DNA of 42,117 nt from a virus. Position numbers and translations under genes: made by a program. The notes below the pieces were generated by a model. It saw nothing but the letters and a program-made list of their open reading frames with translations. It searched no databases and was not told the origin of the DNA. Positions 1 to 42,117 of this stretch are shown piece by piece. How positions within the stretch are numbered: the stretch's first letter is position 1; each line of letters opens with the position of its first letter. The stretch spans positions 1 through 42,117 of IMG/VR virus record IMGVR_UViG_3300025326_000087. The stretch is one strand, 5' to 3'.

Positions 1-23
1 AAAAAAAAAAAAAAAAAAAAAAA
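1..23. repeat. Poly-A tract at the left end
   Basis: An uninterrupted run of 23 A opens the window. The right end is also A/T-rich (it ends in tttatattt), so if the molecule is circular or concatemeric the junction would be a long A/T-rich stretch between two hairpins. It may equally be a sequencing or assembly artefact at a contig end. Confidence 0.7.
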
Positions 24-32
24 GAAATAGAA

Positions 33-107
33 GTCAAGTGAAAAAATGAGTGTACCTCCGGGGGGGCCCGGGGGCCCCTGGGGGTAGGTAGGTACACTCA
101 CTTTTTC
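33..107. terminator. Left-end hairpin with A-run and T-run (bidirectional terminator-like)
   Basis: Arms at 40-57 and 90-107 are complementary over 18 bases with one mismatch; the outer ends are a run of A on the left and TTTTT on the right, and the loop is almost pure G+C. This is the layout of a bidirectional intrinsic terminator. Bases 33-57 match 42014-42038 at 24 of 25 positions, so the same element stands at both genome ends. It could instead mark the genome terminus or an origin. No gene lies to its left. Confidence 0.6.
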
Positions 108-147
108 AAAAGTCTTTTACGGCAACCTTATGAGGGAGGGAGGCGCA

Positions 148-486
148 ATGAAGTATAGCAGGCGGCTCGTCACTATCAAATCACTTATCAAGCGAGGGCT
201 TGACAATTGCGTCATCTGCGACTCTCCTGTTGACATAGAGAATGCACGCATTGTGATAGATGGCCCGCGGCGCATCGAGTTTATGAGACTACGACATACT
301 CGCTGTGTGCGGTCAAAATATCGTCCAGTACAGGGCCCGCGCGTGCTTGAGATACTCGTTGAGAAGATGATCGCCTCTCCCTTTAAGCTCTGTGGTATTT
401 GTAAAAAGTCTTGGATAGGAAGTGAGCTCGACGATCTGCTGGTGGCACGAGGAGATGTCATACACGCAGCATGCGCGAGGGCCTAG
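148..486 (+). CDS. Small protein with two zinc-binding motifs
   Basis: This is the first gene of the left arm and has 112 residues. The ATG at 148 is chosen over an upstream ATG at 130 because a strong G-rich Shine-Dalgarno stretch (133-143) precedes it. Two copies of the pattern CxxC...HxxC are visible: C21/C24 with H50/C53, and C82/C85 with H106/C109. This suggests two structural zinc sites. The protein is basic in its N-terminal half. I do not recognise the family. Its position right after the end hairpin suggests early expression and a host-interaction or regulatory job, which is inference only. Confidence 0.7.
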   Translation: MKYSRRLVTIKSLIKRGLDNCVICDSPVDIENARIVIDGPRRIEFMRLRHTRCVRSKYRPVQGPRVLEILVEKMIASPFKLCGICKKSWIGSELDDLLVARGDVIHAACARA

Positions 487-515
487 TGCCTACCTGTCAC
501 ACACATACTACATAC

Positions 516-544
516 GGGCCCCTAGGGGCAGGGGTCGCCCCTGC
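516..544 (+). promoter_or_regulatory. Overlapping G+C-rich palindromes after the first gene
   Basis: A perfect 12-bp palindrome (GCCCCTAGGGGC, 518-529) overlaps a stem of 7 bp with a 3-base loop (GCAGGGG 528-534, CCCCTGC 538-544). The two stems share bases and exclude each other. There is no T-run, so it is not a textbook intrinsic terminator. It separates the first gene from the promoter at 566 and could act as a weak terminator or a processing site. Confidence 0.4.
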
Positions 545-565
545 GGCTACCCCTACATCTTGCGC

Positions 566-594
566 TTGACAAACTGGACGTCGTGTAGTATGCT
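566..594 (+). promoter_or_regulatory. Sigma70-type promoter for the left-arm operon
   Basis: TTGACA at 566-571 is a perfect -35 box; after exactly 17 bases comes TATGCT (589-594), a good -10 box. Transcription would start near 601, leaving a leader of about 35 bases with the Shine-Dalgarno AGGAGG in front of the ATG at 636. This is the best host-type promoter I found in the window and would drive the long plus-strand run of genes. Confidence 0.75.
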
Positions 595-635
595 AGGGAC
601 TATAGATCGCCCTAGTCAGGGCAGGAGGAGACGAC

Positions 636-1016
636 ATGAGCCTTCCCGCGGTCAAGCCTTCACCCGCTGAAACCCCGTCGCGGGGCGTTCCCCTACCGGG
701 GGCGCCCGATGAGATAGCCTACTATCTCACTCGAGTACAGTGGCTCGAGCGTAAGCTATCTGAGTATAAATGGCGCCTTTCTATGGCATATAAAAGGGCG
801 CCCGTCGATGACAGTATTCTGAAGCGTCCGTATCAAATTGACATCTCGGTCCCCTGCGCGGCGTGCGGTCATCGCACTCGGTGGGTCATTCCCAATGGCC
901 CTGCAAAATGTCAACCTACTTGTCCCGCGCCTCGGGGGATGACGCTTGGTCAAAAGGCCATTCTTGATGAGCTGTTCAGTGACTCCGACGATCCCGATAA
1001 TCTCGATGATGACTAG
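636..1016 (+). CDS. Zinc-ribbon-like protein with acidic C-terminal tail
   Basis: This 126-residue protein is the first gene after the promoter at 566, with AGGAGGAG in front of its ATG. The centre has CxxC followed by CxxxC (motif CAACGH, then KCQPTC), a probable zinc ribbon. The C-terminus reads QKAILDELFSD and ends in a string of Asp. Nearly the same peptide ends the protein at 6078-6275, and a shorter version ends the one at 39104-39529. The N-terminal KPSPAE is encoded by copy 1 of the 15-bp genome motif. Family unknown; the acidic tail suggests docking to a shared partner (inference). Confidence 0.7.
   Translation: MSLPAVKPSPAETPSRGVPLPGAPDEIAYYLTRVQWLERKLSEYKWRLSMAYKRAPVDDSILKRPYQIDISVPCAACGHRTRWVIPNGPAKCQPTCPAPRGMTLGQKAILDELFSDSDDPDNLDDD
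658..672 (+). repeat. 15-bp dispersed motif, copy 1
   Basis: CTTCACCCGCTGAAA, one of five copies of the consensus CTTCACCYGCTGAAR (others at 8796, 18892, 32262 and 39172). It is an imperfect palindrome with arms YTTCA and TGAAR. Here it lies inside the coding sequence of the gene at 636. With the base before it, it is identical over 16 bases to copy 2. Confidence 0.75.
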
Positions 1017-1028
1017 GGGAGGAACACC

Positions 1029-1217
1029 ATGATCACCGTTGAGCTCACATCACCGGACTTCTCCCAGATTCAGCTAACAGGTCTGCGCGTGACTTACGGC
1101 GAGGATGCTCACAAGGTAGATCAAATTCAGATCGCTATTCTCTCACGCAATCGCTACATTTCCCATTATGGGTGGGTCGATGCGATTAATTTTGTGCGTT
1201 TGTGGGGTGAGGAGTAG
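1029..1217 (+). CDS. Hypothetical protein, 62 aa
   Basis: A small protein with a good GGGGAGGA site before the ATG, 12 bases after the previous stop. It is predicted mostly beta-strand, without Cys motifs, membrane segment or recognisable domain. It sits inside the tight plus-strand run and is most likely co-transcribed from the promoter at 566. Confidence 0.6.
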   Translation: MITVELTSPDFSQIQLTGLRVTYGEDAHKVDQIQIAILSRNRYISHYGWVDAINFVRLWGEE

Positions 1218-1220
1218 AGC

Positions 1221-1415
1221 ATGCCCAAACGACAGAAAGATCCTGCACGCGCGCTCGTCGGTATGCTCGAGCAGATCAAACGTTTGTCGGGCACGAGCAT
1301 GGGGCTCTCAAAAGCCCACTTTCCTGGTTTCACAGGATATGTTAGAGCGCTAGATCTCATCTATCACGAAGCAAAGCGCATTCAAAATGATGTGAGCAGG
1401 TTCCAAAAGCCATGA
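1221..1415 (+). CDS. Hypothetical basic helical protein, 64 aa
   Basis: It starts three bases after the previous stop. The protein is rich in Lys and Arg at the N-terminus and looks largely helical, with a possible amphipathic helix near residues 10-22. No known motif. Its stop overlaps the next ATG (ATGA at 1412), the usual sign of translational coupling. Confidence 0.6.
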   Translation: MPKRQKDPARALVGMLEQIKRLSGTSMGLSKAHFPGFTGYVRALDLIYHEAKRIQNDVSRFQKP

Positions 1416-1588
1416 ACGATGAGTTTGACCTCATCCTCACGTGCGGGATTTGGGATGTCGATTTGCTTGTGTGCTCGACAAGCCCTCTCCGAGCCTGGTT
1501 CATGACCTTTCGCATTAGTAGTTTGTGGCGTGCCTCTAGTGGTGACTTACTTGCTTCGCGCCAAATGTGGCGTTTCTCACACAACTAA
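1412..1588 (+). CDS. Hypothetical protein, 58 aa
   Basis: The ATG at 1412 overlaps the stop of the gene before it. The reading frame is open for 58 codons and fills what would otherwise be a 180-base gap in a tightly packed operon. It is rich in Trp and Leu, with two Cys and no clear membrane span. No family recognised. Support comes only from the coupled start and the gap it fills. Confidence 0.45.
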   Translation: MNDEFDLILTCGIWDVDLLVCSTSPLRAWFMTFRISSLWRASSGDLLASRQMWRFSHN

Positions 1589-1601
1589 ACGGGAGACCAA
1601 C

Positions 1602-1775
1602 GTGGCCACACAGATGACCTTCCTCAAGTTCTGCAACGAGTACTTGCGCCTCCCCGATGAGGACTCGAAGCGTTTCTTCGAGAACTATAGGAAGCTCACA
1701 GAGAAGGACAAGGTCGATCTCACCGAGCGCGCGCGGATCGAGCTCGACATCGAGATCGTCGCCCCCACGGTCTAG
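1602..1775 (+). CDS. Hypothetical acidic protein, 57 aa
   Basis: A GTG at 1602 follows GGGAGA at good spacing; an ATG at 1614 is the alternative start. The product is highly charged and probably all-helical (many Glu, Asp, Lys, Arg). It ends two bases before the SNF2 helicase gene, so the two are probably translated together. No known domain. Confidence 0.6.
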   Translation: MATQMTFLKFCNEYLRLPDEDSKRFFENYRKLTEKDKVDLTERARIELDIEIVAPTV

Positions 1776-1777
1776 CA

Positions 1778-3391
1778 ATGATTGACACGCACAGCATCTG
1801 GGCTCCTGCGGGAGAGGAGTATCTCCCCTACCAGCACGCAGGTATAGCAGAGTTGTACCTACGTCCCAGCGTGCTACTAGCCGATGAAATGGGTCTTGGC
1901 AAGACAATCCAGGTAATTGGCTATCTCAACCTCACACGGCCCGCCTCTGTGTTGATAGTGTGTCCTAACAATCTCCGGCTGAACTGGATCTCCGAGATCG
2001 ACAAGTGGATGGACCCTTCCCTACGGGAAAAATTCGACCTTGACCAATGCACACCCTCTCTCTACATGCCTACCAACCTAATCATATGTTCCTACGAGGG
2101 ACTCACAAGGTGGGCTGGAGCCCTCGTCAAAGAGCCCTGGGATGTTCTAATAGTTGATGAAGCGCACTACATCAAGAATCGTGCGACGAAAAGAGCAAAA
2201 GCTCTCTTTCGTTTTCACGATCATCCTTGCAAGAAAATTCTGTTAACAGGCACGCCCATTTGTAACTACCCATACGAGTTGTTCCCACTCGTACACTTTC
2301 TTGATCCTCGACAATGGCCTTCTGAGGGAGCCTTCAACGGACGCTACTGTCCCTATGGTAATAAGTATGGATATCACCTAGCAGAGTTGCAAGAGTTCCT
2401 ACGTCAAGGAACCCACTTCAAAACCACGAAACTTGTGGCTCATAGGCGTGTGGTCAAGACCGGGCACTCAAGCACTAACACGTATCTATGTCAGTGTGGG
2501 TATGTTCCCGAGAACGAAACACAAGGCGTTGAGCATGTCGGGACCACTGGGCACGATCTTGAGATCACACGCGCCGCGCATGAAACGCTCGTGCAGGTCA
2601 TCGAGAAGGAAGTTGAAGAAATTGTTAACGAGCGTGGTGTTGGCCTAATGATTCGGCGCCTCAAGAAAGAGGTCTTAACAGAACTTCCACGCAAGCGTCG
2701 TCAGATCATTGAGCTCCCGGCAGAAGGTGAGCTTCTCGCTCTTGTCGAAAAAGAGAACGCCCTATGGAAGAAGCACGCTGATATTGAGCGTGAGCTTCGC
2801 GATCTCCTAGGTCTAACAACCGAAACCTCTGAAACTGATAATGACTTCGAGCGTGCTATCGAGAACATGCGCTTTAACCGGAAATATTTCTTTGAGGAAA
2901 TTGCCATCATCCGACATGCTCTCGCACGCGCGAAGGTTCCCTACGTCAACGAGCACCTCGATGATCTCCTAGAAGCGAAGGACAAAGTCGTATGCTTTGT
3001 CCACCATAACGACGTGGGCGAGGCGATTCGAGATCGCTTTGCCGACCGCGCCGTTCTGGTCTATGGCCCAATGAACATGAGCGATCGACAGGAGGCGATC
3101 AAACGTTTCTGGTCTGATGACAAGTGCGAGCTTTTCATTGGCTCTCTAAAGGTGGCAGGACTGGGGATAAATCTCCAGAACGCAGCAAATGTGGTATTTG
3201 CAGAACTTGACTGGGTTCCTGGCGTCATCACCCAAGCCGAGGATCGATGCCACCGAATCGGCCAAGAAAAGTCCCTCCTCGTCCAACATCTTGTAGCCCA
3301 GAACAGCATGGACAGCAGCATGGCAAAGAAGATTGTCGCCAAGCAAAAGAGCATTCAAAAGGCGTTAAATCGCCAGGAGATCCCCAAATGA
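1778..3391 (+). CDS. SNF2-family (superfamily 2) helicase / translocase
   Basis: A 537-residue SF2 ATPase of the SNF2 type, which moves along double-stranded DNA using ATP and typically removes or remodels bound proteins. Visible motifs: Walker A DEMGLGKT (residues 36-43), DEAH box (127-130), motif III LTGTP (156-160), and motif VI QAEDRCHRIGQ near residue 490. Between the two RecA-like lobes, residues 238-259 hold CxC and two His (C238, C240, H253, H259), which could bind zinc. The length is near that of compact phage SNF2 proteins. It probably acts in phage DNA replication or recombination with the genes at 6.3-14 kb. The next gene starts inside its stop region. Confidence 0.92.
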   Translation: MIDTHSIWAPAGEEYLPYQHAGIAELYLRPSVLLADEMGLGKTIQVIGYLNLTRPASVLIVCPNNLRLNWISEIDKWMDPSLREKFDLDQCTPSLYMPTNLIICSYEGLTRWAGALVKEPWDVLIVDEAHYIKNRATKRAKALFRFHDHPCKKILLTGTPICNYPYELFPLVHFLDPRQWPSEGAFNGRYCPYGNKYGYHLAELQEFLRQGTHFKTTKLVAHRRVVKTGHSSTNTYLCQCGYVPENETQGVEHVGTTGHDLEITRAAHETLVQVIEKEVEEIVNERGVGLMIRRLKKEVLTELPRKRRQIIELPAEGELLALVEKENALWKKHADIERELRDLLGLTTETSETDNDFERAIENMRFNRKYFFEEIAIIRHALARAKVPYVNEHLDDLLEAKDKVVCFVHHNDVGEAIRDRFADRAVLVYGPMNMSDRQEAIKRFWSDDKCELFIGSLKVAGLGINLQNAANVVFAELDWVPGVITQAEDRCHRIGQEKSLLVQHLVAQNSMDSSMAKKIVAKQKSIQKALNRQEIPK

Positions 3392-3567
3392 AAGTGTACC
3401 AGATGACGGATGGTCTCGTGCACGCGGCGTGCCTTGCACCCGGCGAAGTGAAAGGCGTAGAGATGCTCGTGAGCGACCTCGAGCCCGAAGAGGTCTGCGA
3501 GCGCTGTTCGGAATCCCTCCTGCTGGAGCCCGAGGAGGTCGAGCTTGACGAGGAGGATCTAGTCTGA
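3388..3567 (+). CDS. Small acidic protein with HxxC/CxxC pair
   Basis: The 59-residue product starts with an ATG overlapping the helicase stop. It contains HAAC (H13, C16) and CERC (C38, C41), a likely zinc site, and a strongly acidic C-terminus rich in Glu. The HAAC motif resembles the HAAC near the end of the protein at 148-486. Function unknown. Confidence 0.6.
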   Translation: MKVYQMTDGLVHAACLAPGEVKGVEMLVSDLEPEEVCERCSESLLLEPEEVELDEEDLV

Positions 3568-3795
3568 ATGAGACTTTGTGCTCTTTCTCTCGCGCACACT
3601 GAGAGCGCTCAAGGTGATCGTCGAGTGAGCGCCCGGCTCGAGTTTCATTGGGGCGACGAAGTTACCGCACCGGGCCTCCTCCACTTTGACGAGGATGAGT
3701 GGTCATTGCTCCTAGCACTCCTAGTGCTAGGAGCACGCGCCGCATGTGTCGACATGGAGATTGTGCAATATGAGCACTCTCATATTTCCACGTGA
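3568..3795 (+). CDS. Hypothetical protein, 75 aa
   Basis: It begins directly after the previous stop. Residues 45-57 form a Leu/Ala-rich hydrophobic segment (WSLLLALLVLGARAA) that may be a short membrane helix. That segment is encoded by a perfect hairpin in the DNA (3708-3734). No family recognised. The 3' end overlaps the next gene by 26 bases. Confidence 0.45.
   Translation: MRLCALSLAHTESAQGDRRVSARLEFHWGDEVTAPGLLHFDEDEWSLLLALLVLGARAACVDMEIVQYEHSHIST
3708..3734 (+). repeat. Perfect 12-bp stem-loop inside a coding region
   Basis: GCTCCTAGCACT and its exact complement AGTGCTAGGAGC are separated by three bases. No T-run follows. It lies 36 bases before the ATG of the gene at 3770 and could regulate translation or act as a protein-binding or processing site. 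Confidence 0.6.
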
Positions 3796-3982
3796 TCGGC
3801 CAAACGATGCAACATACGCGGGGATTGCAGCTCAACTCGAAGTCGGGCTTATCCGAATCGTGCAGGAGCGCCGCTTTGGCAAAGACAGACGCGTCGTGAT
3901 CGGTGCGCGACAGCATGGCCAACGTAGTGAGCAGCGGCGGAAATCTTACGCTTGGACATTTCCCATTAAGGTTGCGTTGTGA
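3770..3982 (+). CDS. Hypothetical basic protein, 70 aa
   Basis: The ATG at 3770 lies inside the end of the preceding gene. The product is Arg-rich (RRFGKDRR, EQRRKS), so nucleic-acid binding is possible. No recognised domain. Its stop overlaps the GTG start of the next gene. Confidence 0.5.
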   Translation: MSTLIFPRDRPNDATYAGIAAQLEVGLIRIVQERRFGKDRRVVIGARQHGQRSEQRRKSYAWTFPIKVAL

Positions 3983-4167
3983 GCCCCCTAGGTTGGCTTG
4001 TCGCGTTCATTCTTGGTGCAGCCTGTGGTGTAAGTCTCTGGGTAAATGGCACGATTGTGGGAGAAAACACAACCTTGAAGCAAATAGTCAAGATGAATCA
4101 CGACGAGTGGGTTGTGTGCCAAGCGAAGGTCGTCAGATTGGAAATAAAGAAGGGGGGTAGGAAGTGA
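3979..4167 (+). CDS. Single-pass membrane protein, 62 aa
   Basis: It uses a GTG start overlapping the previous stop. Residues 4-23 form one clear transmembrane helix (LGWLVAFILGAACGVSLWV), followed by a charged helical tail ending in Lys/Arg. The arrangement (short N-terminal anchor, C-terminal tail outside or inside) resembles small phage inner-membrane proteins of unknown role. Its stop overlaps the GTG of a gene that seems to be cut by the island that follows. Confidence 0.6.
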   Translation: MSPLGWLVAFILGAACGVSLWVNGTIVGENTTLKQIVKMNHDEWVVCQAKVVRLEIKKGGRK

Positions 4168-4340
4168 CAAATACAATTAGTTTTGTTGCTCTACGGGCGC
4201 TTATGAAAGCTGTTGAGACCACATTGCCTCGAGCGCCTCGTCCAGGCGCTCCAGGCGGTAGAGACCGTGGCGGATCTCTCTGGCGTCGGTTTCGATCCGC
4301 TCTGCGGGCTGCCCGGTGTGCGTGGCGAGCAGCGCGATGA
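4164..4340 (+). pseudogene. Gene start interrupted by the G+C-rich island
   Basis: A GTG at 4164 overlaps the stop of the membrane protein gene and has GGGGGTAGGAA before it, as expected for the next gene in the operon. The first 13-20 codons have the composition of the surrounding phage. From about 4205 the frame runs into very G+C-rich DNA antisense to the gene at 4201-4410 and gives Arg/Ala/Gly-rich translation typical of a shadow frame. I read it as the 5' stub of a gene broken by insertion; its 3' end may be the last codons before 6085. Confidence 0.35.
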
Positions 4341-4410
4341 GCGCTCGATACCGGCACCAGAGGTCGAAGTACGCGAGGAAGAGCGGGTCGCGCAGCGCGG
4401 GTTGGGGCAT
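4201..4410 (-). CDS. Hypothetical protein on the opposite strand, 69 aa
   Basis: The ATG (4408-4410 on the complement) has an outstanding Shine-Dalgarno AAGGAGGGA seven bases upstream (4418-4426). The product is helical with normal composition (motifs FLAYFDLWCRYRALIALL and RLERLDEALEAM), which argues it is real even though it opposes every other gene of this arm. No family recognised. It is divergent from the genes starting at 4439, so regulatory signals for both must overlap in about 30 bases. Confidence 0.6.
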   Translation of the reverse strand: MPQPALRDPLFLAYFDLWCRYRALIALLATHTGQPAERIETDAREIRHGLYRLERLDEALEAMWSQQLS

Positions 4411-4438
4411 CGGCTGGTCCCTCCTTGGGGCGCCCATC

Positions 4439-4555
4439 ATGGCCCGGCGCGGAGCGCGAGGGAAAGCCCCCCTCCGCGATGCCCTCCTGGCCGCCGCGCC
4501 GGCGCTGGGGGCGATCCTCGCGTGGGGCGTCGTGCTGGCGCTCCTGGCGGCGTGA
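4439..4555 (+). CDS. Tiny membrane protein, 38 aa
   Basis: A basic N-terminus (MARRGARGK) is followed by a hydrophobic helix at residues 15-38 (ALLAAAPALGAILAWGVVLALL), which fits a single-span inner-membrane peptide. The stop overlaps the next ATG (TGATG). No strong ribosome site precedes the start, so a different start is possible. Confidence 0.45.
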   Translation: MARRGARGKAPLRDALLAAAPALGAILAWGVVLALLAA

Positions 4556-4752
4556 TGGCGACGTTCTCCGAGCAGGTCGACGGCTTCCGCCGCGCGGTGC
4601 TGGCCCACACCCTCGCCAGCACGGGCGGCAACGTCTCCCAGGCCGCTCGGGCGCTCGGACTCCAGCGGACCTCCGTCTGGCGGTTGATCCGCAAGTATCG
4701 GCTCTCCGAGTTACGCCGTGGCCCGCATGCACCGAACACGCGAGGAGGCTGA
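4555..4752 (+). CDS. Fis-type helix-turn-helix DNA-binding protein
   Basis: This 65-residue protein is little more than a Fis-family HTH (HTH_8 type). Residues 14-48 show the family pattern: a helix, TGGNVSQAARALGL, RTSVW and LIRKY. Fis-type domains usually sit at the C-terminus of NtrC-like activators or form Fis itself; here the domain stands alone. It probably binds DNA as a dimer and regulates genes of the island or the phage. Its start overlaps the stop of the membrane peptide gene. Confidence 0.75.
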   Translation: MATFSEQVDGFRRAVLAHTLASTGGNVSQAARALGLQRTSVWRLIRKYRLSELRRGPHAPNTRGG

Positions 4753-4754
4753 CC

Positions 4755-4964
4755 ATGGACACCACCGTCTACCGACTGTTCGACCCATGCCGGACTGACG
4801 ATCACGACGATCACGACGACTGTGCCGCCGATGTGTGGGTGGACTACAACGACGGCCGGCTCGGCGGGCATCACGTCGTGTGCGGGTGCGACTGCCATGT
4901 GCCCGACTCCACGGATCGGCTCTACGCCGCGCAGTACGCCTACGCCTGCGGCTATCACGACTGA
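4755..4964 (+). CDS. Asp/His/Cys-rich protein, 69 aa
   Basis: GAGGAGGCTGACC precedes the ATG. The sequence has the repeat DDHDDHDDC (residues 15-23, encoded by a short tandem DNA repeat) and a CGCDCH motif (residues 44-49) plus further Cys and His, so metal binding is very likely. Family not recognised. Confidence 0.55.
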   Translation: MDTTVYRLFDPCRTDDHDDHDDCAADVWVDYNDGRLGGHHVVCGCDCHVPDSTDRLYAAQYAYACGYHD

Positions 4965-4975
4965 GAGGCTGACCA

Positions 4976-5092
4976 TTGAACGCCGAGCAGGCGAGATTGC
5001 ACGGCCCATTCTACCGCGTGCGGATCTCCCTCGTCCCCCTGCGTGACAAGCGCGGTCGGCCGATTGTCAAAGGGAGGAAGCGCGATGCCTAA
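4976..5092 (+). CDS. Tiny basic protein with TTG start, 38 aa
   Basis: A TTG at 4976 follows GAGAGGCTGACCAT, almost the same leader as the ATG gene at 4755. The frame is open for 38 codons and gives a basic peptide (RVRISLVPLRDKRGRP, then KGRKRDA). Its stop overlaps the next start. Support is the repeated leader and the tight packing; the product is unknown. Confidence 0.4.
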   Translation: MNAEQARLHGPFYRVRISLVPLRDKRGRPIVKGRKRDA

Positions 5093-5363
5093 CCCTGCGC
5101 TCCACGCCCGGCTGGTTACGATAGCCAAGATCGCGGTTATGAAGAAGTTTCATTCTAGTCTCCTGGATGACGAGGCGGAGGGCATCGCCGACGCCCTCCT
5201 CGCCAGTGAGGAGTGGGAGGCGAGGGAGGCGGTGGTTAAGGCGGCAACACGAGAACACGAGCATTGCGATGGAGTCGGCGTGGATCTTGACGAAGAGGAC
5301 TCTGCGCCGTGTGCGATGTGTCATTATCTCGCCCGCCTCGCGGCGGTGAGGGGGACGACATGA
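5085..5363 (+). CDS. Hypothetical protein with CxxC, 92 aa
   Basis: AAAGGGAGGAAG precedes the ATG at 5085. The protein is helical, with HEHC (residues 56-59) and CAMC (74-77), a possible zinc site. No known family. The stop overlaps the next ATG (ATGA at 5360). Confidence 0.6.
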   Translation: MPNPALHARLVTIAKIAVMKKFHSSLLDDEAEGIADALLASEEWEAREAVVKAATREHEHCDGVGVDLDEEDSAPCAMCHYLARLAAVRGTT

Positions 5364-5521
5364 TCGGCAAGCTCACGATCACGATTACGAAGACGGCTGA
5401 CGGGCGCTACGATTATGTCCAGGTTGCCTCGCCAGCGGCGATGCCAGTGAACATCGTCCTCATCGCGGACCTGATCGTCGTCGAGGATCATCGGCCGGCT
5501 GCCAAGAAGAGGAAGCCATGA
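5360..5521 (+). CDS. Hypothetical beta-rich protein, 53 aa
   Basis: It starts within the stop of the preceding gene. Alternating hydrophobic and charged residues (KLTITITKTADGRYDYVQV) suggest a beta-sheet; the C-terminus is Lys/Arg-rich. No family recognised. It is coupled to the next gene by an ATGA overlap at 5518. Confidence 0.55.
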   Translation: MIGKLTITITKTADGRYDYVQVASPAAMPVNIVLIADLIVVEDHRPAAKKRKP

Positions 5522-5805
5522 CCGACCGAGCGGACGAACTGGCGCGGGAATTGACAAAGCAGTTGTGTTACGCGGAAACCCCTCTCACTCCTACAGGCAC
5601 CTATGATCTGCTTGCTACCGCCCTCCGCGCCTACGCCGAGGAGGCAAGGCGGGAGGAGCGGGAGGCGTGCTGCGAGGACGTTTGTACCAGGTGCGCGAAC
5701 GGGAGTACGCCCGAGCACCAGTCCGACCCGCGTCCGATGTGGTGGCACGAGGCGTCGAGATGTTCAGCCGCCGCCATCCGGGCGAGAGGAGGGAAGCATG
5801 CCTGA
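5518..5805 (+). CDS. Hypothetical Cys-rich protein, 95 aa
   Basis: Coupled to the previous gene. The N-terminal half is a helix-rich acidic region (residues 1-45); the second half holds C48, C49, C53 and C56 (CCEDVCTRC) and a further HEASRC, which looks like a zinc-binding site. Phage genes of this kind are often called hypothetical; no function can be given. Confidence 0.55.
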   Translation: MTDRADELARELTKQLCYAETPLTPTGTYDLLATALRAYAEEARREEREACCEDVCTRCANGSTPEHQSDPRPMWWHEASRCSAAAIRARGGKHA

Positions 5806-6085
5806 TCGGGCGGGAACGATGACCCCGTCGACTGACTCCCTCGAAGCCGCGCTGCTGGCGGTGCCGCTACGCTGTACCGTCTGTAGATTCCGCGCACCTG
5901 ATGGCGCCTTCGCGCACGAGCACACATCATTCGAGCGGTGCCCCGATGAACTCGTCGCCGCCGCGCGGAAGTGGATGCAGACGATCATGCACTCACCCAG
6001 TCCAAAGCATATGCCTATAGTTTTCAATAAAGATGACAAGTGGTACGAAGCTAGAGTCAAAGCGGGAGGTAACACAAGTGTCTGA
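5798..6085 (+). CDS. Zinc-finger-like protein crossing the island boundary, 95 aa
   Basis: The start overlaps the preceding gene and GAGGAGGGAAGC precedes the ATG. Residues 26-47 hold CTVC, two His and FERC, a plausible zinc site. The last 30 or so codons have the lower G+C of the main phage genome, so the frame runs across the right edge of the island. The C-terminus may therefore be the tail of a different, older gene joined to an island gene. Confidence 0.55.
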   Translation: MPDRAGTMTPSTDSLEAALLAVPLRCTVCRFRAPDGAFAHEHTSFERCPDELVAAARKWMQTIMHSPSPKHMPIVFNKDDKWYEARVKAGGNTSV

Positions 6086-6275
6086 CAAATCGCTCACAGA
6101 AATGACCGATGAAGAGATCATCGCCGAGATTCGCGCTCTGCGAGAACGCCGCGCTCAGGCTCAGACTCGGCGCACAAATCTCGCGAAGAAACCGGGCGAG
6201 CCGTCACAAAGTGTCAGGCAGAAAGCCATTCTTGACGACTTATTTGCTGATGACGAGGAGGAGAAAGAGACATGA
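6078..6275 (+). CDS. Small coiled-coil protein with acidic C-terminal tail
   Basis: A GTG at 6078 has GGGAGGT in front. The product has 65 residues: a charged helix (residues 8-31, likely coiled coil) and a tail QKAILDDLFADDEEEKET. That tail is almost the same as the end of the protein at 636-1016 and close to the end of the one at 39104-39529. The gene overlaps the nuclease gene that follows, so it may be a small partner of the recombination proteins; this is inference. Confidence 0.6.
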   Translation: MSDKSLTEMTDEEIIAEIRALRERRAQAQTRRTNLAKKPGEPSQSVRQKAILDDLFADDEEEKET

Positions 6276-7264
6276 CAGGGGTAGTAGGAATAGCACCCGA
6301 CAATGTGATTTTCGTGGATCACTCAACACTCTCAACGTTCGCAACCTGTCGTGAGAAGGGCAGATTGGCATATGTCGAGCATCTACAACCACGTGATGGC
6401 TCGCCTCCCCTTGTCTTTGGAAGTGCCTTCCACGCTGCGGTTGCTGCATTTTACAATGCGTGCGCTCAACACATTCCCACTGAGGAAGCGCGAAACGCCG
6501 CACGAAAAGCCTTTCTCAAGGAAGTTCGCGAGGAAGGCCCGGACGTTCTTCCTCTGTCAGCTGATAGTGAAGAGAAGCGATCCGTAGAGCGCGGCCTCTA
6601 TCTCATCGACGCCTATATTGATAAATGGGCGTCAACCGACATTAATTGGGAGGATGTTATACGCCCCGACACCAACGAACCCTATATTGAGATAGGTTTC
6701 GCTATCTATTTCATGGAGTGGCAAGGTCACCCAATTGTCTACGCAGGCAAGATTGACCGTATCCGCCGCAACCGTGTAGACAACCAACTCTATGGATGGG
6801 AAACGAAAACCACAGGTTCTAACGTGAGTCACTACACGCAACAGATTCGTCCAAATCACCAACTTACGGGTTACAAATGGGCCTGTCACGAATTGTTAAA
6901 TCTTGATGTCGCTGGCATGATTCTCGACGTCATCCACGTTTCTGATCGCAAGATCGGCGGAAAGTTTCCCAATGGCATCGATCCTGAGAAAGACTTTGGA
7001 AGGATCGAGGCGCGACGTTCGTCTCTAGACATTGCCGAGTTTCTCTACGATCTCAAGCTCGCCACCGTCGAATTTCTTGACCTTCACGTCTCTGGTTTAC
7101 GGAGGTGGCATCGTAACGCACCGGCAGCGTGCTACATGTATGGAGGATGTCACTTCCGTGATATCTGTGCGTCAAACCTCAATCCAACAATTCTACAATC
7201 AAAATACGAGGTGAAGCCGTGGGCACCTATCCAGGGTCTTACGAGATTCCGTCCTATCAAATAA
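6272..7264 (+). CDS. PD-(D/E)XK nuclease, Cas4/RecB type with Fe-S cysteines
   Basis: A 330-residue nuclease with the RecB/Cas4 layout: H54 in FGSAFHAA, D162 in GKIDRI, E177-x-K179 in WETKTT, and Q197 in the following helix. One Cys near the N-terminus (C26) and three at the C-terminus (C287, C293, C299 in CYMYGGCHFRDIC) match the four-Cys 4Fe-4S arrangement of Cas4, AddB and Dna2. Such enzymes resect DNA ends to give single strands. With the ATPase and ssDNA-binding genes just downstream it forms a recombination module. It overlaps the preceding gene by an ATGA. Confidence 0.88.
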   Translation: MTGVVGIAPDNVIFVDHSTLSTFATCREKGRLAYVEHLQPRDGSPPLVFGSAFHAAVAAFYNACAQHIPTEEARNAARKAFLKEVREEGPDVLPLSADSEEKRSVERGLYLIDAYIDKWASTDINWEDVIRPDTNEPYIEIGFAIYFMEWQGHPIVYAGKIDRIRRNRVDNQLYGWETKTTGSNVSHYTQQIRPNHQLTGYKWACHELLNLDVAGMILDVIHVSDRKIGGKFPNGIDPEKDFGRIEARRSSLDIAEFLYDLKLATVEFLDLHVSGLRRWHRNAPAACYMYGGCHFRDICASNLNPTILQSKYEVKPWAPIQGLTRFRPIK

Positions 7265-7289
7265 CCCTTCACTACTATAGGAGAGCACG

Positions 7290-8114
7290 ATGTCAAGCAT
7301 CGCACTCATGGGTCCACCCGGTGCCGGTAAGTCCACAATGGCTTGCCTCACAGCTCCCCCGCCAGTCCACGTCATTGACGTGGATCGCAAGGTTCGTAAC
7401 ATGGCTACCCTACGGAAAGTCATTGAGACCGGCGCGCTTACGTATCGCGAGGTTGGTGAGACGATCAGTGAGGATTCTCTTGCGAAACGACTCGAAGCAC
7501 TCGTCAAAGATGAAAAAAGCACGCGCCCGCCACGGGGTTGGTCGAACTTTGCCAACTACTGCGGACAACTCGAGACAGACGAGCAAGCTCGCAAGGCCCG
7601 CACACTTGTCGTAGACAGTTACACACAACTCGCGTTGCATATGCGAGCCCACATCCAACATCTGCGAAGCAAAAGCAAATTTGCGTGGGATGATTGGTCC
7701 ACATGGAAGGCTATGTGGACTGAGGTCACGACAATCCTCGTTGACTACGCTCTCGCGAATGATAAACATCTTATTGTCATTCTCCATGAGCGTGTGAGTG
7801 AGAAACCCGGATCTCAAACAGGTAAGGTTATTGTCAGTACAGGAGGGAAGGGTGAGAAAACGCGTGAGTACATCGGTACAATGGACGTCCGCATTGCAGG
7901 TAGTATTGAGGGAGCTTTCGGCCTTGAATTTGGATCATACTTTACCGATGTCTATGGGCTACGTGTTGAGGCTGAGCGAGACAAGGCGCCGCGGTGGGTC
8001 TGTCGAGTCCACCCTGACAATCAACGTGACCTTCGCTGCTCCTTTGACACACGCGGCGTCCTAGAGTTTGAGCCCGACTTTAGGAAAATTTGGGGGGCCG
8101 CGGAATGGAGGTGA
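7290..8114 (+). CDS. RecA-like P-loop ATPase, Sak4-type recombinase
   Basis: The 274-residue protein starts after TAGGAGAG. Walker A GPPGAGKS is at residues 8-15 and a Walker B-like TLVVDSYTQ at 105-113. Size, motif spacing and gene order (Cas4-like nuclease, ATPase, ssDNA-binding protein) match the phage Sak4/AAA_24 group, single-strand annealing or recombination ATPases that act with a phage ssDNA-binding protein. It lies between the nuclease and the probable ssDNA-binding protein, in the same operon. Confidence 0.82.
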   Translation: MSSIALMGPPGAGKSTMACLTAPPPVHVIDVDRKVRNMATLRKVIETGALTYREVGETISEDSLAKRLEALVKDEKSTRPPRGWSNFANYCGQLETDEQARKARTLVVDSYTQLALHMRAHIQHLRSKSKFAWDDWSTWKAMWTEVTTILVDYALANDKHLIVILHERVSEKPGSQTGKVIVSTGGKGEKTREYIGTMDVRIAGSIEGAFGLEFGSYFTDVYGLRVEAERDKAPRWVCRVHPDNQRDLRCSFDTRGVLEFEPDFRKIWGAAEWR

Positions 8115-8176
8115 ACTATCAACGTCGTTTGATCAATTGGATCGAAACCGGAAACCCTAACCGAGGAGTAACACAA

Positions 8177-8578
8177 ATGCCTAAGATCCCTGTCTCCATG
8201 GATTCGCTTCCCACCGAACTCCCACCTCTTGACGAAGGTATTGTCTATACAGGCATCTGCCGTTCGTGCAAACTCGCGGACGAACGAGACAAGAACGGTA
8301 ATCTGTATCTAACAAACATTCGCATCGAGATCCTAGAGCCGGGTGTCTTTCAAGGGCGCGCGGCGTTCGTCAACTACATGATGATTCCCTCGGCGGGTCT
8401 GATCCCCAACAGCGAACTCGAGCTTCAGTTTGCTCGCTTCGTCAAGGCATTTCGCGTGCCGGTTGACGATGAGGGCTTCGATCCCAATGATGCGCTCGGC
8501 TGCGAGGGACAGTTCACCGTTCAGACAGAGGAGTACCAGGGGCGCAAGTCCTCTCGCGTGAAGGACTGGCTCATCTAG
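8177..8578 (+). CDS. Probable single-stranded DNA-binding protein
   Basis: The 133-residue product starts at the ATG after CGAGGAGTAACACAA; longer frames upstream overlap the ATPase and have no better site. It is beta-rich with a CRSC motif (residues 27-30) and patterns typical of the OB-fold ssDNA-binding proteins paired with Sak4 ATPases (TNIRIEIL, VNYMMIP, ALGCEGQFTV). The pairing with the ATPase is the main argument. Direct proof of an OB fold is not visible in the sequence. Confidence 0.65.
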   Translation: MPKIPVSMDSLPTELPPLDEGIVYTGICRSCKLADERDKNGNLYLTNIRIEILEPGVFQGRAAFVNYMMIPSAGLIPNSELELQFARFVKAFRVPVDDEGFDPNDALGCEGQFTVQTEEYQGRKSSRVKDWLI

Positions 8579-8820
8579 AGAGACGCATACAGCAAAAGGG
8601 GCGACAAATAACCTCTACTTAAGAGGACAAATCGTCCGCCTATTTTTGGGGTAGGAAAGCGTCGTGTGACGCGTGCGTCTCTCACAATGTGTGGCGCGGG
8701 AGAGGACAGATCGCCGTCAGGACTTATGGAATCTCCCTTGAGATTGCCTCGGTCGACTGGCCGCTTTCCAAAGAACCGCTCCCGCGCCACACTTCCTTCA
8801 CCCGCTGAAAGGAGTGACCT
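8579..8820 (+). promoter_or_regulatory. Structured leader before the ParB-methyltransferase gene
   Basis: This 242-base gap, the second largest in the window, is full of inverted repeats. Arms of 14 bases that match perfectly lie at 8689-8702 and 8779-8792. Smaller ones are CCTCT/AGAGG (8612-8626) and GACGC/GCGTC (8668-8679). Copy 2 of the 15-bp motif stands just after the long repeat. It could be an RNA leader, a small RNA or a DNA site for the ParB-like protein encoded next. No good promoter was seen in it. Confidence 0.5.
8796..8810 (+). repeat. 15-bp dispersed motif, copy 2
   Basis: CTTCACCCGCTGAAA, non-coding, 10 bases before the TTG start of the ParB-methyltransferase. Its last bases merge into the Shine-Dalgarno AAAGGAG. 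The 16 bases 8795-8810 are identical to 657-672. Confidence 0.75.
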
Positions 8821-10107
8821 TTGGAGATCCTTTTGTCGGAAATCAAATTCGACGATACAACTCGCGTCCGCACAGACCTGGGCGAGGAGTCTCTTCTCGA
8901 GCTGATCGAGTCGTTCAAAAACGTTGGTCAAATCACACCGATCGTTGTTGACCGCACACACAGATTGATTGCTGGTCGGCGTCGCCTAGAGGCAGCACGC
9001 CGCCTTTCCTGGTCTGCCATTCGGGCAGAGTATTTTGAAGACCTCGATCCCCTCACACAGAAGATCGTAGAATTTGACGAGAACTCCAAGCGTTTACAAT
9101 TAACTTGGCAGGAGGCCGCCCGTGCCATCAAAGAGATCCACGAGCTTAAGAAAGCAACGGAAGGGAACTGGAGTGCTTCTGACACAGCCCGAACCCTCGG
9201 CATCAGCATTGGGAAAGTGTCGGAAGACCTCCTTCTTGCATCTGCGTTGGACAACACGAGAGTTGTCGATCGACCCTCGCGCCGTGGAGCACTCACGACC
9301 GTCAAGCGCGAAAGGGAGCTTATCCTCGTAAGAGAGCTCGCTCGCCGTCGCGCTGTTGATCTTGGCGTAACCTCGGATCATTTAGTAGCCACAACCGGGG
9401 GGGTAATCTACAACGCGAGTTGTTTAGACATCTTGCGGGAGATGTCCGAAAACTCTGTCGACCTCGTCGTCACAGATCCACCTTGGGGCATCAATTTCGA
9501 CAAAGCCTCACAGTGGACGACTCACTGGATTGGTAGTTATGACGATAGGGAAGAGACTGTTCGTGCCACGCTGACGTGTGCGTTCCCACTCCTCTATCGC
9601 GTATTGAAACCTACTTGTCATCTCTACACGTTTTTTCCAATACAAGAGGCACAGTGGTGGGTTTCACTCATGACCGAGGCGGGCTTTATAGTACGACAGC
9701 GCCCACTCATCTGGTTTAAGACGGGGCAGATAGGGATCACTGACACCTACTCATCTTTTCTCCCCGTGTACGAAAGTATTCTGTGGGCCTTCAAACCTGG
9801 CGCTAATGACATTCGTCGACTCTTTTCTCGCGCTGTGCCAGAAGCACAAGGTTGGCCACGTGAACCTACAATCTGGCACGAAAACTCAAAGCCAACAGAG
9901 ATGCTCGGAAAATGGATAGAGAGCTCAAGCGAGGTAAATGAGATCGTTCTAGACCCTTTCAGTGGTGGAGGAAGCACGCTCGCCGCAGCTTTCGGTCTTG
10001 GTCGCTACTACATCGGATGTGAGCAAGACGCTGTACACTATACAAAGAGCTTGGAAAGGTTACGAAGTCTCGAGGAACGGAAAGATGAGGAAGTTGAAGA
10101 AGACTAA
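8821..10107 (+). CDS. ParB-domain DNA methyltransferase fusion
   Basis: A 428-residue fusion starting at TTG after GAAAGGAG. Residues 1-100 form a ParB/Srx domain (GQITPIVVD, then AGRRRLEAA at 51-59); residues 115-145 resemble the KorB/ParB helix-turn-helix. The C-terminal half is an N6-adenine or N4-cytosine methyltransferase: catalytic DPPW at 219-222, target-side KPTEMLGKWI at 357-366, and the AdoMet-binding DPFSGGGST at 378-386. The order DPPW before the AdoMet motif fits the beta class. No restriction enzyme is near, so it is an orphan methyltransferase, perhaps shielding phage DNA or marking sites bound by the ParB part. Confidence 0.88.
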   Translation: MEILLSEIKFDDTTRVRTDLGEESLLELIESFKNVGQITPIVVDRTHRLIAGRRRLEAARRLSWSAIRAEYFEDLDPLTQKIVEFDENSKRLQLTWQEAARAIKEIHELKKATEGNWSASDTARTLGISIGKVSEDLLLASALDNTRVVDRPSRRGALTTVKRERELILVRELARRRAVDLGVTSDHLVATTGGVIYNASCLDILREMSENSVDLVVTDPPWGINFDKASQWTTHWIGSYDDREETVRATLTCAFPLLYRVLKPTCHLYTFFPIQEAQWWVSLMTEAGFIVRQRPLIWFKTGQIGITDTYSSFLPVYESILWAFKPGANDIRRLFSRAVPEAQGWPREPTIWHENSKPTEMLGKWIESSSEVNEIVLDPFSGGGSTLAAAFGLGRYYIGCEQDAVHYTKSLERLRSLEERKDEEVEED

Positions 10108-10237
10108 CGCATGTATGTGGTGTGGCCAACTAGCGTACGCTACGTGTTGCTCTAAGAGTTGCGCGCAACGTTTGCGCCAGCACCAAGAATCAATGCGGCG
10201 CCGCGTACGCCACACAAAACGCATGGAGAATAGATGA
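10085..10237 (+). CDS. Small basic zinc-finger protein, 50 aa
   Basis: It begins inside the end of the methyltransferase gene. C10, C13, C22, C23 and C27 (CMWCGQLAYATCCSKSC) form a compact zinc site, followed by an Arg/Gln-rich helical tail (QRLRQHQESMRRR). It probably binds nucleic acid. The stop overlaps the start of the UDG-polymerase gene. Confidence 0.6.
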   Translation: MRKLKKTNACMWCGQLAYATCCSKSCAQRLRQHQESMRRRVRHTKRMENR

Positions 10238-11892
10238 CAACGCAAGTCCGACCTTCTGGTCCTCTAAATGCGAAGATCGCATTTGTCGGAATGGCCCCTG
10301 CAAGCGAAGAGATACGAACGGGCGTCCCATTTACAGGATCTGCTGGACGCATCCTTGACAAAGCTCTCTCACAGATAGGTGTCTCACGAAAGGATGTTTA
10401 TGTCACCAACATACACGACTCGTTTCTGGCACCTGGGACGTCTCTTTTTAGTTTACCGCAAGGGACTCTTACGACCTCGCTCGCGCGCCTTCGAGCTGAG
10501 TTGGAGAAGGTCAGGCCAAATGTCGTCGTCCCCCTGGGAGACGAGCCTCTCTATTTCCTGTGTAACCTTCGTGGTATTCAAAAATGGCGTGGCAGTATCT
10601 TATCATCCACGCTCATCCCAGGGCTGAAATGTGTGCCAACGGTACATCCTGCATGGATAGTTCGAGGAATGTGGAAGTGGGAACCTGTCTTTACACATAT
10701 CGATTTGGCGCGCGCCGTTGCCGAGGCAGCTTCACCAGAGATTAACCTTCCTACTCGCAATGCTATCACAGGACCCTCTCTTAACACCGTGCTTGATTAC
10801 ATACAGGAGTGCCACAAACATGATATCTTATCAGTTGACATTGAGGTGCAGGGCTACACAGAGAGTGGCGCAGGTGAAATTGCTTGTGTCGGAATTGGAT
10901 ATACTCCTAACGAAGCACTCTGCATCCCGTTTGTCAGGTCTGGCGGAGGCCCTTATTGGGGCGTGCCCGAAGAGTCTCGCATTTGGCGAGAACTTGCTCG
11001 ACTTCTGCAGAAACCCGGCCTTAGAAAAGTTGGTCAAAACCTCTCTTTTGAGTGGATTTACTTCTGGCTCCATCGAATTTACCCTGCCCGTATGTGGATC
11101 GACACAATGCTCCTGCACCATACTTTGTATCCTGATTTCGGCGGAACAGAGGATGTTTGGGGACGAAAGTCCCGAAAAGATGAACCCGGTCATTCCCTTG
11201 CCTTCATAAACTCACAGTACACAAAAACTCCATACTACAAAGATGATGGGCGTCGATGGTCTCCCCACCTTGGCGATCATGCTTTTTGGCGATACAACTG
11301 TATGGATGTCATGGTCACTCTTGAGTGTGCCTTCAAACTACAGGAAGAAGCACAAGCCGAAGGCTTGTGGGACTTTTATTGCGAATTTCACCAACGCCCG
11401 TTCATTCATTCTGCAAGAATGGAGTGGTTCGGCGTAGCGATCAATCTCGAGAAACGCGAACTTGCGCGTGTCGAACTCACAGCGCGCGCCGCGGAGTTGC
11501 AAGACCGCATTGACCAAAAGCTCGGTTATTCTCTAAATGTAAACAGTCCAAAGCAAATGACCACGCTTCTCTACAAAAATAAGGGCCTCAAGGTCCGTGT
11601 GAACAGAAAGACAAAACGCCCCACCGCCGATAAGGAAACGCTGCGTGTGTTTGCCGAGCAGACGCGAGACGAGGTCTTATTGTGGATACAAGAGCTAAGA
11701 CAAACACTTGATCTTAAAGGAGACATTGTGGACCAAAAGCTTGGCCCAGACAATCGAATGCACACGCACTATAAACAGGGTGGTACAGATTCCAATCGGT
11801 GGAGTAGCACACGCTCAATTCTCGGGACAGGTACGAATCTCCAGAATGTTCCACGTGATGGAATCGCACGTCACTTGTTTATTCCAGCATGA
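10234..11892 (+). CDS. UDG-like domain, 3'-5' exonuclease and N-terminal part of DNA polymerase A
   Basis: 552 residues with three parts. Residues 12-145 resemble family 4/5 uracil-DNA glycosylases (GMAPASEE at 19-26, PFTGSAGRIL at 32-41, VHPAW at 137-141) but the N-terminal CxxC of the iron-sulfur cluster is missing. Residues 195-400 are a DnaQ-type exonuclease: VDIE at 201-204, NLSFEW where Asp is usual (here Glu), and YNCMDV. From about 400 the family A polymerase follows up to TNLQNVPR and LFIPA, where the frame stops. In normal enzymes motif A (DYSQ) comes about 10 residues later; here it lies in the separate gene at 12040. The two products should form one polymerase. Confidence 0.85.
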   Translation: MTTQVRPSGPLNAKIAFVGMAPASEEIRTGVPFTGSAGRILDKALSQIGVSRKDVYVTNIHDSFLAPGTSLFSLPQGTLTTSLARLRAELEKVRPNVVVPLGDEPLYFLCNLRGIQKWRGSILSSTLIPGLKCVPTVHPAWIVRGMWKWEPVFTHIDLARAVAEAASPEINLPTRNAITGPSLNTVLDYIQECHKHDILSVDIEVQGYTESGAGEIACVGIGYTPNEALCIPFVRSGGGPYWGVPEESRIWRELARLLQKPGLRKVGQNLSFEWIYFWLHRIYPARMWIDTMLLHHTLYPDFGGTEDVWGRKSRKDEPGHSLAFINSQYTKTPYYKDDGRRWSPHLGDHAFWRYNCMDVMVTLECAFKLQEEAQAEGLWDFYCEFHQRPFIHSARMEWFGVAINLEKRELARVELTARAAELQDRIDQKLGYSLNVNSPKQMTTLLYKNKGLKVRVNRKTKRPTADKETLRVFAEQTRDEVLLWIQELRQTLDLKGDIVDQKLGPDNRMHTHYKQGGTDSNRWSSTRSILGTGTNLQNVPRDGIARHLFIPA

Positions 11893-12029
11893 CACGCTCT
11901 CAAATCTTCCCTTCGATTTTGATTGTTCTGGATCTTTGCGCGGCGTTTGTGTATGGCCTAGATGGTAACTGGCGTTTGTCAATCTATTGGCTCGCAGCAG
12001 CAGTTCTCACAGTCTGCGTGACCTTTTAG
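11889..12029 (+). CDS. Small two-span membrane peptide between the polymerase halves, 46 aa
   Basis: The ATG at 11889 overlaps the stop of the first polymerase gene (ATGA). The frame encodes two hydrophobic stretches (SILIVLDLCAAFVYGL and IYWLAAAVLTVCVTF) separated by a short polar turn, which fits a small hairpin membrane protein. It has no homing-endonuclease motif. It ends 10 bases before the second polymerase gene. The role is unknown; membrane attachment of replication or a holin-like activity are open guesses. Confidence 0.6.
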   Translation: MTRSQIFPSILIVLDLCAAFVYGLDGNWRLSIYWLAAAVLTVCVTF

Positions 12030-12039
12030 GAAGAGAAAC

Positions 12040-12843
12040 ATGAAAATGGTCTTTCTCTTCGCCGACTACTCACAGGCTGAGGCTCGCGTCGTCGCCTGGG
12101 CAGGACCAATCCCCCCCATGAGAACATGGTTTCGCACAGGTGAAGATATTCACTTAAATGTTGCCAAACTCATAGGTCGTGCTGTGTACGAGCACAAACT
12201 TCAGATGCCTCATGGCCTCTGGAGTAAACCCTGGGAGGATTTAGTGAAGAAAGACCCAGAACGGCAGGTCGCTAAGAATACTGTGCATGGTAACAACTAT
12301 GATATGGGTCCCCAGAAATTCGGTTACATAACTGGGCTTCCATTCAAGCACGCGCGTCTCGTACAGGATATTTACCACCAACTCTTTCCAGAGATCCGCG
12401 GTAACTATCACCGATGGATTAAAGAGTCTCTCAAGCAAAATCGGACACTCCAGAACCCCTGGGATTGGAAACGCACCTTCTACGATATTTATGGCCCGGA
12501 GCTCGAGCGTGCTGCCTATGCGTGGTATCCACAATCGACAATCGGCCTACTAACAATTCGTACTCTTGTTAGGTGTTGTGAGGTCTTCAAGAAAGAACTT
12601 CCAGAAAGTCTCTTGTTAACACCCACAAATATTCGGCGGATGGGTATGGACGTCCAATTACAATTACACGATAATATTGGCGTGTCTCTCCCAGACGATT
12701 CAACACTCATCAGGGATGCGGCGCGACGTATTAAAGAGATCGGCGAGTATCCATTGATGATAAAGGGAGAAGAACTTGTCATCCCAATGGACTTCAAGGT
12801 TGGCCCCTCTTGGGGTGACCAAAAAGATTACTATGTGGACTAG
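12040..12843 (+). CDS. C-terminal part of DNA polymerase A (motifs A, B, C)
   Basis: 267 residues starting after TAGGAAGAGAAAC. Motif A is FADYSQAEAR (residues 7-16) right at the N-terminus; motif B R75, K79 and Y87 (RQVAKNTVHGNNYD); motif C LQLHDNIG (207-214), with both catalytic Asp (D9 and D211) present and Asn in place of the common Glu. It completes the polymerase begun in the gene at 10234. The two frames are in phase, with 147 bases between them. The gene has its own ribosome site, so a two-subunit enzyme is expected. Confidence 0.87.
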   Translation: MKMVFLFADYSQAEARVVAWAGPIPPMRTWFRTGEDIHLNVAKLIGRAVYEHKLQMPHGLWSKPWEDLVKKDPERQVAKNTVHGNNYDMGPQKFGYITGLPFKHARLVQDIYHQLFPEIRGNYHRWIKESLKQNRTLQNPWDWKRTFYDIYGPELERAAYAWYPQSTIGLLTIRTLVRCCEVFKKELPESLLLTPTNIRRMGMDVQLQLHDNIGVSLPDDSTLIRDAARRIKEIGEYPLMIKGEELVIPMDFKVGPSWGDQKDYYVD

Positions 12844-12848
12844 ACTCT

Positions 12849-14039
12849 ATGAGAAAGCTTGATAATTGGATTGACGCGTATCTTGAGTATACACAGAAAC
12901 AAGAGAGTCCAGAAAAGCTGCATTTTTGGGTGGCCGTCTCACTCATAAGCGCCGCAATCAAGAGACAGGTGTGGATGGATCGAGGTTACTATAAGCTCTA
13001 TCCAAACACTTTTGTACTGATTGTGGCGGAGAGCGCCCGTGTTCGAAAGTCTGTAGCTATAGACATCGGAATGACCCTTGTACGCGCCGCGGTTCCGGAT
13101 CTTTATTACATCACAGGCACACTCACACCTGAGGGCCTTGTGAAACATATGAACAGAGTAAAGGTCAACACGAATGAAGTGGGCAAAGCGCGCGTGCAAT
13201 ATGACAGTCATGTTCTCATACACGCTGACGAATTGGCAGAGTTGTTCGGGTATGATCGACAGCGTGCCTCCAAATTGACAATTCTACTTACTAAGATTTA
13301 CGGCTCGCAAAGAGAGCACATGCACACACTCGCCTCGGAGGGGCAAATACTATTAAGAAATCTATATCCAACACTACTCGCAGCAACCGATCCCCGGAAT
13401 TTGAAGGTTCTACCAGAGGAGGCCGTTGCGGGCCTCATTGGAAGACTAATTTTCGTAACCGCCAGAGACAGACGCCATGTAGTAGCGTGGCCACAACCAG
13501 GAGAACATGAGCAGGAACTCTACGAGACGCTCGTAGAAGATTTATTTGAAATTAGCCAACTTCGAGGTGAGATTGTACCAACAGCAGACGCACGTGCGTT
13601 TTTCAAGGATTGGTACGTTGGCCGCGCAGACACAAAGATCGAAGACCCGCGTATCGACGCTTTCAATGAACGATGCCATGACACTACTCTAAAGTTAGCC
13701 ACAATTTTCGCACTTGCCGCAGGCGACACGCTTATCGTAACGCTTGACCAAATGAAGCGTGGGATCGAATACGTCGAGCGACAAATACCAGAATTCTCCC
13801 ATGTCATGAATTGGGCGGCTTCCTCTACTTACGCCCAGAACAGAGCCAAGTTTATTGACATGTTAAGACGTCAGGGAGGCGTAGGTATGCGTCGCCAGGC
13901 TCTGAAGATGATGGTGCTACCGCTGGAAGAGATCCTCGTGCTCGAGAACTCTCTCGAGCACGAAGGAACGATCACGACGCGAGTTACGGGAAATAACGTC
14001 TTCTACAAATTATCGAAAGATGAGCTCCTCAAAGAATAA
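12849..14039 (+). CDS. DUF3987-type primase/helicase-like ATPase
   Basis: 396 residues with the features of DUF3987/YfjI-like phage proteins: an N-terminal helical part (HFWVAVSLISAAIKRQVW), a P-loop variant VAESARVRKS in place of the usual GxxxxGKS, and a Walker B HADEL followed by further helicase-like blocks (LLAATDP, GLIGRLIFVTA). Such proteins often stand next to phage polymerases and are thought to unwind or prime at the fork. The C-terminal 70 residues resemble a winged-helix. It is the last gene of the left arm. Confidence 0.75.
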   Translation: MRKLDNWIDAYLEYTQKQESPEKLHFWVAVSLISAAIKRQVWMDRGYYKLYPNTFVLIVAESARVRKSVAIDIGMTLVRAAVPDLYYITGTLTPEGLVKHMNRVKVNTNEVGKARVQYDSHVLIHADELAELFGYDRQRASKLTILLTKIYGSQREHMHTLASEGQILLRNLYPTLLAATDPRNLKVLPEEAVAGLIGRLIFVTARDRRHVVAWPQPGEHEQELYETLVEDLFEISQLRGEIVPTADARAFFKDWYVGRADTKIEDPRIDAFNERCHDTTLKLATIFALAAGDTLIVTLDQMKRGIEYVERQIPEFSHVMNWAASSTYAQNRAKFIDMLRRQGGVGMRRQALKMMVLPLEEILVLENSLEHEGTITTRVTGNNVFYKLSKDELLKE

Positions 14040-14303
14040 TTACTTTGGGGGAGCGTTTTGGATCACCACTTTACACTGATCATCTACCGTAACCGTGCCA
14101 GCGATCATTACGCTCTTATCTACGCCAACGTGGACAACAATGCCCCTACCATACGGAGTGTTCATTGTCGCACACGTCGCTGCAATGCTCTTGTCTTTCA
14201 CCCACTCTTTGATTTGTTCAGCTGACATCTTCGAAGGGTCTATGGGTAGTGAAACACAACCTGAAAGAATGCTACTTGTTAGGAGAATTATTAGAAGACG
14301 CAT
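14040..14303 (-). CDS. Small lipoprotein of the lysis block
   Basis: The ATG at 14303 follows AGGAGGAACCA. An N-terminal signal (MRLLIILLTSSILSGC) ends in the lipobox LSGC, so the mature protein would carry a lipid on Cys16. It has 87 residues, with two more Cys in the mature part that may form a disulfide. Its position after endolysin and holin suggests an outer-membrane spanin-like role, but it lacks the Pro-rich look of Rz1, so this is uncertain. It is the last gene of the late operon and ends back to back with the left arm. Confidence 0.7.
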   Translation of the reverse strand: MRLLIILLTSSILSGCVSLPIDPSKMSAEQIKEWVKDKSIAATCATMNTPYGRGIVVHVGVDKSVMIAGTVTVDDQCKVVIQNAPPK

Positions 14304-14508
14304 TGGTTCCTCCTGTGTCGGTAGCACGACGTACCTCGGAACGTGAGCCAAACCAGAAAGCCATCACCATGCCTACGACAGTGGTGAAGTTCCCACCATC
14401 GATAAGGCCCCGAAAGAAGCCTATCGAGAAAGCTACAGCAAAAATCAGTGTGACCGCGGCGCGTGTGAATGCTGGAACGGTTATCTCTACTACACTGATT
14501 GGCAACAT
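14272..14508 (-). CDS. Putative holin, two membrane spans
   Basis: 78 residues from the ATG at 14508 (GGGGGGTGA precedes it; an ATG seven codons earlier is possible). Two hydrophobic helices (VTLIFAVAFSIGFFRGLI and FTTVVGMVMAFWFG) are followed by a polar, charged tail, the usual look of a class II or III holin. It lies directly after the endolysin gene. Its 3' end overlaps the lipoprotein gene. Confidence 0.65.
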   Translation of the reverse strand: MLPISVVEITVPAFTRAAVTLIFAVAFSIGFFRGLIDGGNFTTVVGMVMAFWFGSRSEVRRATDTGGTNASSNNSPNK

Positions 14509-14510
14509 GT

Positions 14511-14882
14511 TCACCCCCCATATAACCATACAACATTTTGCATCTTCGTTGGTGAGATGTCCAAATGTACAAACGTCTTACCAACGCCCATTCGGTGAAA
14601 ACCAGCACGCGGCGCGTATTTGATCATACGCCAACGTTCCCCACTTGTGCCGCAAGCGACATCTACTGCCTCACCTGCAAGATGCTCGCTGTCCTTAATA
14701 CCCCCTTCGTGGTCATTCCAAAACGCACACCGTAAACCCGACGTTATGATGAGCGGTACTTTCAACAAGTCACGAAGAATATCTAGTCTGTCGAGTAGTT
14801 CAAGATGGACCACTGTCATAGCGTCACATTCAACGCGCTTACACTTACATGTGAACTCTTCAGATTTAAAATATCTGCTCAT
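14511..14882 (-). CDS. Endolysin, peptidase M15 type (VanY-like)
   Basis: 123 residues with the M15 zinc-peptidase signature: SGLRC and N56 followed by H67 and D74 in SEHLAGEAVDV, then H106 and D108 in FVHLDI. These cut the peptide stems of peptidoglycan, here to release progeny. Three Cys at the N-terminus (CKC and C19) are unusual for the family. No signal peptide is seen, so export needs the holin. It overlaps the big internal virion protein gene by ATGA. Confidence 0.87.
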   Translation of the reverse strand: MSRYFKSEEFTCKCKRVECDAMTVVHLELLDRLDILRDLLKVPLIITSGLRCAFWNDHEGGIKDSEHLAGEAVDVACGTSGERWRMIKYAPRAGFHRMGVGKTFVHLDISPTKMQNVVWLYGG

Positions 14883-17800
14883 GGGGCGGCCCCAGGAGAA
14901 AGTTGTCGTTCAAGACGTTGCCGCGTAGTACCCTTCGGCGGCAACTTCTCGATCACGCTCTTGATTCTCTTCCTTCTATGTTCAGTCTTAAGGACCTCAC
15001 TCTCCATTTCTAGTCGTGCTTCAGCTCGTTGTCTAAACTGTGCCCAACGCGCCTGGATCATTTCTTGTTTCGTCACATCACTTTGCCGTTTGTAAATATC
15101 ACTTTTGACAAGTGCATTCAAAGAATCCGTCAACTTGCCATGAGCATCCTTCACAATTTGGGTCATCAAAACCTCAAGACGATCCAAATCTGGTGCTCCG
15201 AGGCGCACGCCCGGCGCCGTTGGTCTTTCAGATATCCCGATGTTCGCAGGTTGTGGCCTACCAAGCCATTCATCTAGGGGCTCCAACCCCGCACCGTTCA
15301 AACGAAGAATTTCTGCTGCCCACGGATCGGGTTGCTCGGGTTTTGTGGTGAACGGGTTGAATGGCCACACATCATTAAGAAGTGGCGTGCCGGTGAACAT
15401 ATTCCGCCGTGTCTTAATTGTGCTCTCTGGCCCCGTACCAAAACCCATCTTATATGAGTCAATGAGAGCCCGGAACTCGCGAAAAATCGCGGCGCTCGGG
15501 CTTTTGTCTTCGTCAAATTCCTTTGTGAGAAGCACTTTCTTCTGTTCGCCCTCAGCACTTGTCAGTTCCTTAACCGCCGCGGGCATAAACACCGTAAGAC
15601 GTCGTCGGATGAATTCCAGAGATTTCTCATACTGAGAGTCCGTACGCCCTTCCTTCGCTACACTAGCAAACTCACTTACGGCTTGCATGAATTGTGTAAT
15701 GTTGATGTTGTTGCTAATGGCGAGAGACCCTGCTGTCAACAAACGCTCGGCGTCATACTCAGGCAGTTGCCCAAGAAGATAAGCAAGGTCGGTGCCTGTT
15801 GAGATCCATTGTGTTAGGGGCTCCATACCTTTGTAAGAACGCCACTTCTCCATCAAGGGGTCCCAGAAAGATTGCGGTGGACGTCCAGTCTGTTCAAGTA
15901 CAAGGCGCTCGGGGTGTTCATCAGGCATGCTACCAGTGGCGAGTCCCTGCATCGCGAGCCACACAAAACTACCAATTACCATTGTGCCTGTAGCAAGGCG
16001 CGCTTCGGCTACCGCACGTGTTGTTCCACCAGCGGCCCAGTCTCGTCTGAGCGTTGCTGAGAGTAGATTCAATCCAGGGGTGTATGATGCGCCAATGTCC
16101 ATGAGACGCACAGGTGTGCGGACAAATGGAAGTACAAACAAGCGATAACCCAGATTTAGCCACGGGTCTGTGGGCCCCGCCTGGAGAGCGGCAAGAATCC
16201 CACTTTCAAGCTGACGCGTAAATGTCATGTTATCTCTATGTTCTCTGATACGCACACGTGCTTCTGGCGGGAGTTGGCTATAGTCACGAACAAGATTAGC
16301 TACGCGATTCCAGTAAGGCTCACCTGTGAATCCCTCAGCACGTGCTTGTTGCATTGACTCCCACTGAATTGCCATACGACTATGTACGGCTTTCGCCATG
16401 CCATCTGTACGCATCATGATCTCGGGAGCAAGACCATAGGCTTTGTGAAGGAAGTCAAAACCTTTCGAGAGTGCTGGTACGGCACTCGTGATATCAGCAA
16501 GAGCCTCGAAGCCACGGGGCATAATCTCAATATGCGTCGAGCCCATTTGCGTTGCCTGTTCGCCAAGGGCAGTCCACTTATTCAACAAACGAATTTGCTC
16601 AAGTATGCCTTCCGCCATTGCCGCTACGCCCATCGGACCCTCAGACAGCATTGGTCGGTTTGGGTTCCAGAATCCCAGAGAGGCAAGACTCCTATCAAGA
16701 ACTGAGACGGGCAACATAACAGCATTGCCCACAGCATTTTTCACAAGGGCCTTGCCAAAGAGCATACTACCATACATCGTCTCTGTAAGGGCTTCTCCCG
16801 AGGCGAAATAGAGACGCGTTGCAAGCCCCACCTCCTCGATACTCTTAGAAGCGAGCAGCATCTCGGCAATGTCCTTCTCACTCGTGGTAGGGTCCCATTC
16901 TTTTGCGAGCTTTTTGATTCGTGCGGTCGCTGCGTGCACACGCTCAAGACCACGACCAGATATGGCACCCATCCTACGACTCACGTGAGTCAGGTTATCG
17001 TGTAACGTTTGTGCAAGTGCGAGTGTTTCACGAAGCGTGCCTTCAGGAATCGTTTCGTCCGCCCTAAGACGCTCACTTAGATCACGGACTCGCTCCCACA
17101 AACCCATTTCGATTTGCTTGCCACCTTTAAGCTCTGCTGCTGTAAGTACGTCAGTTTCCTCAAGAGTGAGAATTTTATCGACAAGCGCCCGCTCCCCTGT
17201 GCCCTCGATGAGAGCTCGTGTCGCAACTGTTGCATCACGCGGCGCGCTCGGTACTTTCGGATTTTGTGTGTCGAGCAAAGGTGCGATCTTTGGGTCCTGC
17301 CTAAAGGCAGTGACAAGGCGCTGCGCGATCTTTTTCGAGGCCGCACCAAGGAAGAGACCCCCCAGTGCAAACGCTACCCGTTCCTCAGGCGTATCGCCCT
17401 GAGTACCGCCAATAGCGGCACCGACAGACATGCGAGCGAGCATTCCAAGGTCAACACGACCAACCTCGCCTCCCTCTCCCTTAGCGGTTTCAATTGTCTC
17501 TTTCCCCACTTTTGCAAGTCTTTCGAGCACACTCTCTCTTTGCGTTTTGTATCGTTTTCCCTTCTTTATGGGTACTTCCGGGACCGCCTCTTTCGGCTCT
17601 ATCTTTGGCATTTCGACACGCGGTGCCTCGAACTTCGCATCTTTTTCTAACGTGCGTGTTGCTTCATTTACAACTTTTCGATATTCGAAAGCCATCTTCG
17701 CGGCTGTTGGAAGATCAACACCAAAGATATCTGCAATCGCGCCCCAACCGGGATCAGTCTCTATCCCCTTCGCTTTCATACGTTCGCGCCCGGGAGCCTG

Positions 17801-19018
17801 ATAGAGATTTGCGTGAGCTTCGTCAGGGAAAAGAATCTCTACAGGACCGTGAGGGCCACGATTGACTTTGAGCGTTCGTTGGATTACAGAGAGCTCCTGC
17901 TCGAAAGGTTTTGGTACTTCAACTGGTGCCTCGACAGGTGCTTCACGCGCCTTAATAGGCTCAACAATCTCAATAGGCCCTGTCGCACCAAGCTCGCCGG
18001 GCTTGACGACTTCTGTTGGCCTCGGCTCTTCACGGAGCCATTTCGCACCCTCCAGAGCTTGTGCCGCCTCTTCTTTGAGGATCTCTTCTGCACGACGCAT
18101 TGCTAGGTCAATCGCATCACGAAGTTGCATAAGATATGAGGCGCGTTCCTCACCAACAATGGCGGCACTCTTGAGCGGCCCCTCAGGAGGCTTTATGGGG
18201 GCCGCAGCGCCCCCCTGCGGAGTTTTCCCGACCTCGGTAGGGTGTAACTCCTCGGCAATGCGTCCAAGGCGTTCTGCCATTGCTTCTGCCGAGATGGTCT
18301 GTTGTGTGGTCGGTACAACTCTCATTGACTCTGTTGCACCTTGAACCTTTAGCGGTTCGGGTAGTGGCGGTTCTGCCGCACTACGACGACCCCGCATAGT
18401 TTTTGTAACCAACCCTGGAGCCGCAAACATTACGGCTATCTCAAACAACTCGCCGTAGGTCATGGGCTCGTACAATTGTCGGACTATTTCTTCGCGCGCC
18501 GCATTTTCTTCGGGTGCCAGGTCCACAGGATTGGAAAAGAGTAGTTTTCGCATTTGTGGATCTAACCCGAAACTCGGCGCGCCAAGAGCTGTCCGCGCAC
18601 CAACAGCGACCTCACTAGGCAGGGCAACAGCTTTTTCAAGTCCGGGAGTGTATCGTTCCATTGCACGTTTCGCGGCTGCGCCGATACCCATTGGGAGGGC
18701 CATCATCAAAGTAAGACCACCGAGCATTACCTCACCAGCGCCCGAAAGTGATTCAGTACCTGATCGTACAGGATCGGTCGTACTTTGGGCGACACGCATA
18801 AGGCCCTGCGTGAAATGCTTAAAAGCCGCACCGCCCAACTCCCCAGCTGTCTTCACGCCAGTACTAATGACACCCGGCTTCTCAGTCAGGGCTTCACCCG
18901 CTGAAGGTTTTGTCGGTAACGCTTCTGTGACAGGATACGGATCTGGCGTATTCAGAAAATCGTCTATCTCTTTTTTCTGAACAACCCGAAGCCATGTGCG
19001 GTATTCTAGCTCACCCAT
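14879..19018 (-). CDS. Large internal virion (DNA ejection) protein, gp16-like
   Basis: 1379 residues, close in length to T7 gp16 (1318), and in the same relative place, after two smaller internal proteins. Pro/Glu-rich linker regions lie at about 215-480. A Gly/Ala segment with GGTQGDTPEERVAFALGG is at about 537-554. Around 750-1100 is a mostly helical region with hydrophobic stretches (KNAVGNAVMLPV, GSFVWLAMQGLA) that could enter membranes. I did not find the N-terminal transglycosylase motif of T7 gp16. It probably forms part of the channel that carries DNA across the envelope. Confidence 0.75.
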   Translation of the reverse strand: MGELEYRTWLRVVQKKEIDDFLNTPDPYPVTEALPTKPSAGEALTEKPGVISTGVKTAGELGGAAFKHFTQGLMRVAQSTTDPVRSGTESLSGAGEVMLGGLTLMMALPMGIGAAAKRAMERYTPGLEKAVALPSEVAVGARTALGAPSFGLDPQMRKLLFSNPVDLAPEENAAREEIVRQLYEPMTYGELFEIAVMFAAPGLVTKTMRGRRSAAEPPLPEPLKVQGATESMRVVPTTQQTISAEAMAERLGRIAEELHPTEVGKTPQGGAAAPIKPPEGPLKSAAIVGEERASYLMQLRDAIDLAMRRAEEILKEEAAQALEGAKWLREEPRPTEVVKPGELGATGPIEIVEPIKAREAPVEAPVEVPKPFEQELSVIQRTLKVNRGPHGPVEILFPDEAHANLYQAPGRERMKAKGIETDPGWGAIADIFGVDLPTAAKMAFEYRKVVNEATRTLEKDAKFEAPRVEMPKIEPKEAVPEVPIKKGKRYKTQRESVLERLAKVGKETIETAKGEGGEVGRVDLGMLARMSVGAAIGGTQGDTPEERVAFALGGLFLGAASKKIAQRLVTAFRQDPKIAPLLDTQNPKVPSAPRDATVATRALIEGTGERALVDKILTLEETDVLTAAELKGGKQIEMGLWERVRDLSERLRADETIPEGTLRETLALAQTLHDNLTHVSRRMGAISGRGLERVHAATARIKKLAKEWDPTTSEKDIAEMLLASKSIEEVGLATRLYFASGEALTETMYGSMLFGKALVKNAVGNAVMLPVSVLDRSLASLGFWNPNRPMLSEGPMGVAAMAEGILEQIRLLNKWTALGEQATQMGSTHIEIMPRGFEALADITSAVPALSKGFDFLHKAYGLAPEIMMRTDGMAKAVHSRMAIQWESMQQARAEGFTGEPYWNRVANLVRDYSQLPPEARVRIREHRDNMTFTRQLESGILAALQAGPTDPWLNLGYRLFVLPFVRTPVRLMDIGASYTPGLNLLSATLRRDWAAGGTTRAVAEARLATGTMVIGSFVWLAMQGLATGSMPDEHPERLVLEQTGRPPQSFWDPLMEKWRSYKGMEPLTQWISTGTDLAYLLGQLPEYDAERLLTAGSLAISNNINITQFMQAVSEFASVAKEGRTDSQYEKSLEFIRRRLTVFMPAAVKELTSAEGEQKKVLLTKEFDEDKSPSAAIFREFRALIDSYKMGFGTGPESTIKTRRNMFTGTPLLNDVWPFNPFTTKPEQPDPWAAEILRLNGAGLEPLDEWLGRPQPANIGISERPTAPGVRLGAPDLDRLEVLMTQIVKDAHGKLTDSLNALVKSDIYKRQSDVTKQEMIQARWAQFRQRAEARLEMESEVLKTEHRRKRIKSVIEKLPPKGTTRQRLERQLSPGAAP
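18892..18906 (+). repeat. 15-bp dispersed motif, copy 3
   Basis: CTTCACCCGCTGAAG on the plus strand, antisense inside the gp16-like gene, where it encodes part of KPSAGEA (residues 37-43). In copies 1 and 5 the coding strand gives PSPAE instead, so the DNA rather than the peptide is conserved. Confidence 0.75.
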
Positions 19019-20631
19019 TATTGCCCCCTACCCTTGGTCTCAGGCGATTTCTTCCCCTCAACAGCATTACGAATAGTCATCAAACGGGTTCGCTCATCAC
19101 GTATTTTATAGAGTTCTCGGAGCATAAGCGCCTTACGCTCGTATTCGGTGGGACTCATCGTACTTTGAGCGGCCTTCAAACTTGCAATATCTTTGATTGG
19201 GCCAAGCAACTCCTCGCGCATACGCACACGAGACTCAGCACGCGTCTCTACTTGTACAATGTACTTCGGCAGCAACTCTCGTTCCAGAGCCACCGCGTCC
19301 TCTGCACCCCCATAGGAACGTTCACGAGAGATGAATTCTTGTCGATATTGCACCAGAGCCTCTGATGCGATCGAGTCAAGATCGAGAATGCCCACCGTCT
19401 TGAACGCGATATTTGCGTTCTCGAGAACAGCGCCGCTTCGTGCGCGAACAAGTTCACGCTCCCGTGTGGCCTGTTCGTTTTCCTCGGTGCGACGCTCTGT
19501 TCGAGCTTGGTCAATTTTTGCTCGAAGATACGGTGCGTGCGTACCATAGAAATCATAACCAACCAAGCCCCGCGCGAACAACGAGGTCAAACGATCCAAG
19601 GCTTTTCGTGGGTCTTCTCGTGGGTCTGTCACGTATGGTAGAAAACGTGCCTCGACATTAGGATCGCCACCCTTGATGCCTAAAGTCTGATTTCTCAGAG
19701 CCACCCCGTATGCCGCAAGCTTCTCACCCGTAAAGGCATAACGATATTCCTCGATCCATTCCTGTGTGAGTGTACGTTTGGCAATGTGAGCCTCAGTCTC
19801 ACGCTCGATGCTCTCCACCCACACTTTAGTTGCTTTATCAAGCTCCGCTTGAGCCTTAACAAGACGTGCATCACGTTCACGCGCCGTACGGTCCATAATT
19901 GCTGCGCGTTTTACCGGATCAACTGCGGTAAATGCACCTTGTGCGTCAAGCTCAAAGAGTTTATCAGGATTAGTAGTCCTGAGAACTTCCATTTGGTCTA
20001 GTGCACTTTTCTCCCGATAACGTTCACGCTCTTTTTGGGCCTCTACTGGATCAAGAATGCCATCTTTCTCGGCAGTATCCACCAACCCTTTGTACATCTT
20101 GTCCCATTCTTCGCGTTCTTCAGGCGACTCTTCAAGCGCCGCGGCGCGACTGATCGCGTCACGAGACTCATAAAGTGCCGCCATTTGTTTCTTGATCATG
20201 TGCTCAAGGCCCCCGGCATGAACTTTGTAGATTGTAGTCGGGAGATTCCTTGAAATGTGTTGACGAACAGCAGCCGAGACCTCTGTGTTTTTGGCTTGTG
20301 TTAACAACGTACTCTCAAAGTTCTTGATCTTTTTCGAGAATTCCTTGCTCCACTCGAGGGGGTCTTCGACAGAGGTCCGAACCTCTGCCGAAAACTCTTG
20401 GACCCTCCCCTCATACTGACCAATAAGGTCAGCCGTATCGAGTTTGTTTTGTAGATCTCGAAGTCGTTGTCCGATCTGAGTTAACTGTTCACCAAAACGG
20501 CCAAAGCGCACACCCACCTGAGCCGCACCAGAATAATCTGGAACAGGCACGCGTTGAGGTAGACGTAGAACACCCGCAGGGCGTTCGGTGGAGATCGTCG
20601 GCACTTGCGGCATTGTTATGTCCCTGGCCAC
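19018..20631 (-). CDS. Internal virion protein, coiled-coil rich (gp15-like)
   Basis: 537 residues, nearly all charged helix with long coiled-coil stretches (for example RQHISRNLPT to ESRDAISRAAALEE and the region KAQAELDKATKVWVESIERETE). Its position between the gp14-like and gp16-like genes matches the second ejection protein of T7-type phages, which forms the tube ring. Assignment rests on order, size and helical character; no diagnostic motif. Confidence 0.65.
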   Translation of the reverse strand: MARDITMPQVPTISTERPAGVLRLPQRVPVPDYSGAAQVGVRFGRFGEQLTQIGQRLRDLQNKLDTADLIGQYEGRVQEFSAEVRTSVEDPLEWSKEFSKKIKNFESTLLTQAKNTEVSAAVRQHISRNLPTTIYKVHAGGLEHMIKKQMAALYESRDAISRAAALEESPEEREEWDKMYKGLVDTAEKDGILDPVEAQKERERYREKSALDQMEVLRTTNPDKLFELDAQGAFTAVDPVKRAAIMDRTARERDARLVKAQAELDKATKVWVESIERETEAHIAKRTLTQEWIEEYRYAFTGEKLAAYGVALRNQTLGIKGGDPNVEARFLPYVTDPREDPRKALDRLTSLFARGLVGYDFYGTHAPYLRAKIDQARTERRTEENEQATRERELVRARSGAVLENANIAFKTVGILDLDSIASEALVQYRQEFISRERSYGGAEDAVALERELLPKYIVQVETRAESRVRMREELLGPIKDIASLKAAQSTMSPTEYERKALMLRELYKIRDERTRLMTIRNAVEGKKSPETKGRGQ

Positions 20632-21116
20632 ATTGTTAGAGATTTTGGCTTCTTATACTGAGCCCAACCAGACAGAATTGAGCCCCCCATCTCGGCAAGA
20701 CCACCAGTAAGGGCCAGATTCTTTTGGCCACCCGCGTAGCTTGCGCTCAGTCGAGCCAAACGTGCCTCATGTAGTTTGCCCGTAGCACCTATTGCGCCTG
20801 TTCGACGAATATTGAGGGCCTCGAGCTCCGCTTCTCGTACACTATCCAATTCCAGCATGAGAGGGCTACCGCTACTGGGGTCAAGTCCTGTTGCGGCCAT
20901 GATCGCACTTTGTTTACCTAATAGAGCTGCAACGCGCTTTCTGTACTGTCGTTCCTCGTAAGCAGCGCTCTGTCGAAGCGATTCAGCTTCTTGTTCACGA
21001 TATTGCGCCTCAGCTCGCGCGGCAGCTTGCTGTGCCTGAGCCTGACGATAAGCCGCGAGCGTTGAAATTGCCGTGCCAATGACACCAACAATGAGCCCTG
21101 CGATCATGAAGCCCAT
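20616..21116 (-). CDS. Internal virion protein with N-terminal membrane segment (gp14-like)
   Basis: 166 residues. A hydrophobic N-terminus (FMIAGLIVGVIGTAISTLAA) is followed by a long Ala/Gln-rich coiled coil (QAQAQQAAARAEAQYREQEAE). This is the standard look of T7 gp14-like proteins, which insert in the host outer membrane during ejection. It overlaps the next gene by 16 bases. Confidence 0.72.
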   Translation of the reverse strand: MGFMIAGLIVGVIGTAISTLAAYRQAQAQQAAARAEAQYREQEAESLRQSAAYEERQYRKRVAALLGKQSAIMAATGLDPSSGSPLMLELDSVREAELEALNIRRTGAIGATGKLHEARLARLSASYAGGQKNLALTGGLAEMGGSILSGWAQYKKPKSLTMWPGT

Positions 21117-21117
21117 G

Positions 21118-21546
21118 TCATACTCCTACAGGACCGACATAAAGAATATCGTCGCCGATAGATACACAAACATGAGCACCCGCGGCGAGTAAGATTCTCT
21201 CCATTGCTTTGTTATCTTTATGCGCTGTCCCCATAAAGATACGCGTACCAACATCACGGGCTATGACAAGGCGCGCTGTGTGCAAACTTGTCGCAATACC
21301 GTATCTACGGTATTCCGGATGCACACAAAGGTCTTCGCCATAGAGTGTAGGACCATGTCCCGCTATGACGACAATCGTGAACGATGTGAAGCCAACGATA
21401 CGTGTATCAACACACGCCACAAGTGTGGGATGTGCGAAGTACCAACCTTCGGGCTGTGCGTATTTATTAGGATGACAGTGTTCAAATAGTTCACGTACTT
21501 GCTTTTCATCTTCCCCCAACATCGGACGAAGATCGGTTAGCCTCAT
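21118..21546 (-). CDS. GNAT-family acetyltransferase, internal-virion position
   Basis: 142 residues with a clear GNAT fold signature: a central beta strand followed by EDLCVHPEYRRYGIATSLH (residues 68-86), which contains the acetyl-CoA pyrophosphate-binding RxxGI. Related GNAT-like proteins are often found next to internal virion genes of T7-like phages, where they are called gp13-like. It may modify a host or virion protein. It overlaps the second GNAT-like gene upstream. Confidence 0.8.
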   Translation of the reverse strand: MRLTDLRPMLGEDEKQVRELFEHCHPNKYAQPEGWYFAHPTLVACVDTRIVGFTSFTIVVIAGHGPTLYGEDLCVHPEYRRYGIATSLHTARLVIARDVGTRIFMGTAHKDNKAMERILLAAGAHVCVSIGDDILYVGPVGV

Positions 21547-21974
21547 TTGATTAACTCAAAACGTACCACATCACGTTTGTCCTGTGTGTATGCCCGCGCA
21601 AGCCCATTTTCCCGAGCAAAACCCAGAGTTCTAATCCATCGTAGGTTGCGTGCGTCATCTGCAAGAACGACAGCCTCGACTCTGCGCAAGTTACAACTAC
21701 GCATAACGTCGCTGAGTGCCGCGCGAACCATTTTGGTCATCCAAATACCAAAATGATCGATCTCTTTTGAGAGAACCATCCACGCGATGCCTACACCAGG
21801 CCACAACAATGTGACACCCGCACAACCAAGAACTGTGTCATCAATCATGCCTGTGAAGGCTGGCCCGCCGCGTTCTCGAGCAACCCCAAGCTCTATATCG
21901 CAGAGCATCACAAGATCTCGGTCAACAAAATCCAATAGATGCTCAGCCTTAAATGGTATAAGCCGTGGGGTCAT
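21543..21974 (-). CDS. Second GNAT-like protein
   Basis: 143 residues with GNAT-like order of strands and helices: CAGVTLLWPGVGIAWMVL, then RRVEAVVLADDARNLRWIRTLGF, the typical C-terminal part (asparagine and LGF). The acetyl-CoA loop RxxGxA is not clear, so it may be inactive or a structural relative. It is translated together with the GNAT gene downstream (ATGA overlap). Confidence 0.68.
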   Translation of the reverse strand: MTPRLIPFKAEHLLDFVDRDLVMLCDIELGVARERGGPAFTGMIDDTVLGCAGVTLLWPGVGIAWMVLSKEIDHFGIWMTKMVRAALSDVMRSCNLRRVEAVVLADDARNLRWIRTLGFARENGLARAYTQDKRDVVRFELIK

Positions 21975-22369
21975 CGCCTATCTCGATAAATGATGTTCGG
22001 CGCCTGTTGCTCCCCGATAACATTGAGAGAGCGCAACTTTATACTCAACAACAATTGCTGAGCATCAGCATCAAGTCGATTAAACAAGATTGGGAGCATC
22101 AAACGTTGCTCATCGTCTGGAAGGGCACGACTAAATGTCTGTAGGCGTAGCTCATTTCCAAAACGCACCTGGAACGCCGCGAGTGCTTGCCGGTCTTGAG
22201 CAATACGACTGCTAATAGCTATTTGGCTTTCTCGTGCCCAAGTCCACTCTTGTAGGTTTCGCCACACAAGCCAGGTCTGAAAAAACAGGAGAGCAAAAAT
22301 GACAGACACAAATGCGTGGCTCCACTTAACGGGAGGAACGTGAAAACGTGAGTCGTTTGTATTGTTCAA
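21971..22369 (-). CDS. Membrane-anchored protein with helical tail, 132 aa
   Basis: One transmembrane helix (residues 17-36, SHAFVSVIFALLFFQTWLVW) is followed by a long charged helix that can form a coiled coil. That layout is shared by inner-membrane spanins, but the gene lies between tail fibre and GNAT genes rather than in the lysis block. A role in the virion is as likely. The tail has no Cys. Confidence 0.5.
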   Translation of the reverse strand: MNNTNDSRFHVPPVKWSHAFVSVIFALLFFQTWLVWRNLQEWTWARESQIAISSRIAQDRQALAAFQVRFGNELRLQTFSRALPDDEQRLMLPILFNRLDADAQQLLLSIKLRSLNVIGEQQAPNIIYRDRR

Positions 22370-23821
22370 TCACTCTCCCCCATTTGGCATTTTGTAACCA
22401 ACCACGTCGACATCAATTGCGTTAGATGTCGCTTTGATAAAGAAGAACTCTTGCGCGACGTTGGGGAGGTTTAGAGCGTAATTGTAATCCCCAACATTGC
22501 CGCTTGTCACACCGCGCGTCCAATCTACACCCGTGACCAAACGGAACTTTTCGTTTGAGTACGCCGTCTTATATACGAATAGCGTATATCCAAGAGCATT
22601 AGGCGGTACCTGGGTAGAGACAGAGACTGTCTGTTCAGTTGTAGCCGTTGAGGCGTTTACAACGTTGATTATCGTTTGGTAGTAAGCATGCGCGCCTCTC
22701 CAGTATGTCTTAACAAGCACAGGCGTTGCGTTGTACCTTACCGCACCAGCATAAGCCCAGTGTGTATAACCACTTGGAAGTGTAGGACCCGTTGGTGGTG
22801 CCGTCAAACTAGAGAGTGTGCCAAGCGTAGTGCCATTCCAGATGAAGTAAAAATGAATCCATGATCCTGCAGAAAAAGCCGCAGCCTGGTCACGACCATC
22901 CGGCGAACCAGCACTTACAGTGACGTCATTTGTGAGCGTTCCTGTATTCGATTTGACAACCGTAGTATTGTCGCTTACCTTTCTCAGCACCACAAGATCG
23001 GCCGAGTAACCAAACTTTGTGTTTGGTGTTACAGCATCGTTTTGACCTACAAGGTTGCGAACACCATAAGCACCGACAGGTGTCGCAGCCGCGGGAGCAC
23101 CCCACTTTACACCTGCTAACTCACCTGAGTCAGCTGTAAGAACTTGACCATTTGTGCCCACGCCCAGGCGTGCGGGAGTTGAGGCAGCAGTAGCCGCGAT
23201 GAGATCTCCCTTTGTTGTCAAAAGCGCATCTAGAATAGCCTCAGCGTTCGACGGTACATCAAGATTTGTACGGGCATTTGCTGCTGTGGCCGCAGCGGTG
23301 CCACCGTTTGCAATTGATAGAGGAAGCGAGACCGCTCCAGGCACAAAAACAGCCGGATCGATGTTTTCAAGCTCCGTTGTTGTTTTCCAACTGAGAACTT
23401 TCCCCACAACCCCATCAGGCAAAATAGGATTTGTGAGAAGCGATTTCTTTGCGAACGCAAGGCTTCGCCTTGAAATCTCGCGCAACTGTTGAACCACCAT
23501 TGCGACTTTGTTGAGATCCTTCTCAAGTCGTTTTGCCGGAAAGTCCTCGTTAGCTTGATAAACACTCTCTTGCGAGAAGGGTTGCTTTCGCAAGAGACAA
23601 ATCTTGACCCCTGTAGCAGGCGCAGGTGAAATGAGCACGTAACCACCAACCTCATCGTCCACACCGTATACGGTATAGTCCGTATCGAGAGTGAGTGCTA
23701 CACCATCTTTCAAAACCTCGATGTGTCCTTTGTTGGTGATGGCAAAAGTGTAAACAAAGTGATCTGTACTAGCATCACCAACATAATCGTTACGCGCAGC
23801 GACATCTGAAACTATCATCAC
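22370..23821 (-). CDS. Tail fibre with T7 gp17-type N-terminal anchor
   Basis: 483 residues after AGGAGGCCGTG. Residues 1-150 match the T7 tail-fibre N-terminal domain, which fixes the fibre to the tail: YVGDASTDHFVYTFAI, VLKDG, then YTVYGVDDEVGGYVL and the helix KRLEKDLNKVAMVVQQLREISRR split over two stretches. The rest is beta-rich, with Ala/Thr-rich repeats at 165-200 and a distal part that probably recognises the host. No endosialidase or chaperone motif seen. Confidence 0.85.
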   Translation of the reverse strand: MMIVSDVAARNDYVGDASTDHFVYTFAITNKGHIEVLKDGVALTLDTDYTVYGVDDEVGGYVLISPAPATGVKICLLRKQPFSQESVYQANEDFPAKRLEKDLNKVAMVVQQLREISRRSLAFAKKSLLTNPILPDGVVGKVLSWKTTTELENIDPAVFVPGAVSLPLSIANGGTAAATAANARTNLDVPSNAEAILDALLTTKGDLIAATAASTPARLGVGTNGQVLTADSGELAGVKWGAPAAATPVGAYGVRNLVGQNDAVTPNTKFGYSADLVVLRKVSDNTTVVKSNTGTLTNDVTVSAGSPDGRDQAAAFSAGSWIHFYFIWNGTTLGTLSSLTAPPTGPTLPSGYTHWAYAGAVRYNATPVLVKTYWRGAHAYYQTIINVVNASTATTEQTVSVSTQVPPNALGYTLFVYKTAYSNEKFRLVTGVDWTRGVTSGNVGDYNYALNLPNVAQEFFFIKATSNAIDVDVVGYKMPNGGE

Positions 23822-23827
23822 GGCCTC

Positions 23828-25441
23828 CTAGTCATGATCACCCGTAGACAACGTACCGAACAACGCCAGAAGTGTCATCGGGTACGGTTCGATTTGTTCA
23901 ACTGTAATCCGTCCCTCAGTACCCCACGCTTGGCCCGTAACCTTTCGATCACCAGTGAACAATTCCAAAGCGTCTAGGTCCGACCCAGGATATTGAATAA
24001 GTTCACCATTGACACGACCACCAATCGTATTACGAAGACGTGCCCATAGTGTGTCCCAACTACGAGGAAGACCTTCAATAACAGCACCTTCAAAAGCTGG
24101 GCGCATTGTGGTAGCTTTACTGTCATAGTGAAGACCAACCTCTACACGACAGTAGTCCGCGTCTAATGTAATCGTTCCAGAGGTCACAGTAAACGTGCCC
24201 CTGTATGCACCATCAGCAACAACATCGACAATCTCGCCCTCAAGATGCTCAAGTCCCGTGACCTGGTTTGATGGTTGTGCGTTAATACGCACAACAGCGC
24301 AGTCTGTTTGAAGGGAGCGCCAAGAACGACCAAGGTCAAGACTATCTTCAAAGTATTCAATGTATCGTTGCACAGAACTTTGAACTGTGCGTTTTACGAT
24401 AGCCCACACTTGATCAGGCCCTCCACCAGCTCGCGGTATAATAGCAACAGCCTCGAACAGACCATCAGTTATGATACGGGTAAAACCTATGACTTTTTCG
24501 TGCACAAAGAATGTAAGCGCGATGAGTTGACCATCCTCACGTACGAGGTAGACTCGTGGATCAGGGCGCGTCGAATAAGCGATTGATCCAAGTTTAATAC
24601 CGCGAGCAGATGCGCTTAAAACTGGATCACAGGGACCTGCTGGTGGGGAAGCGTCGCGGAAAAAGTAGTATGGGTCAGCGTACAACTTTCCCGGGATGTC
24701 ACTAGTAGCGGGTAGAAACTCGTTGAGTTCGTACCAATACTCAAAGTCCGATGTCGCTGCGTTCGGATGCCCAACGAGTCCGAGAGTATCTGGCGCGTCA
24801 CCAGGGCTTAACGGATTGTCGTGTGTCGCTTTGCTTGCAATGAGCACCCCATTGTCCCAGATGCGAATGCCCACAGTGGGATCTGTTCCCGTGCCATCAC
24901 TCCATGACACCACAATGGCATGCCAGATATCCATTAAGCTTGTGGTCGCATTGCCGTCAAGCGAATCGGCACCCGTAGTCGGCGGCGACGTTCGCGGCCC
25001 AAAATTGACGGCGATTACCGGATCGGTGGTGATGCCATCCTCTGCTGATGCTTGAATGGTGAATTGCGCTAAACCTGCACGAGCATTGTAGAATGCAGTC
25101 CGGCCATCGCTTCCACCTGCTGGCCCCGTAAATCGCTGCGCCCATGCGATCGTCCGACGGTGCGGGTCCATGGTCGCTAGCACAGTGGATGGTAGGCCCA
25201 CGCCGCGCGCGCCATCCACCCCACCTCCATTCATGTTAATGCCCCATGACTGCCATGTGGTGGCCCCAAACGTTCCCGGAACAAACGTATTAATGTCTCC
25301 AGGAAGCCGACTGACATATTCAAGAGTCGTAACAGGATCTTCGCCTTGGATCAATGGGCAGCATCCGACGAGAGACGCAGGTGCGAGTGCCCAGTTTATT
25401 AGCTTTTTTGGTACGGGTTTCGGTTGCAACGTGTAGGGCAC
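23828..25441 (-). CDS. LamG-like domain fused to the C-terminal half of the tail nozzle (gp12-like)
   Basis: 537 residues starting at GTG right after the stop of the nozzle N-half. Residues about 25-270 look like a concanavalin A/LamG-type jelly roll (TIAWAQRF, WHAIVVSWSDGT, IRIWDNGVLIASK, WYELNEFLP). From residue 280 the sequence reads as the second half of T7 gp12-like nozzles: GSIAYSTRPDPRVYLV, REDGQLIALTF and VWAIVKRTV with RYIEYF. Added to the 488 residues upstream, the nozzle parts total about 745, near the 794 of T7 gp12. The LamG part is richer in G+C, which points to insertion. The start is coupled to the previous stop (GGAGAATAGTGTG). Confidence 0.75.
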   Translation of the reverse strand: MPYTLQPKPVPKKLINWALAPASLVGCCPLIQGEDPVTTLEYVSRLPGDINTFVPGTFGATTWQSWGINMNGGGVDGARGVGLPSTVLATMDPHRRTIAWAQRFTGPAGGSDGRTAFYNARAGLAQFTIQASAEDGITTDPVIAVNFGPRTSPPTTGADSLDGNATTSLMDIWHAIVVSWSDGTGTDPTVGIRIWDNGVLIASKATHDNPLSPGDAPDTLGLVGHPNAATSDFEYWYELNEFLPATSDIPGKLYADPYYFFRDASPPAGPCDPVLSASARGIKLGSIAYSTRPDPRVYLVREDGQLIALTFFVHEKVIGFTRIITDGLFEAVAIIPRAGGGPDQVWAIVKRTVQSSVQRYIEYFEDSLDLGRSWRSLQTDCAVVRINAQPSNQVTGLEHLEGEIVDVVADGAYRGTFTVTSGTITLDADYCRVEVGLHYDSKATTMRPAFEGAVIEGLPRSWDTLWARLRNTIGGRVNGELIQYPGSDLDALELFTGDRKVTGQAWGTEGRITVEQIEPYPMTLLALFGTLSTGDHD

Positions 25442-25442
25442 A

Positions 25443-26909
25443 CTATTCTCCTGTTATGTGATCAGCTATGCCTGTAACTTCGATTGCTTTGTAACTATCT
25501 TCGGCAAAATCAAAGGCCAATGCGAAGATTTTTCGGCGGCTCCTATCTATAAATAGAAGTCTGTCACTAGTAACTATAGGCTGAATAGGCGCGCTCCCCT
25601 CAGAGGAAACTTTCCTAATTGCAGGAACGATATCTCCCCCAAAAGGTTCACCTGTCTTTCCACTGTCTGCCTTGAACTCCGCACCGGCTGTACCAAGAAA
25701 CAAACCACCATGATCTGCGATCCATTCAACGCGATTCACCCGGCGCGCGGCGATTGTATACTCAATCGCGTTATCAGCTTTTGTACCGATTGCGTAATTA
25801 TCAAAATCATCAGAAGCAGACATCCAGAAGGTTGTGGGTTGTTTTTTTGTCGATGCTTGGGTAAGACGTCCTTGCGAGAATTCACCTGTCCGAGGGTAAC
25901 CATTCGCAAGACTCCACGAGATCTCTTCAAGTGTCCACGCACCTGCGGGTGATGCAGCAGGATTTGCGTCCGTTACGGACATTACACTCTGGATGGTTCC
26001 CTTGAGTTGTGTAACAGAGTCAAACGTGGTAATCTTCACAAGACCACCATAGATTATCACGTATTTATTAACGTCTACAGAACGAAATGCTGGCTTGTCA
26101 GCCACAAGCGTCACTTGTGCACCTACAGGCTCTTTTTTGTCAGGATCAAGCGCCGCTTGTGGTGAGAGACGTAACAACCAACCAGACAATGCGCCAGACG
26201 TGAACGCATCTAGAATGTCTGCTCGCACATGGTCATTTGGTGATGCAGTATCCCCAGCACTCGCGCCAAATGCGGTGATGATTGCACGCGCCGCGCCGTG
26301 TATAATAATACGACCAACATCACCCTCCAAAAATACGGCAGCAGACGCGGTGAATATCACACCATTGCCGGTCAATGTCGCGGGCGTGATCGTAGCAGCG
26401 CCCGACACATCAGTATCAGCCTCAAACGAGGGAGGCGTCTGATAGCTAATTGGGCTTAATGACCAATTAGTGTCTGAGACGCGACTCAGACGTTGCTGTG
26501 GGTGGTCAGGATGAAATAGAAAAAGAACATCAGCCGATTGTGTATAATGAATGTTGCGCAGATCGGCCGCAGCGTATGGATTAGTAACCTCAACAGGAAC
26601 CTCACTTCCCGCATAGGTAAGACGTTGACCATTCTTGTAGAAACGACAGTAACCCACGCCCACCTCGATAACAAAAGCATCATCGACACTAAATTCAAAC
26701 GGAATCAGGATCGTATCTTGTGAGGAATTTTTTACCTCTGCAACAAAACGAGTACCGGGACGTCTGGTGATTCCACCTTGGCGAAGCAATAGCCAATTCT
26801 CAAGAGTTTGGCAACCCTCGAAATAGGCAGCAAGATCAGGACGACCCTCAAGGTTTGGTGAAAGTTCACCTTTAGAGAAGTTCGTGAGGATGCGGCGCGG
26901 CTTCGCCAT
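25443..26909 (-). CDS. Tail nozzle protein, N-terminal half (gp12-like)
   Basis: 488 residues. The N-terminus has the hallmark of the family, NFSKGELSPNLEGRPDL followed by GGITRRPGTRFV. The middle holds beta-rich repeats; the end (TSDRLLFIDRSRRKIFAL and ADHITGE) is where homologues continue into a second half that is here in the next gene. The nozzle closes the tail tip and opens on infection. The ribosome site for the next gene is inside the last codons of this one. Confidence 0.82.
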   Translation of the reverse strand: MAKPRRILTNFSKGELSPNLEGRPDLAAYFEGCQTLENWLLLRQGGITRRPGTRFVAEVKNSSQDTILIPFEFSVDDAFVIEVGVGYCRFYKNGQRLTYAGSEVPVEVTNPYAAADLRNIHYTQSADVLFLFHPDHPQQRLSRVSDTNWSLSPISYQTPPSFEADTDVSGAATITPATLTGNGVIFTASAAVFLEGDVGRIIIHGAARAIITAFGASAGDTASPNDHVRADILDAFTSGALSGWLLRLSPQAALDPDKKEPVGAQVTLVADKPAFRSVDVNKYVIIYGGLVKITTFDSVTQLKGTIQSVMSVTDANPAASPAGAWTLEEISWSLANGYPRTGEFSQGRLTQASTKKQPTTFWMSASDDFDNYAIGTKADNAIEYTIAARRVNRVEWIADHGGLFLGTAGAEFKADSGKTGEPFGGDIVPAIRKVSSEGSAPIQPIVTSDRLLFIDRSRRKIFALAFDFAEDSYKAIEVTGIADHITGE

Positions 26910-26910
26910 G

Positions 26911-27504
26911 TCAACGTCCCCACATCAAATCGTCTACTATGAAAGGTGTGACAAGCGACTCTTGGCCGTCCACAGCGAGTGCGAGAGGCAAAAGCACACG
27001 CGTTGCTTCTATGAGCAATGCTTGAGAGAGTTTCGCATCTTTCGAGATCGCCGATGCGAGTTTGCTCGCGAGCCATGCGGCGATAGTCTGATAGAAGATA
27101 GCATCCCAAAGATTGGGGTCCGTAACATCTTGAACGTAGACAATCTTCACTTCTCCATCGTTTGACAAGAGTTTACGGCCCTCAACCTTGAACATTCTCC
27201 ACAGATAGGTGAGTTCCACTGTAGAAGTATCAAGATTGATACCGTTGTATTCTTTCATTTTCAACAGATCCGCAGGGAGTGTGTACGAGAAAGTGTACTC
27301 AAAAACAGGACCAACAGCATCTTGTGCGAGCTGCACACGCGCCTCAGCGAAGTTCCAGTGGTGAGATCTCAACAAACCTCGACGCAAGGCCGGGTAAAAC
27401 GTTTGACAATGATTCGCATTTATCGAACCATCATCAATAGCCGTGATACGGGCTGCACCGATCTGGCCAAGTGCGTCATTTAACAAATCAGTCTGACTAG
27501 GCAT
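26911..27504 (-). CDS. Tail tubular protein A (gp11-like gatekeeper)
   Basis: 197 residues from the ATG at 27504, which follows CTGGAGGCGCAAG. The start SQTDLLNDALGQIGAARI and the segment CQTFYPALRRGLLRSHHWNFAEAR are typical of T7 gp11-like proteins, which join portal and nozzle. The length equals T7 gp11 (196). The gene overlaps the glycosyltransferase-like gene by 8 bases and is followed at once by the nozzle. Confidence 0.87.
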   Translation of the reverse strand: MPSQTDLLNDALGQIGAARITAIDDGSINANHCQTFYPALRRGLLRSHHWNFAEARVQLAQDAVGPVFEYTFSYTLPADLLKMKEYNGINLDTSTVELTYLWRMFKVEGRKLLSNDGEVKIVYVQDVTDPNLWDAIFYQTIAAWLASKLASAISKDAKLSQALLIEATRVLLPLALAVDGQESLVTPFIVDDLMWGR

Positions 27505-28168
27505 CTTGCGCCTCCAGCAAGGCACGAACTCTATCAATAGCTTCGACAGTTTTCGGACTTGTTACCCACGCCTCAAAGAGTGCTTGATCTATTGCCCCAT
27601 AGGCTTGTCCACGATATATGCGTTCATAAGTTAAATCTCGTGGGGCTTTCCCATTTGAAAAATGCATCTCTTCAATTACAATGTCTGGTCTGTAGCGCAT
27701 TATGTGAAGCTCACGATCTAGGTGCTCCCAGACATTGTCAACATAGAGATGGATGAAGCCAGGGGGAATCCAAAAGCCAAGAGCACGAAGAAGGTCGCCA
27801 CCAAGTGCGCCAAAGGACCAACGGCCCGCGCCGTGCAGTAAATCGTTAGAGCAAGAAACATACCAGCGACCAGCAGTTCTTTCAAGCTCCACATCCCAAT
27901 TGGGTGTACGGGGAATACCATCATCACAGATGAAGCCGTAAAAAGGCTCACGTGGGAATGTGGCAAAAATCCAACGCAGCACGCCAGCAAACTCCAAATG
28001 CTCGCCCGTTGCGGCGACATTCACATTAGGTGGTAAGGTTAGGTTGGGGTAGTCTGTGCGTTTTCCATCAATAACTACCATACCCGGACTTGTCATGTTT
28101 GTCATGACACACGCGTCAATTAAGCGTTGTAACCAAACAGGACGTTTTCTCGTAGGAAAAAACCACAT
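27497..28168 (-). CDS. Glycosyltransferase-like protein (GT-A fold)
   Basis: Starts at the ATG at 28168 (MWFFPTRKRPVWL), typical for GT-A enzymes; a GTG 27 bases earlier is possible. Further features: VVIDGKRTDYPNL, and YGFICDDGIPR where the acidic pair would bind metal and sugar nucleotide. 223 residues. It lies between a GT8-like gene and the tail tube gene, so its target may be a virion or host surface sugar, but the acceptor is unknown. Confidence 0.6.
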   Translation of the reverse strand: MWFFPTRKRPVWLQRLIDACVMTNMTSPGMVVIDGKRTDYPNLTLPPNVNVAATGEHLEFAGVLRWIFATFPREPFYGFICDDGIPRTPNWDVELERTAGRWYVSCSNDLLHGAGRWSFGALGGDLLRALGFWIPPGFIHLYVDNVWEHLDRELHIMRYRPDIVIEEMHFSNGKAPRDLTYERIYRGQAYGAIDQALFEAWVTSPKTVEAIDRVRALLEAQDA

Positions 28169-28170
28169 TT

Positions 28171-28815
28171 CTAATAAGAAAGGACGTTCTCCCACACACG
28201 ATGCAGATGATCATGTGGGGGCAGATCATGAGGTTTGGGGACTCCGTGAAAACACACAATACTTGCATCAACAGGAACACCCTCCTGACAATGAACCTTG
28301 TAACTTACGATTTTGCCGGGAACAATGTCCTGCCATAGAGTCACGTGTTGGGGCCACAACATTGTCTTGATCCAGTCTTGATCCCCCTGATATGCACGCA
28401 TAACATTGACAGAGTCGTCGAGAAAACAAGACCAAACGCGTTGACCAAAACCAGGTGCGATAGACATAATCGCAGAACCGTATCCTGTAGGCACATAGAA
28501 GTCGCGAAGGATGGCGAAAGATCCGTTGTATTCTAACAAGAAGTCGGCATTACCAACAATGATGGTGTCGAGATCAAGAAAGACAACACGTTCACCGACA
28601 AGCGCCGCGTGTGGTTTGAATAGCACGAGTTTCGCCCACCACCCGGGAAGATTCGTCTCGATAGGAACAGTTTCACACTGGTCAATTCCTTGAGGGTCAT
28701 CCGTCAAGCAGAGAAATCTCATAGGGATGGTCGTGTAATGTGAGATCATCACTGCGAGACGATTCACATATTCTGGTCCGTACTTTGTGCCTACTTTGAT
28801 ACAGGCAATGATCAT
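28171..28815 (-). CDS. Glycosyltransferase, family-8-like
   Basis: 214 residues. Motifs: an N-terminal MIIACIKVGTKYGPEYVNRL, FLCLTDDP, WWAKLVLFKP and the metal-binding DxD in VFLDLDTIIVGN, and a C-terminal FHGVPKPHD with a His expected in GT8-like enzymes. Such proteins transfer a sugar from a nucleotide donor. It is unusual inside a phage structural block and overlaps its neighbours by only a few bases, so it is clearly part of the late operon. Confidence 0.75.
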   Translation of the reverse strand: MIIACIKVGTKYGPEYVNRLAVMISHYTTIPMRFLCLTDDPQGIDQCETVPIETNLPGWWAKLVLFKPHAALVGERVVFLDLDTIIVGNADFLLEYNGSFAILRDFYVPTGYGSAIMSIAPGFGQRVWSCFLDDSVNVMRAYQGDQDWIKTMLWPQHVTLWQDIVPGKIVSYKVHCQEGVPVDASIVCFHGVPKPHDLPPHDHLHRVWENVLSY

Positions 28816-29063
28816 ACCTTCCTCACACGCACGCGAGGCACCTCAGTTGGTGCCTCACGAACAGGAACGACATTTGCGGGGCCAACAAACTCTCTTACGG
28901 GAACTACCCCAGCCTCGTTTGTCAAGACTGTCTCAACTGGCACGACATTTGGAATAACTCCAAGAACGTAACGAACAGGAACAGTACCAAAGGGCGCTAG
29001 AACAGAAGTTCCCCACGAATCGCCCCAACTTATGCTCCAACTCCCGCCCCATGGATCAGCCAT
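28812..29063 (-). CDS. Trp/Gly-rich and Val/Pro-rich small protein, 83 aa
   Basis: It begins MADPWGGSWSISWGDSWGTS and then has repeated VVPV units (NVVPVE, GVVPVRE, NVVPVRE), a low-complexity beta-type design. Proteins with a DPWGGSWG start are common beside phage structural genes of unknown role. The previous gene ends in DPWGP, a similar peptide. Possibly a virion accessory protein. Confidence 0.55.
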   Translation of the reverse strand: MADPWGGSWSISWGDSWGTSVLAPFGTVPVRYVLGVIPNVVPVETVLTNEAGVVPVREFVGPANVVPVREAPTEVPRVRVRKV

Positions 29064-30020
29064 TTACGGTCCCCAAGGATCAGCACCCGTACCAGAACCA
29101 GTGACCACTATTGCATTAACAGCGACCACATCTGCCTTCATGTTACCACCTGTGGTGAGTGCTGCCGGAATGCGCCCGTCCAGAGTAGTTCCAGTATCGA
29201 CGAGAATGGCGGCAGTGTCGCTTTTGATCGCTACGATGTCCGCCGACACAGACGCTCCGGCAGGCGCTCCCAGCCGAGCGAAACTGTCCCCGGTCTGCGT
29301 AGTTCCGATTACCCAATCGGCGAATTTCTTCCCGATACTTCCGGCTGCCGTGAGTGCAGAGGTGAGCGCGTCCCAGATGGCTTGCACGGCGGATGCGGCA
29401 AGCGTGACTCCAGCCGTCACGCTTCCTACTGCTCCGGTGACGGATCCCACGCTGCCAGAGAGATTGCCTGTAATGTTACCGACAATATCCATAGTCTGGT
29501 TGGGCAAGTTGATGTTTGTCAGCCCAGCCCCTGCCACGCCGATCTCGACGGTATCTGTCTCCACATCGGTCGCGGTCTTGACGCTTGTGCCAGAGAGCCC
29601 CACAACAGTTGTTGGAGACCCCACATTCGCCCAGTCCAGTCCTCCTTCGCCGCCTGCACTCACATCGAGTGTGCGGCCAGCCACAGTCGGGCGCAAAGGG
29701 GATTGCGCTTCGAGGCTGAACTCGGCCACCACCTCACCGACCACGGACACGCTGTCAACCGTCCCCGTCGTGATGACGAGCGCGTAGTTGCTTCCCGCGG
29801 CATAGCCGTTGGCGCTCGTCGCCACCACGCGCACGTTGTTCAGTCCAGTCACGCCGTCAAAGTCAACCGTTAAGGTGATGCCGGCGGTGATCTGCGTGAG
29901 CGAATTGCCCACATATGCGGAAATGACCGGCGTGCCCGCAAGTGTGAATGGCGCCCCCGTGGAGAAGCGGCGCGTCGTGAACTTCACATCGAAGGTCGTC
30001 TCGAGGGCATAGTCTCTCAT
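29064..30020 (-). CDS. Beta-rich virion accessory protein (BppU/Ig-like N-terminus), 318 aa
   Basis: The first 110 residues resemble a BppU-type or Ig-like domain (FDVKFTTRRFSTGAPFTLAG, VVEFSL-like strand). Residues 165-205 are a Gly/Val/Asn repeat (NITGNLSGSVGSVTGAVGSV) seen in many uncultured phages, followed by a helical AVQAIWDALTSAL segment. It is probably a fibre or baseplate accessory protein. It is the first gene of the G+C-rich block up to 31755. Confidence 0.55.
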   Translation of the reverse strand: MRDYALETTFDVKFTTRRFSTGAPFTLAGTPVISAYVGNSLTQITAGITLTVDFDGVTGLNNVRVVATSANGYAAGSNYALVITTGTVDSVSVVGEVVAEFSLEAQSPLRPTVAGRTLDVSAGGEGGLDWANVGSPTTVVGLSGTSVKTATDVETDTVEIGVAGAGLTNINLPNQTMDIVGNITGNLSGSVGSVTGAVGSVTAGVTLAASAVQAIWDALTSALTAAGSIGKKFADWVIGTTQTGDSFARLGAPAGASVSADIVAIKSDTAAILVDTGTTLDGRIPAALTTGGNMKADVVAVNAIVVTGSGTGADPWGP

Positions 30021-30860
30021 TTAAGCTCCCAACCCTCGGGCTTTCCCCACGAGCCCACCGCCTCGACCGGCGAGGGACCAGATACGACCGGCGGCAGCTG
30101 GCGTCCAGATCGTCGCCTGCGCGCCCCGCCGCGTCCAGAGATAGGGCGCGTTCACGCCCACCGTCGTCCCCGTCACCGTGCCGTTGCTTCCGTTCCCGCT
30201 GTGATCGCGGCAGGTCGCCGCGGCCGATTCCGTCAAGGGCCAGTAGCCCTTGAGGTTGATGACCGTTCCCGCTGCCGTGGCGAAGCGGTGGAATGGGGCG
30301 TAGGGGCGGAGGCGAAGAGCGTCGAGTTGGGCGAGACTGAGGGCGTTGTCCCACACGCTGGGATGCTCAATCGGGCCGTTGAAGGTGCGGTCTGCGGCAC
30401 CTCGGTTGCCGATGAAGCCCTCAAGGGCAGCGTCGCTGCCTTGTGTCCCTGAACCCAGGTTTGTACTGGCGTAACTGACCTCTGCAACAGGAGTCGAGAG
30501 GGTCCCTCGGTAGAGTTTCGGTGCATTCGTTCCGACCGTCCCGACCCACGTTCCTGCGACGAACTGCCACACGTTTAAGACGATCGTGTTAGCGACGGCA
30601 GTGGCCTGGGCCTCTCCCGTCGCTCCAATGACCAAGAGTATGGACGCCAGGGGGGCCGCATCATTTTTTAGATAGAAGAACCACCCTGCCGTCCTGAACG
30701 TCCCCTTGTCCCAGATACGCCCATAATTCCCTTCGCCCCATCCCGTCGGATAGATCCACGCAGCAACGGTGCGCGGGCCGTCCACCCCACCGATATCATC
30801 AAGCGCGGCCGGCGAGCCGAGGTTGATGAGGTCGGTGGTGCCGTTGAAGTCCCGGCTCAT
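30021..30860 (-). CDS. LamG/concanavalin A-like protein, 279 aa
   Basis: The sequence has the usual LamG order: DFNGTTDLINLGSP at the start, RTVAAWIYPTGW, FFYLKNDAA, WQFVAGTW, GFIGNRG with FNGPIEHPSVWDNALSLAQL, then GYWPL. Such domains bind sugars and are common in environmental phage virions. A second LamG-like domain is fused to the nozzle half at 23828-25441. High G+C content. Confidence 0.75.
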   Translation of the reverse strand: MSRDFNGTTDLINLGSPAALDDIGGVDGPRTVAAWIYPTGWGEGNYGRIWDKGTFRTAGWFFYLKNDAAPLASILLVIGATGEAQATAVANTIVLNVWQFVAGTWVGTVGTNAPKLYRGTLSTPVAEVSYASTNLGSGTQGSDAALEGFIGNRGAADRTFNGPIEHPSVWDNALSLAQLDALRLRPYAPFHRFATAAGTVINLKGYWPLTESAAATCRDHSGNGSNGTVTGTTVGVNAPYLWTRRGAQATIWTPAAAGRIWSLAGRGGGLVGKARGLGA

Positions 30861-31210
30861 GGTTTCGTCCGCACGATGAGCGTCTCTCGATCCGCCGCTC
30901 CCCCGAATCCCTCGTCATGGTGGCTCAGGTGGGCGCTGATGTAGGAGCCCGAGAGCACCTTGTCCGACCCCACTGCTGTCTCCATCGCGTCCTTGAGCGC
31001 GTCACGGATGGCGTCGCGGTCCACCAGACGGTTAAGGCGCACGTCCCCGTAGACGACCCAGGCGCCAAATTCCGCATCGAAGAACCGCCGGAGCGTCTGC
31101 GGGAGGTCGAAGACGTCCTTCCCATCAAGGAACGTCGTCGCCTTCGTCAGCGCCACGTCCGCCTGGGCCTGCGTGGCGAAGCGAAGCGAGAGTTTCACGC
31201 GGGGCTTCAA
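30857..31210 (-). CDS. Hypothetical late protein, 117 aa
   Basis: Coupled to the LamG gene by an ATGA overlap. Mixed alpha/beta with no Cys, no membrane helix and no motif I recognise. It lies in the G+C-rich block between two virion-type beta proteins, so it is probably a minor structural or assembly protein. The C-terminus is LIVRTKP. Confidence 0.5.
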   Translation of the reverse strand: MKPRVKLSLRFATQAQADVALTKATTFLDGKDVFDLPQTLRRFFDAEFGAWVVYGDVRLNRLVDRDAIRDALKDAMETAVGSDKVLSGSYISAHLSHHDEGFGGAADRETLIVRTKP

Positions 31211-31755
31211 ATGACAATCTCCATCGTCACGTCCATGAGGCCCATGTCCCCGCCGCCCGTGTCGCTCGCGTGGTCGGCATCCCGTCCGACGAAGAGGACG
31301 ACATCATCTCCTGCCGCGACGCCATTCAATGCGGTCGCGCTCAGCGCCAGCGATGCGGCAACGCTGATACCGGCCGCTTGGTTGTTGGCAAGGGCAATCG
31401 TCACGGTGTCGGGCACCGGGAACACCTTTGCGAGCACATCCTCACCGGGCGTGATGGCCGCCAGGCATGCCTTCAGAACGAAGTTGTTGGTTCCAGACTG
31501 GAGGCTGACGTTGTAGACGATGATCTTGAGCGTGCCGCCCGAGACGTAGCTCTCGGGCATGCGGAACGAGGCAAAGAAAATGTGTTCATCGGTCGTCGGG
31601 TCGAAGAGCCAGACCAGCCGCGTGACCTTGGGGCCATTCGCGGGCGGCGTGCCCGTCGAAACGACCATGGACCCTTGGGCCGGGTTGTTCCCCGAGCCCG
31701 TCCCATCGGCGGGGATCGCCCCCGCCAGGTCGAAGAGGATTGTGCCGGTGGCCAT
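31207..31755 (-). CDS. Beta-rich probable virion protein, 182 aa
   Basis: The product is rich in Gly, Ala, Thr and Val and in alternating hydrophobic residues, which suggests a beta-sandwich (VTRLVWLFDP, LKIIVYNVSL, DDVVLFVGRD). No enzyme motif. It fits a capsid decoration or fibre component. It is the outermost gene of the second G+C-rich block; the next gene (31757) has lower G+C. Confidence 0.5.
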   Translation of the reverse strand: MATGTILFDLAGAIPADGTGSGNNPAQGSMVVSTGTPPANGPKVTRLVWLFDPTTDEHIFFASFRMPESYVSGGTLKIIVYNVSLQSGTNNFVLKACLAAITPGEDVLAKVFPVPDTVTIALANNQAAGISVAASLALSATALNGVAAGDDVVLFVGRDADHASDTGGGDMGLMDVTMEIVI

Positions 31756-31756
31756 T

Positions 31757-32050
31757 TTATTTCAATGCCTTAGCAATCAAATTTATCTGTTCTCTCAGGC
31801 CCAACAAACGCTGAACTTCACCAGCAGACGCTTCAGCTGCTTTCTGTTTTTGTTCGTTTAATGCCAAAATATCATTCTCAAGACCTTCCTTCAGACTCTC
31901 CAACGCCGCAACATCTTGCCGTGCCTGTGAGATCAGTCCGATTACAGGAGTAAGTTTATCCACGACGTGGTTAAAGCCCAAGAAAGCGTCTCGAAGGCCC
32001 CTAACTTGATGCAGTACACTCAGAGCTTCTTGCTCGGTCATTTCGCTCAT
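31757..32050 (-). CDS. Coiled-coil protein, 97 aa
   Basis: Residues 35-90 form a long heptad-type helix (LISQARQDVAALESLKEGLE and onwards through LNEQKQKAAEASAGEVQRLL). It has no Cys and no membrane span. Such short coiled-coil proteins are common in phage late operons and could serve as a trimeriser or chaperone; function unknown. Composition is like the core phage genome. Confidence 0.55.
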   Translation of the reverse strand: MSEMTEQEALSVLHQVRGLRDAFLGFNHVVDKLTPVIGLISQARQDVAALESLKEGLENDILALNEQKQKAAEASAGEVQRLLGLREQINLIAKALK

Positions 32051-32059
32051 GGGCTTCTC

Positions 32060-32251
32060 CTATGTTGTCGCATCGTCAGTGATTTCAACCCACGCACCGT
32101 AATCCGGGTTTGTAGGCGACATCTTGCGCTGAACACGTACCGCAAGCGTACCATCATTTTTCCGGCACGCGTGTGCGTTGGTCCAGGTTCCATCAGCCAC
32201 CTTCGCTACTGCCCGAGTTTCACACGCAGCAAATGTCGCAAAGGCCGCCAT
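32060..32251 (-). CDS. Hypothetical protein, 63 aa
   Basis: The ATG follows AAGGAGGTGTCAG, one of the best ribosome sites of the operon; that site begins within copy 4 of the 15-bp motif. The product is short and beta-like with two Cys (C10, C29). No family recognised. Confidence 0.5.
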   Translation of the reverse strand: MAAFATFAACETRAVAKVADGTWTNAHACRKNDGTLAVRVQRKMSPTNPDYGAWVEITDDATT

Positions 32252-32261
32252 CTGACACCTC

Positions 32262-32276
32262 CTTCAGCAGGTGAAG
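32262..32276 (-). repeat. 15-bp dispersed motif, copy 4
   Basis: On the minus strand CTTCACCTGCTGAAG. It lies in the 25-base gap directly after the stop of the gene at 32277-32918 and merges into the Shine-Dalgarno AAGGAGG of the next gene, as copy 2 does on the other arm. Confidence 0.75.
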
Positions 32277-32918
32277 CTACAGACTCCCAAAGAAATCACG
32301 AGTCCATCCACTCAAACTTCTCACCTTGATTTTGAAGTCGGGAAGGCGTTGCATCTCGTGTATGAGTTGCTCACGAACGCCTTTATCACTACCAGCAGAG
32401 CCCGCGCCGTACTCAAAATCGGCACGTGCCTCAGCCTCGAAAAATCGTCGCGTACGATTTCCAGGGCATCCACAGAGGATTATGAGCGAGGCGCCCATAA
32501 TGTGGGCAATTTGCATTGCAAAGTAGCCCGAAACAGCAAACAACGGAGTAAGCCCGGTCCACACATGATCGATGAAAGATCGTCGATCGATCGCATGATA
32601 TTGTGTCTTCTCCGCCGCGTGTGGGTGGAGCCATCGAACAGCTTTCCACGCTCCAAGATTGTCAGTGTGAAGAGAGACCCAGTGATCAAGGCGATCAAGG
32701 TACATGCCAATGTCGTTGACGCCGAACACAACCGCATTGGGATATTTTATCAATGCGAAGCGCGCTTCATCAAAGACGCCATCGGCGTTACCACAAACTA
32801 TAGCGGGACGGTCTTGTAGAGTACCCACAAGGTCTCCGACAAGACCGCCCCCACTATAGCCAGCAGCCTCCCACGTGGACCCGTAGGTGCCCATAGAGGC
32901 TGCATTTCTGTTGGTCAC
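32277..32918 (-). CDS. Rossmann-like protein, possible glycosyltransferase relative
   Basis: 213 residues from a GTG preceded by GGGAG. A strand-loop RPAIVCGNADGVFDE is followed by AVVFGVNDIGMYLDRLDHWVS and, later, AMQIAHIMGASLIILCGCP. This order resembles DUF115/MptE-like and sialyltransferase-like (GT42-type) Rossmann proteins. The catalytic residues cannot be assigned with confidence. It lies between decoration and accessory genes of the head block. Confidence 0.5.
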   Translation of the reverse strand: MTNRNAASMGTYGSTWEAAGYSGGGLVGDLVGTLQDRPAIVCGNADGVFDEARFALIKYPNAVVFGVNDIGMYLDRLDHWVSLHTDNLGAWKAVRWLHPHAAEKTQYHAIDRRSFIDHVWTGLTPLFAVSGYFAMQIAHIMGASLIILCGCPGNRTRRFFEAEARADFEYGAGSAGSDKGVREQLIHEMQRLPDFKIKVRSLSGWTRDFFGSL

Positions 32919-32919
32919 A

Positions 32920-33402
32920 TTACGCTCCCGGCACCACCCAGAAGACGCCCTTGAAAATCTTGCCTACGACCGGACTCGCTCCACGGTACTCCGCGAGTAC
33001 AATCGTGTCTGCCGTGGGCTTGTAGTTCTGACCAGCGAAGGCCAAACCTACGTGTTTGAAGTCACTTCCTAGCGGACTCCCAGCCGCCGTGTAAAGTTCG
33101 GTTGCGATCATGTAGCGATCGTCATCACCCGAATCACCAAGCTGGAGAGTGCCGTTCGTACCGGCAGAGGCCCAAACGGCGTTGGCTGAAATCTCCAACC
33201 CAACGACCATGCAGTTCGCGGGAAGCACACAGAGATTGACGGTGTCACGCACGCCCGCGCTCGCGCCTCCTGTCTCACCAGAGACCACCGTATGTTGAAA
33301 GGGGATTGGGTAGGCACGCCCACCAACATCGCGAGCGTCTCCCAGGTATTTATTCACGTGTAGCTTCGTGTAAAGCGTCGAGTTCCGATTTGTGACTGTC
33401 AT
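32920..33402 (-). CDS. Probable head decoration protein, 160 aa
   Basis: It directly follows the major capsid gene, separated by a stem-loop, with AGGAGGATAGGCA as ribosome site. The product is beta-rich without enzyme motifs (PANCMVVGLEISANAVW, KPTADTIVLAEYRG, IFKGVFWVVPGA). Position and character fit a capsid decoration or cement protein made in large amounts. Confidence 0.62.
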   Translation of the reverse strand: MTVTNRNSTLYTKLHVNKYLGDARDVGGRAYPIPFQHTVVSGETGGASAGVRDTVNLCVLPANCMVVGLEISANAVWASAGTNGTLQLGDSGDDDRYMIATELYTAAGSPLGSDFKHVGLAFAGQNYKPTADTIVLAEYRGASPVVGKIFKGVFWVVPGA

Positions 33403-33413
33403 TGCCTATCCTC

Positions 33414-33432
33414 CTGGGGCTGTTAGCCCCAG
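33414..33432 (-). terminator. Stem-loop after the capsid gene (leaky terminator or mRNA stabiliser)
   Basis: CTGGGGCT and AGCCCCAG form a perfect 8-bp stem with a 3-base loop, starting 8 bases after the capsid stop codon. There is no T-run, so partial termination or protection of the upstream mRNA 3' end is more likely than full termination. Confidence 0.55.
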
Positions 33433-33439
33433 TTAACTA

Positions 33440-34375
33440 TTAGTTTTCCAACGCGTCTACTTGAACGACGCCACCTTCCCAGACACGAACGGCGGCCTGC
33501 ATCATCACGCTACGGACCTGAATAGAATTGTTCAGATCAGGCCGCTCGTTGATCTTGGTCTGAATGTCACGACCGATCGCGAGACCCGCCGCACTACGGC
33601 AGAAAGCGACGCACGATCGTGTTGTGCTCGCCAACGCCAACATGCGCTGGAGCACACTCACAGAAGGGTCCATGACATCTGCGATCTCGATCCAGTTGAA
33701 GCCTTCCCAGGCAACGCCATTGATAGTGCCACGATCATGGATCTGGTTCTTGGTGAAGTCGCTCGATGACGCCTGAGTGATGGCGAGAATGTCACGAAGC
33801 TGCCCGGGCGAGTAAAGCATGATACGCTCGCCCGCGCCGTTTGGCGCACCGGCCTTGCTGAGCAACTCGTTCGCATTGATGATGCGCGCGAGGTCCATCG
33901 CTGTTGCGGCGCCGATCTTACGGGCCGAAGGCAGAGCCTGCGACCCGTAGGTGACAACACCACTACCACTTGTCACGGCAGCGGTTGTTGCAGATCCTGT
34001 GAGGGCGTCGATGATGTGCTTATCAGCACGACGTCCAAGGGCATACACGATCGTGTTCGTGTAGCCATTCTGTGGGTTCACCATGCTCCGCAGTGTGTGC
34101 TCATCCGACACGAGTACAGCAGCGTCTGAACTCTGTAGGGTGACCGCCCTACGAGAGTGCTCGGGATTGAGGATCTTGGTCTGCCCAAATGGACTGATCA
34201 CATCGTTGGCAATGACGTTGCCCAGACGCTCGAAGTGGTCGATCGCTGCGTTCACATCTCGATGCACCATACCAGGGTCGATGAGATTCTCTAGGAGAGA
34301 ACCCCTCTGCTGGTAAGTGAGCAGAAGCTGATCGTGAAACCTGTAAACCCATGCTTGGTCAACTGTTACGGGCAT
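33440..34375 (-). CDS. Major capsid protein (HK97-fold type)
   Basis: 311 residues, beginning PVTVDQAWVYRFHDQLLLTY and containing ALGRRADKHIIDALTG, the segment LARIINANELLSKAGAP and a C-terminal RSVMMQAAVRVWEGGVVQVDA, all typical of podovirus major capsid proteins. GGCGGAGGATACGAAC is the ribosome site. It follows scaffold and small genes and is flanked by stem-loops on both sides, as expected for the most abundant late protein. Confidence 0.85.
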   Translation of the reverse strand: MPVTVDQAWVYRFHDQLLLTYQQRGSLLENLIDPGMVHRDVNAAIDHFERLGNVIANDVISPFGQTKILNPEHSRRAVTLQSSDAAVLVSDEHTLRSMVNPQNGYTNTIVYALGRRADKHIIDALTGSATTAAVTSGSGVVTYGSQALPSARKIGAATAMDLARIINANELLSKAGAPNGAGERIMLYSPGQLRDILAITQASSSDFTKNQIHDRGTINGVAWEGFNWIEIADVMDPSVSVLQRMLALASTTRSCVAFCRSAAGLAIGRDIQTKINERPDLNNSIQVRSVMMQAAVRVWEGGVVQVDALEN

Positions 34376-34507
34376 TGTTCGTATCCTCCGCCTTTTCGAT
34401 CATGTGAAGGCGGTGGGCTGTCCGCACATTGCGGACCCAACCTTGCGCGTACGCCGCGCCTTGCGACAGCAAACAGAGCCGGACCTGCTGTACGGCTTCC
34501 CGACTCC
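34376..34507 (-). promoter_or_regulatory. Capsid-gene leader with two hairpins
   Basis: In the minus-strand direction there is GTCCGCA-atg-TGCGGAC (7-bp stem) and, closer to the capsid start, CCGCCTT...AAGGCGG (7-bp arms) that would cover part of the GGCGGAGG ribosome site. This could be an RNA-processing or translational control leader. I saw no promoter with both boxes. Confidence 0.45.
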
Positions 34508-34669
34508 TCATTTCCCTCTTCGCACTTCTCGCTCGTACTTTCGCACTACTTCGTAAGGCATACCTACGATACGAGCGATCTCGTCGGTAGAGCGTCCCTC
34601 GCGCGCGAGGTTTTTGATAGCCTCGACAATGCGAGGATGCTCAACATCCACGCCTTGATATTCACTCAT
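34508..34669 (-). CDS. Small helix-turn-helix protein, 53 aa
   Basis: The ATG at 34669 overlaps the stop of the gene before it. Residues 14-45 read as a homeodomain-like HTH: VEAIKNLAREGRSTDEIARI followed by VGMPYEVVRKY. The core LAR-G-S--EIA---G-P is shared with the HTH protein at 39829-39981, so the two may be paralogues. It could regulate the capsid gene that follows. Confidence 0.65.
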   Translation of the reverse strand: MSEYQGVDVEHPRIVEAIKNLAREGRSTDEIARIVGMPYEVVRKYEREVRRGK

Positions 34670-34794
34670 CTGTGTGCCCCTGTGATCTTGCCCGCATTGA
34701 CGCTCGCGTAAAAAACGGACTTCGCTTTCTTCTCACTTCCGTACTCTTTCATCATGCTCGCGAGAATTGTCTTACCCTTTTTTGTAAGTGGCAT
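34666..34794 (-). CDS. Small conserved phage-type protein, 42 aa
   Basis: The peptide starts MPLTKKGKTILASMMKEYG and ends AGKITGAHR. Short proteins with this KKG...EYG...FYAS.NAGKITG pattern are frequent in phage head operons; function unknown. Coupled to the next gene by ATGA. Confidence 0.65.
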   Translation of the reverse strand: MPLTKKGKTILASMMKEYGSEKKAKSVFYASVNAGKITGAHR

Positions 34795-34795
34795 G

Positions 34796-35632
34796 TCACA
34801 CCTCCACCTTGGCATCACCATATGCCTTTTTGTACAACCCCTCCACGTACTCAAGGGTGGCCTTATCGCGTTGCCAGTAGAGCTTGTTACGAGGGTTCTG
34901 AGGATTGGACATAATGTCTGCAACTTCCTTGCGAACATCCTCACCAGAGAGTGCGCCACCACTAGAACTACCAGCAAGCACACTTGAATCTTGTGCGGCG
35001 AAAGGTGCGAGTCGCATGAGTACCGACAGAAAACCAGGATGGTTTCCAAGACCCGTTTCCTCGAAGAACGCAAGTTCTTCGGGCGTTTTGAAGATAGCAC
35101 TCGTAAGTCGCTTTGCGAGTTCAGCACGTTCCTCGAATTTATCTCCGTGCTCGGTACGAAGAGTCTTCATACCCTCCTCAACAGAAGTTTGGAGAGCGCG
35201 CCGCGCACCAAGAAGAGATTCAACGTGAAGTTGCATCAACTCTGGAACAGCCGCTTTCGGAACGCCGTGTTTGTGCAGTACGGTGGCGTAACGTTTTGCC
35301 CGATCGTCGTCCCACGCAAGACCATCTGGCAAGTCCGACGGTTTGACCACACCATATTCGTCGGGCGAAGCCGGTGGCGCATCTAGGAGACCTGATTTGT
35401 AAAGTGTTGGGAGGTGTGTCTTCCGCCATTCCTGGACCCCTTCGGGGCCATTGACTTTCACAGGAATGCGAGCCCCAACCTCACGATGCGCGTCATAGGC
35501 AGTTCGAACGAAGGTTGGAAAATCACGTGCCTCCTTCACAAAAGATGTCTCGCGAAGAGGCAGGGGCTTTCCATCTACTTCGACGGAAAGTGTATCAGGA
35601 AGCTGTGCGAGCAATGTTGAGTCAAGAGGCAT
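34796..35632 (-). CDS. Scaffolding protein
   Basis: 278 residues, acidic and helical, located between portal and major capsid protein. The middle has long charged helices (ELMQLHVESLLGARRALQ and EERAELAKRLTSAIF); the C-terminal 40 residues, after a Ser/Gly linker, are a basic helical segment (RDKATLEYVEGLYKKAY), where scaffolds usually bind the capsid protein. Homology is inferred from position and build. Confidence 0.75.
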   Translation of the reverse strand: MPLDSTLLAQLPDTLSVEVDGKPLPLRETSFVKEARDFPTFVRTAYDAHREVGARIPVKVNGPEGVQEWRKTHLPTLYKSGLLDAPPASPDEYGVVKPSDLPDGLAWDDDRAKRYATVLHKHGVPKAAVPELMQLHVESLLGARRALQTSVEEGMKTLRTEHGDKFEERAELAKRLTSAIFKTPEELAFFEETGLGNHPGFLSVLMRLAPFAAQDSSVLAGSSSGGALSGEDVRKEVADIMSNPQNPRNKLYWQRDKATLEYVEGLYKKAYGDAKVEV

Positions 35633-35906
35633 TTGGCAGCTCCTCTACGAGCACATATTTATGCGGACGCTCGCCTAGGTCAATGTTTTCCAAGATTTCC
35701 TGCACGACAGTACGACGCGCATTGAGTACAAGAGCTGTGTTAGGATCAACACCACCGTAGGTGGTAAAATAAATGTTGTCTAGCAAATGTCGAAGCACGC
35801 GCTGTCCATCTGGGGTTGAGAACGTCGCGTGGTAAGATTTTGCTAGGTCGGTCTCAATCGTTCGAGACCACTTAGGCCCTAGCCATCTAGCGAGTGTTTT
35901 GAGCAC
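35622..35906 (-). CDS. Bbp19-like small phage protein, 94 aa
   Basis: The pattern YHATFSTPDGQRVLRHLLDN is characteristic of the Bbp19 family first named in Bordetella phage BPP-1, found next to portal genes. The function is unknown. It overlaps both the portal gene and the scaffold gene, so all three are translated together. Confidence 0.72.
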   Translation of the reverse strand: MLKTLARWLGPKWSRTIETDLAKSYHATFSTPDGQRVLRHLLDNIYFTTYGGVDPNTALVLNARRTVVQEILENIDLGERPHKYVLVEELPNAS

Positions 35907-37551
35907 CTTGTGCTCCTGACATCATCTTTAACATTGGTGCTGCCTTGCCCGCCGCACCCGCTACTTGTTCCATTTGAGCAAGCATGTTTTCGCGTTCATC
36001 TTGTTCCTGTCGCGCGGCGCGTAGTGCGATGATCTCACGATCATTGCGTTGCCACTTCGCGGGCACACCGCGAATGTCGAGGACGCCATCCGCCGCTTTG
36101 TCGGGGTCGAGGCGATCCAAGGTCTGGGGAAAAAGTTGCGCTAGCGGTGCGAGATCTGCAATTGCCATTGTGAGCGCCTCAACATCACCAGCGCGCTGTG
36201 CCTTGGCAATGGGATTTTGGAAGATCACATCGATCTGTCCGTCCGTTTGATATATCTCATCGGGTGGGGGACTAAAAGCCCCGGCCTGTATCTGGACGTC
36301 AAAGGTAATGTCGATTACTCGATGGAGGTACTCCCACTCCAAACGACCATACACGGGACCAAGCAATCTAAACAAGAGTTCAATCTTCTTGGCGAACTCA
36401 AAAGCCGTCATCTCACTCTTTTCAACTTGAAGGAGCTGACGGATCGCATCTACGTAGAAAATTTCACGTATGGAACGTCGGAGCTCCTCTTCATTAAGAT
36501 GCGAAACCTCGGGGCGCGAGCCAGTCTCAAAGGGCATAATCGTATCGCGTATAGGAAGGCCGTGTGTGTTCATGACTGTAGGCCCGCCTGGTGTCAATTT
36601 CAACGTTCCGATCACGCTATCGCTTCGAACAAGAACAGGTGGCCTAATCTTCAGGGCCCAGTCCTCGAGCCCCATCTTTTTGGCGGTGTTAAGTGTCCAA
36701 GTATCAGGAAAGGCGAGATCGCCCCTTCCTCGACCATATACTTCACCTGGGGTCTTGTGATAACGAGGGACCGCCGCGGGAAAAGTGACATAACCACTTT
36801 CGTGAACTACGATCTTTGATTCTAGTTCAATCCAACAAGAGGCCCAAGGCATGCCCTGCGAGCCCGCGCCTTGCTCAGACACGGGTCGAGGGTAGATTGC
36901 ATGGATAAACGTGTAACGCTTATCCGGTTGTGTTTTGACTGCCTCACGTAACGCCTCAGGCGTACGATCGCGCCACTGATCATATGCAACACGTGCTGTG
37001 AGGGAGAACTCTCTGAATGCTGTATCTACAAGACCATCAGGTCCCTCTGCGATCACAAAACGCCCTGTTTTTTCAGCGTGGAAATAAAATCCCCGGAACC
37101 CCCGCATGACACGGTTCACGGGTTGGGGCGCTTCCTCAGTCAAGAGAAAGCCTGTTCCAAACCCTCCGTAGTCAATTAGGGATTCTGGGCCCTCAGCGTA
37201 GAATAGTGACGCCGAGAGGCGTTTGAGAGTGCGATCGCGACACTCTTCGAGCCATTCTCTGACTTCATCAGAGGTGCCGATCTCGGGGTCACGAAGTGTA
37301 TATCCAAACCAACGTTGTGAGGGATTGATGATATGACCGGCAATGAACATTGCCATTGTTTCGGCGGCCATCATGGTTGTACTATCGTACACACCTGTTG
37401 TCTGTTTGGAGCCAGGAGACCATTGTGTAGTGATACCCACACGTGAAGGGGCAATGAATGGTGCCATTGTTTCCCAACGAGCGTCAAAAGTAGAACGCTC
37501 GCTTTTCAGGCGTTGGTAACGCTTCACAATCTCTGGACCATTCACGGCCAT
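35887..37551 (-). CDS. Head-tail connector (portal), podovirus type
   Basis: 554 residues, near the 536 of T7 gp8. The N-terminal part (RYQRLKSERSTFDARWETMA, followed by YDSTTMMAAETMAMFIAGHI) and WFGYTLRD are typical of the Head-tail_con family. It forms the ring through which DNA enters and leaves the head. It stands just after the terminase and a small Pro-rich gene. The C-terminus (about 515-554) is Gln/Met/Ala-rich. Confidence 0.9.
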   Translation of the reverse strand: MAVNGPEIVKRYQRLKSERSTFDARWETMAPFIAPSRVGITTQWSPGSKQTTGVYDSTTMMAAETMAMFIAGHIINPSQRWFGYTLRDPEIGTSDEVREWLEECRDRTLKRLSASLFYAEGPESLIDYGGFGTGFLLTEEAPQPVNRVMRGFRGFYFHAEKTGRFVIAEGPDGLVDTAFREFSLTARVAYDQWRDRTPEALREAVKTQPDKRYTFIHAIYPRPVSEQGAGSQGMPWASCWIELESKIVVHESGYVTFPAAVPRYHKTPGEVYGRGRGDLAFPDTWTLNTAKKMGLEDWALKIRPPVLVRSDSVIGTLKLTPGGPTVMNTHGLPIRDTIMPFETGSRPEVSHLNEEELRRSIREIFYVDAIRQLLQVEKSEMTAFEFAKKIELLFRLLGPVYGRLEWEYLHRVIDITFDVQIQAGAFSPPPDEIYQTDGQIDVIFQNPIAKAQRAGDVEALTMAIADLAPLAQLFPQTLDRLDPDKAADGVLDIRGVPAKWQRNDREIIALRAARQEQDERENMLAQMEQVAGAAGKAAPMLKMMSGAQGAQNTR

Positions 37552-37552
37552 G

Positions 37553-37759
37553 TCAAGAACCCATCGTATCTCGAAGCGCAGGATTCGCTTGGGAGAGAAG
37601 CTGCGTACTCAAAATAGTAGAGCGGAAGCCACGTGCAGACTTTCGACGCCGCGCCGCTTCCGCGGCGGCCTCTTGAACTGCACGGTCTTCCTCTTTGGGA
37701 GGTGGCGGTGGAGGAGGAGGTGGCGAGGGCATTTTTGGCGAACTAAACAAGCCGGCCAT
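37553..37759 (-). CDS. Proline-run protein, 68 aa
   Basis: Residues 11-21 include nine consecutive Pro, followed by a charged Ala-rich helix (EEDRAVQEAAAEAARRR) and a C-terminal TILSTQLLSQ. Such proteins between terminase and portal are common in phages and may be minor head proteins. It overlaps the terminase gene by 17 bases. Confidence 0.6.
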   Translation of the reverse strand: MAGLFSSPKMPSPPPPPPPPPKEEDRAVQEAAAEAARRRKSARGFRSTILSTQLLSQANPALRDTMGS

Positions 37760-39107
37760 GTATGCCTCCTACGGTTCGCGGGTCGAATTCTGTTTCCACC
37801 TTTAACTCGCCACCCTGACCTGCGTAGAATTCAAGGGGGTCAAAGCCACCAACAACACCTGTTCGGAGAGCATCAGCACCGTGAGAATACTCGTCATGGC
37901 GAGGTTGAACACGAAACGTTTTTAACGTCTCGTCCCATTCTCGAGCATATCTCTCTAAACAAGTAATGCCCCGAGCGCATTTGATTTCGTCAAAGACGAA
38001 ACGTGAGAATATCTGGCGTGTGCTATCAATGCCAGCCTGCACAGGGATCTTGCGAGCAACACCCACGCCGCGAAAACCGAGAGAACTAAACAAATCTTCA
38101 GCAGACCAACGAGCATCGTGTGGGAGAATCAATCTCCCATACATGTAGGGTTTGTGCTCACGTAGCACACGTGCGTAGTGTTGGGCACCTTTCTGATTAT
38201 CTTCATGATAGTCAATGAACAGAATTTGCTGCCCTAGGCGTTGGTAGAACCACATAGCAGTTGCGTCTGTGACGCCGATATCCCAACAAGTGCCCACAGG
38301 AAGGTTAACAGTGTAAGGCACACGCGTGATGCGATTGTCGAGGCGCGCAAGAGCGACGAGATCACCGTAGATCGTACCGTGGAGGAAGCCCTTGAAGGAA
38401 CAGTAGTATTCACGTTGGATATTCTCTTCGCGCTGACCCTGTTTGCGAAGCTCCTCGATCTCCTCTCGAGAGATCACAGGGCCACCAGACTCGCCTACTG
38501 CGTCACGGCGCGTGTCATCTATTGTGAGGAGTTGCGCGAACCACTCTGGAGACTCTTTTGCATAGTTATAAAGTTTGAAGCCGTGACCTTCGTCTTTAGG
38601 TGTGTAAACGAAAGCTGCCCACCCACCGTTCTCCGCGAGAACTGGAGAAAGTGTGTCCCATGCCTCGGAGAGCATGAAAGAGTATTCACTAAAGACGATC
38701 CCGATGGGGTTGGGGCCGCGCAAGCGCTCGATTGCCTCAGTGCTATCAGCACCCATGATTTGCCACACAGATCCGTTTATCAAACGGATTTGCATCTCTG
38801 TTTCGTTACGACTATGAACGAGTTCAGGCGGGAACATAGAGAGCATCGGAACGGGGCGCTCAATACCGTTAGTATTCTCGTGGACGATATTGTCCCAGAG
38901 GTCACGTCGGCCCTGGTTGAGAGAAGGGAAGACGTGGAAATAGACACCCACGCGTTCTAGCATTTCGGTGAGGGTAATGGCAAGCCACGTACGATCCTTA
39001 CCAGCTCGGCGGTGCCACACACTCACAAAACGTTTACAGCCCGCGCGGCGTGCCACGAGAGGCGCGCGCTGATAGGAACGTAGTCGGAAGTGGTCACGTG
39101 TGGTCAT
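37743..39107 (-). CDS. terL: Terminase large subunit
   Basis: 454 residues. The ATPase part has the Walker A variant WHRRAGKDRT (31-40) and a Walker B-like IGIVFSEYSF with catalytic Glu; the nuclease part has CWDIGVTDATAMWF (first Asp), a central LPHDARW and a C-terminal HDEYSHGADALR. The protein cuts concatemers and drives packaging. It overlaps the preceding gene by ATGA. Confidence 0.92.
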   Translation of the reverse strand: MTTRDHFRLRSYQRAPLVARRAGCKRFVSVWHRRAGKDRTWLAITLTEMLERVGVYFHVFPSLNQGRRDLWDNIVHENTNGIERPVPMLSMFPPELVHSRNETEMQIRLINGSVWQIMGADSTEAIERLRGPNPIGIVFSEYSFMLSEAWDTLSPVLAENGGWAAFVYTPKDEGHGFKLYNYAKESPEWFAQLLTIDDTRRDAVGESGGPVISREEIEELRKQGQREENIQREYYCSFKGFLHGTIYGDLVALARLDNRITRVPYTVNLPVGTCWDIGVTDATAMWFYQRLGQQILFIDYHEDNQKGAQHYARVLREHKPYMYGRLILPHDARWSAEDLFSSLGFRGVGVARKIPVQAGIDSTRQIFSRFVFDEIKCARGITCLERYAREWDETLKTFRVQPRHDEYSHGADALRTGVVGGFDPLEFYAGQGGELKVETEFDPRTVGGIHGRLV

Positions 39108-39529
39108 TCGTCGTCCGAGAATAACTCATCCTCGATCGCCACCCGACTGAGGGCGAGCGCCTCGACACATTCTTCAGCAGGTGAAGGCCCGACGGGAAGG
39201 GCGCCCTGTGTCTCCACCACGCCGACAACAATGCGAATAACACCCGTGCTCGGGTCAACCTCAAGGGCCACACCGGGCGTGCTTCGCAAGCTCTCACGTT
39301 CACGGCTATACAGACCGGCGAGAGAGAATATCTGGTCAGCCGCTTGAAGCTGAACAGCATGGTCATCTACATCACGCTTGTCAGTAACTCGCCCCCTGAA
39401 ACTGAAGAACTTAGTCTCGCGCGCGTGCAGCTTTGATGCTGTGGTCTTTAGTGCCTCGTTCACGAGTTCTCGGGGAACAAGAATGCCCCGGAGCATTTCG
39501 TGACGCACCTTCTCAACAGACAAAGCCAT
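39104..39529 (-). CDS. Possible terminase accessory/small subunit with acidic tail
   Basis: 141 residues from the ATG at 39529, directly before terL, the usual place of a small terminase subunit, though no HTH is visible. The middle reads as alternating helices and strands (HAVQLQAADQIFSLAGLY, IRIVVGVVET). It ends IEDELFSDDE, close to the tails of the proteins at 636 and 6078. Copy 5 of the 15-bp motif encodes PSPAE here. Confidence 0.5.
   Translation of the reverse strand: MALSVEKVRHEMLRGILVPRELVNEALKTTASKLHARETKFFSFRGRVTDKRDVDDHAVQLQAADQIFSLAGLYSRERESLRSTPGVALEVDPSTGVIRIVVGVVETQGALPVGPSPAEECVEALALSRVAIEDELFSDDE
39172..39186 (-). repeat. 15-bp dispersed motif, copy 5
   Basis: On the minus strand CTTCACCTGCTGAAG, identical to copy 4, inside the coding sequence of the gene at 39104-39529. 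It points toward the genome centre, as copy 4 does. Confidence 0.75.
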
Positions 39530-39536
39530 AGGGAGA

Positions 39537-39860
39537 TTATCCGGCAAAATCCACCTCAAGGAACCTACCTATTCCAGTTAGGAGGTGACGATCGCGTTTG
39601 AGTCCCGTACGACGAGGCCCTCCGGATTTGAGGATTATCCCCCGAATCTTTAGGCACTCAGACTCACGCAGCATCCGGCACGCGGGGTTTCCTTTACCAG
39701 TTGCTTCATGATACATTGTGTGCCAGAGTGGTGGGTCAAACTCAGAGGCGCGTCGCGAGAGAATGTGTTCGAGAACAATCTTCGAACAGGGAATGAGCTC
39801 CACTGCAACATCTAACGAGTAGAGGGGCTCAAGAGGCACGGACAAGCTCCGCTGCTGCAA
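39537..39860 (-). CDS. MerR/excisionase-like HTH protein, 107 aa
   Basis: Residues 12-75 read YSLDVAVELIPCSKIVLEHI, then FDPPLWHTMYHE and CRMLRESECLKIRGIIL, the pattern of MerR-like or excisionase-type HTH domains found in many phages near the terminase. It could be the DNA-recognising small terminase or a regulator. It starts inside the end of the previous HTH gene; the next gene is 7 bases on. Confidence 0.6.
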   Translation of the reverse strand: MQQRSLSVPLEPLYSLDVAVELIPCSKIVLEHILSRRASEFDPPLWHTMYHEATGKGNPACRMLRESECLKIRGIILKSGGPRRTGLKRDRHLLTGIGRFLEVDFAG

Positions 39861-39981
39861 GTGGCGATTTGAGAATTACCGCGAGGGCGGCAACAGGAAT
39901 GCCTGTCACGGTGGCGATCTCCAGGAGCGAAGTTCCGCGCCGCGCAAGTTGCAAAACTTGAAGATGCACGCCCGGCTTCAT
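39829..39981 (-). CDS. First late-operon gene: small HTH protein, apparently leaderless
   Basis: 50 residues from the ATG at 39981 (52 if the ATG two codons earlier is used). Residues 3-36 form an HTH: VHLQVLQLARRGTSLLEIATV followed by TGIPVAALAVIL when split in two, close to the HTH at 34508-34669. No ribosome site precedes it; the promoter at 39989-40018 would start RNA at or within a base or two of the ATG. It may control its own operon or the right-arm operators. Confidence 0.6.
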   Translation of the reverse strand: MKPGVHLQVLQLARRGTSLLEIATVTGIPVAALAVILKSPLAAAELVRAS

Positions 39982-39988
39982 AGTCATA

Positions 39989-40018
39989 ATGATAGCACAG
40001 GGGGCGCGCGCGAGTCAA
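39989..40018 (-). promoter_or_regulatory. Sigma70-like promoter of the late operon
   Basis: On the minus strand TTGACT (40018-40013) and TATCAT (39994-39989) are 18 bases apart. The start point would fall near 39982, next to the ATG of the first late gene. The spacer is very G+C-rich (cgcgcgcg...), which may make the promoter weak without an activator. Confidence 0.6.
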
Positions 40019-40156
40019 GAGTTATTTTTGCTTTATACCATGCGTACTTAGGGGGCGCGCCCGCAGGGCGCGGCGCTTGCGCCGACAGAAAGTCTGAAAA
40101 GGGAAAAATCCGATTTTCTGCGTGAGGTGGACGGCAATTTTCATGCCAAGTCGAGA

Positions 40157-40177
40157 CAAAAACCCCCTGCCGGGGGT
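40157..40177 (-). terminator. Leftward intrinsic terminator
   Basis: In minus-strand direction ACCCCC-ggca-GGGGGT forms a 6-bp G+C stem directly followed by a T-run. It would end leftward RNA before the late promoter, so either a short leftward transcript starts to its right or it insulates the late operon. Confidence 0.55.
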
Positions 40178-40322
40178 ACAATTTATAGTGGCGACAAAAA
40201 TTGTCATACTAGGGGTTGCGGTTGGCACGCGCCGTGCTGGCACGACATTTGCTGTGCATATGAGCATCCTTTCACAAGCGCGGCGCGCAATTTGCAAATG
40301 CAAGGGGCGTGCCAGATCGGTC

Positions 40323-40421
40323 GGGCGAAATGCCCATGCGCGGTGCCTTCTAAATATTTGGAATCATTGACGTATTTCGCCTAGGGCATAATGCCCGAAA
40401 TGGGGCTCGGGCAGGATGCCA
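40323..40421. promoter_or_regulatory. Three 13-bp operator-like palindromes
   Basis: GGGCGAAATGCCC (40323-40335), GGGCATAATGCCC (40384-40396, a perfect inverted repeat around one base) and GGGCAGGATGCCA (40409-40421). The first two differ at two positions and lie 61 bp apart, close to six helical turns. The second overlaps a possible -10 box. Likely binding sites for one of the phage HTH proteins. Confidence 0.5.
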
Positions 40422-40600
40422 GGCAAGCAAAAATTGTGCCAGGATCAGCGAGTTGTAAGTATGCGATAACAAAGCATATTTTCCTGCTATACGACTGGCA
40501 GGGCGCTTGCAAGTCATCAAGGCGAAAGGGGGGCAGAAAGCCGACGGAATGGGATGGCCGACACCCAAAAGAGATAACCGACCTGGAGAAAGGCTTTGAC

Positions 40601-41038
40601 ATGGCGGATCGCAAAGTACTTCAAACTAGCGGGCTGAACGCCACCTTCGAGATTGAGGTAAAGGACCGGGATCAGAAGGTAAAGACCACCTTCGTGTTCT
40701 GCAAGGACTCCGGTAGCTTCAAGTCATACGTGGCGGCCCTGTCGGAGAGGGACTCCGAGCTCGTGTACGGGTTGGCCCTGAACATGGCCGACCTGAAGGC
40801 GCGGGCCGCAGCGCGCGAGTCCGTAGCCGCGGAGTCCACCTTCATTGTGCGCGACGGGGAGCGTCGCGACATCATGCTCCAGCCTCTCCCCAAACTGATC
40901 AGGGCGGTCAATAACGCTTTCGCCCTGGCAGCCGATGAGGATTGCAAACCCCAGGGAGCCTACATCGCGGCCCGCAAGAGGTTGCTGGCCGAGGGCAAGG
41001 CGACCGAGAAGAACGGCGAACTTCTCGCTACTGCCTAA
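40601..41038 (+). CDS. Hypothetical protein, first gene of the right arm, 145 aa
   Basis: The ATG at 40601 follows GGAGAAAGGCTTTGAC; a longer frame upstream runs through the control region and is not favoured. Alpha/beta protein beginning with strands (ATFEIEVKDRDQKVKTTFVF) followed by charged helices. It is rich in G+C, unlike the genes around it. No family recognised. An early function is likely from its position after the control region. Confidence 0.6.
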   Translation: MADRKVLQTSGLNATFEIEVKDRDQKVKTTFVFCKDSGSFKSYVAALSERDSELVYGLALNMADLKARAAARESVAAESTFIVRDGERRDIMLQPLPKLIRAVNNAFALAADEDCKPQGAYIAARKRLLAEGKATEKNGELLATA

Positions 41039-41101
41039 CTTGTAGTGAACGGCCCATTGCCCTCGGGGGGCGGAAGCCCTCCGGGGGTGGAGGTATGTCT
41101 A

Positions 41102-41323
41102 ATGGACGCAGATTTTCGAGCGCGGTGCTCCCATGATGACTGTGGTTGGACATCCGGGTGGGTCTGTGGCTTTCAGGCATACGAATACGTGAAGACATGG
41201 CTAGAGGCTGATGAGTGGCATCTCGGACGCCGCTCAAAGTGTTACGGCCCGGTCGTGATCGAGAAGACGAACAATGTGTTCGCCCCAGAGCCAGTGGTAG
41301 AGCTAGTGGTAGAGCCATGCTAG
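41102..41323 (+). CDS. Small zinc-ribbon-like protein, 73 aa
   Basis: The ATG at 41102 follows GGTGGAGG. C9, C14, C22 and later C47 with several His (CSHDDCGWTSGWVC) resemble a small zinc ribbon. The last residues contain a Val/Glu/Pro repeat (PVVELVVEP). Its 3' end overlaps the next gene by 7 bases. Function unknown. Confidence 0.6.
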   Translation: MDADFRARCSHDDCGWTSGWVCGFQAYEYVKTWLEADEWHLGRRSKCYGPVVIEKTNNVFAPEPVVELVVEPC

Positions 41324-41802
41324 TCGAACGCCAAGGTACCTACGAGTGCTTCCTTGCCACAATCGGAGCCCTTGTTGGCGAGTCCCTTGTCAACATGCGC
41401 GGGCACGCTGAGTGTCTGATCGAACAGGAGCTTAAGCAACCTTTGTCGTGGGGCGCGCTCACAAAACAGGCGGGGGAAAACGAGACGCTCCAACAAGTGT
41501 GGTGGCGGGTCGCAAAGACACTTCTCACGAGATACAATTTGCCCCTCACGCTCGCTTCTGTACCAGCCGGGGCTCCGGATAACCCGACCGAACTTCCCCC
41601 ACAGGGAAAAGGTACAGTCCTAGTATCAAAACGTGGGACGGCCAACCACATCATGCCATTCGAGGATGGCTACGTGTGGGACCCTTGCGATCCTCACACG
41701 GGCGTGTCCCTAGAAAGGTGGCTCCGCGATAACCCTGGATGGGGAGTGCTTACAATCACTCTTATAGAAGATTCAAAGTCTACAGGAGCCCACAATGACT
41801 GA
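41317..41802 (+). CDS. Possible papain-like cysteine peptidase, 161 aa
   Basis: 161 residues from the ATG inside the end of the previous gene. The order Cys (ECFLATIGALVG, C10), His (TANHIMPFEDG) and a following Asp (YVWDPCDP) is that of papain/C39-like peptidases or transglutaminase-like proteins. Such an early protein could cut or modify a host factor. The match is by pattern only, and the length is at the low end. Confidence 0.45.
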   Translation: MLVERQGTYECFLATIGALVGESLVNMRGHAECLIEQELKQPLSWGALTKQAGENETLQQVWWRVAKTLLTRYNLPLTLASVPAGAPDNPTELPPQGKGTVLVSKRGTANHIMPFEDGYVWDPCDPHTGVSLERWLRDNPGWGVLTITLIEDSKSTGAHND

Positions 41803-42004
41803 CACGAAGCGAGAGTTCATCACCCGTTCTACAGGTGAAGAGGCTTGTTCCCTGTGCGAGCGCACCATTCCCGAAGGGGTGGTGATGCTGCACATGTTCA
41901 ATCTTGACAAGGCAGCAGAATTGAACCTGTGCGTGTTCTGCATCGAACAGACAATGCGACGCATGAACAGATTTCTGATGCGGCCGCCTTCGGCGGTCGT
42001 GTAA
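41795..42004 (+). CDS. Small zinc-binding protein, last gene of the right arm
   Basis: 69 residues with CSLC (18-21) and CVFC (46-49), a four-Cys zinc site of the treble-clef type; the C-terminus is basic with Met and Pro. Similar in idea to the first gene of the window. It starts inside the previous gene and is followed by the right-end hairpin. Confidence 0.65.
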   Translation: MTDTKREFITRSTGEEACSLCERTIPEGVVMLHMFNLDKAAELNLCVFCIEQTMRRMNRFLMRPPSAVV

Positions 42005-42013
42005 GGCCGGTGG

Positions 42014-42090
42014 GTCAAGTGAAAAAGTGAGTGTACCTACCTCGCGCCGGGCGGGGGGCAGGGCCCCCAGGGATGTACACTCACTTTTTT
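42014..42090 (+). terminator. Right-end hairpin with A-run and T-run
   Basis: Arms at 42022-42036 and 42075-42089 are exactly complementary; an inner GGGGG/CCCCC stem lies in the loop and TTTTTT follows. For the right-arm genes this is a perfect place for an intrinsic terminator, 10 bases after the last stop. The arm sequence and the preceding gtcaagtg match the left-end hairpin, but the loops differ. Confidence 0.7.
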
Positions 42091-42117
42091 ACCCGTCTAC
42101 TTGCTTCCTTTATATTT

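What the first reader, a model, noticed from the sequence alone, without database searches (positions are those of the whole stretch)
10234..12843. DNA polymerase split just before motif A with a membrane peptide gene between the halves
The first gene stops at LFIPA, the second begins with FADYSQAEAR. In ordinary family A polymerases only about ten residues separate these points. Between them lies a coupled 46-codon gene for a two-span membrane peptide, without any homing endonuclease motif. The two polymerase frames are in phase (147 bases apart), so an in-frame insertion is likely. Both pieces keep their catalytic residues and have their own starts, so a two-subunit enzyme is expected. Breaks inside the palm domain are rare. 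The peptide might tether the replisome to the membrane.
Basis: partly seen in the sequence, partly recalled or inferred. Interest (0 to 1): 0.75.

Follow-up and report, generated by a model that had tools for sequence, protein, structure and literature searches.

The report
Two-piece phage DNA polymerase, cargo between
A phage DNA polymerase is made as two separate proteins, cut at the turn just before its catalytic aspartate; relatives keep the cut but carry different small genes in the gap, and here the gap holds a member of a widespread, undescribed family of tiny phage membrane proteins.

Summary
A UDG-exonuclease-family A polymerase gene ends at LFIPA (10234-11892), a 46-codon gene follows (11889-12029), and the rest starts at MKMVFLFADYSQAEAR (12040-12843). 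A second, near-identical assembly has the same junction. Three diverged relatives (56-74% N-part identity where full length) break at the same residue, with gaps of 77, 160 and 617 nt and other small ORFs, so the split is old, selected and not an error. No residue is lost: the break lies in the beta-turn before motif A. No intron was found; a real group I intron in phage Mic1 served as positive control. The same turn broke independently in the MEP401/Alcaligenes phage lineage (one origin rejected, p_AU 2.5e-6), where one phage has the halves 3.6 kb apart. Best explanation: two separately translated subunits that assemble non-covalently. The membrane peptide is not part of the split as such, since relatives lack it. 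It belongs to an undescribed, conserved minigene family (103 loci, 73 clusters). Four of those loci lie inside split polymerases of two break types: suggestive, but not proof of a replisome role. Close precedent exists (MEP401; T4-type 43A/43B), so this is a new variant of a known kind.

The parts
10234..11892 (+). N subunit: family-4-like uracil-DNA glycosylase domain + 3'-5' exonuclease + thumb and first part of the palm of family A DNA polymerase; ends ...RHLFIPA*
   Evidence: Pfam UDG 1.8e-20, DNA_pol_A 6.8e-13, exo 3e-7; PHROG 17 positions 479-1002
11889..12029 (+). 46-aa two-span membrane peptide gene, start overlapping the N-gene stop (ATGA); member of an undescribed phage minigene family (FPTxLIxLDVxAAxxY...DWRxxIYWLAAAVLTxxVTF)
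   Evidence: homologue of equal length in Tunturi_5; 70 viral and 33 MAG loci
11893..12039 (+). 147-nt gap between the polymerase halves; same-phase frame has four stops (the first is the N-gene stop itself); no Rfam match
12028..12031 (+). Shine-Dalgarno-like AGGA, 8 nt before the C-gene ATG
12040..12843 (+). C subunit: motif A (DYSQAEAR), motif B (R75...K79), motif C (H210 D211) of family A DNA polymerase
   Evidence: Pfam DNA_pol_A 3.2e-13; residues invariant in four relatives
8821..10107 (+). context: ParB-N/DNA methyltransferase fusion, conserved upstream neighbour
   Evidence: synteny in L003, L004, L005
12849..14039 (+). context: DUF3987/phage primase, conserved downstream neighbour
   Evidence: synteny in L003, L004, L015, L005

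Best explanation
The phage makes its replicative UDG-exonuclease-family A polymerase as two polypeptides from one polycistronic mRNA. Shown: the two genes, their conservation and separate starts in four phages, purifying selection on both, the lack of loss at the break, and the lack of a recognisable intron, an in-phase read-through or an intein. Inferred: the halves assemble non-covalently across the palm sheet, because the break lies in the exposed turn between two paired strands (LFIPA / MKMVFLFADYS), and form one active polymerase with exonuclease and UDG activity. The gap is a permissive site in which small genes come and go; in this phage it holds a 46-aa membrane peptide from a widespread phage minigene family. 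Translation passes from N gene to small gene to C gene by overlapping or close stop/start codons, which would keep the halves near equal amounts (inferred). The split probably arose when a mobile element, most likely a homing endonuclease aimed at the conserved motif A sequence, inserted and was later lost (weakly supported, by analogy and by an endonuclease gene in the gap of L203).
For: Same break in L003, L004, L015 with other gaps and frames. Clade 100/100; a second, independent clade (MEP401, MEP402, MW202697, MW202796, Alcaligenes QDWS535; 100/99) broken at the same turn; one origin rejected, p_AU 2.5e-6. MW202796: halves 3.6 kb and seven genes apart. QDWS535: halves overlap by 1 nt with no cargo. 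pN/pS 0.26-0.40 in N and 0.31-0.41 in C, synonymous sites near saturation. No Rfam match in window, L003, L004, L015 or MEP401, while the same search finds the group I intron in Mic1 (E 1e-9). C-gene start overlapping or within 10 nt of the ORF before it in the eight cases measured. The read-through chain is predicted as one Klenow-type fold across both halves, linker disordered.
Against: No protein or activity data. The AlphaFold run joined the halves with an artificial 49-residue linker and used only nine sequences including unsplit relatives, so it shows compatibility, not assembly. Coupled re-initiation is read from spacing alone. No homing endonuclease remains in any gap of the window's own clade.
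Confidence: 0.83

Rival explanations
1. An undetected intron, trans-splicing or split intein joins the halves into one polypeptide.
For: Group I introns are common in phage polymerase genes; Mic1 has one inside motif A, and the MEP401 authors suggested an intron.
Against: Gaps of 77-160 nt are too short for a usual group I intron; no Rfam match; the RNA of the gap is no more stable than shuffles (z -0.08); the C genes have their own coupled starts; in the parallel lineage the gap is -1 nt in one phage and 3.6 kb with seven genes in another. No intein block lies at the ends.
Confidence: 0.06
2. The peptide is a functional partner of the polymerase, for example a membrane anchor of the replisome, and the gap position is selected for it.
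For: Of 103 loci of the peptide family, 6 have a PolA gene within about 3 kb and 4 of these are split polymerases with the peptide in the gap (window; L203, L210, L216), covering two break types; in L185 and L194 it lies directly behind an unsplit polymerase. The peptide is under purifying selection (pN about 0.25-0.3 against pS about 0.8).
Against: L003, L004, L015 and Kuura have split polymerases without it. Most family members lie beside unrelated genes (RusA, helicase, terminase, unknown). L203, L210 and L216 are one clade and so may be one acquisition, and the window was chosen for the arrangement.
Confidence: 0.12
3. Broken polymerase gene (pseudogene) or assembly artefact.
For: Phage metagenome contigs can carry frameshifts.
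Against: Near-identical second assembly; four diverged phages with the same break and intact catalytic residues; purifying selection on both halves; no other polymerase gene was recognised among the window proteins scanned (not an exhaustive search).
Confidence: 0.02

Closest known systems
MEP401/MEP402 OM43-phage DNA polymerase (ORF13/14/15; PMC10580990)
   Same: Family A polymerase in two genes with a small gene between; break in the same turn before motif A (LFLSRYGE* / MILNADAKALEW)
   Different: No UDG domain; separate clade with an independent origin of the split; gap gene unrelated; authors proposed an intron
T4-type gp43A/43B and Aeh1 nrdA 'genes in pieces' (reviewed in PMC2988022)
   Same: An essential phage replication gene cut into two coding parts; 43A and 43B co-purify and are active
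   Different: Family B polymerase or ribonucleotide reductase; homing endonuclease or untranslated insert in the gap; no homology
Exo-split UDG-PolA phages (Caulobacter phage Kuura, L203, L210, L216)
   Same: UDG-exo-PolA family with small genes in the gap; three carry the same 46-aa peptide family there
   Different: Break inside the exonuclease domain, not the palm; separate clade; L203 has an endonuclease gene in the gap
Microcystis phage Mic1 DNA polymerase gamma (PMC7156551)
   Same: Family A polymerase annotated as two ORFs with the break at motif A
   Different: A group I intron (RF00028, E 1e-9) interrupts the motif A codons (GADVDS); one spliced product expected
Unsplit UDG-exo-PolA phages (MW202489, Desulfofustis phage LS06-2018-MD01, Microcystis phage Mel-JY34, L005)
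   Same: Same domains and gene order (methyltransferase, polymerase, DUF3987 primase)
   Different: One continuous polymerase gene

Membership tests
Family A DNA polymerase with UDG and 3'-5' exonuclease (PHROG 17) | Motif A, B and C residues (D; R and K; HD) | tested here: met
   D9, R75, K79, H210, D211 of the C part invariant in four phages
Family A DNA polymerase with UDG and 3'-5' exonuclease (PHROG 17) | UDG and exonuclease domains in the N part | tested here: met
   Pfam hits 1.8e-20 and 3e-7; Exo I D202/E204 invariant
Naturally split ('genes in pieces') phage enzyme | Two separately translated genes that together cover the whole enzyme, conserved in relatives | tested here: met
   (genes and starts; translation itself is inferred)
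Naturally split ('genes in pieces') phage enzyme | Parts reassemble into an active enzyme | not testable with these tools
   Structure prediction is compatible but is no test of activity
Homing-endonuclease-split gene | Endonuclease gene in the gap | tested here: not met
   None in window, L003, L004 or L015 gaps; present in L203, another clade
Intron-interrupted polymerase gene | Group I or II intron in the gap | tested here: not met
   Rfam negative, positive control Mic1
MEP401-type split polymerase | Break in the turn before motif A | tested here: met
   alignment
MEP401-type split polymerase | Common descent with the MEP401 clade | tested here: not met
   p_AU 2.5e-6 against one clade

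The most novel reading that the evidence does not exclude
The 46-aa peptide is a small membrane subunit that works with phage family A polymerases. It was recruited at least twice into the gap of split polymerases (broken at the palm turn in this phage, in the exonuclease domain in L203/L210/L216), where coupled translation makes N subunit, membrane anchor and C subunit together and ties replication to the membrane.
Probability: 0.1. Interest if true: 0.82.

Novelty: new variant of a known kind. Interest (0 to 1): 0.58.

Why it matters
Family A polymerase is normally one chain with its catalytic palm continuous. Two unrelated phage lineages cut it at the same palm turn and kept it cut, while small genes settle in the gap. 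That marks a natural permissive split point one strand from the catalytic aspartate, useful for building controllable split polymerases, and shows a route by which a one-chain enzyme becomes a two-subunit one. The gap gene also led to a tiny membrane-protein family, strongly conserved across phages of many hosts, that Pfam and PHROGs do not contain.

Tried and rejected
Read-through of the same frame: four stops. Group I/II intron: no Rfam match in window or relatives; positive control found in Mic1. Unusual RNA fold of the gap: z -0.08. Genome-collection scan for the C part: no relative. Pfam/PHROG on small genes in the gaps: nothing except the endonuclease in L203, PHROGs of unknown function in VS-ABTNL-3 and one sub-threshold Pfam match in L004. 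Scan of the peptide's neighbours for one constant partner gene: none. MW202697 looked as if it had lost the motif A aspartate; its record has an apparent frameshift in an A run just there (by eye).

Full report
What is in the sequence. The N gene (10234-11892) has a uracil-DNA glycosylase domain, a 3'-5' exonuclease and the start of a family A polymerase; the C gene (12040-12843) has the rest. Between them a 46-codon gene (11889-12029) starts inside the N-gene stop (ATGA) and ends 10 nt before the C-gene start, behind AGGA. A second IMG/VR contig (3300025164_000436) matches the window over 13.6 kb with only seven changes, all at 12844-12863, so the junction is not an assembly error.

No residue is missing. 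In an alignment of 27 polymerases the N part ends at the end of one palm strand and the C part starts at the next, which carries the catalytic aspartate: LFIPA | MKMVFLFADYSQ against, for example, MFVADEGKVFIEADLSQ in the unsplit relative L005. The break falls in the turn itself.

The split is conserved, the cargo is not. Three other viral contigs keep the break at this residue: L003 (N 74%, C 62-63% identical), L004 (N 56-57%, C 50-54%) and L015 (C 58%). Their gaps are 160, 617 and 77 nt against 147 nt here, with other small ORFs (a 50-codon ORF; three ORFs of 103, 56 and 63 codons; a short Cys-rich ORF), and their halves are in other reading frames. The methyltransferase upstream is kept in L003 and L004 (L015 is cut short there) and the DUF3987 primase downstream in all three. 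The in-phase distance in the window is therefore chance, and that frame has four stops. Both halves are under purifying selection (pN/pS 0.26-0.41, synonymous sites near saturation).

The same turn was broken twice. The published MEP401/MEP402 phages of OM43 bacteria have an ORF13/14/15 arrangement (PMC10580990). Read against the alignment, their break is in the same turn (LFLSRYGE* / MILNADAKALEW). Three more records share it: MW202697, MW202796 and Alcaligenes phage QDWS535. In QDWS535 the two genes overlap by one base; in MW202796 they lie 3.6 kb and seven genes apart. That makes the intron suggested for this lineage implausible in MW202796 and leaves no insert in QDWS535. On a tree of 27 polymerases the two split groups are each one clade (100/100 and 100/99), and a single clade of all enzymes split at this turn is rejected (p_AU 2.5e-6). 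A possible third case (L051) has an intein-bearing N part, a lipoprotein-like and a one-span membrane ORF in the gap, and a C part starting MNISYVGIDYSQ, but the contig ends there.

No intron. Rfam finds nothing in the window, L003, L004, L015 or MEP401. The same library does find a group I intron in Microcystis phage Mic1, whose polymerase is interrupted inside motif A (there at 45.5 bits, just below the curated cut-off of 50, so that a permissive threshold was needed, as was used for the window junction but not for the relatives). The gap RNA is not unusually stable.

Can the halves form one enzyme? The read-through chain (stops read as residues, 869 aa) was folded with its relatives. Both halves are predicted with fair to good confidence, the artificial linker 554-602 is disordered, pTM is 0.73, and the model matches Klenow (E 2e-27) and Bst polymerase (TM-score by target about 0.8) over about 720 columns spanning both halves. 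This is compatibility, not proof: the two chains were joined and the alignment had nine rows including unsplit relatives.

The membrane peptide. Tunturiibacter phage Tunturi_5 has an unannotated ORF of the same 46 codons (39% identical), tucked by GTGA overlap between two unrelated genes. A scan with the two sequences found 70 viral loci (one is the second assembly of this phage), and a scan of genome contigs found 33 more in MAGs of planctomycetes, Clostridia, Geobacteraceae and others. The family is 44-55 aa with a strongly conserved pattern (FPTxLIxLDVxAAxxY...DWRxxIYWLAAAVLTxxVTF), is under purifying selection (pN about 0.25-0.3, pS about 0.8), often overlaps the stop of the gene before it (20 of 65 by exactly four bases), and has no clear Pfam or PHROG family. 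Its neighbours vary: RusA, helicase, terminase, replication initiation, unknowns. But of 103 loci (73 clusters), six have a PolA gene within about 3 kb, and four of those six are split polymerases with the peptide in the gap: this phage and L203, L210, L216, whose break is in the exonuclease domain as in Caulobacter phage Kuura. The last three form one clade and may be one acquisition. So the peptide is a travelling minigene that has entered the gaps of two kinds of split polymerase. Whether that reflects function or merely a permissive site cannot be told from sequence.

How the split may have arisen. L203 carries, beside the peptide, an endonuclease gene in the gap (PHROG 5046, E 1e-16, named HNH there, though it bears a LAGLIDADG-like LAGLLEGEGSF). 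In T4-type phages, insertion of a homing endonuclease has created two-gene enzymes that remain active (PMC2988022). A homing insertion at the conserved motif A sequence, later lost and replaced by other small genes, is the likeliest origin here, but no trace remains in this clade, so this step is inferred.

Verdict. The split is real, conserved and most likely gives a two-subunit polymerase. It is a new variant of a known kind, with a published parallel at the same turn. The most interesting open point is the peptide family and its repeated presence inside split polymerases.

Noticed in passing
window 25446-26909 (-) and 23831-25441 (-): A second split gene: the tail protein of PHROG 376 is two genes here (profile 1-445 and 452-711), the second with about 270 extra N-terminal residues, while G003 and G004 (L003, L004 phages) have it in one frame of 745-753 aa.
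   Followed up: partly
L175-L277: Undescribed 44-55-aa two-span membrane peptide family with pattern YWLAAAVLTxxVTF in 103 viral and MAG loci, unannotated in the one annotated record that has it.
   Followed up: partly
L163 (Vibrio phage VS-ABTNL-3, MF497422) 3001-6135: Another split UDG-exo-PolA in a cultured phage, broken about 30 residues earlier (after NLQNLPKGDG) with a 184-codon gene between.
   Followed up: partly
L148 (MW202554) 1727-4364: UDG-exonuclease and polymerase on two genes with 151 nt between; break between exonuclease and thumb.
   Followed up: partly
L051 1-2483: PolA N part with an intein in the T-G-R-L-A-S region, split before motif A, gap with a lipoprotein-like and a 47-codon one-span membrane ORF; C part cut by the contig end.
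   Followed up: partly
window 12286-12288: The residue at the place of Klenow F762 is His (H83 of the C part), also in unsplit relatives of the UDG lineage (read by eye).
   Followed up: no
window 11050-11052: Exo II aspartate appears as Glu in the clade (NLSFE, NLAFE; E273 of the N part) while L005 has NAQFD; proofreading may differ (by eye).
   Followed up: no
window 12844-12863: All seven differences to the second assembly (L002) fall in 20 nt at the C-gene stop and primase start; those inside the primase codons look synonymous.
   Followed up: no
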